Assembly: GCA_020630065.1 (NCBI GenBank)
Contig: JAHDCC010000005.1
Location: 1 to 64,000 of the forward strand
From: Acidimicrobiales bacterium
GTDB taxonomy: Bacteria > Actinomycetota > Acidimicrobiia > Acidimicrobiales > SZUA-35
Direction: 5' to 3'
DNA: 64,000 nt
The position numbers and the translations under genes are program-made. The notes under the pieces were generated by a model, which saw only the letters and a list, made by a program, of their open reading frames with translations, did no database searches and was not told the origin of the DNA. Positions 1 through 64,000 of this stretch are shown one piece after another (position 1 is the stretch's first letter; every line of letters starts with the position of its first letter).

Positions 1-267
1 ATATCCCGGGAATACCAAAGCAACGTGTGATCGGCCTAAACCTAATCGACGTCTAGGCTATGCCATCGCAAACCTTTAGGTAAATCTCAAACCAACGCCT
101 TCTGAGAGGCTCGAACCAGAGCGCTAACTCTAACCGCTGAGACTTGCAACCAGAGAGGACCCAGCGTCAGCCAGCTTGTCTAAGCGGGTCAAGTTCTACG
201 GGGTTGTGTCGAAACTGTCCTAGGACGTTACGAACGCTCAATCAATCAGACACTGGAGCTAAGAAAG

Positions 268-1251
268 ATGAAACAGACACGAACGCGACGGTCTTCCCAG
301 AAGCGACTCATGTCGGGGTTGTTCGGTTTGGTGCTGACTGCTGCAGCGTGCTCCGCAACACCGATATCACAGAAGGCTCCGACCGTTTCAACTAGTCCGC
401 AAACAGCCACGACTACCAACCCTGGCGATCTCGCATTCGGAGACGATTCGACCACAGCGGTTCCGCCCGACGAAGCCGACGCTGTTGGGTATACAGAAGA
501 GGAAGCCGTTGCGCTTTTCTCCGATGAACCATGTACCGAAGGTCTCAGAGGGCGAGAGGTGGTCGTGGAAGCGGTAGCTGACGTTACCGGTGATGGACTA
601 GATGACTTCGTCATTAGCAATTTCTGTTACGAGGGTACCAGTGTTTACTCCTCGCAGGGGGTTTTAGTGACAGGAGCTGGTGAGCAAATGGAACTTAGCT
701 ATGTCGACCCCAATGTCGTAGCCAGCCTCGGTGTAACTTTCTCAGCTGATGAGGGGGCGGTCACCGCCGAGTGGTATCGATTCGGCCCGGAAGACCCAAT
801 TTGTTGTCCTTCGATCGTTGATGTTGTTGAGTACAAAGTTGTGGGGAATAGCCTCGCTCCCTCCATCATCAGTTCTCCTACTTCAACACCAACCGCACCA
901 ACAACTGAAGCACCAACCGATATCACTGATCAAATCGTCCAGGTAACACGAGAGACAGCATTCGGCAGCGAGACATTCTCGGTATACGAGAGCACCCGCG
1001 ATCAGTACCCACCGGACGAAAGCTTCTACTGGGCGATAGGAATCACCTACTTCGTAGTTGAGGAAAGCGGCCAGCAAGTTTCTCCAGACCAAGATTGTGC
1101 TGCGCGCGAATTTCTCCGGAGCGAGGCTGGCCAGCGCCTTGTCAAGGACGACTTGGAGGGAAACAGTCAGGACTGGAACGACAGTGAGGGCTACCCGATC
1201 CAGTTGCAGTTCGAATTAGCCGATTGGCTGTCGAACCAGACCGTCTGCTGA
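268..1251 (+). CDS. Hypothetical secreted lipoprotein
   Basis: A 327-residue protein with a basic N-terminus, a hydrophobic stretch and a candidate lipidated Cys at residue 28 (context TAAAC-SA), so probably an exported lipoprotein; the -3 residue is Ala rather than Leu, which makes lipidation less certain. A Thr/Pro/Ser-rich linker lies near residues 200-215. The middle contains DVTGDGLDDF, which resembles the Ca-binding loops of FG-GAP/VCBS-type repeats, but only one copy is seen. The ATG is preceded by GGAG at 9 nt. Function not recognised. It stands alone, converging on the J-domain gene. Confidence 0.75.
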   Translation: MKQTRTRRSSQKRLMSGLFGLVLTAAACSATPISQKAPTVSTSPQTATTTNPGDLAFGDDSTTAVPPDEADAVGYTEEEAVALFSDEPCTEGLRGREVVVEAVADVTGDGLDDFVISNFCYEGTSVYSSQGVLVTGAGEQMELSYVDPNVVASLGVTFSADEGAVTAEWYRFGPEDPICCPSIVDVVEYKVVGNSLAPSIISSPTSTPTAPTTEAPTDITDQIVQVTRETAFGSETFSVYESTRDQYPPDESFYWAIGITYFVVEESGQQVSPDQDCAAREFLRSEAGQRLVKDDLEGNSQDWNDSEGYPIQLQFELADWLSNQTVC

Positions 1252-1361
1252 TACCGAGCCACGTGAGTGAGTGGGATATGACACCAAAGTTAGAATAACC
1301 TTCTCAGGCTCCCGTGTGGTTCTAAGGCCGGGGCCGCTGTCTCTAACGATCCCGTGGCCGC

Positions 1362-2051
1362 TCATCCGCCGCCGCTGATCAGCGGGCCGAGACAAGCCAC
1401 CAGTCCGTTGGCGAATACTACGGTTTCGGTTGCTTCTGCTGGACATTCACCGGTTCTAACCGTAGCTGAACCAACTACCCGGGCGTCTGCGGTTGCGGTA
1501 CAGGACCGTTCAATTAGGCCTGGGCCTGTTGTGATGTCGACACAATCCCCGACTTCGATGCCGCCCCCTAGAGGAGGTCCGGTCGATTCCGTTTCACCTG
1601 TGTTGTCGTTGCCAGCGTAAGCGCTAAGGACAAATACGAGTAGTAACGCGCCGATGATTCCGACTAACGGCACGGCCCGCAAAACTGAGGAATGATTGTT
1701 CGAAATTTCTTCTTGCTGAGCGGTTCGACGGTTGTGGAGATAATCGCGGTCAAGTAACCGGGGGTCGATTCGAGTCACGCCGTCGTCAGTGGAATACGCC
1801 TTTTGTCGAGGTGTGGCCGCACCTCGTTGTATCAGCTCCCGGTCGTACGATCTCCGTTTGGATTTGTCACCAAGAACATCCCACGCTTGGTTAACGCGAC
1901 GCATCGCCTCTTCCGCTTTCTTAGCTTGAGTGGAAGAGCTGCTGGAGTGATTGTCGGGATGCCATTTTCGGGCAGCCCGATAGTACGCCGTCTGAATCGT
2001 CTTATGATCGGCGTCATCTGCCACGCCCAGAATCTGGTAATGTGTCTTCAA
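1362..2051 (-). CDS. Membrane-anchored J-domain protein (DnaJ-like)
   Basis: 229 residues. The N-terminal ~70 residues form a J-domain, with HPD in the KWHPDN context, which in the family stimulates Hsp70 ATPase. It lacks the Gly/Phe, zinc-finger and C-terminal substrate domains of full DnaJ. A basic linker is followed by one membrane segment (about residues 128-148) and a short extracytoplasmic tail with four Cys, similar in style to actinobacterial septum-formation-type small domains. The predicted start is TTG with a GAGGAG about 10 nt upstream. Inferred role: tethering DnaK activity at the membrane; the client is unknown. Confidence 0.8.
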   Translation of the reverse strand: MKTHYQILGVADDADHKTIQTAYYRAARKWHPDNHSSSSSTQAKKAEEAMRRVNQAWDVLGDKSKRRSYDRELIQRGAATPRQKAYSTDDGVTRIDPRLLDRDYLHNRRTAQQEEISNNHSSVLRAVPLVGIIGALLLVFVLSAYAGNDNTGETESTGPPLGGGIEVGDCVDITTGPGLIERSCTATADARVVGSATVRTGECPAEATETVVFANGLVACLGPLISGGG

Positions 2052-2129
2052 AACTGGGGATCTCCTCGTCTTTAGCTAAGGGTAGAGCGGTTTGTGGGTT
2101 GTTTGGTAAAAGCTTCCATCAATCGGTTG

Positions 2130-3005
2130 TCACAGCAACAACCCGACCGATAGTGCGAACCCGACAATCAGCTGGACCCGTCCAGTAGCGACCAAAACAC
2201 CAATCAGCTGCTCTCCAACAGCACCTGAAAGCACGGTTCGACTCGGCGCAATTGCCAAACCAAGGCCGACGATGGCCAGACCAACAAATGGGTGATCAAT
2301 CGAGACAACACCAATCGTGACCGCAGACGCCAAAAACAACAAGACAAACATCAGACGAGTCGAACGATCTCCTATCCGAACCGCCAAGGTCCGCTTGCCA
2401 CTCAACCGATCAGTTGGAATGTCGCGCAGATTATTTATGACTAGTAGAGCAACCGCCAACATCCCGACTGGCACAGAAACCAAAAAAGCCAGCCACGTGA
2501 CCGTTTCGGTCTGAACGTAGGCCGACCCCACCGTGGCTACAACACCAAAAAACACAAAAACAAATACTTCACCCAACCCGTAGTATCCGTACGGGGCTGG
2601 GCCTCCCGTGTATGCCCATCCAGCCACTATCGAAACCGCACCTACCACAACAAGCTCCCACCCCACCGACAGAGCGAGCAGACCTCCGGCTAAACCAGCG
2701 ACCAAAAACGAAACCAGCGCAGCCCTTTTGACCACACCAGAGGTAACCAGACCAGAACCAACAAGACGCAGCGGGCCTACCCGATCGTCATCGGTACCAC
2801 GATCACCATCGGCATAGTCATTGACATAATTCGTCGCTACTTGAAGGGCCACCGACACGACCATCGCTGCAACCGCCCGCCACCAAATTACCGAAACAAC
2901 CGTTGAAGCTGCGGCGGTTCCAACCAATACAGGCACCACTGCCGCTGGCAGGGTTTTTGGTCGGGCCCCGATGAAGAGGTTACGAGCTAACGCGGTAGAA
3001 CTCAT
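2130..3005 (-). CDS. menA: 1,4-dihydroxy-2-naphthoate polyprenyltransferase
   Basis: 291 residues of the UbiA prenyltransferase superfamily, with about eight or nine hydrophobic segments. The Asp-rich first motif NDYADGDRGTDDD (about residues 62-74) is the Mg-diphosphate binding signature, and the opening RPKTLPAAVVPVLVGTA is typical of MenA. The enzyme attaches the polyprenyl chain to 1,4-dihydroxy-2-naphthoate in menaquinone synthesis at the membrane. No other men genes are in the window. The start ATG has a TACATT box ending 6 nt before it, consistent with a leaderless mRNA. It lies 33 nt downstream of murF on the same strand but may have its own promoter. Confidence 0.92.
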   Translation of the reverse strand: MSSTALARNLFIGARPKTLPAAVVPVLVGTAAASTVVSVIWWRAVAAMVVSVALQVATNYVNDYADGDRGTDDDRVGPLRLVGSGLVTSGVVKRAALVSFLVAGLAGGLLALSVGWELVVVGAVSIVAGWAYTGGPAPYGYYGLGEVFVFVFFGVVATVGSAYVQTETVTWLAFLVSVPVGMLAVALLVINNLRDIPTDRLSGKRTLAVRIGDRSTRLMFVLLFLASAVTIGVVSIDHPFVGLAIVGLGLAIAPSRTVLSGAVGEQLIGVLVATGRVQLIVGFALSVGLLL

Positions 3006-3011
3006 CTGGCT

Positions 3012-3017
3012 AATGTA
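3012..3017 (-). promoter_or_regulatory. -10 box of menA (leaderless)
   Basis: TACATT on the minus strand, 6 nt before the menA ATG. This geometry puts the transcription start at or next to the start codon. No convincing -35 was identified. Confidence 0.5.
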
Positions 3018-3038
3018 GTCGCAGAACGACCGGTCGGA

Positions 3039-4361
3039 TCAGTCGGAACCATCGACGTCAGCCAATAGTTTTGCTGCCAGCCGTTCCAAACCTACCGAAC
3101 GTGAACCTTTTATAAGCACTGCCGTGTCAGCCCCGGCATCACCAATCTTGGCAACCGCGTCGTCGATAGAGCCGACGTGGGTAACGTTCGAACCGTACTC
3201 ATGGGCGTTTATCGCCAAAACTTCTACCCCATTAGCTTGAGCTTCCGCCGCAATGTTGAGATGCTCGGCTGCTCCTTCGTCACCCAGTTCTCCCATGACT
3301 CCTATCGCCGCGATCTTGTTCGGCACCTCCAACCCGTAAAGCGTGTCGAGAGCGGCACGCATTGAAGTTGGGTTAGCGTTATACGAATCGTTTATCACCA
3401 ACAGGCCATGCTGGTTTGTGCCTATCTCCATACGCCATGGCGACATCTGAAGCTGCTGCAAACCCGTCACAGCAGCCTCGAGAGGAACACCGACAGATAT
3501 GGCGGTAGCGATTGCGGCACAGGCGTTAAATACCATGTGTTCACCGCTGACAGTCAATGAAACTTCGGCGTGCTGATCTGGGGTTTGGACCCTAAAACGG
3601 GGACGTCTGACCTCGTCGAAAATGACGTCTACTGGTTTGACATCACCCATCAGACCGAAGGTGAGAACCGAGGCGTCTGTCCGTGCAGCCATCGCTCGAA
3701 CTAGAGGGTCATCAGCGTTAAGGATCGCGGTGCCGTTAGCAGGCAAAGATTCAACCAACTCACCTTTAGCCTGAGCAACCGATTCGATCGTGCCAAATAA
3801 TTCTGAATGGGCAAGCGCCACCGCAGTAACTACTCCGACAGTTGGCTGAGCTATCTCACAAAGGTGGGCGATATGGCCAATTCCACGGGCCCCCATTTCG
3901 GTGACCGTTACCTCTGCATTGCTAGGGGCATTGGCCAACGTTAGAGGTAAACCTATTTCGTTATTGAACGACCCTATGTTGGCGTGGGTCGTCAAAGAAT
4001 CGGCGCACGCGCTTCGAATCATGTCCTTGACTGAAGTTTTACCAACGCTCCCGGTTACACCAACAACTTGCGACGTTAGTCTTCGTCGAGCGATCCGGCC
4101 GATCTCGGTGAGAGCCAATGACGTATCGGCCACCTGTATCGACGAACCACCCTGATTATCCCTGGAGCTTACATACCCGCCAGCCCCGCCTTTACGGGCC
4201 CCGTCGATAAAGTCATGCCCGTCTCGTTCAGCTACTAGGGGCACAAATAGCTGGCCGTCTGAAACTTTCCGACTATCGGTCGAAACGCCGGTGACGGTGA
4301 CATCCGGGCCAACGAGTCGTCCACCAAGTTGAGTTGCTAGGTCTGAGAGGAGAAACTGCAC
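3039..4361 (-). CDS. murF: UDP-MurNAc-tripeptide--D-Ala-D-Ala ligase
   Basis: 440 residues, normal for MurF. The N-terminal Mur-ligase domain is followed by the ATP loop GVTGSVGKTS (about residues 102-111), the central domain with NDSYNANPTS, and the C-terminal domain ending KGSRSVGLERL, a MurF-typical motif. It adds D-Ala-D-Ala to the UDP-MurNAc tripeptide in the cytoplasm and so uses the product of the Ddl encoded 0.8 kb away on the other strand. The predicted start is GTG with no clear ribosome-binding site. The other mur genes are not in the window, so it is separated from the usual dcw cluster. Confidence 0.95.
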   Translation of the reverse strand: MQFLLSDLATQLGGRLVGPDVTVTGVSTDSRKVSDGQLFVPLVAERDGHDFIDGARKGGAGGYVSSRDNQGGSSIQVADTSLALTEIGRIARRRLTSQVVGVTGSVGKTSVKDMIRSACADSLTTHANIGSFNNEIGLPLTLANAPSNAEVTVTEMGARGIGHIAHLCEIAQPTVGVVTAVALAHSELFGTIESVAQAKGELVESLPANGTAILNADDPLVRAMAARTDASVLTFGLMGDVKPVDVIFDEVRRPRFRVQTPDQHAEVSLTVSGEHMVFNACAAIATAISVGVPLEAAVTGLQQLQMSPWRMEIGTNQHGLLVINDSYNANPTSMRAALDTLYGLEVPNKIAAIGVMGELGDEGAAEHLNIAAEAQANGVEVLAINAHEYGSNVTHVGSIDDAVAKIGDAGADTAVLIKGSRSVGLERLAAKLLADVDGSD

Positions 4362-4446
4362 ACGCTAGGTTTACCTGGAAATCGCAGAAGTAAAACATCA
4401 TCGAACTAAAAACGCCAAAGATATTTCGCCACTAAACCACTTGTAG

Positions 4447-4872
4447 CTACATTTCAGCTGATGGAACGTCAAATCGTAGATGGGTGTAGTTGGTTCCGTT
4501 GGTGCGTTCAACATCGAAGTTCGTGGTCAGGTTTTTGATTATCATCACTCCATATCCACCTATCTGGAAGTCCTCGATCGATGGGGGCGCAACCGCCTCA
4601 GGATCGTATTCAGCTCCGGTATCGGTGAAATACAAATCCACGTACTCTGTTGTGGTCCGAACTTCTAACGCGATACGACCGCTCTCCGAGGCCTCGTATC
4701 CGTGGGTCACAATATTGACGGCTAGTTCTTGAACTGCCAGCTCTACTGACGGCATTATCAGTTTCACTTGGGTAGCCGTCAGGCGGGTTCCAATGCGGGT
4801 AGCCACCCAGGATCCAAGTTGGCGCACCTCTTCTAAGTTCGCACACACTTCAAGTTTGTGCTTCTGAGACAT
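4447..4872 (-). CDS. RsbW-type ATP-binding anti-sigma/regulatory kinase
   Basis: 141 residues forming a single GHKL ATPase domain: N-box with VQELAVNIVTHGY (about residues 47-59), G1 box DTGAEYDP and G2 box GGYGVMIIKNL. Family members are serine kinases that sequester a sigma factor or phosphorylate an anti-anti-sigma partner. No sigma factor, STAS protein or PP2C phosphatase is adjacent, so the partner is unknown. AGGAG lies 7 nt before the ATG, so this gene is leadered, unlike many neighbours. Confidence 0.85.
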   Translation of the reverse strand: MSQKHKLEVCANLEEVRQLGSWVATRIGTRLTATQVKLIMPSVELAVQELAVNIVTHGYEASESGRIALEVRTTTEYVDLYFTDTGAEYDPEAVAPPSIEDFQIGGYGVMIIKNLTTNFDVERTNGTNYTHLRFDVPSAEM

Positions 4873-5183
4873 TGAGGGGCTCCTGAGTACTAACTGGTCA
4901 GGTGTTTCGACGACGCAGGCACATCAACGGGAGGCCCCAACCACGTGCAACCCCTCAGAGCACTCGATCGTGAACCTTTTCCGATCATTTACATCGCAGG
5001 TAAAGAATAGCAACACCTGCGACTCAGCACTAACTGAACGGTACCGAAGGCGCCTGGACGCAAAACCCAAAAGGCCTAAACATCATAGTTTATGGTCTAT
5101 CTGATTAGTGGAATGCCAGCCGATACGGATCGGATTGTCGAATCTTGAGTTCTTCTTCTGCACACATCCACTAGCCTGTAGGG
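4873..5183. other. Intergenic region between divergent regulator and ddl
   Basis: 311 nt without a convincing gene. It contains an inverted repeat with 8-bp arms, TCGCAGGT at 4994-5001 and ACCTGCGA at 5015-5022, around a 13-nt loop. Either a hairpin or a protein site is possible. The right end carries the ddl -10 box. Nothing else recognisable. Confidence 0.5.
5172..5177 (+). promoter_or_regulatory. -10 box of ddl (leaderless)
   Basis: TAGCCT ends 6 nt before the GTG start of ddl, and no Shine-Dalgarno sequence lies between. TTGAGT at 5145-5150 is too far (21 nt) to be an ideal -35. Confidence 0.5.
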
Positions 5184-6269
5184 GTGACAACGACCAACCC
5201 TAACGTTCGCCTCATAATCATCTTCGGCGGGCAGTCAGCCGAACGTGATGTTTCTTGCCTAACGGCGGCCCATGTTCTTCGCGCCGTCGATGCAACCCGG
5301 TACGAGATTCAAGCGATCGGTATCGACAAGTCCGGTCAGTTCGTATCGGTCGAGGTGCCCGCAATCGAAGGGCCGGACGTATCCGACGTCGAAATCGCAC
5401 CTTTGGTACCGGTCGGAAGCAATTGTGTGCTTTCGGAACTACTGAACGAACCATCCAATTGTGCTGACACCGTCGTTCTGCCGCTGCTACATGGACCGTT
5501 GGGGGAAGACGGCACCATCCAAGGTTTGTTAGAGATGGCTAATGTCGCCTATGTCGGCGCCGGTGTCCTAGGCTCGGCAGCCACTATGGATAAGGCGATG
5601 GCCAAGACCGTTCTAGACGCTCACGACATTCCACAAACAAAATGGCTCAGCTTTGTAGAACACCAAAAACCTGTTGCCACAATGGCCACAGAAGCAATCG
5701 ATGCCCTTGGATTACCCTGCTTCGTCAAGCCTGCGAACATGGGGTCGTCGATTGGGGTTTCGAAGGCCGAATCTCATGATGAGCTGATAGCCGCGTTTTC
5801 CACCGCTTTTCGATACGACGAAGTTGTGGTGGTAGAAGAAGCGGTACTAGCCCGAGAAATCGAATTCGCGGTTCTGGGTAACACCGACCCTGAAATTTCG
5901 GTACCGGGCGAGATCAAACCAGCGGCCGACTTCTACGACTACGAAGATAAGTATTTCGACGGAGCAGCCGAACTGCAGATTCCTGCTTCCTTGCCAGCTG
6001 AAACAGTCGAGCAGATGCGTTCGATCGCTCTTTCGACCTATAGAGCGCTTCGGGTTGAGGGTATGGCGCGAGCTGACTTTTTGTTCGAAGAGAACGGGCG
6101 CGGACCGCTGTTAAACGAGCTAAATACCATCCCTGGGTTCACCCCAATATCAATGTACCCCAAGCTGTGGGAAGCTTCCGGGCTGGCCTACTCGGACCTA
6201 ATCGATAAGCTGGTCGAGCTTGCATTGCAACGCCACAAACGACGGGCAACCAAGCGGGCTGCGAGCTAA
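5184..6269 (+). CDS. ddl: D-alanine--D-alanine ligase
   Basis: 361 residues, normal length. The N-terminal domain begins with the IIFGGQSAERDVS motif, followed by an ATP-grasp fold with KPANMGSSIGVSKA, the EEAVLAREIEFAVLG strand and the metal/product site NELNTIPGFTPISMYP near residues 315-330. It joins two D-Ala for peptidoglycan precursors, upstream of MurF. The GTG start is chosen because a TAGCCT -10 box ends 6 nt before it. Ends 27 nt from the convergent TPM-domain gene; no strong terminator between them. Confidence 0.95.
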   Translation: MTTTNPNVRLIIIFGGQSAERDVSCLTAAHVLRAVDATRYEIQAIGIDKSGQFVSVEVPAIEGPDVSDVEIAPLVPVGSNCVLSELLNEPSNCADTVVLPLLHGPLGEDGTIQGLLEMANVAYVGAGVLGSAATMDKAMAKTVLDAHDIPQTKWLSFVEHQKPVATMATEAIDALGLPCFVKPANMGSSIGVSKAESHDELIAAFSTAFRYDEVVVVEEAVLAREIEFAVLGNTDPEISVPGEIKPAADFYDYEDKYFDGAAELQIPASLPAETVEQMRSIALSTYRALRVEGMARADFLFEENGRGPLLNELNTIPGFTPISMYPKLWEASGLAYSDLIDKLVELALQRHKRRATKRAAS

Positions 6270-6296
6270 CGAACACCTTGCTACGAGCTACGGTGC

Positions 6297-8579
6297 CTAC
6301 CAGCTTTGACTGCTGTGCCCACCGCCGAAAGAACCTCCGCCGATAGAACCCCCGAAGGATCCGCCACCGACTCCCCCGCCCGTAGAGCCGCCAGACCAGC
6401 CTGATCCGTTCGACCAACCTCCGCCCGACCAGCTTGAACCGCCACCGATGACTACCCAATCGGCGTTGCGGCGTCGTCTAGCAATGATCCGTTCTTGAAT
6501 AGCGACTGCGGCGTCAGCGATTCTCGACGCTGCCGCTAGACCTGCGGCTGGATCAGATGGAATGTTAAGTAGCCGTTGTGCAAGCTGGTCGAGGGCTTCG
6601 GAATCTGGCGAGTCGAACAGCTGCCACCCCATCGACGCTCGGGCCCGTTGCAGGGAACGCTGCGCCCGTGCTACTTCTCGACTTGTTTCGCGGCGTAATG
6701 CTTCGTTTTTTTGTTGTACGTCCTGTGCTTCGATCATCAGGCCGTCGATCTCGCGGTTCAGACGATCTCCGGTTTGTGCAACACGTAAGTAGTTCGGACG
6801 TGCCAGCCCCAGTTCGTGCTCTAATTCTGCGATCGTCGCCTGGAGTTGAGGTGGCGACTGGATGAGTTCTGGAGTCAAATTATTCGCATGATCGGCGACA
6901 AATTGACTGAATGCACCGAGGACGTTTTTCGACTGTTCGATGATGCCTGGCGATTCGATACGGGCACGGTCGAGGTCGACTAGCAGGTCATCGATCTGGT
7001 CTAGTAGATCGTCGGCGGCTAGCAGTTCTAAACCCGCCGCTTCCAGGGTGCGCCCCACTTCGTCAAATTCTGAAGACGATGAGTTGTCAACATTTACGAC
7101 TCGTAGAAGGGTCACTGCGGACTCTAAGTGGCCAAGCGCTTTAGCCGGGTGCTCCAACGCCCATCTCCAAGAATCTTCGCTGTGTACATTGGCCAGTTCC
7201 GCTAGCCGTTGACGAGAGTGATCGATGCGACGAAGCTCAAGATCGTGGGATGCGTCGAGTTGATCGCGCCATTTCCGCAGCGACTCGGCCCTGTCAGGCA
7301 GGCTTTGCAACCGGTGTGCCATCGCGAACAAAGAGGCTTCTCGCTCTTCTTGTTTGATATGTAAATCGAAGACGTCGGTGATAAGTTCGTCGGACTCGGT
7401 CTCGTTGAGGTCGGACGACAACTTTTGAAGTTCGTTTCGCTCGTCGGTGACATCCCATTCCCCGGCCGTCAATGTATCTGTGAGTTGGATCGCAGCTTCA
7501 ACTTCATCGAGCAACAGCTCTCGTTTAGCCGGAATCGCCACCCGTAGATGGTCGATTTTCGCACCCACGCTTAGCAGACTGTCAAGCGCTATGTTCTGCA
7601 CGTTGAGTGATTCTTCAAGGTTGGTCAGGTACCCGGATGCCCGATCGAGTTCGTCAGACGATGCCTTGTCGACACCATTGGGAGTCGACTTCGTGACCAG
7701 GGTTAGATCCTGTCTGACTCCTTGATGAGCTTTATCTGCCTTTTGGTGCCCCAACTCAAGCTCTCGAAGAGTCGTGCCTTTGCTGAGCCGCTTCCAAACG
7801 TCGACTTGTTTCAAGAGCTGGTCGTATCGTCGCTCAGCCGTTCCAGCCCGTGTTTGTGGGTCAGCCAATCTCGACCCGAAATCGTTACGCCTCTGATCAA
7901 GCTCTCGACGTCGTTTAACTAAAAGAACAGCGCCCGCTCCGCCGGCTGTGACCGCTGCCGTTCCCCCTAACGCCGCCAAGCCAATCCCGCCGCCTCCTTG
8001 ATCAGGTGAGGTTTCGACTACGGGGGTGGATGTTTCGTTAGAATCCTGTGTTTCGTCAGCTTCTTCTAGAACTCGTCGTTGTTCGTCAGCGAGGGCTTGT
8101 ATTCCGTCGACGATGCCGCCAGTAAAATCACCTTCAGCAAAACTCGGCGACATCACTGTTCTGCTGATGTCGTCAACTACCTGGGATGACAACAACGCGG
8201 CGTCAATCTCGGTTTCTCGCCCATCCACCGACACCAAAATCGAAATCCAATTCCGATCCTGACAGGCGTCGACGAAATCGGTCCGTTCATCAGCCAGCTC
8301 CCCCGGTTCGAGATCGCCAAACACTCGAACATAGAAAAGAGTCGTATCTAAGTCGACCCGTTCGCTATCAATCGTTTCGTCGACGACGTCGATGTCGATT
8401 GATTGACTGGAGTCAATTGTCTGGATAGAACAGTCAAGTGCGTCTTGGGCTGAGGCGACACCTTGGGTCGATAGTAGAAGTACCCCGGATCCAACTACCA
8501 CAACGGCCACAGTGCGCCCGATTTCTGTGATGGCTTTTGAAACTCGAACCGCAACAGTAGATTTCTGAGTAACCACCAT
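6297..8579 (-). CDS. TPM-domain membrane protein with long coiled-coil region and Gly/Ser/Trp-rich tail
   Basis: 760 residues. An N-terminal signal-like segment (about 20-45, ending VASAQ-DA) precedes a TPM-type extracytoplasmic domain (about 50-180) like that of YgcG/Psb32 proteins. A short acidic linker and a glycine-rich membrane helix (about 200-222) follow, ending KRRRELDQRR. The remaining ~450 cytoplasmic residues are charged and helical, with heptad-like Leu spacing, and the C-terminus is a tail of repeated GGGSFGGS/SWSGGGW-like units. In the family, Gly-rich tails follow the TPM domain directly; the long inserted helical region is unusual. Function unknown; TPM proteins are linked to photosystem or membrane maintenance in other groups. 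Confidence 0.8.
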   Translation of the reverse strand: MVVTQKSTVAVRVSKAITEIGRTVAVVVVGSGVLLLSTQGVASAQDALDCSIQTIDSSQSIDIDVVDETIDSERVDLDTTLFYVRVFGDLEPGELADERTDFVDACQDRNWISILVSVDGRETEIDAALLSSQVVDDISRTVMSPSFAEGDFTGGIVDGIQALADEQRRVLEEADETQDSNETSTPVVETSPDQGGGGIGLAALGGTAAVTAGGAGAVLLVKRRRELDQRRNDFGSRLADPQTRAGTAERRYDQLLKQVDVWKRLSKGTTLRELELGHQKADKAHQGVRQDLTLVTKSTPNGVDKASSDELDRASGYLTNLEESLNVQNIALDSLLSVGAKIDHLRVAIPAKRELLLDEVEAAIQLTDTLTAGEWDVTDERNELQKLSSDLNETESDELITDVFDLHIKQEEREASLFAMAHRLQSLPDRAESLRKWRDQLDASHDLELRRIDHSRQRLAELANVHSEDSWRWALEHPAKALGHLESAVTLLRVVNVDNSSSSEFDEVGRTLEAAGLELLAADDLLDQIDDLLVDLDRARIESPGIIEQSKNVLGAFSQFVADHANNLTPELIQSPPQLQATIAELEHELGLARPNYLRVAQTGDRLNREIDGLMIEAQDVQQKNEALRRETSREVARAQRSLQRARASMGWQLFDSPDSEALDQLAQRLLNIPSDPAAGLAAASRIADAAVAIQERIIARRRRNADWVVIGGGSSWSGGGWSNGSGWSGGSTGGGVGGGSFGGSIGGGSFGGGHSSQSW

Positions 8580-8664
8580 CTAACCGTAGCAATTCAATGG
8601 GTTGGTCGGACCGTGTAACAACGTTCAATACCTACTGAACGTAATTTTTTTTGGGATGAGTGAC

Positions 8665-9258
8665 CTATTCAGGCGTCTCAGGTGACAACGCCGCTTCTAA
8701 GAACGACAAGACTGTGGACCGCAGGCGGACTGCTACTCGAGTGTCGAGACCGAGCCCGAGCGCCCGTAGCGCCTCGGTGTCGGAAACAACTGCGGTGATC
8801 GCGGCGTAGGTGGTGAATAAGACAAGTTTGCTATCCGAGCGTTTAAAAACCCCGGCGTCCATTCCTTTGTCAAGATAGTTGATGGCTTCGTCTATCAATG
8901 GTTGAAATATTTCAAGAACTTCGCTTGACCATGGGCTACCCATGCGGCTGACTTCGCGCAAGAGACCCAACAATTCTGGGCGCTGCAGCGCCAAGCTAAA
9001 GGATGCTCTGACCATTGTTTGTATGCTTGGCCAGCCTGGTTCGCTCTGCCCGCTGGCCGATTGCAGCTCGGCGGTCAACGCTCGGGCAGATTCAGCAAAA
9101 ACGGCTGAAACAAGACCTTCTTTCGACCCAAAGTGGTAGAGCACCGTCTGTTTTGTTACGCCGAGTTGTCTCGCTATTTCCTCCAAGGACGTCGCCGCGA
9201 CACCCTTGTTTGCGAACCCGACGGATGCGACAGATATCGCTCTATGCTTAGTAGTCAC
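8665..9258 (-). CDS. TetR-family transcriptional regulator
   Basis: 197 residues. The N-terminal helix-turn-helix spans about residues 10-55, with SLEEIARQLGVTKQTVLYHFGSKEGL; the C-terminal ligand domain is variable. It is divergent from the acyl reductase-HAD operon starting at 9446, and a near-perfect 15-bp palindrome lies 20 nt upstream of its GTG start, so autoregulation and control of the divergent lipid operon are plausible. TACCAT ends 7 nt before the GTG, fitting a leaderless message. The ligand is unknown; TetR proteins next to acyl-CoA enzymes often sense acyl-CoAs. Confidence 0.88.
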   Translation of the reverse strand: MTTKHRAISVASVGFANKGVAATSLEEIARQLGVTKQTVLYHFGSKEGLVSAVFAESARALTAELQSASGQSEPGWPSIQTMVRASFSLALQRPELLGLLREVSRMGSPWSSEVLEIFQPLIDEAINYLDKGMDAGVFKRSDSKLVLFTTYAAITAVVSDTEALRALGLGLDTRVAVRLRSTVLSFLEAALSPETPE

Positions 9259-9265
9259 TTACCAA

Positions 9266-9271
9266 ATGGTA
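9266..9271 (-). promoter_or_regulatory. -10 box of the TetR gene
   Basis: TACCAT on the minus strand, 7 nt before the GTG start; part of an inverted repeat TACCA-aa-TGGTA (9260-9271). Confidence 0.45.
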
Positions 9272-9277
9272 GAGACC

Positions 9278-9292
9278 GTAATGCGGCATTAC
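9278..9292. promoter_or_regulatory. Candidate TetR operator palindrome
   Basis: GTAATGC and GCATTAC arms around one G: 7-bp perfect arms, 15 bp in total. It lies just upstream of the TetR -10 box, where binding would block its promoter, and in the gap shared with the divergent operon. Confidence 0.55.
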
Positions 9293-9445
9293 ACTAGAGT
9301 TCCGACTTTACGTAGATAAGCGGGTGTCGTAGGTATTACTGGCACTCGCCATCGATGTAGCGTCAGAGGGTGCCACGGTGCATGTGAACAAACATGGGGA
9401 TTTACTTCGATGAACAAAAGCCATAAGGCCCAGGGTGTTAGCTGA

Positions 9446-11782
9446 ATGATCGCTTCTAGTCTCGCTGGTAAACGAATAGCCATTACCGGGGCGACGGGCT
9501 TCCTAGGCACCGCCCTTGTAGAACGCCTGATGCGCTCTGTTCCGGAATGCCATATCGTTTTACTTATCAGACCGGGTAAGCGGTCAACGGTTACCCAACG
9601 GGCCCGCCGAGAAATATTCCGAAACGACGCATTCGACCGGCTTGTTGAGACCCATGGCAAAGAAGGCTTCTTCGCCATGGTCGACGAACGCGTGACCATC
9701 ATTGAAGGTGACGTCGGAACAGATGGACTCAACCTCGACGATGAAGGTCGAGAAGTTCTTGCCTCCTGCGATGTCGTGATCCATTCGGCTGCAACCGTAA
9801 GTTTCGACGCTGCCCTGAGCACTGCGGTCGAAGTCAATTTGCTCGGCCCTACCCGTGTCGTAGAAACACTCCAAGATCTCGGCGCTTCCCCCCACATGAT
9901 TGCCGTTTCGACGTGCTATGTCGCTGGAAACCAGCGAGGAACCGCAAACGAAGAACTTCTCACAGATAGCCCATTTCATATCGATGTTGACTGGCGATCA
10001 GAGGTCAAAGCAGCCCGGAGATTACGATCTGACTTTGACGCAGAAAGCCGCTCAACCGACCGTCTGGCCGAATTTGGCAAACGGGCTCAATACGAAATCG
10101 GAGCAGCAGGCACTCCCCTCCTCGCCGCCAAAACCGAAACCTTACGTCAACGATGGGTTTCGGAACAGCTCGTCGAAGCCGGCCGGGCGCGAGCAGCGTC
10201 GTTAGGTTGGCCTGATGCCTACGCATATACCAAGGCGTTAGGTGAACGAGCCCTCGCTGAAAGCAAAGGCAACATCGACGTCTCGATTGTGCGTCCATCG
10301 ATCATCGAGTCGGCGTGGGCCGAACCAAACCCCGGCTGGATCAAAGGCTTCCGCATGGCGGAACCGATCATTATTAGCTACGCCCGGGGCCTTCTTAAAG
10401 AGTTCCCTGGAGTTCCAGAAGGCATCGTCGACGTTATCCCGGTCGATATGGTCGTGGCCGCCCTAGTCGGCGTAGCCAGCCAAGGCCACGCGGGCGACGG
10501 CAGTATCGATGTGACCCAGGTTGCTTCTGGCACACGAAACCCACTGCACTACCGGGACTTGGTCAAGATGGTCGGCGGCTGGTTCCAAGAACATCCGCTT
10601 TACGACGAAAAAGGTCAACCTATTTCGGCTCCCGAGTGGTCGTTTCCTGGCCGCGGCGCGGTTGAACGTCAACTCAACCGGGTCCATAAACAGCTCGACA
10701 CTGCCGACAAAGTCATGAAACGCCTGCCCTTACGGGGCAAACAAGCCAGACTAAACGCCCATATTGAAAGCCAAAAAGAGGTAGTGGAAACCGCTATCGG
10801 CTATGTCAAGATCTATGGAGCGTACGCCGAGTGCGAGGCGTTATATGGGGTTGAAAACCTGATCGAAATGCACGAGTCGTTTACCAAAGACGAACAAACA
10901 ACGTTCTGTTGCGACCCTGGCGTCGTCGACTGGGAAACGTATGTTACTAAAATCCACCTTCCTACGGTGGTCGATCATGCTCGGGCGAAGACCACCAGCC
11001 GACGAACCGATCCCGATGCCCGCACAAAACGACTTCGCAAACGCGTCCTTGCCCCGGAACGACAGCTAGCCGCGTTCGACCTTGAAAACACGTTGATCTC
11101 GTCAAACGTAGTATTCAGTTACTCGTGGTTAGCGACCAGAAACCTGGGTACAGCTGACCGAGTAAAGTTCGCTGCAAATCTTTTGCGTGAAGGCCCCAGT
11201 CTGCTCGCTCTCGACAACCGGGATCGAACCGATTTCTTGCGACACTTCTACCGCCGATACGAGGGAGCGTCCGTCGAAGAGCTGGACCGATTAGGTTCTG
11301 AGCTTCTCGCAGACCACATTTTGACCAAAGCGTTTCCTGCCGCGTTGCGACGAGTCCGGGCGCATCGCCAGCTCGGCCACCGGACGCTGCTAATCACCGG
11401 TGCTTTAGACGTCGTTGTCAAGCCACTTAAGCCGCTGTTCGACGACATCATCTGTGCCGAAATGACGCAACGAGACGGCCGCTATACCGGCGAACTCACC
11501 CATGTTCCGCCCACCGGCGAGGTCCGTGCCCGAGAACTGCAAGACTACGCCGCAACTCATGATCTCGATTTGAGTGAGGCGGTAGCATACGCCGATTCTT
11601 CATCTGACCTTCCACTGCTTGATGCGGTTGGTTTCCCGGTTGCCGTTAACCCTGAGACCCGCCTAACTTCAATGGCACTCAAGCGGGGCTGGCTGATCGA
11701 ATATTGGGCTAAGTCAGAAGGCCGTTCTGACCGAACCCTGCCCTTAGGTCCTCTTCCTTCACTACGTCGGAGTCGCAAGTGA
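9446..11782 (+). CDS. Fatty acyl-CoA reductase-type SDR fused to HAD-IB phosphatase-like domain
   Basis: 778 residues, two domains. The N-terminal ~500 residues form an extended SDR of the FAR/male-sterility NAD-binding type: GATGFLG nucleotide motif at residues 15-21 and catalytic YxxxK in YAYTK near residue 259. The C-terminal ~230 residues form a HAD-IB domain: nucleophile motif FDLENT near residue 546, TGALD motif II, a Lys in VVKPLKPLF, and YADSSSDLPLLDAVG as motifs III/IV. The second acid of the DxD nucleophile motif is Glu, not Asp, which may alter phosphatase activity. FAR enzymes reduce fatty acyl-CoA to alcohol or aldehyde. Its stop overlaps the next start by 4 nt. Substrate unknown. 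Confidence 0.85.
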   Translation: MIASSLAGKRIAITGATGFLGTALVERLMRSVPECHIVLLIRPGKRSTVTQRARREIFRNDAFDRLVETHGKEGFFAMVDERVTIIEGDVGTDGLNLDDEGREVLASCDVVIHSAATVSFDAALSTAVEVNLLGPTRVVETLQDLGASPHMIAVSTCYVAGNQRGTANEELLTDSPFHIDVDWRSEVKAARRLRSDFDAESRSTDRLAEFGKRAQYEIGAAGTPLLAAKTETLRQRWVSEQLVEAGRARAASLGWPDAYAYTKALGERALAESKGNIDVSIVRPSIIESAWAEPNPGWIKGFRMAEPIIISYARGLLKEFPGVPEGIVDVIPVDMVVAALVGVASQGHAGDGSIDVTQVASGTRNPLHYRDLVKMVGGWFQEHPLYDEKGQPISAPEWSFPGRGAVERQLNRVHKQLDTADKVMKRLPLRGKQARLNAHIESQKEVVETAIGYVKIYGAYAECEALYGVENLIEMHESFTKDEQTTFCCDPGVVDWETYVTKIHLPTVVDHARAKTTSRRTDPDARTKRLRKRVLAPERQLAAFDLENTLISSNVVFSYSWLATRNLGTADRVKFAANLLREGPSLLALDNRDRTDFLRHFYRRYEGASVEELDRLGSELLADHILTKAFPAALRRVRAHRQLGHRTLLITGALDVVVKPLKPLFDDIICAEMTQRDGRYTGELTHVPPTGEVRARELQDYAATHDLDLSEAVAYADSSSDLPLLDAVGFPVAVNPETRLTSMALKRGWLIEYWAKSEGRSDRTLPLGPLPSLRRSRK

Positions 11783-13389
11783 GTAAAAAACCAACTGCCC
11801 CTCGTCCTGGATTCGTCCTTGAGGTCGATCGGCAGACACCTCCTATCCTGTTTCACCATGGTGAGGGTTTCCGCATGGAGAAACTCCCAATCGGTCGCAC
11901 TCGGGTAATTTATGCCCCGGAGCCACTTCGTGGTCTAGAAGATCCAGACTCTGCGATTGTCGACGCCTTGAAAAACCCAATCGAGGACGACCCTTTGCCG
12001 TCGTTGTTGAAACCAGGAATGAAGCTGACCATCGCATTTGACGATGTATCCCTGCCATTGCCTCCAATGCAGCGGCCCGACGTTCGACAACGGATTATTG
12101 AGGCCGTGCTCGATATGGCGGCTGAAGCCGGTGTCGACGATGTTCATCTGATCGCGGCTCTAGCGCTTCATCGCCGTATGACCGAAGCAGAACTACGTCA
12201 TGCGCTCGGCGACCGAATCTACGAGTCATTTGCTCCAGACGGACAGCTCTACAATCACGACGCTGAAGACCCGGACGGAATGGTCATTCTGGGCGAGACC
12301 AAACACGGCGAGTCGGTTCAGATGAACAAACGGGCCGCCGAGTCCGACCTCGTCATCTACGTCAACATCAATATTGTGTCGATGGATGGCGGCTGGAAAA
12401 GCACAGCGACCGGACTTTCGGGATACAAGGGTGTGAGCGCTCACCACAATGTCCACACGATGGAACAGTCCAAGTCGTTTATGGACCAGAAGAAGTCAGA
12501 GCTCCACAAATCCAACTGGCGTCAGGGGGAGGTCATCAAAGAACATGGCCCCCGTATTTTCCAGATCGAGACGACGATCAATACCAACACCTTCGGCGAA
12601 ACCGGTCCAATGTCGGTTCTCCAGAAGCGTGAGTGGGAATGGTCGATGAAAGATCGGGCGTCGTTCACCGCTATGAATACCGGCTTGAAAGCCATGTCTT
12701 CTGCGAATCGTCGCAAGGTGTTCCACTCGTGGAAAGCGCCGTACGATATCACCTCGGTGCAGGCTGGCGAAGTAGAAGCGGTTCACAAAAAGACGACCGA
12801 AATGGTTTACAAACAGCATCTCGTCCCGGTTGAGGGCCAGACCGACGTTATGACGATGGGTCTGCCCTACCTCACCCCGTATAACGTCAACTCGATCATG
12901 AACCCTATTTTGGTGATGGTTCAAGGGCTCGGGTATTTCTTCAACTTATATAAAGGAAAGCCACTGGTACGAGAAGGTGGAGTCCTCATTATGAGCCACC
13001 CAACGCCGTGGGAATTCCACCCAGTGCATCATCCGTCTTATATCGACTTCTTCGAACAGGTTCTTGCAGACACCACGAACCCAGCCGAGATCGAGAAGAA
13101 ATACGAGAAACAGTTCGCCGAAGATGAGTGGTACCGACACCTATATCGCACGAGCTACGCCTACCACGGGGTACATCCGTTCTATATGTGGTATTGGGGT
13201 TCCCACGCTATGAAGCATTTGGGTCAAGTGATCATTGTGGGAGGCGACCCGAAGGCTGTTCGTCGCCTCGGCTTTAAACCGGCCACGACGCTTCAAGACG
13301 CTTTAGAGATGGCAGAGGACGTTGTTGGACCGCAACCGACGATCACTCACTACCACAACCCTCCTATTTTGATGGCCGACGTTACATGA
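11779..13389 (+). CDS. LarA-like (lactate racemase family, DUF2088) protein
   Basis: 536 residues. The N-terminal half resembles LarA: DDVSLPLPP, ALALHRRMTEAEL with H131, YNHDAED with H160, and GLSGYKGVSAHHNVHTM with K217 and H222/H223. In LarA the equivalent lysine carries the nickel pincer nucleotide. The Arg that binds the lactate carboxylate (DxTRPxP region) is not conserved here, and the His before the GFSGG loop appears replaced by DGGWKS, so lactate is unlikely to be the substrate. The C-terminal ~300 residues are longer than in LarA and rich in His/Trp/Tyr. Start ATGA-type overlap with the upstream FAR-HAD gene and 4-nt overlap with plsC indicate a coupled operon. An epimerase or racemase on a lipid-linked hydroxy acid is one inference. 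Confidence 0.75.
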   Translation: MSKKPTAPRPGFVLEVDRQTPPILFHHGEGFRMEKLPIGRTRVIYAPEPLRGLEDPDSAIVDALKNPIEDDPLPSLLKPGMKLTIAFDDVSLPLPPMQRPDVRQRIIEAVLDMAAEAGVDDVHLIAALALHRRMTEAELRHALGDRIYESFAPDGQLYNHDAEDPDGMVILGETKHGESVQMNKRAAESDLVIYVNINIVSMDGGWKSTATGLSGYKGVSAHHNVHTMEQSKSFMDQKKSELHKSNWRQGEVIKEHGPRIFQIETTINTNTFGETGPMSVLQKREWEWSMKDRASFTAMNTGLKAMSSANRRKVFHSWKAPYDITSVQAGEVEAVHKKTTEMVYKQHLVPVEGQTDVMTMGLPYLTPYNVNSIMNPILVMVQGLGYFFNLYKGKPLVREGGVLIMSHPTPWEFHPVHHPSYIDFFEQVLADTTNPAEIEKKYEKQFAEDEWYRHLYRTSYAYHGVHPFYMWYWGSHAMKHLGQVIIVGGDPKAVRRLGFKPATTLQDALEMAEDVVGPQPTITHYHNPPILMADVT

Positions 13390-14279
13390 GTTGGTTAAAG
13401 TTCATACTCGACAAGCCGACGATCCCTGAAGGGGTCGAACCTCAGGAGCAGCAGTCGACGACCGGCGTCTACTATGACACCGAATGGTCAAACGGCAAGG
13501 CGGCTAAGGTTGTCCGTCTTTTTAGTGTGTGGGGGTTCATGAAACCCGCCATTGGTTTGTACGGGTCACCAAAGGTCATCGGCGCTGACCGCCTGGACGA
13601 AATTGATGGCCCGGTGGTCTTTGCTTCGAATCATCACAGCCATGCCGACACCACATTGTTGTTGGCCACCATCCCTGCACATCTTCGTCGAGATCTGGCG
13701 ATCGCTGCGGGCGCTGACTATTTTTTTGGCAACCGGATCACTTCACTACTCTCAACGCTTTTCTTAGGCGCAATCCCTATTGAGCGCACCCGACTTTCGA
13801 AGCTTTCTATTGAGAACACTGAGTCGGCGCTCAAAGCTGGCCGCTCACTTCTCATTTTCCCTGAAGGTGGAAGAAGTAACGACGGCTGGAACGGTGAACA
13901 CCAGCCTGGAGCCGCCTTTGTAGCGAAACGTATGGGTGTCCCTATCGTTCCTATCTATATCGACGGCACCGGCACCGTGTTACCTAAGGGAAGTAATTGG
14001 CCGACACGGGCTAAATGTGCGGTGGTTTTTGGGGAACCAATCACAATCGCCGATAGCGAGAACCCTCGCTCGATCGCCAAGGTGGTCGAACGCCGTGTGG
14101 CCGAATTGGCAAATGAGTTCAGTGTTGGCTGGTGGGAAGCTAAGAAGCAGTCGTACCGTGACCAGACTCCTAGCGCAAAAAGGCCCGAAGCTGGCGCCTG
14201 GAGACGTCGTTGGGCTCTCGGCCCGAAACCCTCCGAAAAGCGTCATTCTCCGTCTCAGCGACGCTGGCCAAAGGTGTAA
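13386..14279 (+). CDS. 1-acyl-sn-glycerol-3-phosphate acyltransferase-like (PlsC family)
   Basis: 297 residues. The acyltransferase block I NHHSHAD (H-x4-D catalytic pair) is near residue 80, block III FPEGGRSNDG near residue 160 and the block IV-like VPIVPIYIDGTG near 183. A basic, Pro/Arg/Lys-rich tail of ~45 residues follows the domain. The family transfers acyl groups from acyl-CoA or acyl-ACP to a lysophospholipid or related acceptor at the membrane. Last gene of the coupled FAR-HAD/LarA-like operon, so its true acceptor may be the product of that pathway and not ordinary lysophosphatidate. Confidence 0.88.
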   Translation: MSWLKFILDKPTIPEGVEPQEQQSTTGVYYDTEWSNGKAAKVVRLFSVWGFMKPAIGLYGSPKVIGADRLDEIDGPVVFASNHHSHADTTLLLATIPAHLRRDLAIAAGADYFFGNRITSLLSTLFLGAIPIERTRLSKLSIENTESALKAGRSLLIFPEGGRSNDGWNGEHQPGAAFVAKRMGVPIVPIYIDGTGTVLPKGSNWPTRAKCAVVFGEPITIADSENPRSIAKVVERRVAELANEFSVGWWEAKKQSYRDQTPSAKRPEAGAWRRRWALGPKPSEKRHSPSQRRWPKV

Positions 14280-14508
14280 GACGAAACCTTTCGTTAACCT
14301 CATTCCCACTCCTTGAAGCTGGAGCGACACGTAACGTCGCATATACGTCTTCTGCATGACGTAGTCATCGGGATTGGCTCCTTCCTGTAACCTTCTGGAC
14401 ACCTTTTAGGTGACCTCCGCTACATATCAAGATGATTTTGATTTCTCTGCATCTACATTGCTACCACGGCCGAAAGACCGTACGTAAATGTTTATCTAGG
14501 AGAGATAC

Positions 14509-15135
14509 ATGAATAAGAAAATGCTTGCCCGTTCAGTCGCCGCCGCTTTGGCTGTTTCACTCACCGCCGCTGCTTGCGCCGCTGATGAAGAAACACCAGA
14601 CACCACAGTTGCTGCTGAAGAAGAAGCTGCTGAAACCACAGCTGCTGAAGAAGAAGAAGCTGCAGAGAGCACCGAAGAAGCAATGGAAGACGAAGACGCT
14701 GCTGCTGACGCAGAAGCTAACATCGTTGAAGCCGCTCAGGCAAACGAAGACTTCTCTATCCTTGTTGAAGCAGTTGTCGCAGCCGACTTGGTTGAAGCAC
14801 TTAGCGCTGACGGCGAGTTCACCGTATTCGCTCCTACCAACGAAGCATTCGAAGCGTTCCTCGCTGACAGCGGCTCTACCAAAGAAGAGCTTCTCGAGAA
14901 CCCTGACCTTGCTGACATCTTGAAGAATCACGTCTTGACCACCAAGGTTGACTCTGCTGCTGCTCTTGAAGCTGCTACCGCTGAAGACTCTGTAGAGACG
15001 CTTCAGGGCGGAACCCTTGCACTTTCTCTTGACGGTGACAACATCAAAGTTGGCGACGCAACTGTAGTTATCGCTGACGTTGAGACCACCAACGGTGTAA
15101 TTCACGCTATCGACCAGGTAATCCCACTAGGTTAA
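14509..15135 (+). CDS. Fasciclin-domain lipoprotein
   Basis: 208 residues. A signal peptide leads to a Cys near residue 23 (TAAAC). A highly acidic Glu/Ala/Thr linker (about residues 25-70) is followed by one fasciclin (FAS1) domain of ~130 residues with the FTVFAPTNEAFEAF and NGVIHAIDQVIPLG motifs. FAS1 domains act in adhesion or surface interactions. AGGAGA lies 5-8 nt before the ATG, and codon use is biased to few codons (GCT, GAA, GAC), suggesting high expression. A strong hairpin terminator follows directly, so it is monocistronic. Confidence 0.93.
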   Translation: MNKKMLARSVAAALAVSLTAAACAADEETPDTTVAAEEEAAETTAAEEEEAAESTEEAMEDEDAAADAEANIVEAAQANEDFSILVEAVVAADLVEALSADGEFTVFAPTNEAFEAFLADSGSTKEELLENPDLADILKNHVLTTKVDSAAALEAATAEDSVETLQGGTLALSLDGDNIKVGDATVVIADVETTNGVIHAIDQVIPLG

Positions 15136-15155
15136 TCTCCATTAAGCAAACAAGA

Positions 15156-15188
15156 CGAAGGGCGCATCCGGCGAGGATGCGCCCTTCG
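15156..15188 (+). terminator. Strong hairpin terminator after the fasciclin gene
   Basis: A perfect 14-bp GC-rich stem (CGAAGGGCGCATCC and its complement) with a 5-nt GGCGA loop. There is no T-run after it. It separates the fasciclin gene from modB. Confidence 0.85.
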
Positions 15189-15202
15189 GCGCGTCTGGTC
15201 TC

Positions 15203-15208
15203 TACTAT
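15203..15208 (+). promoter_or_regulatory. -10 box of the ModB-type permease gene
   Basis: TACTAT ends 6 nt before the ATG at 15215, matching the leaderless geometry. Confidence 0.5.
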
Positions 15209-15214
15209 TGTGTC

Positions 15215-16000
15215 ATGGGTTCCCCCGACAGACAGCCAACGTGGTTATCGATCCCAGGCGCATTGGGGTTAGCGTTTCTTACCCTTCCCACCGTTGCGCT
15301 ACTCGGACAAACCCCGTGGCTCGATGCGGCCACCGTCGTAGCCGGTTCTCAGTCACTAGAGGCCTTACGGGTTTCAGCCATTGTCAGTTTGAGCGCTGCT
15401 GCACTTGCGACCTTACTGGGGATTCCGTTAGCTCTTTTTATGGCCAGAACTAGCTCCCGGTTCGATTCGATATTTCGAACCGCAGTGGTACTGCCTCTTA
15501 TCCTTCCTCCGGTAGCCACCGGTGTCGGACTGCTCGCAGCGTTCGGTCGACTTGGATTTACAGGTCGGATATTCGGTTTTGGGCTTGCCAACACTACGTT
15601 TGGTGCCATATTGGCGGCTACGGTCGCTGCTATGCCGTTTCTTGTTCTTTCGGTTGAAGGCGGAATACGCGATGCAGATACCGAATTCAACCGGGTGGCA
15701 TCAGGTCTTGGAGCGTCACCCCATCAGGCGGTCTGGCATGTGACCCTTCCGTTGGCGCGCCGTTCAATCTTTGCTGGAGTGGTGTTGGCGTGGGCTAGAG
15801 CGTTGGGCGAGTTCGGAGCAACCATAACGTTCGCAGGTAACATCGAGGGAAGCACGCGTACGCTGCCGTTACAGATAGCACTCGCCCTTGAACAAGACCG
15901 TGGGCAAGCCTTGACACTGAGTGTTCTAATGATCGTAATCTCGTTGACCGTTCTGATCTCACTTCGCCGTGCCTGGTTGAAGCCGATTAGGGCCAGATAA
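15215..16000 (+). CDS. modB: Molybdate/tungstate-type ABC transporter permease (ModB family), orphan
   Basis: 261 residues with about six hydrophobic helices. The C-terminal EAA-loop region around residues 155-200 reads GLGASPHQAVWHVTLPLARRSI and continues with RALGEFGATI, typical of ModB/CysT/WtpB permeases. The family moves oxyanions into the cell with a binding protein and an ATPase, but neither modA nor modC is near. It stands alone between a terminator and serB, so it either pairs with distant subunits or is an isolated remnant; it is intact in frame. Assignment to molybdate rather than sulfate or tungstate is by resemblance only. Confidence 0.8.
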   Translation: MGSPDRQPTWLSIPGALGLAFLTLPTVALLGQTPWLDAATVVAGSQSLEALRVSAIVSLSAAALATLLGIPLALFMARTSSRFDSIFRTAVVLPLILPPVATGVGLLAAFGRLGFTGRIFGFGLANTTFGAILAATVAAMPFLVLSVEGGIRDADTEFNRVASGLGASPHQAVWHVTLPLARRSIFAGVVLAWARALGEFGATITFAGNIEGSTRTLPLQIALALEQDRGQALTLSVLMIVISLTVLISLRRAWLKPIRAR

Positions 16001-16076
16001 GGGCATCAAATGACCGGCGAGGCGGTGGTGGTCGAACGACCAGTTGCTTTTTCTGAGTCGAGAGATGCAGAAACGC

Positions 16077-16082
16077 TACGCT
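16077..16082 (+). promoter_or_regulatory. -10 box of serB
   Basis: TACGCT ends 7 nt before the GTG start at 16090. Confidence 0.45.
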
Positions 16083-16089
16083 TATAGTC

Positions 16090-17265
16090 GTGTCAGAACC
16101 TCGTTCCATGTTCATTCGGCTGTCTGGACCTGATAGTCCTGGCATTGCAGCCGCTCTATTCGATCTCTTGTCGCATCATGAAGCGACGATTCAAGACGTG
16201 GAACAGATCACGATACGCGGCCATCTCACCCTCGGTGTTGTAGTCGCCGGCTGCAAACAAACCGAGCTTCAACGAGATCTTCTCATGTTCGGTTATGACC
16301 GGGACCTGGCAGTCGACTTCGATGAGGTTTCTTCTACGTCTACCTCGACGCCACAAGGTTTGGTTGCGACCCTCATCGGCAATTCGGTTGATCCCTCAGA
16401 ATTTAGCGCCTTTGCGTCTGTGATAGCGGCCGAGGGTGGCAATATACGCCGAATCGTGCGACTCGCCCAGTACCCGGTGATGGCGTTCGAACTTTTGATT
16501 TCTGGTCCTGATACGGAAATGATGCGTCTAGCCGCCCTACAACTTGGCCGCGACATGCAATGTGACGTAGCCGTCCACCATCGAGGAATAGGACGCCGGG
16601 CCGCCCGGCTCGTCGTGTTAGACGTCGATTCGACGCTCATCCGTGACGAAGCGGTGGAGCTACTGGCTGAGGAGGCAAACTGTCTCGACCAAGTAAAGAA
16701 GATCACGGACCAGGCAATGGCGGGTGAATTGGATTTCGCCCAATCTTTAGAGGCCCGGGTCGCTCTGTTAGCTGGTTTGGACGCTGAAGTGCTTGACCGG
16801 GTGAAACACCGTGTCACTCTTACTCGGGGGGCTCGCACCTTCATGCGGACACTTCAACGACTCGGTTACCGCACCGGTATCGTATCCGGCGGATTCACTT
16901 CGATAACCGACCACCTCAGCGATGAGCTATCAATCGATTACTCGTTGGCGAACACGCTCGAGGTCGTCGATGGTCGGCTTACCGGCAAAATCGAAGGAGA
17001 GATCGTCGACCGAGCCAGAAAAGCCGAATTTGTCCGTGAGATTTCGGCAGCCGAGAAAATTCCACTCGACCAAGTAGTAGCCATTGGTGATGGAGCAAAC
17101 GACCTCGACATGCTGAACGTCGCTGGCCTTGGGATCGCATTTAACGCCAAACCGGTTGTGCGCCAAGCTGCAGATACGACGGTCAACGTGCCGTACCTAG
17201 ATGCTGTTCTATTCGTTCTAGGTGTGAGCCGGGACGATATCGAAAACGCTGACTCAGCTAACTAG
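16090..17265 (+). CDS. serB: Phosphoserine phosphatase with N-terminal ACT domains
   Basis: 391 residues. Two ACT-like domains occupy about residues 1-170 (opening MFIRLSGPDSPGIAAALF), followed by a HAD phosphatase domain with nucleophile VLDVDSTLIRDE (near 180), motif II SGGFTS, and motif III/IV IGDGANDLDML. The enzyme dephosphorylates L-phosphoserine in the last step of serine synthesis; ACT domains typically bind serine as a feedback signal. The GTG start fits a TACGCT box 7 nt upstream. Its TAG stop shares bases with the convergent thioesterase stop (CTAG at 17262-17265). Confidence 0.93.
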   Translation: MSEPRSMFIRLSGPDSPGIAAALFDLLSHHEATIQDVEQITIRGHLTLGVVVAGCKQTELQRDLLMFGYDRDLAVDFDEVSSTSTSTPQGLVATLIGNSVDPSEFSAFASVIAAEGGNIRRIVRLAQYPVMAFELLISGPDTEMMRLAALQLGRDMQCDVAVHHRGIGRRAARLVVLDVDSTLIRDEAVELLAEEANCLDQVKKITDQAMAGELDFAQSLEARVALLAGLDAEVLDRVKHRVTLTRGARTFMRTLQRLGYRTGIVSGGFTSITDHLSDELSIDYSLANTLEVVDGRLTGKIEGEIVDRARKAEFVREISAAEKIPLDQVVAIGDGANDLDMLNVAGLGIAFNAKPVVRQAADTTVNVPYLDAVLFVLGVSRDDIENADSAN

Positions 17266-17693
17266 TTATATTCTGCCTTCGGATCAACATCATCGGTTGT
17301 CAAACGGGCTAGAGCTTCGGTTAACCATTCAGGCCGACGGATCGGTCGACCTTCAAGGTTAACCGAAACCCCAACGACGGTGGCGGTCGCCAGCACTCGA
17401 CCTTCACACGTAATCTGCTGCACCCATTCGGTACTTACTCTCTGCGTTTGTTCTCCCTGCGATGTCTCTACTACCAACCGATCACCGGCAGACGCTGGTG
17501 CCCGGTACTTGACACTGATCGAGGTGATAAACAGCTGTACACCGCGTTCGCTCAACGTCTCGAGAGGAACCCCACACCACCGAAGAGCCTCAGATCGGCC
17601 AATTTCGAAGTAGGTGACATAGCTTGCGTGGTTAACATGGTTATAAGGGTCAAGTTCGTTAAATCGAACGTTGACGAAACATCGGTGAGCCAT
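17262..17693 (-). CDS. 4-hydroxybenzoyl-CoA thioesterase-family hotdog protein
   Basis: 143 residues from the preferred ATG at 17693. A GTG 9 nt upstream is possible, but a TAGTGT -10 box ends 7 nt before this ATG. The hotdog fold is recognised by VRFNELDPYNHVNHASYVTYFE, split here as RFNELDPYNHVNH then YVTYFEIGRSE, whose Asp is the catalytic acid in the 4HBT/YbgC group. It hydrolyses acyl-CoA thioesters; the substrate cannot be told. Convergent with serB, sharing stop bases. Confidence 0.88.
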   Translation of the reverse strand: MAHRCFVNVRFNELDPYNHVNHASYVTYFEIGRSEALRWCGVPLETLSERGVQLFITSISVKYRAPASAGDRLVVETSQGEQTQRVSTEWVQQITCEGRVLATATVVGVSVNLEGRPIRRPEWLTEALARLTTDDVDPKAEYN

Positions 17694-17700
17694 CGACACC

Positions 17701-17706
17701 ACACTA
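17701..17706 (-). promoter_or_regulatory. -10 box of the thioesterase gene
   Basis: TAGTGT on the minus strand, 7 nt before the ATG at 17693; used to select that start. Confidence 0.4.
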
Positions 17707-17774
17707 CCCGCCGGTTCGTAGTATCGATCTGGTCCAACAAGTGCTTTGGGTAAACCCCGTGGCAGAATGGGCTA

Positions 17775-18374
17775 ATGGATTCTGAAACCGGCGGCCCATC
17801 GCCGCTAACTCCTCTACAAAAGCAGATTTACGAATCGGCAAACGAGCGTTATGCGGCCAAACATTTCGCAGCAGCCTCGGTTGAAATCGTCGATACCGTT
17901 CCCGCTCACTACGATCCGCTACGAGGACTATTACTACGGGCCTACGAACCGGTGGTTCCCACGATGTACAGCGATGGGTACGCTGAGGAGCTAACCGACC
18001 TGGAAAGCCGGGCAAATTCGACCACGATGTTCACTGCCCTGCTGAATGGCCACATCGTGGGAACGATCACATATATTGACGACGCCGCTCATCCGCTGCA
18101 TCTGTTTGCGGATACGTGTGCGGCCTATATGCGGTTTCTGGCTGTCGACCCGTCAGCGCAGCGAACGGGTGCTGGCAGCCTTCTAACCAAGCGCTGCATC
18201 GAACAGGCCAACGTGCAGAACCGGCCACGTATTGGGCTGCATACGTTGCCTACGATGACGGCTGCTATCAATCTGTATGTGTCGTTAGGTTTCGAGCGCA
18301 GCACGTCAAACGACGGGTTATCTCATGTCGGCTATGACGGTGAAGCACCTGCGTTTATCAAACCGCTGAGTTAA
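17775..18374 (+). CDS. GNAT-family N-acetyltransferase
   Basis: 199 residues. The central and C-terminal parts contain the acetyl-CoA binding region MRFLAVDPSAQRTGAGSLL (Q/R-x-x-G-x-G/A type loop) and the GNAT closing motif TLPTMTAAINLYVSLGFERS. The substrate is not recognisable. CAGAAT ends 6 nt before the ATG and could be a weak -10. Its stop shares TTAA with the convergent Rpf-like gene. Confidence 0.88.
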   Translation: MDSETGGPSPLTPLQKQIYESANERYAAKHFAAASVEIVDTVPAHYDPLRGLLLRAYEPVVPTMYSDGYAEELTDLESRANSTTMFTALLNGHIVGTITYIDDAAHPLHLFADTCAAYMRFLAVDPSAQRTGAGSLLTKRCIEQANVQNRPRIGLHTLPTMTAAINLYVSLGFERSTSNDGLSHVGYDGEAPAFIKPLS

Positions 18375-19066
18375 CGCTTACTCCAGCAGCTTTCGCTGGC
18401 TTTCCATGGTCTCGTTCCGTCAGCCTGCCAGGTCAGAAGCGCCGCTTCGTCCTGTTGAGCTGGGGTTGCTTGATCTGCGGTCGAAACCCCATATCGATCA
18501 GCGTGACCGTACCCTTTCCAGCTTCCGGTCAGGAACTGGTATCCGCCTGCTGCGGTTGAGCGAGGATTCTTTGCCTGATAGTTGTCCGTCGATTCGCAGA
18601 ATCGAATCTTCAACAGGACTGGAGGGACTAGAACACCATTACCAGTGTCTACAAACCCCTCTTCGCCTTCACCAGGTTCGGGAGCTGGCGCTGGGTCTGG
18701 AGCAGCGGTGCTTGGAGCCACAGTCGTTGGCGGTGCGGTCGTAGAGGTTGTGGTGGTTGCGATTCCGAACGAAACTGCCTCACCGCGTGGTGTGACTGGT
18801 TCCTCGGCTGCTTCTGTCTCTTGCTGAACTTCAGGCCCTGAAGGTTCTTCTATGCCTGACGGGGTTTCTGCCGCGTCTTGTTGACCTTGGTCGCCCTCGT
18901 CGGGTCCACTAACGGCGTTTTCAGCCGATGCCGAGACTGAGGCTTCACCGGCGCCATATTTATTAACCGCCACCAGTGCAACCAGGCAGGCTAATACCGC
19001 CACTAAGCCTACTATGGCGAAGGAAAACTTTCGATCTTCCTGCAATTTGAGTAGATACTCGTTCAT
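18371..19066 (-). CDS. Resuscitation-promoting-factor-like transglycosylase domain protein
   Basis: 231 residues. A membrane segment (about residues 16-36) anchors the protein. A Thr/Pro/Glu-rich linker of ~110 residues leads to an Rpf/transglycosylase-like domain at the C-terminus (about 150-231) with CESTDNYQAKNPRSTAAGGYQF, here noted as two parts, CESTDNYQA and AAGGYQFLTGSW. The Glu in CEST is the likely catalytic acid, by analogy with lysozyme-like Rpf domains. It probably cleaves peptidoglycan at the cell surface. AAGG lies about 8 nt before the ATG. A TTGACA at 19129-19134 (minus) may be its -35. Confidence 0.88.
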   Translation of the reverse strand: MNEYLLKLQEDRKFSFAIVGLVAVLACLVALVAVNKYGAGEASVSASAENAVSGPDEGDQGQQDAAETPSGIEEPSGPEVQQETEAAEEPVTPRGEAVSFGIATTTTSTTAPPTTVAPSTAAPDPAPAPEPGEGEEGFVDTGNGVLVPPVLLKIRFCESTDNYQAKNPRSTAAGGYQFLTGSWKGYGHADRYGVSTADQATPAQQDEAALLTWQADGTRPWKASESCWSKR

Positions 19067-19276
19067 TTGTACCGCCTTGCGACCCGACCGCTCAAACCAA
19101 GACCTAGCCAGAGGGTTAACGTTGGGTTTGTCAACTTCTTGCTTTTCTTCGGTTAAGCAAACTGCATTACGAAACCATTACCAACCTATCGTGACGATGT
19201 TCATAGAGACCGTAATATGTTGATTCATAGCGATAGATCGACAAACAGTAGGTGGAGGCCACAACCCAGATAGTAG

Positions 19277-21106
19277 GTGTCAGCCGCAGTAGTTGCTCTA
19301 TCCCCTACCCTTGGCCCAGTGGTAGTCGCCCTGGGAAAACCAAACGAAGGATCAGGAATCACCCGTCGCGGAATACGCCTGATCCTCAGAAGCTTCAAAG
19401 CAGATCCCAAAAACCATGCCATTGCGATGGCTGGAGCCATCTTGTTCGCGCTGACATTGGTGCAGTTCACCCGGACCATTAGCTGGGCGACTGACAACAC
19501 GGTAGTCCCAGCATTATCCGGAGAGACGGTGACTGCTACGAACGCTTTTGCCAGCGCCGGAGCCGTGATGGGGATCATTTTGTTGCGCGGCGTCGGTGAA
19601 GCGCTTCGCAGGTATTTTCTAGCCATCGCCGAATACCGGACCGAGGAACTTTGGCGAGCAGAACTGTTTGACCACTACATCGAACAACCACTCCCGATAT
19701 TGAGGGCCCACCCCCAGGGACGACTAATCGCCCACATCGACAGCGACGTGAACACAGCTGGTACAGCTCTTAAACCACTAGCCTTTGCGGTGGCCACCGT
19801 GGTGCTCGCTATCGCCGGTCTCGTAAGCCTATTCGAAATCCACGTGTGGTTCGGGTTGGTGGCGAGTGTCCTTTTCCCAACCCTCGCCGTTTTGAACCAA
19901 CGCTTCTCTCGAGTCGTCGAGCGACCGGCAGCGGAAGTCCAACGGGCGGTCGGTGACGTTACTTCGGTAGCTCACGAGAGCTTTGATGGCGTGATGATGG
20001 TCAAAACTCTCGGCAGACAAGAGGCCGAAGTCAAACGATTCGAAGCCGAATCTCGAGTGCTTAAGCAACGACGGCTGACCGTCGGCCGAATCAATACGTT
20101 CTACCAGCCAATGCTCAGAGTTCTTCCAAACATAGGTGCCGTTCTAATGATTCTGGTCGGTGCGGTACTGATCGATCAAGGATCGGTCTCTGTTGGAGAT
20201 TTGATCGGGGCGTTAACGCTCCTGAGCGTTTTGGCGGTACCGCTACGAATTTTTGCGTTCTTTCTTCAGTCCATGCCGCCATCGGTGGTTGCCTTAGATC
20301 GGATCGATTCGTTTCTCGCCCATGACGGGCGTTCGGGGGCATCCGACAATCAACTAACCACCGGGTTAAACACCGACGAAGTTATCCGGTTCGAAAACGT
20401 GCAATTCAGATACCTGCAAGGAGCTAACGAGCATCCGTCAAACGACAGCTATTCCGTCGACGAACCCGTACTCGATGATATTTCATTTTCTCTCCGCAAA
20501 GGCGAAACGGTGGCCCTCGTCGGCAATACCGGAGTTGGCAAAACCACTATTGCCGAACTCGCATCCGGCCTGTTAAACCCAACCAAAGGCTACGTTCGAC
20601 GACCAGAGGACCTGACCCTTCTCCCAGTCTTACAAGAGGCGTTCCTGTTCAACGATTCTGTAGAGCAAAACGTCACCTTAGGCGCAACGATCCCGGCGGA
20701 TCGTGTTCACGAGGCAGCTCAACTGGCGCAAGCCCATTCGTTCATTTCCGATTTACCCGAGGGCTACGGGACCGTGATCGGTGAACGAGGGGTCACCCTG
20801 TCGGGCGGCCAACGCCAACGAGTAGCACTCACCAGAGCGTTAGCGCGACGACCCGATCTGCTGGTGTTAGACGATGCGACCTCGGCGATCGACCCACTTG
20901 TCGAATCGGCTATTCTTCAGTCTCTACGTGATCAAGAACTGACGATGCTGGTAATCGCTAACCGTCTCTCCACCATCAGACTCGCCGACAGGGTCTTGTT
21001 CGTTCAGGCCGGCACCATCGCTGCCTCAGGCACCCATGATGAACTTCTTGAGCTTGGCGACTACCGATCGTTGGTGGCGTCCGAACTTGACGGGCAATCG
21101 GTATGA
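19277..21106 (+). CDS. ABC exporter half-transporter 1 (degenerate catalytic residues)
   Basis: 609 residues: an ABC transmembrane domain (about 45-330, six helices) and an NBD (about 365-600). Walker A is GNTGVGKTT and the signature is canonical LSGGQRQR, but the Walker B catalytic position is Asp (LLVLDDATSAID) and the H-loop His is Asn (VIANRLST). This pattern marks the degenerate half of a heterodimeric exporter whose partner is the next gene, overlapping by 4 nt. The N-terminal ~40 residues before the first helix are uncertain; the GTG start may be too far upstream. Substrate unknown (drug, lipid or peptide). Confidence 0.9.
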   Translation: MSAAVVALSPTLGPVVVALGKPNEGSGITRRGIRLILRSFKADPKNHAIAMAGAILFALTLVQFTRTISWATDNTVVPALSGETVTATNAFASAGAVMGIILLRGVGEALRRYFLAIAEYRTEELWRAELFDHYIEQPLPILRAHPQGRLIAHIDSDVNTAGTALKPLAFAVATVVLAIAGLVSLFEIHVWFGLVASVLFPTLAVLNQRFSRVVERPAAEVQRAVGDVTSVAHESFDGVMMVKTLGRQEAEVKRFEAESRVLKQRRLTVGRINTFYQPMLRVLPNIGAVLMILVGAVLIDQGSVSVGDLIGALTLLSVLAVPLRIFAFFLQSMPPSVVALDRIDSFLAHDGRSGASDNQLTTGLNTDEVIRFENVQFRYLQGANEHPSNDSYSVDEPVLDDISFSLRKGETVALVGNTGVGKTTIAELASGLLNPTKGYVRRPEDLTLLPVLQEAFLFNDSVEQNVTLGATIPADRVHEAAQLAQAHSFISDLPEGYGTVIGERGVTLSGGQRQRVALTRALARRPDLLVLDDATSAIDPLVESAILQSLRDQELTMLVIANRLSTIRLADRVLFVQAGTIAASGTHDELLELGDYRSLVASELDGQSV

Positions 21107-22902
21107 CCGAAAATCAACACGTATCTGCCTGGACCGTTCTACGCCGGGGAATCCGAGAAACACCCGAAATCCGACAAGGCCTTGGACCAACGATTGCCGC
21201 CGCCCTGTTAAGCTCAGCCGGCCAGCTGGTACTTCCCGTAGTCGTTCAACAGGCGATAGATCGGGGCTTCTCTGAACTCCCCGATGGCACCACTAACGTC
21301 AATATCGGGCTGATAGCAGTCATCGTTGCGGTCGCCGCAGCCACCTTGATCTTCGTTTTCTTCATGGATCGACTTGTCCTATGGCGGTTTCTCGCAGCAG
21401 GAGAATCCGCGCTCTCTGCGTTACGAGTAAAGGCGTTTGCCCACATCCATGATCTGAGTATTGCGGAGCATTCCGAAACCAAACGTGGTCAACTAACAGC
21501 AAGGGTTACCAGCGATACCGAAACACTCTCTCGGTTCCTTCAGTGGGGAGCGTTGACGTGGGTTCGACAATCTGCGGTAGTCGCAGGCTCGCTTCTCGCA
21601 ATGTTCGTATTCAGTTGGCAGCTCGCCTTGGTTGTTGTCGCCGTATATTTACCGTTGATCCCATCGCTTCGATATATTCAACGCCGCCAGTTCGACGCCT
21701 ACAGCCAAGTTCGGACCAGTGTCGGCGACACGATAGGACTGGCTTCGGAATCGATCGGTGGGGCTGCAACAATCCGAGGCTACCGCTATCAACAGGAGGT
21801 TTCTCGGCGTCTGTTATCCAGTAGCCGCAAACTCACGAATGACCAAATCGGTGCTCACCGGTTTTTCGCTGTTCTTTCACCTATCCTTGCGTTCTTTGGA
21901 GCTTTAGCCGTATCCGCATCAATCTTGGTCGCCTTGTGGATCGGGGCCGACCAAATTACGATAGGCCGCTTCGGAGCTTTCATCTTTCTCTTAACGATCG
22001 TAAACGGCCCAATCAGCCAGATCGCCGAAGTGCTGGATCAAACCCAGACAGCGATGGCGGGCTGGGCCAAAATACATCGACTCCTTGATACCGAAATTGA
22101 GCTGGTCGAGCCGGATAACCTCGACGCCGCCGTGCTTGACCTTGCCCCGCCCACGGTCGAATTTCGTTCCGTTGACTTCCGGTACCGTACTGGTGACCCA
22201 GTTATAACCGATGTCAGCTTCGTCGTGCCCGAAGGAACTTCAGTCGCTATCGTCGGTGAAACCGGCTCCGGTAAATCCACGATCGCAAAACTCATCTGTC
22301 GGTTAGCGGACCCAACTGGAGGTTCGGTACTCGTTGGTGGGCATGACTTACGCACTATCAGCAAGTCTAGTCGGAATCGAACAATCAGGATGGTCGCTCA
22401 GGATGGCTTCCTGTTTGACACAACTGTCCTAGAAAACATACGGTATGGCCGACCAGACGCAACCGATGACGACATCTACGCTGCGGCGGCGAAGCTCGGC
22501 CTAGTGGAGCGATTACTTTCACTTCCACAAGGGTTCGAGACAATGGTTGGCGAACGGGGAGACAACGTCTCGGTCGGGGAACGCCAACTCATTGCGCTGG
22601 TGCGAGCCCAAATTGCTGAAGCTGGCCTTCTGATATTGGATGAGGCGACTAGCTCCGTCGACCCAGAGATCGAACAAGACCTCGCTGAGGCACTGGACCG
22701 ACTAAGCCAGGATCGAACAACCATTTCGATAGCGCACCGCATGTCCACCGCTGAGCGTTCAGATTTGATTCTTGTACTAGACCGAGGCCAACTCGTCGAA
22801 CAAGGTACCCACAATGACCTCATAAAGGCCAACAATATTTACCACGACCTCTACCACGCTTTGGATTCTTCCGAGGCGTCAACATCGGCAGCTGAACAAT
22901 AG
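21103..22902 (+). CDS. ABC exporter half-transporter 2 (canonical catalytic residues)
   Basis: 599 residues: transmembrane domain (about 20-315) and NBD (about 345-585). Walker A is GETGSGKST, Walker B LLILDEATSSVD carries the catalytic Glu, and the H-loop SIAHRMST carries His. The signature motif is altered to VSVGERQ in place of LSGGQ. Together with the preceding gene this gives one complete ATP site (this Walker A/B/H with the partner LSGGQ) and one degenerate site, as in asymmetric exporters such as TM287/288. Start overlaps the upstream stop by 4 nt; ends 4 nt from a convergent gene. Confidence 0.92.
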   Translation: MTENQHVSAWTVLRRGIRETPEIRQGLGPTIAAALLSSAGQLVLPVVVQQAIDRGFSELPDGTTNVNIGLIAVIVAVAAATLIFVFFMDRLVLWRFLAAGESALSALRVKAFAHIHDLSIAEHSETKRGQLTARVTSDTETLSRFLQWGALTWVRQSAVVAGSLLAMFVFSWQLALVVVAVYLPLIPSLRYIQRRQFDAYSQVRTSVGDTIGLASESIGGAATIRGYRYQQEVSRRLLSSSRKLTNDQIGAHRFFAVLSPILAFFGALAVSASILVALWIGADQITIGRFGAFIFLLTIVNGPISQIAEVLDQTQTAMAGWAKIHRLLDTEIELVEPDNLDAAVLDLAPPTVEFRSVDFRYRTGDPVITDVSFVVPEGTSVAIVGETGSGKSTIAKLICRLADPTGGSVLVGGHDLRTISKSSRNRTIRMVAQDGFLFDTTVLENIRYGRPDATDDDIYAAAAKLGLVERLLSLPQGFETMVGERGDNVSVGERQLIALVRAQIAEAGLLILDEATSSVDPEIEQDLAEALDRLSQDRTTISIAHRMSTAERSDLILVLDRGQLVEQGTHNDLIKANNIYHDLYHALDSSEASTSAAEQ

Positions 22903-22906
22903 CGGT

Positions 22907-23581
22907 CTATCTCGGGGCGCCGTCTACATTCAGTTCGTAGTCGATCGCCCAAAGGTTGCGGCTTGTTTGGGTCGCCAAGACCACAAACGCCACGAGGTTT
23001 ACCGCCACCACCAGGGGAACGCCCCAGCTAAATACGGCAGTGCCGATAAAGAACACTAACGTGTTGAGAGCTATATATCCGATGCGAATTTCGGTTGGCC
23101 CAATCCCGTAGTATGCGATCTGAAACTTGTTAGTTGCCGCAAATGACAGAAACGACACCGCCATCGTGGCGCAGGTAATAAGCAGCAGGATGAGGAAAAG
23201 TAATCGCAGCCACCAGACTTCGACCAGAAATGAGTAGGCAATGACGATACTTCCAGCGAACAGCAAGTCCAGCAGGTGATCCATAAAGAAGCCCCATTTG
23301 ACGAGGCCTTGTTTCCGGTATTTCCCCAACGACCCGTCGAATGAGTCGGTCAGCCATTGCAAGAAAACTAGGACCGACATCAGATGAAGAAACGCTCGAT
23401 GTTGCTGGGCAAGGTATCCAAACCCGACCATGGCGACCGACCAGAGCAAGGTCAACATAGTCAGATGGTGACTCAGAATAGGTTTCGGAATTCGGGGAAT
23501 CCACGCGTCGATAAACCGGCGTTCGGCCGCACCTAAGAACGACTGTCCTTCTTTTTTGTCCCCAGCAAATGCCTCGCTCAT
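22907..23581 (-). CDS. CDP-alcohol phosphatidyltransferase-like membrane protein
   Basis: 224 residues from the ATG at 23581. An upstream extension in the same frame would overlap the divergent gene start and has no typical sequence, so this start is preferred. Six or so hydrophobic helices. The family motif D-x2-DG-x2-AR-x8-G-x3-D-x3-D is visible as TDSFDGSLGKYR followed by GFFMDHLLD, with all four Asp kept, but the AR pair reads GK. Family enzymes transfer a phosphoalcohol from CDP-alcohol to an acceptor alcohol. The altered motif and the unknown acceptor leave the product open. Confidence 0.75.
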   Translation of the reverse strand: MSEAFAGDKKEGQSFLGAAERRFIDAWIPRIPKPILSHHLTMLTLLWSVAMVGFGYLAQQHRAFLHLMSVLVFLQWLTDSFDGSLGKYRKQGLVKWGFFMDHLLDLLFAGSIVIAYSFLVEVWWLRLLFLILLLITCATMAVSFLSFAATNKFQIAYYGIGPTEIRIGYIALNTLVFFIGTAVFSWGVPLVVAVNLVAFVVLATQTSRNLWAIDYELNVDGAPR

Positions 23582-23728
23582 TACCGCTTGACCGTACCCC
23601 TCACCTGTGAATTTTTTTAGTGTAGCTTCCAGGCAACACGAAGGTATCGAGCAGGTGTTGAAACGTCCCGACCCCACGGGTGTATACAAACTACACTTGG
23701 GCAGCAATCGTTCCGATGACACTCTTCT

Positions 23729-25870
23729 ATGGATGTGACTAAACCAAGTGATACCCACATGGACGCTGTAAATTCACCTTGGACTTTCGAGGATGAGAGC
23801 GCGCCGCTCACAACATCGGGTCCACTAGTGACACTGGTAGCTGGCCGAGCCTTCTCTTTAAGCTCTGCAGGAGGCGACATCACCGGAGTTGACCCCCAAG
23901 GTTTCTTCTACCTCGACACTCGTCTTCTTAAGAAGTTTGCGTTACTCCTCAATGGCCAACCCATAGAACCGTTGGGTCATGATCCGATCGATAGTTTCAG
24001 CGCCCAGTTCGTCGGGAGGTTTCATGGAGCAAAGCGGGTCGCTGACGCACCTATAACCGTGTTTAGATCCCGCACTGTGAGTGCAGGTCTATCCGAAACC
24101 ATCATGATCCATAATTTCGGAGATACTCCGCTACAACTTGTCTTGTCAGCTCAATTTGAAACAGACTTCGCTGGGCTGTTCGAAGTTAAAGAGGGGCGGG
24201 CTGAAACCGGCAGGACCCTACGACCCAACGCGCTACGCGACCGCCTTCGTTTCGCTGCGGGATCGAAGAGTGCGTTAGAGGTTGAAATAACCTCAGAGCC
24301 TAAGCCTACTCAGGTGACCGGCAGCTCGATGAGTTGGACGATCAATCTTGATCCGGGCGAAGTTTGGCAGAACATGATTTCGGTTGTTCCCTGGTTGGCA
24401 GGCAAGCCGGTGAGAAACGGCTCCAACAACTCAGCGTCATCTGCTAATCAGCGCCTGGCCGACTGGCAAAACAAAGTACCCGAAATGGCGACCAACTACG
24501 GTCCGTTGTTAATGTGTGGGCACAAAGCGGTCAGTGATCTTGGCTCTCTCCGAATTTTCGACCCAAACCACGAAGATGAACCGGTTGTTGCCGCTGGAGC
24601 CCCGTGGTTCATGGCACTGTTTGGGCGGGACTCATTACTAACCGCGTGGATGGCGTTGCTTGTTGATACCGATCTAGCGGTTGGAGTGTTAAAGACGCTC
24701 GCTCGTCTCCAAGGCACCAAAGTCGACCCGACCACCGAGGAAGAACCGGGACGAATTTTGCATGAAGTTCGTTTCTCCGGAGCCGACAGCGACTCATTCG
24801 ACGACGGGAACGTGTACTACGGCACTGCCGACGCTACCCCACTATTTGTGATGCTGACTGCAGAGTTGAATCGGTGGTCTCCGAATAAAGAACTAGTCGA
24901 GGAGCTACTCCCCCACGTCGATCGTGCGCTGGAATGGATCGAGACCTACGGCGATCGAGATGGTGATGGTTATGTCGAATACGAACGGTCAACTACCACC
25001 GGGTTAGAAAACCAAGGGTGGAAAGATTCCTGGGACGGCATTCGGTACAGAGACGGGACGGTGTGTCGCGCCCCGATCGCATTGTGCGAAGTTCAGGCCT
25101 ACACCTACGGTGCCTACCTCGCCCGTGCGGACCTTGCTTCGTTTTTGAATCGAGACGATGAAGCGAAGATATGGTCTACAAAGGCTGACGAACTTAAACA
25201 ATCCTTCAACAAAGAATTTTGGCTGGAAGATCTTGGCTGGTTTGCTGTTGGCCTCGACGGCGACAAAAATCCGATCGATTCGTTGACTAGCAATCTTGGG
25301 CACTGCCTTTGGACCGGAATCATCGATGACGATAAGGCCCCAATTGTGGCCGAAAAGTTGTTGTCACCAGAGATGTATTCAGGCTGGGGCATGCGGACGT
25401 TGTCGACGGACAACCCTGGCTACAACCCAACCGGATACCATACCGGTTCGGTCTGGCCTCATGACACAGCTATAGCGGCCGCTGGGCTTGCCAACTACGG
25501 CCTGGTCAACGAAGCCCACCAATTATTGATCGCAATGCTGGACTGTGGTTATGTCTCCAATGGGCGACTTCCCGAGTTGATGAGTGGTTTTGACCGACTC
25601 GAAATCGGTAGCCCAATCGGCTATCCGGCATCCTGTTCACCTCAGGCATGGGCGGCAGCTTCTCCCCTGTTGGCGCTTCGGTCATTCTTGCGGCTCAATC
25701 CCGCTTGCGACAAAGGTGTTGTTTCGTTTGACCCGATCTTGCCAGCAGAGGTTCTGTTTCTCAACCTCGAAGGGGTACGCATTGGCGACCATCGAGTTTC
25801 GATTCGCGTCGATGGTGGGCAATACGAATTTATTGGCCTCCCGCCTGAGGTCGCGATAGAAAAGCCATGA
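23729..25870 (+). CDS. Glycogen-debranching-type amylo-alpha-1,6-glucosidase
   Basis: 713 residues. The N-terminal ~200 residues match the GDE_N_bis-type beta domain (GDITGVDPQGFFYLDTRLLKKF, seen as GVDPQGFFYLDTR). The C-terminal (alpha/alpha)6 barrel contains PWFMALFGRDSLLTAW, GWKDSWDGIRYRDG, and TGSVWPHDTAIAAAGL, typical of the GDE_C/GH133-like and related glucosidase groups. It likely hydrolyses alpha-1,6 or similar alpha-glucosidic bonds. A second ATG at 23759 is possible. It is followed by a strong terminator and converges on a GT4 glycosyltransferase gene. Confidence 0.88.
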   Translation: MDVTKPSDTHMDAVNSPWTFEDESAPLTTSGPLVTLVAGRAFSLSSAGGDITGVDPQGFFYLDTRLLKKFALLLNGQPIEPLGHDPIDSFSAQFVGRFHGAKRVADAPITVFRSRTVSAGLSETIMIHNFGDTPLQLVLSAQFETDFAGLFEVKEGRAETGRTLRPNALRDRLRFAAGSKSALEVEITSEPKPTQVTGSSMSWTINLDPGEVWQNMISVVPWLAGKPVRNGSNNSASSANQRLADWQNKVPEMATNYGPLLMCGHKAVSDLGSLRIFDPNHEDEPVVAAGAPWFMALFGRDSLLTAWMALLVDTDLAVGVLKTLARLQGTKVDPTTEEEPGRILHEVRFSGADSDSFDDGNVYYGTADATPLFVMLTAELNRWSPNKELVEELLPHVDRALEWIETYGDRDGDGYVEYERSTTTGLENQGWKDSWDGIRYRDGTVCRAPIALCEVQAYTYGAYLARADLASFLNRDDEAKIWSTKADELKQSFNKEFWLEDLGWFAVGLDGDKNPIDSLTSNLGHCLWTGIIDDDKAPIVAEKLLSPEMYSGWGMRTLSTDNPGYNPTGYHTGSVWPHDTAIAAAGLANYGLVNEAHQLLIAMLDCGYVSNGRLPELMSGFDRLEIGSPIGYPASCSPQAWAAASPLLALRSFLRLNPACDKGVVSFDPILPAEVLFLNLEGVRIGDHRVSIRVDGGQYEFIGLPPEVAIEKP

Positions 25871-25872
25871 CA

Positions 25873-25900
25873 AAGGCCCATGGGTTCCCCCATGGGCCTT
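25873..25900. terminator. Bidirectional hairpin terminator
   Basis: A perfect 12-bp stem (AAGGCCCATGGG and its complement) with a TTCC loop, placed between two convergent genes. The AA at one end and TT at the other let it serve either strand. Confidence 0.8.
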
Positions 25901-25925
25901 CGTAGGTGTTCTGCTTTAGATACGT

Positions 25926-26993
25926 CTACTTCGGGATCGAACTCGACAGAGTCCGTCTGGGCTGGGTTGACATTCGTCGGGCACGAACCGCTTGATATAA
26001 ACGAACATGTTTGTCCGTCATCGCTTCGACCGAGAATGACTTTTCAACTTCAGCTCTACAGTCTTCACGCCGGATCGTGTCGATCTTGCCGACCGCTTCA
26101 ACCATTTCTTCTAACGACTCGCATACAAAACCGGTCCGGCCTGAGTTGACAATTTCGGGCACAGAGCCACATCGGGTGGCGATAACGGGCGTTCCCACAA
26201 CCATGGCTTCTGTCATTACAAGGCCGAAAGGTTCCGCCCATGAGATCGGGTTAAGCAACGCAGTTGCTCCTTGGAGAAACTCAACCTTTTCGTGTTGGTT
26301 CAGTTCTCCCAGGTACTCGATGCCGTCACCGAGTAGCGGTTCGACATACCGTTCAAAGTATTCGACTTCTTTCGGTTCCCGCATTTTGGCGCCGATTTTG
26401 AGCGGCATGCCGACTTCGCGAGCTACCTGACATGCCGTGTGGATGCCTTTTTCTGGGGCCATTCGTCCGAGCGAAGCTAAGTAGCCGCCTCGTCCGGCGC
26501 CCATCTTAAAGGCGGATGGATCTAGACCGTGATGGATTACCCGTTCAATCGCGATTCCATCCGCAGTGCTTGCTTGGTGACGAGAGATGGCAATAATTGG
26601 CACATTGCGGTCAGCCATAGCTTGCCAGATCGCCATCGTGTCATGTTGAAACGGACCGTGGTTGGTGGTTACAACCGGCGGCGAACCTAGAGGCTGACTG
26701 ATCAGAGGACCCATTAAGGTGTGGTCATGGATAATGTCCATATCTTGCAGGGAACGGTATGCGGCGAACACATGACGAAGTTCGCTGATGGTGCCGTTAC
26801 CTTTGAAACCTTCGGCTTCGGGGAAGAGGTTTAGCCGAGGCACCGGGCATGTGCTATCTCCCGTGGTAAAGAGCTTAACTTCGTGGCCAGCTTTAGTCAG
26901 TCCACGACACAAAAGGTCAATGGCCAACTCTGTGCCACCATATGCATGGGGCGGTACAGGCACCCACGGGGGCGCAATCATCCCAATCTTCAC
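25926..26993 (-). CDS. Group 4 glycosyltransferase
   Basis: 355 residues from the GTG at 26993, chosen because AGGAG lies 5 nt upstream and the protein then begins with the typical GT-B opening MKIGMIAPPWVPVPPHAYGG. The C-terminal domain contains GRMAPEKGIHTA and the nucleotide-sugar EPFGLVMTEAMVVGTPVIA (EX7E motif), typical of retaining GT4 enzymes. It transfers a sugar from a nucleotide donor; donor and acceptor unknown. Convergent with the debranching enzyme, so joint function in a glucan or glycoside is possible but not shown. Confidence 0.88.
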   Translation of the reverse strand: MKIGMIAPPWVPVPPHAYGGTELAIDLLCRGLTKAGHEVKLFTTGDSTCPVPRLNLFPEAEGFKGNGTISELRHVFAAYRSLQDMDIIHDHTLMGPLISQPLGSPPVVTTNHGPFQHDTMAIWQAMADRNVPIIAISRHQASTADGIAIERVIHHGLDPSAFKMGAGRGGYLASLGRMAPEKGIHTACQVAREVGMPLKIGAKMREPKEVEYFERYVEPLLGDGIEYLGELNQHEKVEFLQGATALLNPISWAEPFGLVMTEAMVVGTPVIATRCGSVPEIVNSGRTGFVCESLEEMVEAVGKIDTIRREDCRAEVEKSFSVEAMTDKHVRLYQAVRARRMSTQPRRTLSSSIPK

Positions 26994-27066
26994 GCGAACT
27001 CCTATCTGTTGAATTGATGGAGTCCATTCGGCGAACAGTAGTGAAAATTGAGCGATACGAGAATAT

Positions 27067-28059
27067 TTAGGTTGACAACCGATCCAGCGCATCCGTGATG
27101 TTCGACACAGACGATACGAGATCCCACCCCGGTCTTTTAGTCCCGTCTGCGGTGGTGAAGACCTTATCTAGAACCCCTAGTGCTCCGGTGGTTTCCCAAT
27201 ACTGTTTTCGATCTGGAGGGTCAAGAAAAACCATGGGACTTGGCTCACCAAATGTCTTGTACGCGTTTTGCGCCGCGTCTTGGAACACTTCCTGCATGGT
27301 GCCTGGACCGCCAGCTAGAAACACTATTCCCCCTTTGGCTATTGCCAGCAAGCCGTCTTCTCGAATCGAGTTGGAGAAGTACTTGACGATATGGGTCGCG
27401 AACGGGTTGGATGGTTCATGCCCATAAAACCAGGTTGGGATAGACAAGTTTTCGCATGGGTCCGCTACTCCTGAAAGCACTTCGAGTCCGGTTGAAATAA
27501 AGGCATTCACGTCTTCGTAGAACGACGGGGATTTAGCTAGGTGCTCAACCAGCAGGTCCACATCCGAGGTGTCCATCTTGGATGTCAGGGCACCGAAATT
27601 GGCGGCTTCCATTGCGCCAGGACCTCCGCCGGTGACAATACAACTTCCGGTTTGGGCTACTCGCCGTCCAAGCTCAACGGCCTGGATGTATCCGCTGGAG
27701 CCTCGACGCAACGAGTGGCCACCCATAACACCTACCAGGGTTTTGCCGGTGCAGAATTCGTTGACGGCGAGCGACATTCCGTGGTCGTGGAGTCGTTGCG
27801 CGAGTTCTTCGATCGGCCCCGGTAACGGATGCCCGGCCTTCTGAGCGCGATCATAGATGGCCTGATCTACCGTGCTTTCGAAACCAGTATTGTCGAACCC
27901 CTCGTATAGGTCAGCGGCGCAATAGAGCCGTTCAGGCGTCGGGTCATACGGTAGATCACCGAGAGATTCCTGCAGGTTGTCGATCAAGCAGTCGACTTGT
28001 TCGACCCATGGGGTGATAGATCCTGGTTTCTTTACCGGGAAGTTCTGTGGTTCTGCCAT
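27067..28059 (-). CDS. LOG/TIGR00730-family Rossmann protein
   Basis: 330 residues from the ATG at 28059. An ATG 21 nt upstream is possible, but TATGGT ends 7 nt before this one. LOG motifs are present: TGGGPGAMEAAN and VFLAGGPGTMQEVF (PGGxGT-x-x-E type). The family includes cytokinin-activating 5'-monophosphate phosphoribohydrolases and related nucleotide hydrolases with broad roles. It is longer than the usual ~190 residues, with an N-terminal region of ~110 residues (LYCAADLYEGFD) shared by the large LOG subgroup. Substrate unproven. Confidence 0.82.
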   Translation of the reverse strand: MAEPQNFPVKKPGSITPWVEQVDCLIDNLQESLGDLPYDPTPERLYCAADLYEGFDNTGFESTVDQAIYDRAQKAGHPLPGPIEELAQRLHDHGMSLAVNEFCTGKTLVGVMGGHSLRRGSSGYIQAVELGRRVAQTGSCIVTGGGPGAMEAANFGALTSKMDTSDVDLLVEHLAKSPSFYEDVNAFISTGLEVLSGVADPCENLSIPTWFYGHEPSNPFATHIVKYFSNSIREDGLLAIAKGGIVFLAGGPGTMQEVFQDAAQNAYKTFGEPSPMVFLDPPDRKQYWETTGALGVLDKVFTTADGTKRPGWDLVSSVSNITDALDRLST

Positions 28060-28066
28060 GCGAAAC

Positions 28067-28072
28067 ACCATA
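28067..28072 (-). promoter_or_regulatory. -10 box of the LOG-family gene
   Basis: TATGGT on the minus strand, 7 nt before the chosen ATG. Confidence 0.45.
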
Positions 28073-28193
28073 CAGCGCATCGATGGGCGATCGTTTAAAC
28101 CATAGATGTATAGACGGTGGGCGCTACTCGCCGTGACTAGCCCCCACCTTTTGTTTTAGGTAAGTTGTGGTTACTGCCGTTGAATCGAGGACA

Positions 28194-28439
28194 ATGAACG
28201 ATCAAAAGCCAATATCGAGGCAGACACCGAGTCAGTCGACGGCTGCACCTTCTCTAAATAGCCACAAAGGCGGATCTAGATCGATTCTTGTGGCCGCCCT
28301 TGTCGGGCTTTCTATGGCCCTTGACTGGGAGAATCATCGAGAAGAGCCAACGATCGTGGCCGAAGCGCCCGGCGGCCAAGATTGGCTCGATCTCGATGTT
28401 GGAGGATTAGAGCCGCTAGACCCCAACGATGACCTGTAG
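28194..28439 (+). CDS. Small hypothetical protein
   Basis: 81 residues from the ATG at 28194, preceded by GAGG at ~5 nt. A hydrophobic patch ILVAALVGLSMALDW (about residues 31-45) suggests a short membrane or amphipathic segment; the C-terminus is acidic (DPNDDL). Not recognised. It lies 80 nt upstream of the candidate selenoprotein on the same strand; a GGACCC/GGGTCC hairpin (28465-28482) lies between. Confidence 0.55.
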   Translation: MNDQKPISRQTPSQSTAAPSLNSHKGGSRSILVAALVGLSMALDWENHREEPTIVAEAPGGQDWLDLDVGGLEPLDPNDDL

Positions 28440-28464
28440 CCAATCGTAACTATCGGGTTTTCTT

Positions 28465-28482
28465 GGACCCATGCCAGGGTCC
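28465..28482 (+). terminator. Weak hairpin between small ORF and selenoprotein gene
   Basis: 6-bp arms GGACCC and GGGTCC around a 6-nt loop. No T-run follows, so terminator function is uncertain. Confidence 0.35.
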
Positions 28483-28505
28483 TAGGGAATAGTTCGGCGG
28501 CGGAG

Positions 28506-28511
28506 TAGGTT
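28506..28511 (+). promoter_or_regulatory. Possible -10 box of the candidate selenoprotein gene
   Basis: TAGGTT ends 8 nt before the ATG at 28520; compatible with a leaderless message. No strong Shine-Dalgarno is present. Confidence 0.35.
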
Positions 28512-28519
28512 TGAGTGAT

Positions 28520-28828
28520 ATGGCTATCGAGTTCGGCATTTCCGATGACGCAATTGATCTAGTTCGTTCTAAAGGCGGCAAGGCTGCTATCGACTTTATT
28601 TCGGCGGTCGGTTGAGGCAAAAGCACAGAGGTGTCGGTCGACACCTACCTAAAAGGCAAGAATACGAGCGGCTACCATCGAATTCGGCACGAAGATATAA
28701 CTATCCTTATCGCCCCTAAGCTTCTCAGCCAGGCTAATGAGGTTCATCTGGCCACAAAGCGTAAAGTCATGGGCCGTAAACTGGTCGCTGTAGCGTTCCA
28801 TCAGCACTCGGCGAGCTGCCGCCATTAG
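28520..28828 (+). CDS. Candidate small selenoprotein (in-frame UGA, HesB-like/CC-Se-motif type)
   Basis: A 102-codon reading frame with ATG at 28520, one in-frame TGA at codon 32 (28613-28615) and TAG at 28826-28828. The 31 residues before the TGA (MAIEFGISDDAIDLVRSKGG then KAAIDFISAVG) and the 70 after (GKSTEVSVDTYLKGK onward) read like one small alpha/beta protein. From memory its order (ISxxAxxxxxxKGG, xIDxIS, UGA at the Cys position, then a VSV strand) resembles the HesB-like or CC/Se-motif selenoprotein family. A bacterial SECIS-like hairpin lies 13-30 nt after the UGA. The alternative is a nonsense-mutated pseudogene, but the downstream frame is clean and the hairpin placed as required. 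Function unknown; probably redox or metal related. Confidence 0.7.
28629..28646 (+). promoter_or_regulatory. Candidate bacterial SECIS element
   Basis: A perfect 7-bp stem AGGTGTC/GACACCT with a GGTC tetraloop inside the reading frame. The first loop G is at 28636, 20 nt after the UGA; known bacterial SECIS loops have a G in the first two positions and lie roughly 16-37 nt downstream of the UGA. The E. coli fdhF SECIS also displays GGUC in its apical loop. Confidence 0.7.
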
Positions 28829-28925
28829 TTTGTGCGTCTGGCAACGAAATCATTACGGTAGCCAACTTTGTTGAAACAAGTATAAAGAAACTTAGTCAAC
28901 GGGAACAGAGTCGAGTAGCGCCCTC

Positions 28926-28931
28926 TAGCCT
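28926..28931 (+). promoter_or_regulatory. -10 box of the UMF1-type transporter gene
   Basis: TAGCCT ends 8 nt before the ATG at 28940; no Shine-Dalgarno sequence lies between. Confidence 0.4.
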
Positions 28932-28939
28932 GAAACTCA

Positions 28940-30274
28940 ATGTCTGTTACCGGTACTCCAGAAGTCCCTTTTGTCAAGACATCTCCTAAGGAAGTATTTG
29001 GCTGGAAAATAGCTGACTTGGCTTGGTCAGCATTTGATACGACGGTTACTACCGCCCTGTTAGGCCCATACTTTTTGGCGCTCATTGAGGACAACGGCGG
29101 CAGTGTGAATGTGGCTGGCCTGTCTATCAATCAAACATCATATTTCCCGTATGCGCTTGGTTTGTCGTCTCTTCTACAGGTGCTACTCCTACCGCTTTGG
29201 GGTGCGCTCGCCGACCATACCGAGCTGAAGAAGAAGCTCATTATCTGGCCTGCGTATATGGCGGGAATCGCTACGGTTGGACTGTACTTTGTCACCGTCG
29301 ACACCATCGTTCTAGGTGGCATCTTATTCCTTATCGCATCCGTTTCTTTTGGGATGGCGCGGGTTGTCTACGATTCCCTTCTCCCACTAATAGCCGAACC
29401 AAAGGATAGAGATAGGGTTTCAGCAGGCGGGTTTGCTTGGGGCTACCTTGGCGGCTTCATTTACCTACTTGTAAACCTTCTACTATTCAATTTGATGGCC
29501 GACAACCTTGGGCTTGCCGCCCGGCTGAGCCTCGCTGGTTCAGGTGTGTGGTGTATCATTTTTATCTACCTCGGACCTCATCGTTATTTGCAGGATCGGC
29601 CGGCCGCAAACCAGAAGCCGCCGGGTGTGTCGTGGGTCAGATTCAGTTTCTCAGCCCTTTTTACGCTGATCGCAGAGATGAGGCGCAAGTACCCTCAGGC
29701 GTTTCGGTATCTCATCTCGTATCTGATTTTTATCGACGCGGTCTCAGCTGTTATTTCTTTGGCGACCACCTTCGCTGACAAGGAATTGAATATTGATAGC
29801 GGGACGCTACTACTTGTAATTCTCATGATCCAGTTCGTTGCGATTCCAGGTTCGATTTTTTTCGGTCGGTTAGCCGAACGGATTGGAGCAAAGAAGGCGC
29901 TCATCCTGAATCTCTCTATCTGGACCATTTTGGTGCTTGCCGCATATTTGTTCATGACGTCAGAATTGGATTTTTGGATCCTGGGCGGATGCCTGGCATT
30001 AGTGCTTGGTGGTTCAAGATCTCTGAGCAGGTCTCTGTTCTCGCAGATGATTCCCGCAGATGAGGAAGCAAGATATTTCGGACTGTACCAGATGTCGGCG
30101 AACGGATCTTCTTGGGCTGCCCCGTTCATATTTGGCCTGGTGGCCCAAAGCAGTGGGAGTGTTCGATTAGCGATTCTTCCACTGGCAGTCTTTTTTGCGT
30201 TGGCAATAGCCGTGATGCTTACCGTCGATGTTCGGGCTGGGGCGCTGACTGCCCGCCCACAAGAACAGGGCTAG
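28940..30274 (+). CDS. MFS transporter, UMF1 (Atg22-like) family
   Basis: 444 residues with 12 predicted hydrophobic segments. The opening FGWKIADLAWSAFDTTVTTAL, here FGWKIADLAW then FDTTVTTALLGPYF, and the loop GALADHTELKKKLI are typical of the UMF1 group related to yeast Atg22. A second-half loop FFGRLAERIGAKKAL is the repeat of the MFS motif A. Substrate unknown; family members have been linked to amino-acid or polyamine efflux. It follows the candidate selenoprotein by 111 nt but likely has its own promoter. Confidence 0.85.
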   Translation: MSVTGTPEVPFVKTSPKEVFGWKIADLAWSAFDTTVTTALLGPYFLALIEDNGGSVNVAGLSINQTSYFPYALGLSSLLQVLLLPLWGALADHTELKKKLIIWPAYMAGIATVGLYFVTVDTIVLGGILFLIASVSFGMARVVYDSLLPLIAEPKDRDRVSAGGFAWGYLGGFIYLLVNLLLFNLMADNLGLAARLSLAGSGVWCIIFIYLGPHRYLQDRPAANQKPPGVSWVRFSFSALFTLIAEMRRKYPQAFRYLISYLIFIDAVSAVISLATTFADKELNIDSGTLLLVILMIQFVAIPGSIFFGRLAERIGAKKALILNLSIWTILVLAAYLFMTSELDFWILGGCLALVLGGSRSLSRSLFSQMIPADEEARYFGLYQMSANGSSWAAPFIFGLVAQSSGSVRLAILPLAVFFALAIAVMLTVDVRAGALTARPQEQG

Positions 30275-30594
30275 ACCCGCTCACCACCTTCGCCATTTGA
30301 GCGATGCCTAAACGGCCGTTATGAACAGCTCACACCCCGACAGATGAGTCGGTTAATCCGGCCCGATTTGTTGCGATTTGACTTGCCCGGCGCATTCGTC
30401 ATGGCCTGATAGCCCGTTCCTGCATTGTCTTTGTGCGACAAACCACCCATCGGCCCAAAGAAATCAAATATAGGCGATTTCCGAGACACCGTCGCTGACC
30501 TCGGGACATGTGTGTCATAGTCCGCCGGTTTCTCCTCGATCCGTCGAGGGCGACAACCATGATTCAAATTGAAGTGATAAGAATTAGGGGAACC

Positions 30595-30699
30595 ATGGAC
30601 CAGTTAGAGGTTGCCATTACATACCCAGTATCCATATACTCCAGTGCACATACCCAGTATGCATGCCTTTCATCCGTCGAGACACCGATCCCCATCTGA
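30595..30699 (+). CDS. Possible leader peptide upstream of the acidic lipoprotein
   Basis: 34 codons: MDQLEVAITYPVSIYSSAH and on to a stop 9 nt before the lipoprotein ATG. AGGGG lies 4 nt before its ATG, a good ribosome-binding site. The 13-nt direct repeat lies inside it. It could be a translation-coupling leader or chance; codon use gives no clear answer. Confidence 0.3.
   Translation: MDQLEVAITYPVSIYSSAHTQYACLSSVETPIPI
30619..30660 (+). repeat. 13-nt direct repeat ACATACCCAGTAT
   Basis: Two exact copies (30619-30631 and 30648-30660), 29 nt apart start to start, with CCATATACT in between. Placed about 50-90 nt upstream of the acidic lipoprotein gene; could be a regulator site. Confidence 0.55.
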
Positions 30700-30708
30700 G
30701 GTTCACCC

Positions 30709-31749
30709 ATGAAGTTATATCTGCCCATACGTATAGGGGTACCGGCTCTTGCCGCTTCGCTCCTCCTTATCACCAGCTGTGGAACAAGTACCGAAACCAC
30801 TGCCAACGCCCAAGACCCTCTCAGCGAAGCGCTCGGTCTCGAGAGCGAACAAGACTTCTTCAGCGAAGACAACCAGATCAAAGCCCAAGAAGCGACCGCT
30901 TCATGCATGAAAGAAGCCGGATTCGAATACGTACCCGAGAACATCAGCGAATCCGTCGAAATATTCGAAGATTTTGACACCAAGGAATGGGCGGAAGAAT
31001 GGGGCTTTGGGGTTTCAACCCAGCGCTTCAGCCAAGACACAGTCGGACCAGGGCTAAAAGGCTACGACGACTCAGACTTTGAAGAACAACTAGAAAACAG
31101 CCCAAATCAGAAGATCCGAGAAGCTCTAAGCCCCGAGGACCAACAAGCGTACGACGAAGCGCTATATGGGTCTGGTTTCGATGAAGAGTTTACGGAAGGA
31201 GAAGACGTCGAAGAGGAGATCGACTTTAGTGACTTAGGATGCATGAACGCTGGATTTACTGAGGACGGCGCCTTTGGCTTCTTCGAGGAATTCCAAGACC
31301 AGCTCGAAGAGCTAGGAACACGCCTCGAGGCCGACTCCAGAATCGCAGAAGCTGAACAAGCATTGTCAGACTGTATACAAGAAAAAGGATTCGAATTCAC
31401 AAGCGAAGAAGACTACTTCGAAGAAAGCTACAACAAACTCGAGGAGCTGTTCCCTTACGAAGGACCTGACTTCGAAGAAATTGAGGAAGGCGAAATCGAC
31501 CCCGAAGAACTTGAAGGCGATTTGCCCGACGAATCCAGTTTCGAAGAATACGAAGAACCACCACTGACAGAAGAACAGAAAACCAAACTCGGAGAATTCC
31601 AGACCGAAGAGATAGCAACCGCTGTAGCCGCTCATGATTGCGGGCTATACGAAGGAGAGTACGCCGACACGATTCGCGAAATTGAGAACGAATACCTCTC
31701 CGATTTCGTCGAAACAAACAAAGAAGAAATCGAAAAGTACAAGCAATAA
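30709..31749 (+). CDS. Highly acidic secreted lipoprotein
   Basis: 346 residues. A signal peptide ends in LLLITSC-GTS, with lipobox Cys at residue 24. The mature part is extremely rich in Glu/Asp and Phe and contains two similar units built around conserved Cys: ATASCMKEAGFEYVPE (about residue 65) and ALSDCIQEKGFEFTSEE (about 220), each followed by an acidic Phe-rich stretch. Two further Cys (DLGCMNAGF and AAHDCGLYEG) may pair with them. Function not recognised. It is the first gene of an operon with an adaptor, an ATPase and a permease (12-48 nt gaps or overlaps), so it may be a partner or cargo-binding part of that exporter. Confidence 0.8.
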   Translation: MKLYLPIRIGVPALAASLLLITSCGTSTETTANAQDPLSEALGLESEQDFFSEDNQIKAQEATASCMKEAGFEYVPENISESVEIFEDFDTKEWAEEWGFGVSTQRFSQDTVGPGLKGYDDSDFEEQLENSPNQKIREALSPEDQQAYDEALYGSGFDEEFTEGEDVEEEIDFSDLGCMNAGFTEDGAFGFFEEFQDQLEELGTRLEADSRIAEAEQALSDCIQEKGFEFTSEEDYFEESYNKLEELFPYEGPDFEEIEEGEIDPEELEGDLPDESSFEEYEEPPLTEEQKTKLGEFQTEEIATAVAAHDCGLYEGEYADTIREIENEYLSDFVETNKEEIEKYKQ

Positions 31750-31797
31750 TCCTGTAGAAGGTTGGGTGAAGTCGGCGAAAAAGTAGGACGAATACAT

Positions 31798-33312
31798 ATG
31801 AGGCGTAACAAATTTTTGTTGGCAGTGACAGCAGTGGCGGTCCTGTCATCCGGACTGACATGGGTATTAGGCCAACAGATCCAATCTCCGGCGGAACGAG
31901 CCGCGGCGGCCGATCCGCCGGAGGCTTCACTGTTAACCGTGCCTATAAAAAGCCAACAGCTAGACCAGACAGTAGTGACACGAGGGACCGTTAAACCAAG
32001 CGACTTTGTCGACGTAACTGCGACTTCTGCTGAAGGTTCGAAAGTCGTAATAACCGGCCTTCCTAAAGAGGCCGGGGACGAGGTCGCCGAAGGCGATGTA
32101 GTCACTGAAGTTTCCGGGCGACCAATCTTTGCGCTACAAGGAACACTACCGACGTTCCGCGACTTTCGTCCAGGAGTCATAGGACCAGACGTTACACAAC
32201 TAGAAGAATCCCTTTCCAGACTCGGCTACAACCCGGGAACCATCGACGACACCTACGATTCCGGCACCGCAAACGCAGTCGCCGCACTTTACAAAGCCAA
32301 GGGATACCCGGCCAAAGGTCGCTCCGATGAAGATCAGCAAGCGCTCCAAGCCGCCAAACAATTCGTAACCGATAGCGAAATCGCACTAGCTGAAGCCAAA
32401 AAACAAGTAACCGAAGCAACCAAAGGGCCAAGCAAATCAGAACGCCTACAACTCGACCAAGCGGTAGCACAGGCCGAATCAGAACTCGCCAACGCACAGG
32501 CATCAGCCGCAGACGACCCAAGCCCCGAGGCGAAACAGGCGGTATCTACGGCCAAAGCTAACGTCGAGCTAGCCAAAGCCCAGCGAGATGAAGGGCTAGC
32601 TACCCCCGACGCCAGTGAAGCCCGGAACGGAGTCACCCGAGCCGAAAAAGCACTAGCAGATGCAAAAACCGAACAAACCCGCATTCAGAACGAAACCGGA
32701 ACCTCACTCCCGTCGGCGGAAGTAGTGTTTGTCACCAACCTGCCCCAACAGGTGATTCGTGTTGACACAAAACTAGGTGCAACCCCATCTGGGTCAGTGC
32801 TTACAATTTCCGGCTCTGACACCGTTATTCGATCCGCCATTTCCTCAGCCGACAGGAAACTTCTCAGCGAAGGAATGTCGGCGACGATCGACCAAGAAGA
32901 ACTCGGCCTCGACGCCGCAGTGAAAGTATCGAAGATCGCGGCTCAGCCAGGCGGAGGCGACCTGCAAAACAATCAGTATGCAGTTGAGTTCACCGCCAAC
33001 GAACCTCTACCCGAAGACGCAATCGACATCAGCGTCCGTATAACGATCCCCGTCACCTCCAGTGACGGTGAGGTTTTGACCGTTCCGCTGGCAGCAGTGT
33101 CGGCCGGACCCGATGGCACTGCCCGAATCGAGATAGAACGAACCGAAGGCGAAACAGAAACCGTAAACGTAGCCGTCGGCTTGACCGCGGACGGACAGGT
33201 TGAAATCTCTGGTCTAGCGGGACAAGACATACAGGTCGGAGACCGAGTCGTCGTCGGGCGTGACCAGGACAGCTCCGGGTCCGACGACGAAACTGAAAGC
33301 GACGACGAATGA
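31798..33312 (+). CDS. HlyD/MacA-type adaptor with peptidoglycan-binding domain
   Basis: 504 residues from the ATG at 31798, preceded by AGGA at ~9 nt (a TTG 36 nt upstream is less likely). An N-terminal membrane anchor is followed by a lipoyl-like beta domain, a peptidoglycan-binding (PGB_1) unit near residues 125-170 (VTQLEESLSRLGYNPG, AVAALYKAKGYP), a long Ala/Glu/Lys coiled-coil (about 180-310), and C-terminal beta domains. The acidic tail ends ETESDDE. It should link an inner-membrane MacB-like transporter to the cell wall. Overlaps the ATPase gene by 4 nt. Confidence 0.88.
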   Translation: MRRNKFLLAVTAVAVLSSGLTWVLGQQIQSPAERAAAADPPEASLLTVPIKSQQLDQTVVTRGTVKPSDFVDVTATSAEGSKVVITGLPKEAGDEVAEGDVVTEVSGRPIFALQGTLPTFRDFRPGVIGPDVTQLEESLSRLGYNPGTIDDTYDSGTANAVAALYKAKGYPAKGRSDEDQQALQAAKQFVTDSEIALAEAKKQVTEATKGPSKSERLQLDQAVAQAESELANAQASAADDPSPEAKQAVSTAKANVELAKAQRDEGLATPDASEARNGVTRAEKALADAKTEQTRIQNETGTSLPSAEVVFVTNLPQQVIRVDTKLGATPSGSVLTISGSDTVIRSAISSADRKLLSEGMSATIDQEELGLDAAVKVSKIAAQPGGGDLQNNQYAVEFTANEPLPEDAIDISVRITIPVTSSDGEVLTVPLAAVSAGPDGTARIEIERTEGETETVNVAVGLTADGQVEISGLAGQDIQVGDRVVVGRDQDSSGSDDETESDDE

Positions 33313-33992
33313 CATCGACAATCGTCGAACTAGAAAACGTGTCCCGCAGTTTCGAAGGTACTCCCCCAGTCCACGCCCTACGCGAAGCTAACCTCGTGAT
33401 CAACGAAGGAGAATACATAGCCATCGTCGGGCCATCAGGCTCCGGCAAATCCACGCTCCTCAATCTCTTGGGTTTACTTGACTCACAAACATCTGGACAG
33501 TACTTCCTGGCCGGTATCGATACCAGTGAGCTAGACGAAAAACAGAGGGCCGGGATGCGAGCCGAACAAATCGGATTCGTATTCCAATCATTTCATCTAC
33601 TCGCTGACCGAAGCGCCCTGGAGAACGTCTCATTAGGGGACGTATATCGACCCAACGGCGCGAAACAGCGACGCCAACGGGCAGTCGATGCGTTACAACA
33701 AGTAGGACTGGGTCATCGTCTTGAAGCCTTTCCTACCACCCTGTCAGGTGGTGAACGACAGCGAGTCGCCATTGCTCGGGCTCTAGTTGGCCAGCCAAAT
33801 ATTCTTTTGGCTGACGAACCCACAGGCAACCTAGACACCACAACTGGACATCAAATACTCGAACTATTTGATCAACTACATGCCAGCGGAATTACCCTTG
33901 CCGTGATCACACATGACCTTGATGTCGCTCGACGAGCTGAGCGGCGAATCCACATTCGAGACGGCCAGGTACGTGATCATCATGACCTCTAG
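33309..33992 (+). CDS. MacB/LolD-type ABC ATPase
   Basis: 227 residues: Walker [10 protein letters not shown] (about residues 41-49), Q-loop [10 protein letters not shown], signature LSGGERQR, Walker [13 protein letters not shown] and H-loop VITHD. It powers the FtsX/MacB-type permease encoded next, with which it overlaps by 11 nt. Systems of this type do mechanotransmission or export across the envelope rather than classical import. Confidence 0.93.
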
Positions 33993-35286
33993 ACAATCCG
34001 ACCCAACTACTCCACTACCTATACAAGTGTTACCTAAGCAGCCAGAACACCAACGATCCCGCGCATCGACATCAATATTTTCGCTGCGCGACATATTGAA
34101 CGAAGTCATCATCGGACTAACCGCCCGCCCGGGACGAACTATCCTTACCGCCCTCGGAACAGTTTTAGGGGTTGGCGCTCTAGTAACAACGCTAGGTTTA
34201 GCCAAGACAGCGGGCAGCCAAATCGTCTCCCGGTTCGACGAGCTTGAAGCCACCCAAGTCACTGTCGAAGCCAAAGAACGACCTGGGCGCTCCGGAAGTA
34301 ACCAGCGTGGCATAGCCCTCCCCTGGGACGCCCAAGACCGGCTCGAACGACTCAACGGTGTTTCGTCCGCTGGCACCACCAGTGAAGTAAACACCGGTGA
34401 ATCCCTCCTGCGTTCGGTTCCCGTCAACGACCCATCCGGACAAACCGAGTTTCAGGTCCCTCTGATAGCTGCCAGTCCAGGTCTTTTTGATGCCGCACAG
34501 TCGCAACTTAGAACAGGGCGCTTTTTTGACCAAGGCCACGATGATCGAGCTGATGCAGTTGCCGTCATCGGATCCGGCGCGGCTGAACGACTAAACATCA
34601 CAAGAGTCGACAACGCTCCAACCATCTTTGTGGGAGAACAACCGTTGACCGTTATCGGAATTCTTGAATCGACCAGACGAGAACCCTCCCTTCTGAACGC
34701 GGTCATCATCCCAAACCAACATGCCGAACAACGCTACGGTTTGACTTCGCCGACAAAGCTAGTGATCGATGTTGAGATAGGTGCCGCCGAGCTCATCGCT
34801 GACCAGGCACCAGTCGTTTTAGCTCCGAACAATCCAGATCAGCTTCAAGCAATCGCGCCCCCATCACCCAAAGGGGTGAAGTCAAGTGTCGAATCCGACG
34901 TAAACTCGCTGTTTCTAGTCCTCGGAGCGGTTTCCCTGATCGTCGGAGGAATCGGGATCGCTAACGTCACCCTCGTCTCTGTACTCGAACGGACCGGAGA
35001 AATCGGGTTACGAAGAGCCCTAGGGGCGACAAGACGGCACATAGCAACCCAGTTCATCACTGAATCGACAGCTCTTGGATTACTGGCCGGGCTGCTTGGG
35101 GCCTGCCTAGGTGTTGTTGCCATTGTCGGGGTTTCTGCGTCTCGACAGTGGACGCCGGTTCTAGAGCCTTGGCTGCCAGCGGCCGCACCCGCACTAGGTG
35201 CACTTATTGGCCTACTTGCAGGTACCTACCCAGCCTTAAAGGCAGCGACTATCGAACCTATCGCTGCGCTGCGTGGCAACAATTAG
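33982..35286 (+). CDS. MacB/FtsX-type ABC permease
   Basis: 434 residues from the ATG at 33982 (an earlier in-frame ATG at 33913 lies deep inside the ATPase gene). One N-terminal helix (about 52-75), a large extracytoplasmic MacB_PCD-like domain (about 80-300), then three helices with the FtsX motif GLRRALGATRRHIATQF. The C-terminal region ends in the usual TYPALKAATIEPIAALR. Completes an adaptor-ATPase-permease exporter. Its stop TAG shares bases with the convergent guaB stop. Confidence 0.9.
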   Translation: MTSRQSDPTTPLPIQVLPKQPEHQRSRASTSIFSLRDILNEVIIGLTARPGRTILTALGTVLGVGALVTTLGLAKTAGSQIVSRFDELEATQVTVEAKERPGRSGSNQRGIALPWDAQDRLERLNGVSSAGTTSEVNTGESLLRSVPVNDPSGQTEFQVPLIAASPGLFDAAQSQLRTGRFFDQGHDDRADAVAVIGSGAAERLNITRVDNAPTIFVGEQPLTVIGILESTRREPSLLNAVIIPNQHAEQRYGLTSPTKLVIDVEIGAAELIADQAPVVLAPNNPDQLQAIAPPSPKGVKSSVESDVNSLFLVLGAVSLIVGGIGIANVTLVSVLERTGEIGLRRALGATRRHIATQFITESTALGLLAGLLGACLGVVAIVGVSASRQWTPVLEPWLPAAAPALGALIGLLAGTYPALKAATIEPIAALRGNN

Positions 35287-36740
35287 TCCTCGCGCATAAC
35301 CTGAACATCGTGCGGGTGGCTTTCTCGAAGTCCGGCACCCGTTATCTTGGTCAACCGAGCCTTGTTTTGCAGGTCGTGAAGGTCGCTGGCTCCGGCGTAT
35401 CCCATCCCAGAACGTAGACCGCCAACAAGTTGACCGACCAGATCACCTAACGACCCGGCGTAACGGACTCGGGCTTCAACACCCTCAGCCACGTGTTTAC
35501 CTGGCACTTTCGAAGATCCGTATCGATCTGCTGCTCGACCCCGCATAGCGCCAGCCGAACCCATACCACGATAAGTTTTCCACATTGCACCATCGACCAG
35601 TTCAAGTTCGCCCGGTGCTTCATCAACACCAGCCAGAGCGTTACCTAGCATGACGGCGTCGGCGCCAGCCACAAACGCTTTGACAATGTCTCCTGAGGTT
35701 ACTACTCCCCCGTCGGCGATAATCGGCGTGCCCAACTTGCGGGCGGTCTGGGAGCATTCGTAAATAGCCGACAGCTGCGGCATACCGGCGCCAGCCACAA
35801 TACGAGTTGTGCAGATCGAGCCTGCACCAACACCAACTTTGATGACGTCGGCTCCAGCTTTGATCAGCGCTTCGGTGCCCTCGGATGTGACAACGTTGCC
35901 ACCGATAACCATCATCGAAGGCCACTTCTCCTTCACCATACTCACAGCGTCGATGACACCACGGGTATGGCCATGGGCAGTGTCGATAACCAACATGTCG
36001 ACGCCAGCCTCGACCAACGCCTCAGTTCGTTCAACCGCATCGGTTACGCCAATAGCCGCGCCGACAAGAAGACGGCCTTCAGAATCGAGAGACGAATCTG
36101 GCTTTTCGATCCTCTTACGGATGTCCTTCACCGTGATCAAACCGGTCAAACGACCTTCGGCGTCAACCAACGGTAGTTTCTCGATCCGATGCCGGTGCAG
36201 TGTTTTAACCGCCTCATCCAGCGATGTACCGACCGGAGCCGTGACAAGGTTTTCGGCTGTCATGAAATCGGTGACCGGCTGACCATACTGGGCTTCGGTT
36301 ACGAACCTGATGTCACGGTTGGTGAGAATCCCGACCAGTCGCTGTGAAGTGTCCGCAATCGGAATCCCTGAAATGCTGTGCCGCCCCATAAGCTCTTCGG
36401 CCTCTGCCAGCGTAGCGGTCGGCGGAAGGCTAACCGGATCGTTGATCATTCCGCTCTGGGCCCGCTTGACTAAATCGACCTGCTGAGCTTGCTGTTCGAT
36501 TGACAGGTTACGATGCAGAACCCCAATGCCGCCCTCGCGCGCAAGTGCAATTGCCAGAGGCGCTTCACTAACCGTATCCATAGCGGCTGAAAGCAAAGGC
36601 ACCTTAAGTTCGAAAGGGCCGAGATTCGTTGTGGTCGACACTTCGTGAGGTAACACATCGCTCCAGCCTGGAACGACGAGCACATCGTCGAAGGTCAACG
36701 ACTCTATTTCAGAGAAAAGCTTACTGTTTGGACCGGTCAT
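35283..36740 (-). CDS. guaB: Inosine-5'-monophosphate dehydrogenase
   Basis: 485 residues, normal length. TIM barrel with two CBS domains inserted (about residues 95-210). The catalytic loop GAGSICTTR has the nucleophilic Cys near residue 302; GMGYAGA near the end of the barrel also matches. It oxidises IMP to XMP with NAD+, the first committed step to GMP. AGGAG is 6 nt before the ATG, and the gene starts one base after purN ends, so it is the last gene of the purine operon. Convergent with the permease gene. Confidence 0.96.
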
Positions 36741-36741
36741 C

Positions 36742-37332
36742 TCATGCTCCTGTGGGCGGCAATTGGCCGAGGACGATATTGATGGAATCTACCAACAGCT
36801 CGTGTTCGACGGTATGCACTCGCTGCTCATACGTTTCGAGGGTGTCATCAATACTAAACGGTACCGGCTTCCAATCAATCACCGGACCATCATCGACGCC
36901 CTCATCGGGCACATAATGGACCATAACACCACCAGCCGATATCTCGCCACTCTTCCACGCATCGAAGGCCCGTTCGATAGCCCCCAAACCGGGGAACTTA
37001 CCAGGCTCTGCCGGGTGAAGATTAATAGTGGTGTGATGGGACACAAAGTTCCCGGACAGAAGCCGGTTCCATCCGGCCAAGACAACTAAGTCGGCCCCGA
37101 TAGTCGAAACCAAGTAGGCGAGTTCAGAATCGTACTCTGACCGCTTTCGACCTTTGTGAGAAAGCACCGAAGTTGGAATACCCGCATTCGCCGCCCTCGT
37201 TAACGCATAGGCATCGGCATTGTTGGAAATCACCCCCGTTATTTCAACCGGAAGGCGACCGTCGGCTTGGGCGTCGATGATGGCCTGGAGGTTAGAACCG
37301 CTACCAGAAACCATCACCACTAACCGACGCAT
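36742..37332 (-). CDS. purN: Phosphoribosylglycinamide formyltransferase
   Basis: 196 residues from the ATG at 37332, which overlaps the purD/M stop (TGATG), so an upstream in-frame extension is rejected. Motifs: VMVSGSGSNLQAI (start), the catalytic INLHPAEPGKFPGLGA with N and H, and GVMVHYVPDEGVDDGP with the catalytic Asp. Uses 10-formyl-THF to convert GAR to FGAR. Immediate coupling to the PurD-PurM fusion reproduces the order of the animal trifunctional GART protein. Confidence 0.94.
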   Translation of the reverse strand: MRRLVVMVSGSGSNLQAIIDAQADGRLPVEITGVISNNADAYALTRAANAGIPTSVLSHKGRKRSEYDSELAYLVSTIGADLVVLAGWNRLLSGNFVSHHTTINLHPAEPGKFPGLGAIERAFDAWKSGEISAGGVMVHYVPDEGVDDGPVIDWKPVPFSIDDTLETYEQRVHTVEHELLVDSINIVLGQLPPTGA

Positions 37333-39620
37333 CACGCCAAATTCACGCCGCTGCCGGCGATCACTTGCCCAATAAGCCAACTCGGCTCATCAAGGGCTGC
37401 CTGTACTTCTTCTTGTTTCTCAGGCGCAACGACCAACACCATACCGATTCCCATGTTGAGAATCTGATGGGCTTCGCGCATACCGAGACCTCCACGAGAC
37501 ACAAGATATGAGAACAAGACTGGACGCTCCCATGTCAGTGGATCAACGGCTGCCCCACACCCATCGGGCAGAATACGTGGCAGGTTATCGATTATGCCGC
37601 CGCCAGTAATATGGGCCAGACCGTCCACCAAGTTAGCTTCCAACACTGCTGATAACGGCTTTAGATAGCTGCGGTGAGTAGCGAGGAGAGCGTCTCCGAC
37701 CGAAACACCCTCGGCACCACCAGGCAACTGATCGTTGAGGTCCATATCTTGAAACACCCGACGAGCTAACGAATAGCCGTTTGTGTGTAATCCTGACGAG
37801 GCCATTCCGATAAGAACGTGACCAGGACGGATGCCCTCTCGGGGGAGAAGCTTAGACTGGTCTACGGCTCCAACCATCGTTCCGGCAATATCGACCGAAC
37901 CAGCGGTCAACACACCGGGCATTTCTGCCGTTTCACCGCCTAGAAGAACACAGTCGTTCTCTCGGCAGGCTTCGGCCATACCGTCGACTATCCGACCAAC
38001 AACCTCTGGTTCAAGATGAGCGGCTGCAACCGTATCGAGGAAAAAGAGGGGCTCGGCTCCTTGAACCAACACGTCGTTTATGCCGTGATTAACTATGTCG
38101 GCTCCGCAACCTTCCCACCGATCAAGTTTCTCAGCCAGAATCGTCTTGGTTCCAACTCCATCAGTGCTGGCCACAAGCAACGGGCGCTCGTATTTGCTAA
38201 GCGAACTGATATCAAAGACACCACCGAAGCTGCCTAGCCCTGACACGACTCGTTCGTCATGTGTGCTTTTGACTGATTCGGCGATTCGTTTGTTTACCTC
38301 AGCACCAGCTTCTAACGAGACGCCAGCTTTTGCGTAGGCGTCGCGCGGAGCGTGTCGCCACCCGATGTCTGACCGGGCGAACAAACCATCCGACGAAACG
38401 AGTTGGTCGACGACCGGATATGCGTTAGCGAGTGCAGCCGCCAAATCATCACCATGACCAACCACACCAAGCACTCGGCCTCCGGAACTGCGAAGTTCAT
38501 CGTCTTCTGCTCGAACCCCGGCAAGAACTACATGCGAATTCTCGACAAGCGAATAGTCGGGGATCGGAATGTTCTTTCGAGGAGCTACCGGATAGCCCTG
38601 AGCGGCGACGACAACAACGGCCGCCGTCGTGTCTTGTTTAACCTGAACCTTGACGTCATCTAGCTTCCCAGCTACCGCGGCACAAAGAAGCTCAAGCACA
38701 TCAGACTCGATCAACGGCAGAATGACTTGCGCTTCTGGATCACCAAACCGACAGTTATATTCGATAAGCCGTGGGCCATCAGCGGTCAACATGATTCCGG
38801 CGTACACCACACCGATATACGGGGTGCCTTCAGCCGCCATACCTTCAACGACCGGGGTCAGAAACTTCTCTACCAGTTCGGCTTCAACGTCGGCTTCGAT
38901 GCCGGGAACCGGAGCAAACGCCCCCATACCGCCGGTGTTTAATCCGGTGTTACCTTCACCAACTCGTTTATGGTCCTGAGCGGTAACTAGCGGAACGATA
39001 GTCTTACCGTCTGCGATACCGAAGAGAGAAAGCTCTTCTCCGACCAAGCGCTCTTCGATGAGAATTCTCTCACCCGCCTGTCCCATTGTCTTGTCGGCCA
39101 AGAAATCGTAGATGGCTCGTTCGGTTTCGACCCGGCTTTCAGGAACGATCACACCCTTACCAGAGGCCAAGCCGTCCGCTTTTACCACAACGGGTTTATC
39201 TAACGTCTCAAGCCAAGCCAACGCATTGTCTACATCAGTAAATGATTCGCAGACCGGCCCGGCAATGTCGTACTTTTCGGCGAAACTTCGGGCAAACGTC
39301 TTCGACCCTTCAAGCTGGGCGGCAGCCTTTGTCGGACCGAAACACGCGATGCCAGCTTCGGAAAGCGCATCGGCGATGCCCGCCACTAGAGGTGATTCAG
39401 GCCCGACGATAACAAGATCGACACCCTCGGAGGTACAAAATTCCACCACTGCTTGATGGTTCTCGTGGTCAAGGTCGATGTTGTATTCGGTTGTTCCCGC
39501 ATTGCCTGGCGTTACCGATAACCGCTCTAGCTTTGGGGAGTCCTTGATAGCCAATACCATCGCATGCTCTCGACCGCCTCCACCGCCGAGCAGCAATACA
39601 TGTAGCTGACTATCTTTCAT
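37332..39620 (-). CDS. purD/purM: PurD-PurM fusion: GAR synthetase / AIR synthetase
   Basis: 762 residues. Residues 1 to ~428 form GAR synthetase, an ATP-grasp protein (opening VLLLGGGGREHA, KADGLASGKGV, NCRFGDPEAQ). From ~429 (AYAKAGVSLEAG) to the end is a complete AIR synthetase (PurM) with VASTDGVGTKT, GGETAEMPG and HITGGGI. Two steps of purine synthesis (second and fifth) are thus on one chain. No stop or start signal was seen at the junction (~38340). It overlaps purF by 4 nt upstream (ATGA) and purN by 1 nt downstream. Fusions of these two domains are standard in eukaryotes (yeast ADE5,7; animal GART) but uncommon in bacteria. Confidence 0.95.
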   Translation of the reverse strand: MKDSQLHVLLLGGGGGREHAMVLAIKDSPKLERLSVTPGNAGTTEYNIDLDHENHQAVVEFCTSEGVDLVIVGPESPLVAGIADALSEAGIACFGPTKAAAQLEGSKTFARSFAEKYDIAGPVCESFTDVDNALAWLETLDKPVVVKADGLASGKGVIVPESRVETERAIYDFLADKTMGQAGERILIEERLVGEELSLFGIADGKTIVPLVTAQDHKRVGEGNTGLNTGGMGAFAPVPGIEADVEAELVEKFLTPVVEGMAAEGTPYIGVVYAGIMLTADGPRLIEYNCRFGDPEAQVILPLIESDVLELLCAAVAGKLDDVKVQVKQDTTAAVVVVAAQGYPVAPRKNIPIPDYSLVENSHVVLAGVRAEDDELRSSGGRVLGVVGHGDDLAAALANAYPVVDQLVSSDGLFARSDIGWRHAPRDAYAKAGVSLEAGAEVNKRIAESVKSTHDERVVSGLGSFGGVFDISSLSKYERPLLVASTDGVGTKTILAEKLDRWEGCGADIVNHGINDVLVQGAEPLFFLDTVAAAHLEPEVVGRIVDGMAEACRENDCVLLGGETAEMPGVLTAGSVDIAGTMVGAVDQSKLLPREGIRPGHVLIGMASSGLHTNGYSLARRVFQDMDLNDQLPGGAEGVSVGDALLATHRSYLKPLSAVLEANLVDGLAHITGGGIIDNLPRILPDGCGAAVDPLTWERPVLFSYLVSRGGLGMREAHQILNMGIGMVLVVAPEKQEEVQAALDEPSWLIGQVIAGSGVNLA

Positions 39621-41095
39621 GCTAAAACTCCATCAAATCGTTGTTTCGTATTTCCTAAGGTGAGCTGAACGGGAACCGGATAAGAGCCGGTAAAACAGGC
39701 GTTACAGTACCCGTCGTCTCGCCCTAGAGCTTTCATCATTCGCTCAACTGAGAGGAATCCCAGACTATCGGCTCCGATATGTTCGCCGATCTCGGGAACA
39801 CCCATTTTGTGACCTATGAGTTCGTCGTGTGTGCCCATATCGACCCCGAAGAAACATGGATGGGCAATCGGAGGGCACGTGATTCGCATATGTACTTCGG
39901 CGGCGCCAGCATCCCGTACAAGTTTGACAAGTGGACCCGACGTCGTTCCGCGAACGATCGAATCGTCGACCATGATTACCCGTTTTCCTTCTAAGTTCTC
40001 GGGCAACGTGTTGAATTTCAGGGCGACACCTTGGCGTCTAAGTTCATCCGTTGGTTCAATAAAGGTTCGACCGATGTAGCGGTTCTTTACAAACCCCTCG
40101 TTGTACGGGATACCCGAGACGTTGGCGTATGCGATCGCTGCCGGTGTCGAAGAATCCGGTACAGGAATAACCACATCGGCTTCTACTGGATGTTCCAAAG
40201 CCAGCTCTTCGCCAAGACGTTGACGTGCCTGATGGATCAGGATCCCGTCCCATACCGCATCTGGGCGAGAGAAGTAAATGTGTTCGAACGTGCAGCGTGC
40301 CTGTCTTTCTTTTGGCTTGATCGCTTGATGGCTTCGGGTCTGTTCACCCTGCAAGACCACCACTTCGCCAGGCTCGACTTCACGAATGGCGTCACAACCG
40401 ATCGTTTGAAGCGCACCCGTTTCTGAAGCTACGGCGTGACCCCCTGTTGGCATCCGACCGATACTTAGAGGCCGGAAACCCCACGGGTCTCGAGTCACGA
40501 TGATTTTGGTCCCAGCCAAAATCGCCAGCGAGAACGCGCCTTCCCATTCTGGCATAATCTTCGCTAATCGATCTTCCCACGTTGCGCCCTCGGTGGCCGC
40601 CAACATGAGCGCTAACACTTCGGAGTCTGAAGAGGATTGGAGGCCGGCTCCCCGCTTGAGGAGTTTCGAACGTAACTGATCGGCGTTGACGATATTTCCA
40701 TTGTGGGAGATACCCAACGGCCCGTGCATCGTCTCGACAACGTACGGCTGGACGTTGCGGTCCGAGTTGACGCCGGTAGTGGAGTATCGGGTGTGTCCTA
40801 TGGCCAGTGAACCGACGAGCGGCTTAAGCGCCGCATCGTCGAACACCTGACCTACGAGACCCTGCCCCTTGTGGAGGCGTACCGAACGGCCGTCGGCGAC
40901 GGCGATGCCAGCCGCTTCTTGGCCACGATGCTGTAACGCATAGAGACCAAAAAACGCAACTCGCGCTGCGGCCTCGTCAAGCGACGAAACCGCGATAACC
41001 CCACACTCCTCCTTGGGGCTATCTAAATCCGTGACCAGGCTGGCATCGGTCGGTACTGGTGGCTTCAGCTCGTCGTCACGGTGGTTAGAAATCAT
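39617..41095 (-). CDS. purF: Amidophosphoribosyltransferase
   Basis: 492 residues. A 30-residue propeptide precedes the nucleophile Cys31 (EE-CGVIAV), followed by the Ntn glutaminase domain and a PRTase domain with the VMVDDSIVRGTTSG PRPP loop. Cys in QARCTFEHIYF, HPCFFGVDM and DGYCNACFTGSYP match the four ligands of the 4Fe-4S type enzyme as in B. subtilis. It makes phosphoribosylamine from PRPP and glutamine, the committed step. The ATG is 3 nt after purE ends. Confidence 0.96.
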   Translation of the reverse strand: MISNHRDDELKPPVPTDASLVTDLDSPKEECGVIAVSSLDEAAARVAFFGLYALQHRGQEAAGIAVADGRSVRLHKGQGLVGQVFDDAALKPLVGSLAIGHTRYSTTGVNSDRNVQPYVVETMHGPLGISHNGNIVNADQLRSKLLKRGAGLQSSSDSEVLALMLAATEGATWEDRLAKIMPEWEGAFSLAILAGTKIIVTRDPWGFRPLSIGRMPTGGHAVASETGALQTIGCDAIREVEPGEVVVLQGEQTRSHQAIKPKERQARCTFEHIYFSRPDAVWDGILIHQARQRLGEELALEHPVEADVVIPVPDSSTPAAIAYANVSGIPYNEGFVKNRYIGRTFIEPTDELRRQGVALKFNTLPENLEGKRVIMVDDSIVRGTTSGPLVKLVRDAGAAEVHMRITCPPIAHPCFFGVDMGTHDELIGHKMGVPEIGEHIGADSLGFLSVERMMKALGRDDGYCNACFTGSYPVPVQLTLGNTKQRFDGVLA

Positions 41096-41098
41096 GGT

Positions 41099-41575
41099 TT
41101 ACCCTGTCACCAATTTTTCGTCGGCGTCGAGTACCCGTTTGGCAGCTGCCTGTTGATACTCGGCCACCCGTTTACCAATCTCAGGATCGGACAGAGCGAG
41201 GATCTTGGCCGCCGCTATCGCTGCGTTGGCCGGGTTGAGAGCGACGATCGGAGCCACTCCCGGAGGCGTCCTCAAGCTGGACAAGACGTCGAGGCCAGCG
41301 AAACTATCTGACGCCGGTGGGCAGGCGATAACAGGCGACACGACGTTTGCGTCGGTCAGACCTGACAACGCGTCACTCATTCCGGCGACAGTGATGAACA
41401 CCGTCGTCTCGTCGTCAGAGTCATATGACGCAAGTAGTTCCAGTACGTGTTCGGGAACCCGGTGTGCCGAACCGACACGCCAAATCGACGTAACGTTGAG
41501 CTGATCGAGAACTGAAACGATCTTTTCGACCCATTCAGCATCCCGAGGTGAACCCGAGAGAATTACAACTTTCAC
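41099..41575 (-). CDS. purE: AIR carboxylase, class II-like PurE
   Basis: 158 residues. The GSPRDAEW and SAHRVPE motifs identify the PurE fold. The diagnostic stretch reads VAGMSDALSGLTDANVVSPVIACPP then DVLSSLRTPPGVAP (noted in parts), which matches class II enzymes (animal PAICS AIRC, Treponema type) and lacks the class I GGAAHLPGM signature. Class II enzymes carboxylate AIR directly with CO2 and need no PurK; no purK is in this operon. GTG start with AGGAG ~9 nt upstream. Confidence 0.9.
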   Translation of the reverse strand: MKVVILSGSPRDAEWVEKIVSVLDQLNVTSIWRVGSAHRVPEHVLELLASYDSDDETTVFITVAGMSDALSGLTDANVVSPVIACPPASDSFAGLDVLSSLRTPPGVAPIVALNPANAAIAAAKILALSDPEIGKRVAEYQQAAAKRVLDADEKLVTG

Positions 41576-41622
41576 TTGATGGCACTCCTGATCTAACGGC
41601 CTGTACTTTGTTTACTGTAGAT

Positions 41623-42570
41623 CTATAGGTCGGCGACGAGCGGCGCCAAGTTCTTGGCGAGTCGTTCCGAAATTGGTTGTTCACCTGGCACGAATGTTTC
41701 GCCGGTTAATCGTTCATAAATCTCGACGTAACGTGATGACGCCGATTCCCAAACCTCATCGTCCATCTGAGGAGGTTCCCCTTCACCTTTGTACCCGGCG
41801 GCCCGCAAGGCCAGTCGGACGGGCTCTTTGTCGAAACTCTCAGGTGTTTTACCCTCGGCTAGACGGTCGGCGAGGTTCGATTCAAGCCAGAAGCGGGACG
41901 AGTCGGGGGTGTGCATCTCGTCGATAACGACCAGCCCACCGTCGGGGTCAAGGCCAAACTCGTATTTCGTGTCGGCGAGCACGAAACCGGCGGCGGCAGC
42001 AACTTCGGTCCCTCGAAGGAACAGCGCCATTGCGGCCTCTTGAACTTGATCCCAAAGCGCTGGCTCGACCAAACCTAGCTCTACGACCTGATCACAGGTA
42101 ACGGGCTCATCGTGGCCGCCCTGTTCGGCTTTTGTCGTAGGCGTAATCAGTGGGGTTGGCAGCGGACCGTGAGGCTCCAACCCATCTGGGAGTTCGTAGC
42201 CGTACAGGGTTCGCTCCCCCGCCTGGTAACGAGGCAAAACTGAAGTTGAAGTAGAACCAGTCAAACGGCCCCGAACGATGACCTCTACCGGAAGTGGGGT
42301 TGCGTCGATGGCGACAAGTGCGTTGGGATCGGGCAACGAAACAACATGGTTCGGCACGATGTCGCTGGTTTGGTCAAACCACCAGGCAGCCAGCTGGTTA
42401 AGAACCTGCCCTTTGTGGGCAACGGTTCCGATTACACGGTCGAACGCACTTAGACGATCTGTCGTGACGAGCAGTCGTTGACTGTTCGCTAAGGGCCAAC
42501 TTTCCCTGACTTTGCCGGACTGCTGCCCGGGAATGTCAAGATCGAATGCGTCTAGATTGTTAGTTGTCAT
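41623..42570 (-). CDS. purC: SAICAR synthase
   Basis: 315 residues, the longer ADE1-like form. GKVRESWPL, LLVTTDRLSAFDRV, EVIVRGRLTGS and the C-terminal GLVVIDEMHTPDSSRFW match SAICAR synthetase. It joins CAIR to aspartate, so directly follows PurE in the pathway; purE lies 47 nt downstream. In animals the two activities are fused (PAICS). Confidence 0.95.
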   Translation of the reverse strand: MTTNNLDAFDLDIPGQQSGKVRESWPLANSQRLLVTTDRLSAFDRVIGTVAHKGQVLNQLAAWWFDQTSDIVPNHVVSLPDPNALVAIDATPLPVEVIVRGRLTGSTSTSVLPRYQAGERTLYGYELPDGLEPHGPLPTPLITPTTKAEQGGHDEPVTCDQVVELGLVEPALWDQVQEAAMALFLRGTEVAAAAGFVLADTKYEFGLDPDGGLVVIDEMHTPDSSRFWLESNLADRLAEGKTPESFDKEPVRLALRAAGYKGEGEPPQMDDEVWESASSRYVEIYERLTGETFVPGEQPISERLAKNLAPLVADL

Positions 42571-42629
42571 CTACTTCCCGGACTTCTTAAGCGTGATACC
42601 TATAAGGCTAGACCGCTCGACTACAAAAA

Positions 42630-43388
42630 TTAACCTTTAGTCGCCTTGACACCAGATTCGAACAGCGACAAACACGTCCCACGATTTGATCGGCCACGTA
42701 ACGGGTTCTGTCGCGCCCAAATATGGTTCTCTGGATGTGGCATAAGACCAAACACCAAGCCGGTCGAATCAGTGATTCCTGCAACGTCATTGACCGAGCC
42801 ATTAGGGTTAGCCGGGTACTCTCCAACGGCCTGAACACCGTTTGAGCTATACCGCAACGCCACTAAATCGAGCTCTTCAACCGTCTCAATGTCAGAGGCC
42901 ACAAAGCGTCCCTCACCGTGGGCAACCGGGCACCACAGGGGTTCGTCCACTTCAGCTAGCCATGGTGACTGCGAATCTGTTGGTGAAAGTTCAACCCAAC
43001 GACATTCAAAGTTCCCGTTCGAGTTATGCGCCAACGACGCCGCTGGTGCCGTTTCGCCCGGAAGAAGCCCAGAGGCCACCAACGCTTGAAAGCCGTTACA
43101 TACACCAAACATCGGCATCCCGGACTCGGCAGCCGCTAGTAGCTGGTCTTCAAACCAGGTTCGCAAATCTAATGCCAGCAAACGGCCAGCGCCTAACGCA
43201 TCCCCGTAGGAGAAGCCACCGGGAATGGCCAACATTTGATGGTCGGAGAGCTTCGCGTCTCCGTCACGAAGCGCCTGCAACGGAATTTGGTTCACGTCAG
43301 CACCGGCAGCCACGAATGCGTCGGCCAGGTCCTGGTTTCGGTTAGTTCCGGCAGCTATCGGGAGCAGAACGGTTGGTTTCGAGGCCAT
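42630..43388 (-). CDS. purQ: FGAM synthase glutaminase subunit
   Basis: 252 residues, class I glutamine amidotransferase: oxyanion loop IPGGFSYGDALGAG, nucleophile GVCNGFQALV with Cys near residue 97, and the C-terminal LMPHPENHIW with His and Glu of the triad. It supplies ammonia to PurL. AGGAG precedes the ATG by 7 nt, and the start overlaps the purL stop by one base (TAATG). Confidence 0.95.
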   Translation of the reverse strand: MASKPTVLLPIAAGTNRNQDLADAFVAAGADVNQIPLQALRDGDAKLSDHQMLAIPGGFSYGDALGAGRLLALDLRTWFEDQLLAAAESGMPMFGVCNGFQALVASGLLPGETAPAASLAHNSNGNFECRWVELSPTDSQSPWLAEVDEPLWCPVAHGEGRFVASDIETVEELDLVALRYSSNGVQAVGEYPANPNGSVNDVAGITDSTGLVFGLMPHPENHIWARQNPLRGRSNRGTCLSLFESGVKATKG

Positions 43389-46210
43389 TAGATAGCTCCT
43401 TGCGAGGTGTATGCACGATGTATGTCTTCCAAACCGAGTTCGAAGGCGGCGCCCACTCGAACAGCCGCTTCGTCAGTGATTGTTCCAACTTTGGATGCCG
43501 ATCCGACTATCTGACCAAACGCTTCGGAATCAGCTGGAGATACCTCAACAAGGTACCGGGCTGGGCCTTCACCGAAGAGAACCTCCGGGTCTTCGGAGCC
43601 TTCTAGTTCAAGATGTAGCCCAAGTCGGCCGCCTAGAGCCCATTCGCTGGCGGCGACGCTCAAGCCGCCCTCTGCAATGTCGTGGGCGCTTCGAACAAGG
43701 CCTCCGGCGATCGCGTCCGCTAGCTGGTAGTGCCGTTGAAGAACCTCAGCACCGACCGTAGGTAGCTCCCCGCCAAAATCATTTCCTAGAACATCGTCTA
43801 GGTGTGAGCCTCCAAGCGAACCTCGTGCGGGGCCGACGAGCCAAACATCGTTGCCTGCTTTGGTAACGCCGGTCAACGGCACGTTATTGATGTCTTTGAC
43901 TAAACCGACGGCAGTAATAATCAGAGTTGGCGTGACGGGATCTTTTGTACCATCTGGGCCAACGAATTCGTTGTAGAGAGAATCTTTGCCGGATACAAAC
44001 GGGGCGTTGTAGAGAAGCGCCGCTTCTTTGCATGCTTGGCAGGCTGCTACGAGTTTCGCTAACGTGTCGGGGTCGGTTGGGTTTCCCCACGCAAAGTTGT
44101 CGAGAAGCGACAGTTGTTTCGGGTCAGCGCCAGCAACAACCACGTTGCGGACAGCTTCGTCGACGATGTTCATCGTCATGGCTCCAGCGTCATATCGACC
44201 TTGCACGACGTTTACACCAATACCGATAGCCATCGCTCGATCGCCGGTGGTTCCTGGCGGAATCATGACGGTTCCGTCGGCAGGGGCGTCCATTTCAACG
44301 CCGCCATATGGTCGCACTAGGGTGCCGCCCATAACTTCGTGATCATAGGTTCGAATAACCGACTCATTCGACCGGATAGACGGATGAGCTAGCAGCTTCA
44401 ACGCCGCTTCTTGGTGGTCGAACGAAGGGGTTTGACGATCTGTCCGTTCGATTTCGAGTGTAGAAGCAACCAGTTCGGCTTTCGGACGACCATCGTGTAG
44501 GAACGTGGTGTTGAGGTCGATCAACGGGGTTTCCCCATCGACGACCACCATCTGGCCATCTCCGGTGAATGTTCCGATAACGGCGGCATCAACCTGCCAG
44601 CGGCGGGCGAGTTCCAATAACGGTTCAGGGTCGGGAACCGCCAAAACCATTCGTTCCTGAGCTTCGGATAACCAAACTTCCCAAGGAGAAAGACCAGGGT
44701 ATTTGCGAGGCACCAACGTCAAATCAACTCGGGCTCCGAGCTCCTCAGCCATTTCGCCAACCGCCGACGACAATCCGCCAGCACCACAGTCGGTAATGGC
44801 CGTGTAGAGACCGGCATCCCGGGCCTCGAGAATAATGTCGATGAGCCCCTTTTCGACAACCGGGTCACCGATCTGAACCGACGACCCCGCTATCTCGGCT
44901 GTTTCAACACCCATACTTTGAGACGAGAACGTCGCACCACCAACACCATCACGACCTACAGCTCCACCGAGAACGACAATCGAGTCACCCGGTTGAGCAG
45001 CCGTCGGGTTCGAATCGTGAGGAAGAAGACCGATACAACCTGCGAACACAAGAGGTGTTGTTGTATAGGTATCGTCGTGGATGATGGCGCCCGCTATGTT
45101 CGGGACTCCGATTTTATTGCCGTAGTCTCCAACACCCGCTATCACTCCGGACCGGATGCGTTTCGGGTGAAGGACACCGTCGGGCAAGCTTGCCGGGTCA
45201 GTGTCTTCCGGGCCGAAACATAAGATATCGGTTATGGCAATCGGTTTGGCCGACACACCAAGAATGTCTCGAACCACTCCCCCGACGCCGGTATTCGAAC
45301 CACCAAATGGTTCAAGAGCAGACGGATGGTTGTGAGTCTCAGCCTTCAAAGCTAAGTCGAAATCGTCGTCAAAGGTGACGATTCCTGCGTTGTCGACAAA
45401 TGCTGAATGAACCCAAGGAGCGTTCATCTCTTCGGTGACTGATCGAAGATATGTCTTCATCAGATCATCGATTACACCGTCGGGAGTCGTGATCGTTCCG
45501 CGGAAGGTTTTGTGAGAACAATGTTCGCTCCAAGTCTGAGCGAGCATTTCCAGTTCTGCGTCAGAGGGTTCTCTGCCCTGTTCGACAAACCACGCCTTAA
45601 TGGCCAGCATCTCTGATAGGTCAAGACCTAGGCGCCGCTCTTTACTAAGTGCGATCAAACCTTCATCGTCGGCGGCGGTGATCGAAAGGTAGTCGATATC
45701 GGAACCGACAGCGGTCGGGTCGGTGTACGCTCCTGGGAGTTCACCAACGGACCATCGTTCAATGACTTCGTTGTGCAAAACCCGTCGAGCGAGAAGGTCG
45801 CGGTTTTGTTCAGATATTTCACCGTGGATGACCCAACGACGACCGATCGACGCCGCTTCTACCGTGATACCAAGTTCAGCACTTGCCCGTATGAGCTCGG
45901 CTGCTTCTCGGTCGGTCACGCCGGGACGCAACCCAGTTTCTATGACCGTGTACTGGTCGCCTTCTGGATGGTGTTCGCTTCGTGGGATCCACCACTGTTC
46001 GACCGGGTCGACTACCAGTTTCGCCAGCCGGGTAAGATCTTGTTCAGACAATTCCGCCTTGATGTGCACGACCGTAAACTCTTCGATCTTTGCGACATTG
46101 ACGCCGAAGAGTCCAGCTCTCGAGAGCGGCCCATCGGGGCCGGAATCGGTTTGACCCGGCCCAATTAGTAGAACGTGTTCGGCTTCGGAGTTATCAGAGT
46201 TGTGACCCAC
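43388..46210 (-). CDS. purL: FGAM synthase: tandem PurS-like domains fused to PurL
   Basis: 940 residues, ~200 longer than the small bacterial PurL. Residues ~35-75 and ~86-158 form two similar units (ELSEQDLTRLAKLVVDPVEQW and EISEQNRDLLARRVLHNEVIERW, given in short here as SEQDLTRLA and SEQNRDLLA), matching PurS and its likely duplicate. From ~175 follows a normal PurL with the catalytic TWSEHCSHKTF motif and NPTDPDT, SAHDIAEGG in the second half. In the large PurL of proteobacteria and eukaryotes the N-terminal region mimics the PurS dimer, but PurQ is also fused; here PurQ is separate. Start GTG at 46210 as first gene of the operon. Confidence 0.93.
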   Translation of the reverse strand: MGHNSDNSEAEHVLLIGPGQTDSGPDGPLSRAGLFGVNVAKIEEFTVVHIKAELSEQDLTRLAKLVVDPVEQWWIPRSEHHPEGDQYTVIETGLRPGVTDREAAELIRASAELGITVEAASIGRRWVIHGEISEQNRDLLARRVLHNEVIERWSVGELPGAYTDPTAVGSDIDYLSITAADDEGLIALSKERRLGLDLSEMLAIKAWFVEQGREPSDAELEMLAQTWSEHCSHKTFRGTITTPDGVIDDLMKTYLRSVTEEMNAPWVHSAFVDNAGIVTFDDDFDLALKAETHNHPSALEPFGGSNTGVGGVVRDILGVSAKPIAITDILCFGPEDTDPASLPDGVLHPKRIRSGVIAGVGDYGNKIGVPNIAGAIIHDDTYTTTPLVFAGCIGLLPHDSNPTAAQPGDSIVVLGGAVGRDGVGGATFSSQSMGVETAEIAGSSVQIGDPVVEKGLIDIILEARDAGLYTAITDCGAGGLSSAVGEMAEELGARVDLTLVPRKYPGLSPWEVWLSEAQERMVLAVPDPEPLLELARRWQVDAAVIGTFTGDGQMVVVDGETPLIDLNTTFLHDGRPKAELVASTLEIERTDRQTPSFDHQEAALKLLAHPSIRSNESVIRTYDHEVMGGTLVRPYGGVEMDAPADGTVMIPPGTTGDRAMAIGIGVNVVQGRYDAGAMTMNIVDEAVRNVVVAGADPKQLSLLDNFAWGNPTDPDTLAKLVAACQACKEAALLYNAPFVSGKDSLYNEFVGPDGTKDPVTPTLIITAVGLVKDINNVPLTGVTKAGNDVWLVGPARGSLGGSHLDDVLGNDFGGELPTVGAEVLQRHYQLADAIAGGLVRSAHDIAEGGLSVAASEWALGGRLGLHLELEGSEDPEVLFGEGPARYLVEVSPADSEAFGQIVGSASKVGTITDEAAVRVGAAFELGLEDIHRAYTSQGAI

Positions 46211-46319
46211 GACTTAATCATTACGCAAGTTGACTTCGAGTCCATGCCCAACAACCAAATTTTTTACGATGGTTATGTTCTCAAATGACATGGATCACAA
46301 CTCGTTGTTCGACTACGCC
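46211..46319 (-). promoter_or_regulatory. Promoter region of the purine operon
   Basis: 109 nt between ppc and purL. A TAATGA box ends 7 nt before the purL GTG, similar to the leaderless pattern but with A in the last position. No PurR box or guanine riboswitch recognised. Confidence 0.35.
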
Positions 46320-49112
46320 CTAACCGGTGTTACGTAACCCAGCCGCCACACCGTTGACGGTCAGAAGCAACGCCCTTCGAGCGCGTCTACCTGCTGTCTC
46401 ATCAGCCTCCGACTCATCCGACCGGGCAATTCGCAACAATGAGATTTGCAGCAAGTTGAGAGGGTCAAGGTAGGTGTCTCGAACCTCTAGTGTGCGCTGC
46501 AAGATTGGAAGGTCATTCAACACCGGCTTGCCGGTCACCCGCTCGACCGCGGCCACTGTTCGTTCAAACTCGGCGGCGATCATATCGAACAGGTGGTTAT
46601 GTTCGGTATCGACCAACGCATCTACGTATGCCTTAGCAATTCCCAGGTCGGTCTTTGAGATGGTCATTTCGACACTTGAGACAAACGTTTTGAAGAACGG
46701 CCAGTTTTTAAACATCGATTCGATCTCGTCGGTTCGGCCAGCAGCGAAGGCGGCTTCGAGCCCCGAGCCGACACCAAACCAACCGGGGACGATCTGGCGA
46801 GATTGGGTCCATCCAAATACCCACGGTATCGCCCGTAGATCTTCGATTCCCCCGGTCGCTCCCGCTCGACGAGCTGGACGAGACCCGATATTTAGGGCTC
46901 CAAGTTCTTCTACTGGAGTCGACGTTGTGAAATAGTCGACCAAACTCGGGTCTTCGATCAGTCCGCGATAGGCGGCGAACGACTCATTGGAGATCAGTTC
47001 CATCGTGTCGAACCATGGCTGAGCTTCAGCTAACGGGCGGGGTGTTGGAGCTAGCAGACGAGCTTCAAGCATGGCTGAGTAGGCCAGGTCCAGGTTGCGT
47101 CGCGCAAGACCGGGGCGAGCATATTTGTCAGCGATCACTTCGCCTTGTTCGGTGGTCTTCATTCCACCGGTGATAACACCAGATGGTTGAGACAAGATAG
47201 CAGCGTTCGCTGGTCCGCCACCGCGGCCGACAGAGCCTCCACGCCCGTGGAAGATAATGACGTCGATATTGTGTTCGGTCCCGATGTCTCGTAACGCTCG
47301 CAGAGCTTTGTGGATTTCCCATTGTGATGTCGCTATGCCACCGTCTTTGTTGGAGTCCGAGTAGCCGACCATTACTTCTTGGACGTTGCCGCGAAGTTCC
47401 ACCAGTTTGCGATATGACGGGTCACCGAGCAACTTGTTCATAGTTGTGGTCACGGACCGGAGGTCTTCAATGGTTTCGAATAGCGGCACGAAATCCAGAC
47501 GGGCGATACCGCGAGGAAGGTCGATCAGTCCAGCTTCTTTTGCGAGAACCGCTGGGGCTAGCAGATCGTCGGACCCTTCAGTCATCGAAACGATATAGCT
47601 TCCAATGATGTCGTCGCCGAAGCGGTCCATCTCTCGTCGCAAGGTGCGGAACAGGGCGAGAGGGTCCCCGCCAGCGGAGTTTGTTCCCGGTGGCGCAAAT
47701 GGACGACCGCTGCCGAGTTCGACACTCAACAGCTGGTGGCGTTTATCTCGGTCTTGTGGGTAGTTCACGCCAGCATCGGCGAATAGCTCTTCGATCGCCT
47801 GGTGATGGAACCTTGTGTGTTGTCGGACATCGAGTTCCGCTAGATGGAATCCAATTGTCGATACCAGTCGTTGGAGTTTCGCGAGACGACCGTCTGCGAC
47901 CACACCAATACCTGAGGTCCGTAGAGACTCTTCCAACCGTCGGAGGTCTGTTCGGAGCTCCTCGGGTGAACCATATGATGCCGGCTCTGAATTTGTGCGG
48001 TCGCTATGAGCAACCCCCCGCTCAGTTTGCAACAGTCGACGGTTAATCACTGTTGCTGCGATCCGATACGGCTGATCGGCGACCAACGGCGACAAGTCTT
48101 CGAGCAGCGACGGGAACTCTGTGCGTGTCTGTTCAATCCATTCGACCAGTTCATCAGACGGCGGGCGAATCCCCGCAGCGATGCTGACGTCTTGGGAAAG
48201 TCGAGCGACCTCGGATCGCAGAAGCCGTAACGCCCGGCCTCGATGCATTCCCAATACTTCCGATGTTACCTCAGGAGTAACAAAAGGGTTTCCGTCTCGA
48301 TCGCCTCCGACCCACGACCCGAACCGGATAGGAGCGAGATCGGACGGGACCGTTACTCCAACGTTTTCAGCTTGATTGTCAAGATCGTCCCAGAAGTTCG
48401 GAAGCGCATCTTCTACAAGTCGTTCGACGTAGAACAGAATGCTTCGAGCTTCATCCATAGGTGTTGGTTTCACGCTTCGAAGCTCGTCGCTTACCCATAG
48501 CAGATCTAGAAGTTCGTCGATGCGACGGTCGATTCGTAAATGGCTAGCTTTGGTCGCCGATGGCAGTGCCCGCTCTTGCAATAGTTCGGCTATCTCGGCT
48601 CGCTTGAGGAGGAAACTCTGGCGGGAGGCCTGGGTTGGGTGAGCAGTGAACACCGGACGATACTGGATTTTGTCGATTGCGGCTTTAAAATCTTCAACCG
48701 AAACATTGGCCTCTGCTGCTCGTGCGAACGTGTCTGGCAACTCACCACTGCCTTCGACCTTTACTCGCAGCTCTTCGACCCGGTGAACCTGCTCGGCGAC
48801 ATTGGCCAAGTGAAAGTAGATCGTAAATGCCCGGACGAGCAAGATGACTTCGACATCAGACGCCCGCCGCAGCACGTCGTCTAGCAATTTGGCTGACTGG
48901 AGATCACCGGACCGGACAGAACGAGAATGTTTCCGAACTTCTTCAACCAAGGAAAGGAAGTCAGCACCAACGTTTCGAGTGATCGCTTCACCGAGTTGCG
49001 TACCAAGACGTCGGATATCGGATCGCAAGATTTCTTCCCGCTCCTCTGCCAGTTCCGACTGGATCGTAGATGTCACAGCTGCCTCTTCGTGTGGGTTTTC
49101 GCTAGATTCCAT
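46320..49112 (-). CDS. ppc: Phosphoenolpyruvate carboxylase
   Basis: 930 residues, full length. The catalytic His is in VFTAHPTQASR (about residue 155), the second signature is VIIFHGRGGSVGRGGGP, and the C-terminus ends NTG as usual in this family. It makes oxaloacetate from PEP and bicarbonate. TACGCT ends 7 nt before the ATG, the divergent gene having its own box 8 bp further, so the two leaderless promoters lie back to back. Confidence 0.97.
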   Translation of the reverse strand: MESSENPHEEAAVTSTIQSELAEEREEILRSDIRRLGTQLGEAITRNVGADFLSLVEEVRKHSRSVRSGDLQSAKLLDDVLRRASDVEVILLVRAFTIYFHLANVAEQVHRVEELRVKVEGSGELPDTFARAAEANVSVEDFKAAIDKIQYRPVFTAHPTQASRQSFLLKRAEIAELLQERALPSATKASHLRIDRRIDELLDLLWVSDELRSVKPTPMDEARSILFYVERLVEDALPNFWDDLDNQAENVGVTVPSDLAPIRFGSWVGGDRDGNPFVTPEVTSEVLGMHRGRALRLLRSEVARLSQDVSIAAGIRPPSDELVEWIEQTRTEFPSLLEDLSPLVADQPYRIAATVINRRLLQTERGVAHSDRTNSEPASYGSPEELRTDLRRLEESLRTSGIGVVADGRLAKLQRLVSTIGFHLAELDVRQHTRFHHQAIEELFADAGVNYPQDRDKRHQLLSVELGSGRPFAPPGTNSAGGDPLALFRTLRREMDRFGDDIIGSYIVSMTEGSDDLLAPAVLAKEAGLIDLPRGIARLDFVPLFETIEDLRSVTTTMNKLLGDPSYRKLVELRGNVQEVMVGYSDSNKDGGIATSQWEIHKALRALRDIGTEHNIDVIIFHGRGGSVGRGGGPANAAILSQPSGVITGGMKTTEQGEVIADKYARPGLARRNLDLAYSAMLEARLLAPTPRPLAEAQPWFDTMELISNESFAAYRGLIEDPSLVDYFTTSTPVEELGALNIGSRPARRAGATGGIEDLRAIPWVFGWTQSRQIVPGWFGVGSGLEAAFAAGRTDEIESMFKNWPFFKTFVSSVEMTISKTDLGIAKAYVDALVDTEHNHLFDMIAAEFERTVAAVERVTGKPVLNDLPILQRTLEVRDTYLDPLNLLQISLLRIARSDESEADETAGRRARRALLLTVNGVAAGLRNTG

Positions 49113-49119
49113 ACTTCTA

Positions 49120-49125
49120 AGCGTA
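49120..49125 (-). promoter_or_regulatory. -10 box of ppc
   Basis: TACGCT on the minus strand, 7 nt before the ppc ATG. Confidence 0.5.
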
Positions 49126-49132
49126 CGGGTGA

Positions 49133-49138
49133 TACGGT
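49133..49138 (+). promoter_or_regulatory. -10 box of the 5'-nucleotidase-like gene
   Basis: TACGGT ends 8 nt before the chosen GTG at 49147. Confidence 0.4.
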
Positions 49139-49146
49139 CATTCTTT

Positions 49147-49806
49147 GTGGGCTTTCGATACGTCTTAGGTGTTGACCTCGATGGGGTCTGCGCTGACTAC
49201 AATGCTGGGTTTCGCCAGGTAGTGGCTTCAGATCGTGGTATCAAACCGTCTGAACTTGCACCGAACCGCTCTTGGGGCTTTAAAGAGTGGGGCCTCGACG
49301 ACGGCGAATTTGACCGCCTGCACCAAAAAGCAGTGACCGAAGACCGCATGTTGGCGACATTGCCCGTTATCGACGGATGCGCTGATGTGTTGTGGCGGCT
49401 GTCTGACGCCGGCGTTTGGATTCGCATCATCACCCACCGGTTGTACAAAAACTGGGGGCACGCGACCGCGGTGACAGATACGGTGACATGGCTTGACAAC
49501 GCCAAGATTCCCTATAGAGATATCTGCTTTCTGGGCGCAAAACCCGAGGTGGAAGCCGATCTCTACATCGACGACGCCCCTCACAATATTCTCGGACTTC
49601 GAGACGCCGGCAACGACGTGATCGTGTTCGACCAGTCATATAACACCGATCTAGCTGGCCCACGGGCATCTACCTGGGATGAGGTGGAGGAACTCGCAAT
49701 GAGCTATGTAGCCAAAAAATCGGCGGTACAGCCCCAACTACCCGGGATAGATGCTGGGGCCGACCGTCTTGGCATCAATACGTCCCCTACGCCGGACAGC
49801 ACGTAG
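49147..49806 (+). CDS. HAD-superfamily 5'(3')-deoxyribonucleotidase-like protein
   Basis: 219 residues from the GTG at 49147; the open frame runs further upstream but only antisense to ppc. GVDLDGVCADYN near the start is the HAD nucleophile motif (DLDG) typical of the NT5C type; THRLY supplies motif II and ICFLGAKPEVEADLYIDDAPHN, seen here as GAKPEVEADLYIDD, motifs III and IV. It probably dephosphorylates deoxynucleotides; context next to purine and ppc genes gives no more. The last 20 nt overlap the convergent CadI/ArsI-family gene. Confidence 0.8.
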   Translation: MGFRYVLGVDLDGVCADYNAGFRQVVASDRGIKPSELAPNRSWGFKEWGLDDGEFDRLHQKAVTEDRMLATLPVIDGCADVLWRLSDAGVWIRIITHRLYKNWGHATAVTDTVTWLDNAKIPYRDICFLGAKPEVEADLYIDDAPHNILGLRDAGNDVIVFDQSYNTDLAGPRASTWDEVEELAMSYVAKKSAVQPQLPGIDAGADRLGINTSPTPDST

Positions 49807-50212
49807 TTTCGGTTGGTTCCACTGCCTGGGTCTCGCCTGACTCGGTGGCCAGATCACTGTTCTTCACGTACCACTCCCATGGGTTATCAGGAGCGTTGAC
49901 CCAGGTTTCGGTCTTGGCGGCGTAACAACACTCGGTGTCGTCGACACCTGTCGTCTCAATGCCTGCACCCGTGAGTCGTTTTTCAACGACTTCGACTTCG
50001 TCGGCTGTTTCCACTTCTACCCCAAGATGGTTTAGTGTTCCACCTGTGTTTTCTTGATCTGATTCAAACAGGATCAGTTTGAGTGGAGGGTTTTCAATAG
50101 CGAAGTTGGCGTATCCAGGTTTCACTTTCGCCACATCGACACCAAACATTTTTTGATAGAAGTCGATTGACTCTTCTAAGTTCGTGACGTTAAGGGCTAG
50201 TTGGACTCTCAT
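49787..50212 (-). CDS. ArsI/CadI-family metal-resistance glyoxalase-fold protein
   Basis: 141 residues, vicinal-oxygen-chelate fold. The opening VQLALNVTNLEESIDFYQKM and PGYANFAIENPPLKL match CadI/ArsI. The paired Cys C95-C96 (TECCYA), H62 (LNHLG) and Glu in WEWY correspond to ArsI active-site groups; the usual N-terminal metal-binding His is Gln, as in CadI of Mycobacterium from memory. A C-terminal TCCPA adds another Cys pair. ArsI cleaves the C-As bond of methylarsenite. Divergent from an ArsR gene through twin operators. Confidence 0.88.
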   Translation of the reverse strand: MRVQLALNVTNLEESIDFYQKMFGVDVAKVKPGYANFAIENPPLKLILFESDQENTGGTLNHLGVEVETADEVEVVEKRLTGAGIETTGVDDTECCYAAKTETWVNAPDNPWEWYVKNSDLATESGETQAVEPTETTCCPA

Positions 50213-50239
50213 TTATTGGACTTTCTAGGTTGGGGGTTT

Positions 50240-50261
50240 CATATCGATAATGTTCGATATG
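50240..50261. promoter_or_regulatory. ArsR-type operator 1
   Basis: Perfect inverted repeat: arms CATATCGA and TCGATATG around TAATGT. It sits 28 nt upstream of the CadI/ArsI-family start. Confidence 0.7.
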
Positions 50262-50275
50262 AATAACCATACCCT

Positions 50276-50297
50276 CATATTGATAAATGTCAATATG
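50276..50297. promoter_or_regulatory. ArsR-type operator 2
   Basis: Perfect inverted repeat: arms CATATTGA and TCAATATG around TAAATG, same architecture as operator 1 and 36 bp from it centre to centre. It lies just upstream of the arsR -10 box (where a -35 would be). Confidence 0.72.
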
Positions 50298-50306
50298 TTT
50301 TTAGGG

Positions 50307-50312
50307 TACACT
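50307..50312 (+). promoter_or_regulatory. -10 box of arsR
   Basis: TACACT ends 6 nt before the ATG at 50319; this selects that start over an ATG 69 nt upstream within operator 1. Confidence 0.55.
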
Positions 50313-50318
50313 GCAGCC

Positions 50319-50639
50319 ATGACAGGAAATGACCAAGTTCTATGCTGTGGTTCGATAACTGAAGCGGTTATAAGCGACGACGATGCTCTTGAGCTGGCTG
50401 CCATCCTGAAAGCACTCAGCGACCCGGCAAGGCTCAAACTGGTCAGCTACATAGCATGCAACGGAGAAGCGTGCGCTTGTGATTTCGGCGACGTAATCGA
50501 TAAAAGCCAACCGACGATTAGCCACCACCTATCACAGCTGGTAAACGCCAACATCTTAGAGCGAGAACAACGAGGTAAATGGGCTTGGTTTACCGTCAAC
50601 CCAGATCGTCTTGCCACCCTTCGGACCGCGTTGGGTTGA
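50319..50639 (+). CDS. arsR: ArsR-family metalloregulator
   Basis: 106 residues from the ATG at 50319. Winged helix-turn-helix with LKALSDPARLKLV, then EACACDFGDVIDKSQPTISHHLSQL, noted as SQPTISHHL for the recognition helix. The Cys-x-Cys in EACACDF and the N-terminal VLCCGS are candidate As/Cd ligands. It would repress both itself and the divergent CadI/ArsI gene through two inverted repeats and release them on binding metalloid. Start supported by a -10 box 6 nt upstream. Confidence 0.9.
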   Translation: MTGNDQVLCCGSITEAVISDDDALELAAILKALSDPARLKLVSYIACNGEACACDFGDVIDKSQPTISHHLSQLVNANILEREQRGKWAWFTVNPDRLATLRTALG

Positions 50640-50747
50640 CGAGTGCGTTACGGACGCGACAAACGGGCTAACCAAAGTGGATAGCCCGGATGTCGTATAT
50701 ATAGCCCTGAGGGGTCACCACAGGAAATGTTGCAGAGCGGGGATTCT

Positions 50748-50990
50748 CTACTTAGCGGCTGGAACCTTGGCCGCCATATCAAGGAGTTCATCTAGCGTTT
50801 CAGTCCACCATTGGCTTTCCACTACGGTCAGACCTGGCACGTCCCGTAGCACTTCGTCGATCTTTCCAACAAAGTCTGCTCGATCAGCAGCATCAAGCCG
50901 CAGGTCGAGGAGATTGTCAATAATGCGTCCCCGGTCAACCAGAAGGCCGTCGATTTGATCTTGAAGTGTTTTAATCTGAGATTCAATCAC
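50748..50990 (-). CDS. Small hypothetical coiled-coil protein
   Basis: 80 residues, charged and helical (IKTLQDQIDGLLVDRGRII, then LLDLRLDAADRADFVGKI), with a Trp-Trp in ESQWWTE and a short hydrophobic C-terminal helix. Not recognised. Lies between arsR and the MauE-like gene without clear operon partners. Coding is supported by its amphipathic pattern only. Confidence 0.5.
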   Translation of the reverse strand: MIESQIKTLQDQIDGLLVDRGRIIDNLLDLRLDAADRADFVGKIDEVLRDVPGLTVVESQWWTETLDELLDMAAKVPAAK

Positions 50991-51105
50991 CCTTACATCT
51001 TGCCATCAAAAGGGTACGCTTGTCTCATCAGTCGGGAACAGCTCCCTACTTTTGGCTCCAAAAGAGGGCTAACGAACTAGATAAAATGAGCAGATTTTTC
51101 TTCAT

Positions 51106-51630
51106 ATGGTGACGATCGCTGGTCTAGCTTCGGTTGCTGCAGTAGCTCTAAGCCTGGTTTTGTTCTGGGCCGCGGTCTCCAAGCTAAGAAACCCCACTTC
51201 AACAGCCAAAGAATTCCAACAATTAGGCCTACCGCCAGCGGCAGCCAAATTGGTTCCAATCGCCGAAATTGTCGTCGCAGGTGCCCTGTTCGTACTTCCC
51301 GGCTGGGGCTCGGTATTTGCCTTCTTCTTGCTGGCCGCCTTCACATCGATATTGGTGACAATTCTGCGGTCGGGTTCGGCCCAGTCATGTAGCTGCTTTG
51401 GGCAAGCTAGCAGCGGCCCCGTCACCAAATTTGATCTTGTACGGAACGCTGTCTTGTTGTTGTTTTCAATCCTCGGGTCAACTATTGACCGTCTAGAAGT
51501 TCCCACGCCGTTAGACGTAGCCGTAATCGGCCTGATTAGTGTGTCTCTCGTCGGCTATGTCCTCGTATCAAATAGGGCTCAAAGCGGCGCAGGCGTAGCT
51601 AACAGCGAACACGGTGGCTACAAAGGATGA
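51106..51630 (+). CDS. MauE/DoxX-like redox-associated membrane protein
   Basis: 174 residues with four hydrophobic helices. The first resembles MauE/DoxX (LFWAAVSKLRNPTSTAKEF), and the loop SCSCFGQASSGPVTKFDLVRNA with Cys-x-Cys before helix 3 (noted as SCSCFG) is typical of the MauE group, which helps oxidise thiols or form disulfides in the periplasm. No MauD or thioredoxin gene is adjacent. Three nt before the next small lipoprotein gene, so co-translated. Confidence 0.75.
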   Translation: MVTIAGLASVAAVALSLVLFWAAVSKLRNPTSTAKEFQQLGLPPAAAKLVPIAEIVVAGALFVLPGWGSVFAFFLLAAFTSILVTILRSGSAQSCSCFGQASSGPVTKFDLVRNAVLLLFSILGSTIDRLEVPTPLDVAVIGLISVSLVGYVLVSNRAQSGAGVANSEHGGYKG

Positions 51631-51633
51631 TGT

Positions 51634-51966
51634 ATGAAAAGCACTAGATCTTTGAAAACGAAACTCACCGCATTCGCATTTTCTGCTGTGGCCCTCACCA
51701 GCTGTACCGGAGGCGGTCCAGGTGACGAACAAGATCTATCAGAAGCGCTTAGCCGGGATGATGTGTTTACGGTCGCTGAAGCGGACTGTATCGCCGAGAA
51801 AGTCTTCAGCGAATACGGCGACAACGAATCCGCTTTAGAGTCGATCTCGAATGCTGACAATATCAGCGAGCTGGAATCAGGCGAAAACGCTGTCGACGGG
51901 TTCACCGAGAACTTTGCCGAATTCCAACAAGACTGCCAGGGCGCAACCGCCGAAGAAAGCAACTAG
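51634..51966 (+). CDS. Small secreted acidic lipoprotein
   Basis: 110 residues. Signal peptide ending in VALTSC-TGG (lipobox Cys near residue 23). The mature part is acidic, with two further Cys (EADCIAEK, QQDCQG), which may form a disulfide and so could be a substrate of the MauE-like protein encoded 3 nt upstream. Function unknown. Confidence 0.7.
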   Translation: MKSTRSLKTKLTAFAFSAVALTSCTGGGPGDEQDLSEALSRDDVFTVAEADCIAEKVFSEYGDNESALESISNADNISELESGENAVDGFTENFAEFQQDCQGATAEESN

Positions 51967-51980
51967 CCACCAAACCGGTT

Positions 51981-53192
51981 TCAGGACATCAACGTGGTCC
52001 TGATAACGGTTTCGGATGTCATCGTTCGATGTACCGGGCACTTGTCGGCAATCTTGAGCAGTGACTGCCGTTGTTCCTCTGTTATATCGCCATCCAATGT
52101 GATCGTCCGGTCTATCACGTCGACCATCTGGTTGTCGCTTTCACATTCGACACAGTCTTTAGCGTGTATCCGGTTGTGCTCTAACGAGACGGTTACTGAC
52201 TCCAACGGAATCTTTTTCCGGTCGGCATACATCCGCAGAGTAATCGAGGTGCATGAACCCAGGCCAGCGAGCAGGTAGTCATACGGATTCGGACCTAAAT
52301 CGGTACCCCCTAATGAGGTTGGCTCGTCGACCAGGACGTGATGATTCGACGTCCAAACATCAGTCAAGTACCCTGCGCCCGTCTTAACCCGAACTCCGCT
52401 GTCTGGGAACGCAGTAACCGTTTCGGTAGGTTGAACTTGATATCGGGTAAACCAGTTTGCGATCACTTGCCCAACATAGATAGCGTCAGCGGGATCGCTA
52501 AGTAGATGGTCGGCATCATCCAGTGACACATAGCTTTTGGGATGCCTAGCCGCCTCGAAAATTTTGGCTGCGTTCTCTACCCCGACGATTACGTCTTGAG
52601 GGGCGTGAAGCACCAGCAGCGCCCGCCCTAACCCCGAGACCTGCTCGGACAAGTCAGTTTGCTCCAGATCCTCGATGAACTGTTTCTTGATAGTGAATGG
52701 ACGGCCTGCGATCTCGACTCTGGCTAGTCCCTTTTGTTCGACTTCATCTTCGGCGGAGCTAAGAAGCTTGCGCACGTGGGTGGGTTCGGCAGGAGCGTTA
52801 ATGGTGGCGACCGCTCGAACCGAATCTATGCGTCCCGCAACGTTCAGTACTGCGGCACCTCCCAGCGAGTGACCAACAAGAAGCTGCGGAGCTTCCATAT
52901 GCTCTTCCATATAGGCGGCGACATCTATGAGGTCTTGGGAATTGCTCGAAAAGTTGGTGTCTGCAAACTCACCTTCGCTGTGACCCAACCCGGTGAAATC
53001 GAAGCGAACAACACCGATACCGTTTTTTGTCAACGCCTCAGAGATATGGGTAACCACCTTTAGATGAGCGTTGCAGGTAAAACAGTGGGCAAAGACTGCC
53101 AACGCATCGGGTTCACCTTGGCTTGGCAGATCTAGTAAGGCGTGGAGGGACTCTCCGTCAGAATTTGGGATCGTGACCGTGGTTGTTCTCAT
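51981..53192 (-). CDS. Alpha/beta hydrolase-OsmC fusion protein
   Basis: 403 residues. Residues ~1-255 form an alpha/beta hydrolase with the nucleophile elbow GHSLGGAAV, and VVRFDFTGLGHSEGEF, LVLHAPQDVIVG and DDADHLL for the acid and His. Residues ~265-403 form an OsmC domain with GSCTSITLRMYA and DKCPVHRTM, i.e. the two catalytic Cys, which reduce organic or fatty-acid hydroperoxides. This fusion is known in many bacteria. Hydrolase substrate unknown. AGGAG is 4 nt before the ATG. Confidence 0.9.
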   Translation of the reverse strand: MRTTTVTIPNSDGESLHALLDLPSQGEPDALAVFAHCFTCNAHLKVVTHISEALTKNGIGVVRFDFTGLGHSEGEFADTNFSSNSQDLIDVAAYMEEHMEAPQLLVGHSLGGAAVLNVAGRIDSVRAVATINAPAEPTHVRKLLSSAEDEVEQKGLARVEIAGRPFTIKKQFIEDLEQTDLSEQVSGLGRALLVLHAPQDVIVGVENAAKIFEAARHPKSYVSLDDADHLLSDPADAIYVGQVIANWFTRYQVQPTETVTAFPDSGVRVKTGAGYLTDVWTSNHHVLVDEPTSLGGTDLGPNPYDYLLAGLGSCTSITLRMYADRKKIPLESVTVSLEHNRIHAKDCVECESDNQMVDVIDRTITLDGDITEEQRQSLLKIADKCPVHRTMTSETVIRTTLMS

Positions 53193-53200
53193 ACAGCTCC

Positions 53201-53206
53201 TAACCT
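53201..53206 (+). promoter_or_regulatory. -10 box of the amidase gene
   Basis: TAACCT ends 5 nt before GTG 53212; it lies opposite the ribosome-binding site of the divergent hydrolase-OsmC gene. Confidence 0.4.
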
Positions 53207-53211
53207 AAGAC

Positions 53212-54126
53212 GTGGTGGAACTGTTCCAAACCGACGCTTCTGTGCTCGATAAATTAAAACCCACAATCCGTCCTCGGTCCGATTGGGCCGAAGGTTTACC
53301 TCCGGTTGGGCCATTGGAAGTCGAAGATGAGGTTCGGTTTCTTCTGGTTCATCACACCGCTTCGCCAAATACTTACTCAGAAAACGAAGTCGTAGATCAG
53401 ATCCGAGGGTTTTACCGCTTCCACACCGGCCCTACAAAAGGATGGCCAGACGTCGCCTACAACTTCTTCGTCGACCGGTTTGGAGGAATCTGGGAAGCTC
53501 GCGAAGGCAGTCTTACCCAACCGGTTCGCGGTGACGCCACGGGAGGTTCACAAGGGTTTGCCGTGCTTTGCAGCTTGATCGGCGACTACACCGAAACCCC
53601 GATGAGTGACGCTCAACAACAAAGCCTTACCCAGCTATTGGCCTGGCTAAGCGAGTTATATGGGGTCGACACCAAACCTGGCACTCAAACGAACTTTATC
53701 TCCCGTGGATCTAACAAATGGCCCGAAGGTTCTGAGGTAGCGACGGCCACTATCGCCGGGCATCGAGATATGTCTCAGACAAGCTGTCCAGGCGATGCCG
53801 TCTACGACGTAATCCAAAATCAGCTTCCAACAGAGGTAACATCGGTCCGACAACGAACGCTAGATCAGTTCTCGCCAACGACACCTGAAACAACCCAACC
53901 CGAGATCTCCAAACCGACGCTGCAGCTCGATGACCGTCCGATCCTACGGTCGGCTCCCGTTGTACAACCCAACTCATCAACCTCGTTACCTCTAGTCGCT
54001 GGAGCCATCAGCGCCGCTCTGGGAATTGTTGGAGGATTGGTCGCCATGAGGACTCGCCGCAACCGGAATACCGACACGGGACAACCAACCGGCTCTGACG
54101 ACGAGGAAAACCAAAAGTCTGGATAA
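53212..54126 (+). CDS. N-acetylmuramoyl-L-alanine amidase (PGRP/amidase_2), membrane-anchored
   Basis: 304 residues. The amidase_2/PGRP domain covers residues ~15-205: LLVHHTASPN with zinc-binding His, AYNFFVDRFGGIWEARE with the catalytic Tyr/Glu, and GHRDMSQTSCPGD with the second zinc His and Cys. A Thr/Pro-rich linker and a C-terminal membrane helix (about 258-282) ending in RTRRNRN follow. No N-terminal signal peptide is seen, so how the domain reaches the outside is unclear (a C-tail anchor would leave it cytoplasmic). A GTG three bases downstream is also possible. Confidence 0.85.
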   Translation: MVELFQTDASVLDKLKPTIRPRSDWAEGLPPVGPLEVEDEVRFLLVHHTASPNTYSENEVVDQIRGFYRFHTGPTKGWPDVAYNFFVDRFGGIWEAREGSLTQPVRGDATGGSQGFAVLCSLIGDYTETPMSDAQQQSLTQLLAWLSELYGVDTKPGTQTNFISRGSNKWPEGSEVATATIAGHRDMSQTSCPGDAVYDVIQNQLPTEVTSVRQRTLDQFSPTTPETTQPEISKPTLQLDDRPILRSAPVVQPNSSTSLPLVAGAISAALGIVGGLVAMRTRRNRNTDTGQPTGSDDEENQKSG

Positions 54127-54133
54127 CCACAAA

Positions 54134-54159
54134 GGAGGGTTGGCGGTCGCCAACCCTCC
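54134..54159. terminator. Hairpin terminator between convergent genes
   Basis: Near-perfect stem GGAGGGTTGGC/GCCAACCCTCC with a small GGTC loop, between the amidase and the sugar-binding-protein genes. Confidence 0.8.
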
Positions 54160-54201
54160 CCCATGTGCCTTCAGTGGCTTATCTAGGATGATCCGAAACT
54201 G

Positions 54202-55404
54202 TTATCGATTCCAGATCGCATCGTAGTTATCCCGATAGCCCGAGTCTGGGTCGAACACGTCACTATCGGTGATGTTCTCTGGAGTCACTAGTGCTGGCGG
54301 CGCAACGTAGTCGCTTGGCCCCTCACCGGCGAACGCCCGGTTCAGTTCGTCAATGATCTGCCAGCCTTGCAAAGATAGCGGCTCTGCTACCGTTGCGAAC
54401 TGGTACTCTTGGTTTCGGATCCGGTCGAAAGCACCAGCGTCGCCGTCGCCCGCTGAAATATTAAACGGAGGTCCGGCACCTTCTTTGTTCGCATCTCGCA
54501 ACGCGGGAGCCGCTCCACCAAAGTAGCCATCGTTGATCGCCAACAGATGTGTCAGGTCATCGCCGTGTTGCTGAAGAAGCTGTGAGATGACCGCTGGCAT
54601 TTGAGCGTCGGTGTCAGATATAGGTGTGTCTTTAATCTCGAAGACAGAACATCCGGCACAGGTCTCGATTTCCTCTTTGATCGCTTCGGCTTTAGCTACC
54701 GCGATTTCAAACTGAGAGTCCGTGAAGATCACGACGCCAGCTGTGCCGTCGGATTGAGCTATCGCCAACTTACCCGCGAACCGAGACACTTCAAGCGGAT
54801 CGGTGGTCACGTTATTGAACAGACCTCGCTCCTCATCTGGGCCAACGTCAGCGGCGGCATGCCAACCCACAACAGGGATGTCCTGCGACGTCGCCTCGTC
54901 GATCGCCGTGCTCTGTTCGTTGGCATCAAATCCGCCAAGAATAATACCGTCAGGCTTCTGGGCAACGGCCTGGTTAAGGGCGTCACTTCTTCCTTGAGCG
55001 GTCCCTTGACCATTGATAGTTTCGAATTCCCATCCGATTACTCCGGCTGCTTCTTTTGCTGCTTCCTCAACTGCGGCGACGCCGCCATTGGTCAGGTCGG
55101 AGGCAACGTAGATCACTTTCTTGCCCTCTTGTGCTGACGGGCCGTCTTCAGGCCCGTCAAATCCCTCGGTCGCCGCTAGCTGGCCTTCGACAAAGATCTT
55201 TGCATCCAACACCACTTCATCTTCTGTTTCGGACGAAGCAGAATCGTCGGTGGTTTCATCAGAAGCCGCAGTGGTTTCTGAGTCGGTGTCGTCACTTCCG
55301 CTACTTTCGTCGCTGCTACTGCCGCACGATGTGGCGACAAGTGCAAGTGAGAATATCGCAGCCAGGAAGTGCATATACCTGGACTTTCCTGTTGGTACTT
55401 TCAT
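54202..55404 (-). CDS. Sugar ABC transporter substrate-binding lipoprotein
   Basis: 400 residues. Signal peptide ending LVATSC-GSS, an acidic Ser/Thr/Glu linker, then a Peripla_BP_4/RbsB-like domain (about 75-400) opening KVIYVASDLTNGG with GIILGGFDANEQ and HLLAINDGYFGGAA. It should deliver a sugar or sugar acid to the RbsC/RbsA-type subunits encoded upstream on the same strand. AAAGGGG precedes the ATG. Last gene of the operon; a terminator follows. Confidence 0.93.
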   Translation of the reverse strand: MKVPTGKSRYMHFLAAIFSLALVATSCGSSSDESSGSDDTDSETTAASDETTDDSASSETEDEVVLDAKIFVEGQLAATEGFDGPEDGPSAQEGKKVIYVASDLTNGGVAAVEEAAKEAAGVIGWEFETINGQGTAQGRSDALNQAVAQKPDGIILGGFDANEQSTAIDEATSQDIPVVGWHAAADVGPDEERGLFNNVTTDPLEVSRFAGKLAIAQSDGTAGVVIFTDSQFEIAVAKAEAIKEEIETCAGCSVFEIKDTPISDTDAQMPAVISQLLQQHGDDLTHLLAINDGYFGGAAPALRDANKEGAGPPFNISAGDGDAGAFDRIRNQEYQFATVAEPLSLQGWQIIDELNRAFAGEGPSDYVAPPALVTPENITDSDVFDPDSGYRDNYDAIWNR

Positions 55405-55460
55405 TTATTTCCCCTTTGTAGTTGCTGATCGGCTTCTCTCCAGCCGAGTCAGATCTTGTT

Positions 55461-56564
55461 TTATGTGTGAACTTGTGGACGATCCTTTTCGGGTTTCGTT
55501 GGCGACGCTGCTACAACTTCTTTGGCTGATAGTCGTCGCCGACCGGCGTAACTGGCGATGGAAATCGCAGCGATCAGGGTCAGCCCGTTAAACAATGGGG
55601 TGACCCAGAAGTCGAATCCCCATTGAGAGATTCCGGCGATTCCAAGCACCCCTACTGCGACACCAACCATGGTTCCCCAAATGTTGACTCGGCCCGGGCG
55701 AATCGTCGTTGATCCTAGAAATGCGCCTACCAATGCGGGCAGCAACATTGCGTCACCAGACCCTGGCTGGCCGATGCTGAATCTCGAAGCGAACAGAATT
55801 CCTGCGACCGCCACTAACACCCCTGAGGCAACGAAGGACAGAATAGTAAGCTGTCGTCGCTTAATTCCGTTCAGTTCGGCCGCTCGAGGGTTCGCTCCGA
55901 TGGCGTACAGATATCGGCCAAGTGGGGTGTACTCGGTTAGCACCCAAAGGAAGACGGCGAGAGCAAGAACAAAGAAAAGCACAAGAGGAATCCGGTCCTG
56001 CCAAATCGCCTTTTGGGCCAACGCATCGAAGACCTCCGGAATTTTGTTGTCCCGGTCGATCTGCTGCGCCCCGTCAGAGTGCCAGTTGACAACGGCCTGC
56101 ACGACGGTACCGGTTCCCAGCGTCGCGATAAATGCGTCGACTTGTGCCAGCTCGACTAGGAGACCGTTGAGCAGTCCGAGTACTGCACCACCCAAAACAA
56201 TCAACACGATCGTCAACCACCACGACAGGTCGTACCGGATTTGGAAGGTGATGGCCACCATCGACCAAAGCGACAGTGCAAACCCGATCGATAAGTCAAT
56301 CTTGCCTGCGATCATAGGCAACGTGGCTGCAAGAGCCATCACAGCCAGAACAGCGTTGCCTGAGACCAGAACTCGGAAATTAAACCAGGAGAAAAAGCTC
56401 GAACCGAAATACAACGAGAACACAGCAAACAACAGGAACATCACAAGCACTAGGCCGAAACGAGGCAAGTTATGCCCAAAACGTTGCGCCGTACGGGTAA
56501 TTAGAGGCCCATCAAAATCTCGGTGTTCGGGTTCGAGCGCCGTTGAACGTAGGGATGTTGTCAT
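55461..56564 (-). CDS. Ribose-type ABC transporter permease
   Basis: 367 residues with about ten hydrophobic helices and the RbsC/XylH-type GKIDLSIGFALSLWS (compare G.DLSVG) and GANPRAAELNGIKRRQL loops. Carries the sugar through the membrane. It starts inside the ATPase stop (ATGA overlap), with GGAG 7 nt before the ATG. Confidence 0.93.
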   Translation of the reverse strand: MTTSLRSTALEPEHRDFDGPLITRTAQRFGHNLPRFGLVLVMFLLFAVFSLYFGSSFFSWFNFRVLVSGNAVLAVMALAATLPMIAGKIDLSIGFALSLWSMVAITFQIRYDLSWWLTIVLIVLGGAVLGLLNGLLVELAQVDAFIATLGTGTVVQAVVNWHSDGAQQIDRDNKIPEVFDALAQKAIWQDRIPLVLFFVLALAVFLWVLTEYTPLGRYLYAIGANPRAAELNGIKRRQLTILSFVASGVLVAVAGILFASRFSIGQPGSGDAMLLPALVGAFLGSTTIRPGRVNIWGTMVGVAVGVLGIAGISQWGFDFWVTPLFNGLTLIAAISIASYAGRRRLSAKEVVAASPTKPEKDRPQVHT

Positions 56565-58075
56565 GCACTTACTCCTTGTACTGAATCGCCTGCCGCATGG
56601 CGCACCAAATTAGACATCGTCAAATCGGCGCCGGCGAGTTCTGCCACGACCTGACCCCGGTTAAATACCAAGGCGCGGTGTGATATGTTTGCTACTTCTT
56701 CAAAGTCTGTTGACACCACGATGACCGAGGTGCCCGCTTCCAGAGACTTACCTAAGTGGTTGTATATTTCGGCTTTGGCTCCAATGTCGACACCCATCGT
56801 CGGTTCTTCGAGAACGATCAGCCGGGCGCCGATATCGAGCCAGCGAGCCAAAATGACTTTCTGCTGGTTTCCACCGCTCAGATTTCCGATTTCGCGTTCA
56901 GTATCGGCGGGGCGAATGTTGTATTCCTTAACGAACGGTCGTGCTAGTCGTCGCTCCGCTCGGCGGCTCATAAGACTGAACAGCCCGCGTCCGCGTATCG
57001 CCGGGTTCATAAACAGGTTCTCTCTTACCGTGAGCGACGTCGCCATGGATTCGGCTTCTCGGTTGGAAGTTACGAACGCTACTCCCCCATCAATTGCCTC
57101 TTGAGGGCTGCCAAAGGCCACTGACTTACCATCGAGCGACACGGTGCCTGCGGTCTGTCTTTCCAACCCACATAACATTCGACCGACGCGTTCATGACCT
57201 GCCCCACGCAATCCGACCAGTGAGATCAATTCCCCCGCTCCGACATTGAATGTCAGCGGACCGGTGTCATCTAGGCGAACGTTTGAGACCGACACTACGG
57301 TTTTGTTTGTGGATGCGGGGCTTGCCGTGAACACTTCGGACGGTGGTCGACCGACGATGTGAAGGACCAACTGATCTTGGTCAAGGTCATCGACTGGGCC
57401 TTCATGAACCAGAACCCCATCTCTCATAATCGCTGTCCGATCGGCGATGCGGAATACCTCGTCTAGCCGGTGACTGACAAAGATCATGCCAACGCCGTTG
57501 TCGCGTAACCGGTTCATGACTTCAAACAACCGGCTCACATCGGCGTCGGGCAAGCTGGCCGTGGGTTCGTCGAGCACGAGCAGGCGACAATCGATAGCGA
57601 GAGCCCGTGCTATAGCCAGAAGGCTCTTTTCGGCGCGTGTCAGGTCGAACACTCTTTTTCGGGGGTCGATATCTCCGCCCACGATTTCGAGTGCTTTCTT
57701 GGCCCGGTCGTTTACGTCGTTCCATTTGATAAACGAACCAGAGGTCGAAAAGCCGTACCCCATCGCCATATTCTCGGCGACCGTCATCCATTCGAGCAAT
57801 CCAAGATCTTGGTGTATGAACGCTATACCATCGCGTCCACCCGGTTCAGAAACATCGGTTCCCTCAAACAGGATCGAGCCAGCCTCACGATTGTAAACCC
57901 CGGCGAGCATCTTGATAAGTGTCGATTTTCCGGCACCGTTCTCACCCAATAGGGCGACGATGCTTCCCGCATGGACGTCAAAACTTACGTCGTCGACGGC
58001 TCGATTTCCGCCAAATATTTTCCTGGCCTGTTGAAACGAGAGAAGCGGTTGGCCCGTTGAATCAACCTGAATCAT
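56561..58075 (-). CDS. Ribose-type sugar ABC transporter ATPase (two NBDs)
   Basis: 504 residues, two NBDs as in RbsA/XylG. NBD1: Walker A GENGAGKST, Walker B LLVLDEPTASL and a signature LTRAEKSLL that departs from LSxxxQ. NBD2: degenerate Walker A GLRGAGHER, canonical LSGGNQQK signature and VLEEPTMGVD. Pairs with the adjacent RbsC-type permease. Overlaps the SMP-30 gene by 4 nt (ATGA). Confidence 0.93.
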   Translation of the reverse strand: MIQVDSTGQPLLSFQQARKIFGGNRAVDDVSFDVHAGSIVALLGENGAGKSTLIKMLAGVYNREAGSILFEGTDVSEPGGRDGIAFIHQDLGLLEWMTVAENMAMGYGFSTSGSFIKWNDVNDRAKKALEIVGGDIDPRKRVFDLTRAEKSLLAIARALAIDCRLLVLDEPTASLPDADVSRLFEVMNRLRDNGVGMIFVSHRLDEVFRIADRTAIMRDGVLVHEGPVDDLDQDQLVLHIVGRPPSEVFTASPASTNKTVVSVSNVRLDDTGPLTFNVGAGELISLVGLRGAGHERVGRMLCGLERQTAGTVSLDGKSVAFGSPQEAIDGGVAFVTSNREAESMATSLTVRENLFMNPAIRGRGLFSLMSRRAERRLARPFVKEYNIRPADTEREIGNLSGGNQQKVILARWLDIGARLIVLEEPTMGVDIGAKAEIYNHLGKSLEAGTSVIVVSTDFEEVANISHRALVFNRGQVVAELAGADLTMSNLVRHAAGDSVQGVSA

Positions 58076-58989
58076 CGAGTCGCCCCTGTCACCTTGGTCT
58101 CTATCGAATACAGCGAAGTTGAGGCGGTTATAAAAAGGGTTTGCCCGTCGGTGCCACCAAACACACAGTTGGATGTGATTTCTGGGACATTGATACGGCC
58201 TAGAAGCCGAGCCTCGACGTCAAAGATCTGAATACCTGTGGCGCTGGAGGTAAATACGTGTCCGGTTTTGGCAACCCGGAACCCGTCGGGAAGTCCGGGC
58301 GTAACTTCTGTGAACAGCCTTGCGTTTTCTAACGCCACACCATCTACGACATCGAACTGCATGATGTGATGGTTCCCAGAACCGTCTTCGCGCAACGCTG
58401 CCGAGGTATCTGAGACATAAAGCGTTGACTCATCGGGCGAGAAGGCGAGCCCGTTGGGTTCTTCTAGTACGTCGGTCACCGTCGTCAGAGACTGGGCGAC
58501 CGGATCATATCGGAATACGTAGTTTGTGCCCAGCTCACTCGTGGCTTTGTGGCCTTCCTCGTCACTGGCGATTCCATATGGAGGGTCGGTGAACCATATC
58601 GACCCGTCGGATTTGACCACAAGATCGTTTGGCGAATTCAGACGGCTGCCTTCAAACGAGTCCACAACGGTGGTCACCGAGCCAGCAACTGAACGTTTCT
58701 CGATACGACGACGTCCGTGTGAGCACGAGTAGATAGCACCGTCAGCTGAGACGACGTTGCCATTGGTGTATTCGACTTCAGCGGCGTGAACACGCGATAC
58801 GCCGTTTCCCCATTGCATGATCCGGTTATTGGGGATGTCGCTCCATAAGACCATGTCTTCGGATGCAAGATAAACCGGACCTTCGCTCCAGCTACATCCG
58901 TTAGCGAGGCGATGCAGTTCGGCTGTAGGCGCCACCAGGTCGAAGAGTTCTTCCGAGAATGAGACGACACTACTTGAAGAATCGGTCAT
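58072..58989 (-). CDS. SMP-30/gluconolactonase-family lactonase
   Basis: 305 residues from the ATG at 58989, which overlaps the preceding stop (ATGA); an upstream in-frame extension would be inside that gene. Six-bladed propeller with the metal-site motifs WSEGPVYL, NDLVVKSDGSIWFTDPPYG (noted as LNSPNDLVV and WFTDPPYG) and PNGLAFSPDESTLYVSDT. SMP-30 enzymes hydrolyse sugar lactones to aldonic acids, which fits the sugar importer in the same operon. Confidence 0.9.
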   Translation of the reverse strand: MTDSSSSVVSFSEELFDLVAPTAELHRLANGCSWSEGPVYLASEDMVLWSDIPNNRIMQWGNGVSRVHAAEVEYTNGNVVSADGAIYSCSHGRRRIEKRSVAGSVTTVVDSFEGSRLNSPNDLVVKSDGSIWFTDPPYGIASDEEGHKATSELGTNYVFRYDPVAQSLTTVTDVLEEPNGLAFSPDESTLYVSDTSAALREDGSGNHHIMQFDVVDGVALENARLFTEVTPGLPDGFRVAKTGHVFTSSATGIQIFDVEARLLGRINVPEITSNCVFGGTDGQTLFITASTSLYSIETKVTGATR

Positions 58990-59873
58990 TGGCTGACGCC
59001 CCGCTCGACGAATTCCATCATTGCTGCGGTGTCGGCTGAGCCATGACCATGGGCAACCAACCATTTGTGGAGTTCTACGTTGGCGCTCAGCATCGGGGTC
59101 GGCACTCCCGAGCCTCGAGCAAAGTCCTGCGCTCCTAGGAGATCCTTGAGCATATTGTCGATGCGTCCAGTTGGCGAGTAGTCGCGTACCGCTAGTTTCA
59201 CAAAGAACTCTTGCAGGATGGCAGAGTCTGCTCGACCTCCAGCCAGGGCTTTAGGGATACGAGTTGGTTCGATACCTCCTTTTACTGCAAGTTCGGCGCA
59301 TTCCATGAGAGTGGCAAAGCCGTTTCCAACCAATATTTGGTTGATGAGTTTGGTTGCTTGTCCCGCACCTACGGGTCCCATCAACGTACGGTTTTCAGAG
59401 AGCCGGTCCATGACCTCTGACGCCCGATCATAGTCCTGTTGATCTCCACCAGCCATGATGGTCAAGGTTCCTGTTGCCGCTGCCGGGGCGCCACCTGACA
59501 AAGGGTTGTCCGTCCATCCCATTCCTGATGCCCCCGCCAGTCGACCAGCAAATGTGATGGTGTCTTCCGGGTTGATGCTCGACATGTCGATTAGCAACTT
59601 GTCGGAAGATGCTGTCTCGGCGACCCCGTTTGGGCCGAAGACAACGCGTTCAACAATGTCGGCGGTGTTAAGACTTAGGACCGTGAACTTCGTAGCACTT
59701 GTTGCGTTTGCGGGTGATGACGCCGCCGTTGCACCCAGCTCAACCATTTGCTCGACTCGTGCAGTGTCGACATCAAAGACTGAAACATCACACCCGGTTT
59801 CGACCAAGCGTCGGGTAATCGCTGACCCCATTACCCCGATGCCGATAACGGCTACTTGACATGTATCACTCAT
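58986..59873 (-). CDS. NAD(P)-dependent beta-hydroxyacid dehydrogenase (HIBADH family)
   Basis: 295 residues from the ATG at 59873; the more upstream ATG at 59885 falls within the -10 box TATGGT. N-terminal Rossmann domain VAVIGIGVMGSAITRRL, substrate motif DNPLSGGAPAAATGTL and catalytic Lys in GAGQATKLINQILV. Acts on hydroxyisobutyrate-like, tartronate semialdehyde-like or 2-keto-sugar acids. First gene of the operon with SMP-30 and the Rbs-type transporter, so likely reduces or oxidises a sugar-acid intermediate. Confidence 0.9.
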   Translation of the reverse strand: MSDTCQVAVIGIGVMGSAITRRLVETGCDVSVFDVDTARVEQMVELGATAASSPANATSATKFTVLSLNTADIVERVVFGPNGVAETASSDKLLIDMSSINPEDTITFAGRLAGASGMGWTDNPLSGGAPAAATGTLTIMAGGDQQDYDRASEVMDRLSENRTLMGPVGAGQATKLINQILVGNGFATLMECAELAVKGGIEPTRIPKALAGGRADSAILQEFFVKLAVRDYSPTGRIDNMLKDLLGAQDFARGSGVPTPMLSANVELHKWLVAHGHGSADTAAMMEFVERGVSQ

Positions 59874-59880
59874 GTCTTCC

Positions 59881-59909
59881 ACCATAGCGGGCGTTCGACT
59901 GAGTGTAAA
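59881..59909 (-). promoter_or_regulatory. Promoter of the sugar-acid operon
   Basis: On the minus strand: -35 TTTACA (59904-59909), 17-bp spacer, -10 TATGGT (59881-59886), 7 nt before the ATG; a complete near-consensus promoter with a leaderless start. Confidence 0.6.
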
Positions 59910-59918
59910 CTGATCAGT

Positions 59919-59937
59919 ATTTCGAACAGTTCGAAAT
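59919..59937. promoter_or_regulatory. Candidate IclR operator (perfect palindrome)
   Basis: Arms ATTTCGAA and TTCGAAAT around CAG, 19 bp. It sits just upstream of the -35 box, next to a second palindrome ACTGATCAGT (59909-59918). It shares 13 nt, TATTTCGAACAGT, with the promoter of the 62.6 kb operon. Confidence 0.65.
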
Positions 59938-59949
59938 GTTGGCGGCTTG

Positions 59950-60702
59950 TCAGATAGTGGGCATCATACGGACGAGGTCCAAAAGGTCTGAAACAAGCTG
60001 TTTTTCAAGCTTTTTTGTGTGCCTAGCTTTAAGCATCGTCACACTTACGGCATATCTGGAATCAAATTCCGAACGAAGTGGTAACGGGACTGCAAAGCAG
60101 ATCACCCCCTCGGTATTTAGCTCATCGTCGACCGCATACCCGCGCTCGGCCGCCAAAACTAAAGCTTCCCGAAGCTGCTCAACGTCTTTATACGACTTCT
60201 TTGTCAACTGCGGAAGTTCACCAAGCCCAGACAAAAGTTCGTCAAGCTCATCGCCTGGCAGAACCGACAACATAGCTTGACCTAAAGCGGTTGCCGCAGC
60301 CGGCATCCGGTTACCAATATCGTTTGTAAGACGAATAGGCTGCGTGCCATAGTGACGGGCCAGGTACAAGATATCTGAACCAACAAGCTCAGCGAAAACG
60401 ACCGTCTCTTTACCGGCCACCTCAAGCTGACGAGCGCCACTCTGAAACATAGCCACCGTGGAATGTTCCGTAAGGTAGCTCGCCCCGAACTCAACAAGTC
60501 TCCGCCCGAGGGTATAGGTCTGGTTCGAACGCTCGATCAGCCCGGTCTGATCCATCGCCCCAAGGATGTTGGCGATAGACGATTTAGGCAGGCCGACCCG
60601 ACGCGAAATCTCCGACATACTCAAGCGTGGCTCATCACGCAGGGCATCCAGAATCAAAACAGCCCGATTAACTGCCGGCGACAACGATTTCTCTTCAGAC
60701 AT
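59950..60702 (-). CDS. IclR-family transcriptional regulator
   Basis: 250 residues. N-terminal winged helix-turn-helix (LSMSEISRRVGLPKSSIANIL, noted as SEISRRVGLPKSSI) and a C-terminal IclR ligand domain with AATALGQAMLS and VSVTMLKARH, typical of the family. IclR proteins usually control catabolic operons in response to a small acid or aromatic. It lies between the two structural operons that share the TATTTCGAACAGT element, so it is the probable regulator of both. Confidence 0.92.
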   Translation of the reverse strand: MSEEKSLSPAVNRAVLILDALRDEPRLSMSEISRRVGLPKSSIANILGAMDQTGLIERSNQTYTLGRRLVEFGASYLTEHSTVAMFQSGARQLEVAGKETVVFAELVGSDILYLARHYGTQPIRLTNDIGNRMPAAATALGQAMLSVLPGDELDELLSGLGELPQLTKKSYKDVEQLREALVLAAERGYAVDDELNTEGVICFAVPLPLRSEFDSRYAVSVTMLKARHTKKLEKQLVSDLLDLVRMMPTI

Positions 60703-60765
60703 ACAAAACCTTTCAAATCTCCTACCTATTGAACCAGCAGACGCTACCCACCCGACGCACCGGGA

Positions 60766-61191
60766 TCAGTCCTGCAAGCCAGCAACAAACGCTACCACCG
60801 CAGCGTCAGCAACCTCTTCATCCTGTTCAGGAGTTCCTGAACCTACCCCGATAGCGCCAACGACGGTTCCGTCGACCTCAAAAACTCTTCCACCACGCAG
60901 TTCTGTGAACGAACCGCCGGTGGCCAAACTCACCGTAAGACCAATGTGGTCCGGTAACGGCCCGGAGTTACTTCGAGTCCGAGCGGCGGTGACCGCTTTG
61001 GCCTGAGCGGTTGCGATACTCATCGGCTTTGCCCCCTCCATCCTCAGAAACGCCAATAAATCGCCCGAAGAGTCAACGATCGCTATACATTGCGGTACCC
61101 CGATTCTTCGAGCAGCGTCCCGGGCACTAGCGAGTAAGCGTTCGGCTGACCCACTACTGAGAACAATCGTGTTGGTTACCATCTCACTCAT
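60766..61191 (-). CDS. GlcG/HbpS-family protein
   Basis: 141 residues matching the GlcG/HbpS (DUF336) fold: ARRIGVPQCIAIVDSSGDLLAFLRMEGAKPMS, seen in part as IAIVDSSGDLLAF, then AQAKAVTAA and GAIGVGSGTPEQDEEVA. GlcG lies in glycolate operons; some members bind heme or act in reactive-species defence. Start overlaps the HIT gene stop by 4 nt, last of a three-gene operon. Confidence 0.85.
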   Translation of the reverse strand: MSEMVTNTIVLSSGSAERLLASARDAARRIGVPQCIAIVDSSGDLLAFLRMEGAKPMSIATAQAKAVTAARTRSNSGPLPDHIGLTVSLATGGSFTELRGGRVFEVDGTVVGAIGVGSGTPEQDEEVADAAVVAFVAGLQD

Positions 61192-61655
61192 GATCGACCA
61201 TCCTTACTAGAGGCGAGTAACGTACTCTCGAGTTCGAGGGCCGCCTGCTGCAAACAGCTGGCAACCGACTGCCGAACTCGTTCGGCTTCAACTTCGTTGC
61301 GAGGTTCGGGCGGTCCGGTCATAAACGCTATTTGCGGCCACAGCGAATCGGTGGAGTGCCGGGCGGCCATATGTACGTGAAGCTGACGCACTCCGTGACC
61401 AAACATCCCGACGTTGATCACTTCGGCATCCCCGGCCAACTCGAGCGCCTTTGATACAACTCGAATCTCTTCAGCATGAGTGGCCATCTCGATACTGCTC
61501 AGTTCGTGCCATTCAGCAACATCGGGGATTTGCGGAATAAGCATCACCCAAAGGAAGCGTCCATCTTTCATCAGTCGAAGTTCACTTACAGGCAGTTCGG
61601 CAATCAAGTCGCTTATACGACCGAGTTCTGGGTCTAACACAAATGCATTCGTCAT
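61188..61655 (-). CDS. HIT-domain hydrolase
   Basis: 155 residues. The histidine triad motif appears as GVRQLHVHMAAR (near residues 90-105), typical of Ap4A-type/HINT proteins, with ELRLMKDGRFLWVMLIPQ before it. It hydrolyses nucleoside phosphoramidates, dinucleoside polyphosphates or nucleotidyl sugars. Why it is coupled (ATGA overlaps on both sides) between a hydroxyacid dehydrogenase and a GlcG-like protein is unclear. Confidence 0.88.
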   Translation of the reverse strand: MTNAFVLDPELGRISDLIAELPVSELRLMKDGRFLWVMLIPQIPDVAEWHELSSIEMATHAEEIRVVSKALELAGDAEVINVGMFGHGVRQLHVHMAARHSTDSLWPQIAFMTGPPEPRNEVEAERVRQSVASCLQQAALELESTLLASSKDGRS

Positions 61656-62632
61656 GAAATCGTCCTTGGGGTAACGTTTGGGGTCAGGGTGTTTGGCATC
61701 GCCGCTCCTTCGATGGCGGCACGCAGGTTAGTTGCTGCCATATCCACCATTCGGGAACGAGTTGCCAAACTCCCCGAGGCTAGGTGTGGAGCGAGCACGG
61801 CGTTTGGAAGGGTTGTAAGTGGATTGTCGGGTCCGATCGGTTCGATCTCAAATACATCTAATCCTGCGGCAAAGATCTGCCTACGTTCGAGTGCTTTATA
61901 TAAAGCAGTTTCATCTACCACCGGTCCCCTCGATGCGTTGACCAGGACGGCGGTCGGTTTCATCAATGCCAGGGTTTCGTCGGTGATGAGGTGTCGGGTT
62001 TCCGAAGTCAGTGCGGTGTGAATACTCACAACGTCGGAAACCGTCAATAACTCCTCGAGTGTCACCCGGGTCGAGATCTCGTCGCTTTCGGTCGAACGAC
62101 TGGCGTGCACCACGTTCATGCCGAAACCTGCTGCCCTCCTGGCAACTGCCTTGCCGATCTGGCCGTAGCCGATTACACCTAACGTGGCACCATAGATGTC
62201 TTGACCTAATAGATAGTCGAACTGAACATTGACCCATTCACCTGACCTGACCGCAGTGTCTGCTTCGATTATCCGTCTCGACGCAGCCAAAATCAGGGCC
62301 CACGTAAAGTCTGCCGTAGTCTCCATAAGCACGCCTGGACAGTTTGAGGCCTGAATCCCGCGCTGCTGAAGGGCGCCAAGGTCTAGGTTGTTGTATCCGG
62401 CTGACGCCTGGCCGACGGCTACCAAATCTGGAAGTTGGTCGAGTAACTCTTCTCCAATAACATCCTGACTCATAGAAAGTAGCCCATGGGCGCCGGCCAG
62501 GAACTCCGACAATTGTTCGGCTGTTGGACCAACGTTGTCCGGCCAGACGTTTATTTCAGCCACATCAGCCAATCTCTGAATTCCGACCCCGGGAAGCCCG
62601 TTCCTTGTCACCGCTATCGTTGGACGTTTCAT
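61652..62632 (-). CDS. D-2-hydroxyacid dehydrogenase (glyoxylate/hydroxypyruvate reductase-like)
   Basis: 326 residues. NAD-binding motif GVIGYGQIGKAVARRA, catalytic Arg in NASRGPVVDETAL, Glu in DVFEIEPIGPDNPL and His in APHLASGSLATR. Resembles GhrB-type glyoxylate or hydroxypyruvate reductases. AAGGAG 4 nt before the ATG: this gene is leadered, with a consensus TATAAT -10 further up. First gene of an operon with HIT and GlcG-like genes. Confidence 0.92.
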   Translation of the reverse strand: MKRPTIAVTRNGLPGVGIQRLADVAEINVWPDNVGPTAEQLSEFLAGAHGLLSMSQDVIGEELLDQLPDLVAVGQASAGYNNLDLGALQQRGIQASNCPGVLMETTADFTWALILAASRRIIEADTAVRSGEWVNVQFDYLLGQDIYGATLGVIGYGQIGKAVARRAAGFGMNVVHASRSTESDEISTRVTLEELLTVSDVVSIHTALTSETRHLITDETLALMKPTAVLVNASRGPVVDETALYKALERRQIFAAGLDVFEIEPIGPDNPLTTLPNAVLAPHLASGSLATRSRMVDMAATNLRAAIEGAAMPNTLTPNVTPRTIS

Positions 62633-62642
62633 CTAGCTCCTT

Positions 62643-62667
62643 ATTTCGAACAGTATCCATTATACTG
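62643..62667 (-). promoter_or_regulatory. Promoter and candidate IclR site of the hydroxyacid-dehydrogenase operon
   Basis: Perfect -10 TATAAT (62659-62664, minus strand). The shared element ATTTCGAACAGT (62643-62654) covers the predicted start of transcription, and CAGTAT/ATACTG arms (62651-62667) make an inverted repeat across the -10. A protein bound here would repress. Confidence 0.6.
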
Positions 62668-62756
62668 AACACTAGATCGACGATACCCGCAACATAAGCA
62701 AGAAAATGTTTCTGACAAAGAGACCAACCGTCCACATCTGAGCTAAGTATCCTGAT

Positions 62757-63275
62757 GTGTCTGCCGACGTTCAAAAGGTGGAAGTACGCGACCAAGATCT
62801 CTTCGAAAAACGGCTCACAGAGATCCGAAACGAACAAGAACACGCAACTCTGCCCAACAAACTTTGGCTCAGCCACCATTGGCCAGCCGATCACGACCAG
62901 CGGTGCATTACGATCGCAGGCCAGCCGGTGTGTCGACGGTGCGCAGCCCTTCACCCTTTGTCACTTATTGTGGCCACGCTGGCGGTGTTTGGCTTCCCGC
63001 TCTGGCCAGCTTCATTAGACCCTGGCATCATTTGGCTGCTTTCGATCCCGGCCACCGTCGCTTTTGTCGGAGAAGCGATTGGACTGTTCGCCTACTCACC
63101 CAAATGGCAGGTAGCTACAACCGGAATCGCCGCCCTCGCCTTTGGACGAGCACTCGGGTATGAGCTTGAAAGCAGATGGCATCCGTACTTCTGGGGACCG
63201 ATCGCGGTTTTTGGAGGCCTTTGGTTCTTTGCATCCTGGTACGGTCATTGGCGCCAAAACCACGCTGCACTATAG
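62757..63275 (+). CDS. DUF2085-like membrane protein
   Basis: 172 residues. An N-terminal soluble part with HHWPADHDQRC and GQPVCRRCAALHPL (His and Cys motif resembling the CARCTG of DUF2085 proteins), then four hydrophobic helices. Possibly a metal or heme site at the membrane; no function assigned. GTG start; upstream TAAGTA is a poor -10. Ends 9 nt from the convergent aminotransferase gene. Confidence 0.7.
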   Translation: MSADVQKVEVRDQDLFEKRLTEIRNEQEHATLPNKLWLSHHWPADHDQRCITIAGQPVCRRCAALHPLSLIVATLAVFGFPLWPASLDPGIIWLLSIPATVAFVGEAIGLFAYSPKWQVATTGIAALAFGRALGYELESRWHPYFWGPIAVFGGLWFFASWYGHWRQNHAAL

Positions 63276-63284
63276 ATCGCTACA

Positions 63285-64000
63285 TCAACCAGAGACGATT
63301 TGGGAGACCTGTTCAACTAGGCGATGGAGTTCCGCCGACGTATTAAAGTAATGCACTGACGCTCGGACCATACCATCACCACCTCGACGAGACGGGTCAA
63401 ACGGTTCGTGGGTTGGGGCTACTACAGACACAGTTATATCCGCCGAGGACAAGGCATCTCGAATATGCGCTGGTTCATGCCTGTCAACCGCAAATGTCAC
63501 CAACCCACTTTGTGGGCCGTCAAGCTCCCGGAGCTGCACCCCCTCGGTTTCTTGCAGCAGAACTCGCAGCTCGGCGGACAGTGAACGAATTCGATCGGCG
63601 ATTGCCGACATGCCTAAGTCACATGCGTAGGTTAAGGCCACCCCTAAACCAACGCGGTTGGCGGCGGAAGATTCAAAGGTCTCAAACCTCCATGCCGTTT
63701 CTGGCAGCTCATAACGCCAAGCGTCTACCCACGAAGCCGAACGCAGGTCCAGCAACGACGGATCAGCTAAACCCGTCAAACCCGATCGCACATAGAGCAG
63801 TCCGGTGCCTCGAGGGGCCCGCAGATATTTGCGGCCGGTCGCCGCCAAGAAATCGCATCCTATCTCCCGAACCGAAACCGGCAGTTGTCCCACGCTTTGG
63901 CAGGCATCCAGCAAGTACAGGGCAGGCCAATTCGACAACACCCGCCCTACCTCTATAACTGGGTTAACCAAGCCCCCCTCGGTCGGAACATGGGTGACAC
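63285..64000 (-). CDS. Class V aminotransferase / cysteine desulfurase-like (partial, cut by window edge)
   Basis: At least 238 residues; the frame stays open to the last base and the N-terminus lies beyond the window. A TTG at 63971 is not the true start because the reading THVPTEGGLVNP, typical of the family, runs through it. YLLDACQSVGQLP holds the PLP-contacting Asp, and AATGRKYLRAPRGTGLLYV holds the Schiff-base Lys in the TGRKYLR context. It acts on a sulphur or amino substrate; class V members with this motif include CsdA/IscS-like enzymes and others, so the exact reaction is open. Confidence 0.85.
   Translation of the reverse strand, partial: VTHVPTEGGLVNPVIEVGRVLSNWPALYLLDACQSVGQLPVSVREIGCDFLAATGRKYLRAPRGTGLLYVRSGLTGLADPSLLDLRSASWVDAWRYELPETAWRFETFESSAANRVGLGVALTYACDLGMSAIADRIRSLSAELRVLLQETEGVQLRELDGPQSGLVTFAVDRHEPAHIRDALSSADITVSVVAPTHEPFDPSRRGGDGMVRASVHYFNTSAELHRLVEQVSQIVSG

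Follow-up and report, generated by a model that had tools for sequence, protein, structure and literature searches.

The CC/Se motif family (NF041239) was first predicted in Moorella thermoacetica. It includes selenoproteins (PMC13188914 Table 1), and its motif is listed as CxxU (PMC13188914). The HesB-like selenoproteins (TIGR01911), with the listed motif UxGP, are of unknown function (PMC11097638). The A-type iron-sulfur carriers (IscA/SufA/ErpA, PF01521) possess three ligand cysteines, C...CGC, and in the solved structure of holo-IscA the cluster is bound by the first Cys together with the C-terminal pair (PMC5471300). We analysed a stretch of Acidimicrobiales DNA of 64,000 nucleotides (hereafter: the window) that contains a small gene with an in-frame UGA, and compared its product and 60 members of its family with these systems.

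NF041239 was the only family profile to give a significant match, which extends over nearly the full profile length in all 60 members. The window protein scores 28.4 bits, below the family cut-off of 40 bits, as do most members; a Chloroflexota homologue (L065) clears it with 41.8 bits. The CxxU motif is missing from the window protein: the Sec context is AVGUGK (in general GUG(K/G)), none of the 60 members has a Cys three residues before Sec, and the family exhibits instead a conserved Cys or Sec near the C-terminus. By the curated test the window protein is not a member of NF041239 and, judging from its sequence, is a divergent relative of it. TIGR01911 resembles it in comprising small Sec proteins of the distant-IscA predicted fold class, but there is no profile match from the window protein, and the UxGP motif does not occur in it. 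The likeness to PF01521 lies in the predicted fold, with Sec32 and Cys100 on or near the ligand cysteines. Unlike those carriers, however, the window protein has only two Cys/Sec positions (32 and 100), a single C-terminal Cys with no CGCG tail, very low identity and no Pfam match. A reading made earlier from the sequence alone had likened the protein to HesB-like or CC/Se-motif selenoproteins and had suggested a distinct branch, as the Sec lacks a neighbouring Cys; the sub-cut-off match to NF041239 and the predicted IscA/HesB fold agree with the former suggestion, the absence of CxxU with the latter.

Searches of Pfam, of PDB sequences and of plasmids reported no match for the window protein. 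The family called "hypothetical protein DG" (deep-Sep, motif GUxG) was considered and rejected, as the NCBIfam scan gave no match to NF049953, provided that the release used includes this profile. Among the 119 families and subfamilies of a 2026 review none matched beyond NF041239, in a comparison that covered the openly readable literature, with the NCBI annotation of the contigs concerned standing outside it. With due care as to novelty, the family appears to constitute an unnamed branch.

Reading frame and SECIS hairpin

The putative selenoprotein coding sequence (28520..28828, + strand) consists of 102 sense codons followed by a TAG stop codon (28826-28828), and homologues align with it end to end. 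Its sole in-frame TGA is codon 32 (28613..28615; Sec32), at which all Sec homologues have UGA and six others have Cys, and codon 100 (28817..28819) specifies the conserved C-terminal Cys, at the place of which eight Chloroflexota homologues have UGA. The translation reads MAIEFGISDDAIDLVRSKGGKAAIDFISAVG-U-GKSTEVSVDTYLKGKNTSGYHRIRHEDITILIAPKLLSQANEVHLATKRKVMGRKLVAVAFHQHSASCRH. GGAG at 28502..28505 (+) is, by its sequence, a putative ribosome-binding site, and an in-frame TTG at 28511, 5 nt 3' of it, is an alternative start. Small selenoprotein genes are missed or split under standard annotation.

The genomic neighborhood of the locus is not conserved: the neighbours vary between relatives and provide no functional clue. 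A possible ORF of 90 codons (28167-28439, +), immediately 5' of the gene, has no Pfam match. Another gene of the window (30709-31749, +), located 5' of a probable set of efflux/ABC genes, encodes a strongly acidic protein of 346 aa with a lipoprotein-like start, likewise with no Pfam match.

A candidate SECIS hairpin lies inside the gene (28629..28646, +), with the arms AGGUGUC (28629-28635) and GACACCU (28640-28646) forming a perfect stem of 7 bp around a GGUC loop (28636-28639) that starts 20 nt 3' of the UGA. Its predicted MFE is -12.1 kcal/mol (z -2.4; 3 of 200 shuffled sequences equally good). The published bSECIS model calls for a loop of 3-9 nt, a stem of 4-16 bp, a spacing of 16-37 nt, a G in the first two loop positions and an MFE <= -7.5 kcal/mol (PMC13188914), and the hairpin satisfies every one of these constraints. 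The frame with its single UGA, the loop, the stem and the spacing are all as the sequence-only reading had described them, and its view that position and loop type suit a bacterial SECIS holds against the model.

To estimate what chance would provide, we scanned the window for hairpins with at least 7 bp, a 4-nt loop and a correctly placed G, and found one after 2 of the 129 TGA codons in read-through frames, the selenoprotein's included. The other UGA (48047-48049, - strand) was rejected as a Sec candidate, since it is out of frame within a frame of 700 codons. The hairpin alone is thus weak evidence, and it is conservation that decides. This chance hairpin is also what favours regarding the locus as a pseudogene or as two small ORFs, with the UGA an ordinary stop and the hairpin fortuitous, a reading on which the homologues described below bear directly.

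The conservation of the putative SECIS across 60 distinct homologous loci far exceeds chance. The centre C-GGUC-G is unchanged in all 58 distinct UGA loci, and the stem has 6-7 uninterrupted pairs in 53 of them; in the remaining five, the second pair counted from the loop is mismatched. Silent sites within the hairpin are frozen (Val38 GTG, 57/57; Ser39 TCG, 50/50; Val40 GTC, 58/58): codons 38-40 show no silent variation and codons 37 and 41 almost none, versus ~1 bit at most other codons. In an alignment of 34 distinct sequences, built from exact references, 98.5% of the stem cells are paired, with changes on both sides in 3 of the 6 pairs, while slid controls reach only 29-68%. Compensatory changes were found in L084, L085 and L088, in which the protein segment VSVDT has become VAVAT with the stem still paired, and in L075, L077 and L089. 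The six Cys homologues, on the other hand, have lost the GGUC loop and retain no more than 4 contiguous pairs of the eroded stem, and their VSVDT is altered (VSVST, AAIDT, VAIDT, IAFDT). Because the motif changes where the hairpin erodes, we infer that VSVDT is preserved at least partly by the RNA. This combination of silent-site freeze, covariation and erosion upon replacement of Sec by Cys makes for an unusually clean SECIS record.

Sec/Cys exchange and the selenocysteine machinery

The search of 198 related genomes (own genome counted in) identified a homologue in 50: the gene has a single in-frame TGA in 47 of these and Cys in two, and in the last it is a fragment, cut by a contig end. Codon 32 in the 49 full-length homologues is UGA 47 times, Cys twice and never another residue. 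A phylum-wide search matched 12 of 396 genomes (four with Cys), and a scan of public genomes added further Acidimicrobiales, Chloroflexota and one Acidobacteriota contig. One in four of the sampled relatives has the gene; most of these are uncultured Acidimicrobiales, and its range extends to Chloroflexota and Acidobacteriota. Six distinct Cys homologues were found in total, which form two groups (in a tree of limited resolution), have the Cys exactly at position 32 and retain both cysteines, 32 and 100.

The protein is conserved on both sides of the UGA and the homologues align over their full length, in keeping with the earlier proposal that the two parts belong to one protein; the question it had raised, whether UGA lines up with Cys in homologues, is answered by the six. 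The UGA is held across phyla although the surrounding protein falls to 30-60% identity. This, the conservation of both flanks and the co-occurrence with SelA (see below) contradict the pseudogene or two-ORF reading, to which we attach very little probability.

In the own genome, SelA and SelB are encoded next to each other on one contig, and SelD (L012; contig C51, 40220-41137, - strand) contains an in-frame TGA of its own in the motif GAGUGCK, so that Sec is to be expected elsewhere in this genome too. The sequence-only reading had pointed to this machinery as a check on its proposal; the proteins, including a Sec-containing SelD, were found, whereas tRNA-Sec was not, in a draft of 81 contigs (95.4% complete) searched with the Rfam model and with a relative's sequence as a query. 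Nor did we find in this draft a tRNA gene beside selA/selB or selD, or the gene that is linked to selC in two relatives. The same search detected tRNA-Sec with the anticodon TCA in each of the 10 Sec-using relatives tested. As the draft is incomplete and several relatives (G006, G026, G018) have selC near the end of a contig, the missing tRNA-Sec is likely to reflect an assembly gap.

The missing tRNA could be taken to suggest that decoding of the UGA yields a different amino acid (e.g. Trp, or through a near-cognate tRNA). However, the aligned residue in the homologues without UGA is Cys in 6 of 6 cases, numerous homologues of the gene use UGA as their true terminal stop, the genome encodes SelA, SelB and SelD, and the SECIS has been conserved; decoding as an amino acid other than Sec is, in our estimation, highly improbable.

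SelA is present in all 47 UGA-form genomes of the 198-genome set and absent from both Cys genomes, which also lack tRNA-Sec. These two genomes (G004 and G014, with the Cys homologues L044 and L071 and eroded hairpins) belong to one genus, hence we score their loss of the Sec machinery as a single evolutionary event. By sequence comparison this genus is a clean case of Sec-to-Cys replacement, seen together with the loss of the machinery. Comparison of the homologues thus supports the Sec decoding, the SECIS, the Sec/Cys exchange and the conserved 32/100 pair, and we consider it almost certain that the UGA at 28613-28615 is decoded as Sec and the gene is intact. SelB and tRNA-Sec would decode this UGA guided by the downstream hairpin, to yield a protein of 102 residues.

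Predicted fold and the residues at positions 32 and 100

The predicted model of the protein (pLDDT 82, pTM 0.74) has SufA (Z 8.9 over 87 residues) and IscA (Z 7.9 over 91) as its closest structures. All chains with Z >4 are A-type carriers save one integrative model (9a4q), and the next unrelated chain has a Z of 2.0, although values of 8-9 are modest taken singly. Foldseek E-values are only ~1e-3 and the structural identity is 6-18%. The profile alignment against IscA-type proteins of relatives (E 5.5e-4, hhalign probability 30%) matches position 32 to the Cys in GGCSG, and position 100 to the CGCG tail. Altogether, the modeling suggests that the window protein assumes the A-type carrier fold (IscA/SufA/HesB), with Sec32 at the place of the first ligand, Cys35 of IscA, and Cys100 in the tail, at the place of the CGCG cysteines. 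The tail with Cys100 has a pLDDT <50, hence the model does not establish the closeness of residues 32 and 100.

We propose that Sec32 forms a pair with Cys100 (in some Chloroflexota both residues are Sec), because the two map to cluster-ligand positions and the C-terminal Cys is widely kept: with Sec counted, it is present in 54 of the 60 members and missing from six. The two residues could join as a reversible Se-S pair. We infer that the most likely chemistry is that of a redox or chalcogen-handling site, and give this an even chance. The same selenoprotein could instead be a metal or Fe-S carrier, with Sec32, Cys100 and a His-rich tail as ligands. This is a tentative reading to which we assign a chance of rather more than one in three: fold and ligand positions agree with IscA, in which the cluster is ligated by the first Cys plus the two at the C-terminus (PMC5471300), and His residues flank Cys100 in close relatives (tail HxH...CRH). 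However, there is one C-terminal Cys and not two, the tail His are missing from most order-level homologues, and the Sec/Cys exchange at both positions is equally compatible with redox chemistry. That a carrier fold has selenium at one of its cluster-ligand positions would, if true, be directly testable.

It is an evenly balanced proposal that the family forms a separate subfamily, in which Sec would replace the first cluster-ligand Cys of an IscA-like fold and pair with the C-terminal Cys; in Chloroflexota a second Sec, served by a SECIS past the stop codon, would turn this pair into a diselenide or into a ligand site with two selenium atoms. Codon 100 is UGA in eight Chloroflexota homologues (L058, L061, L063, L065, L066, L068, L069 and L070); the next residue is A, S or Q, the one after that H, and a stop codon comes shortly downstream. 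Two close relatives read UGC at codon 100. Hairpins with GGUC, GGUCG or GUU loops are found beyond the stop codon, 19-24 nt 3' of the UGA, in L061, L063, L065 and L068; the loop of L066 is less typical, and L058, L069 and L070 are doubtful. In a shuffle test only L061, L063 and L065 stand out. The sequences suggest that these eight homologues are double selenoproteins. In individual cases the UGA of codon 100 may be a genuine stop, a possibility opposed by its alignment with Cys and by the common tail that follows it.
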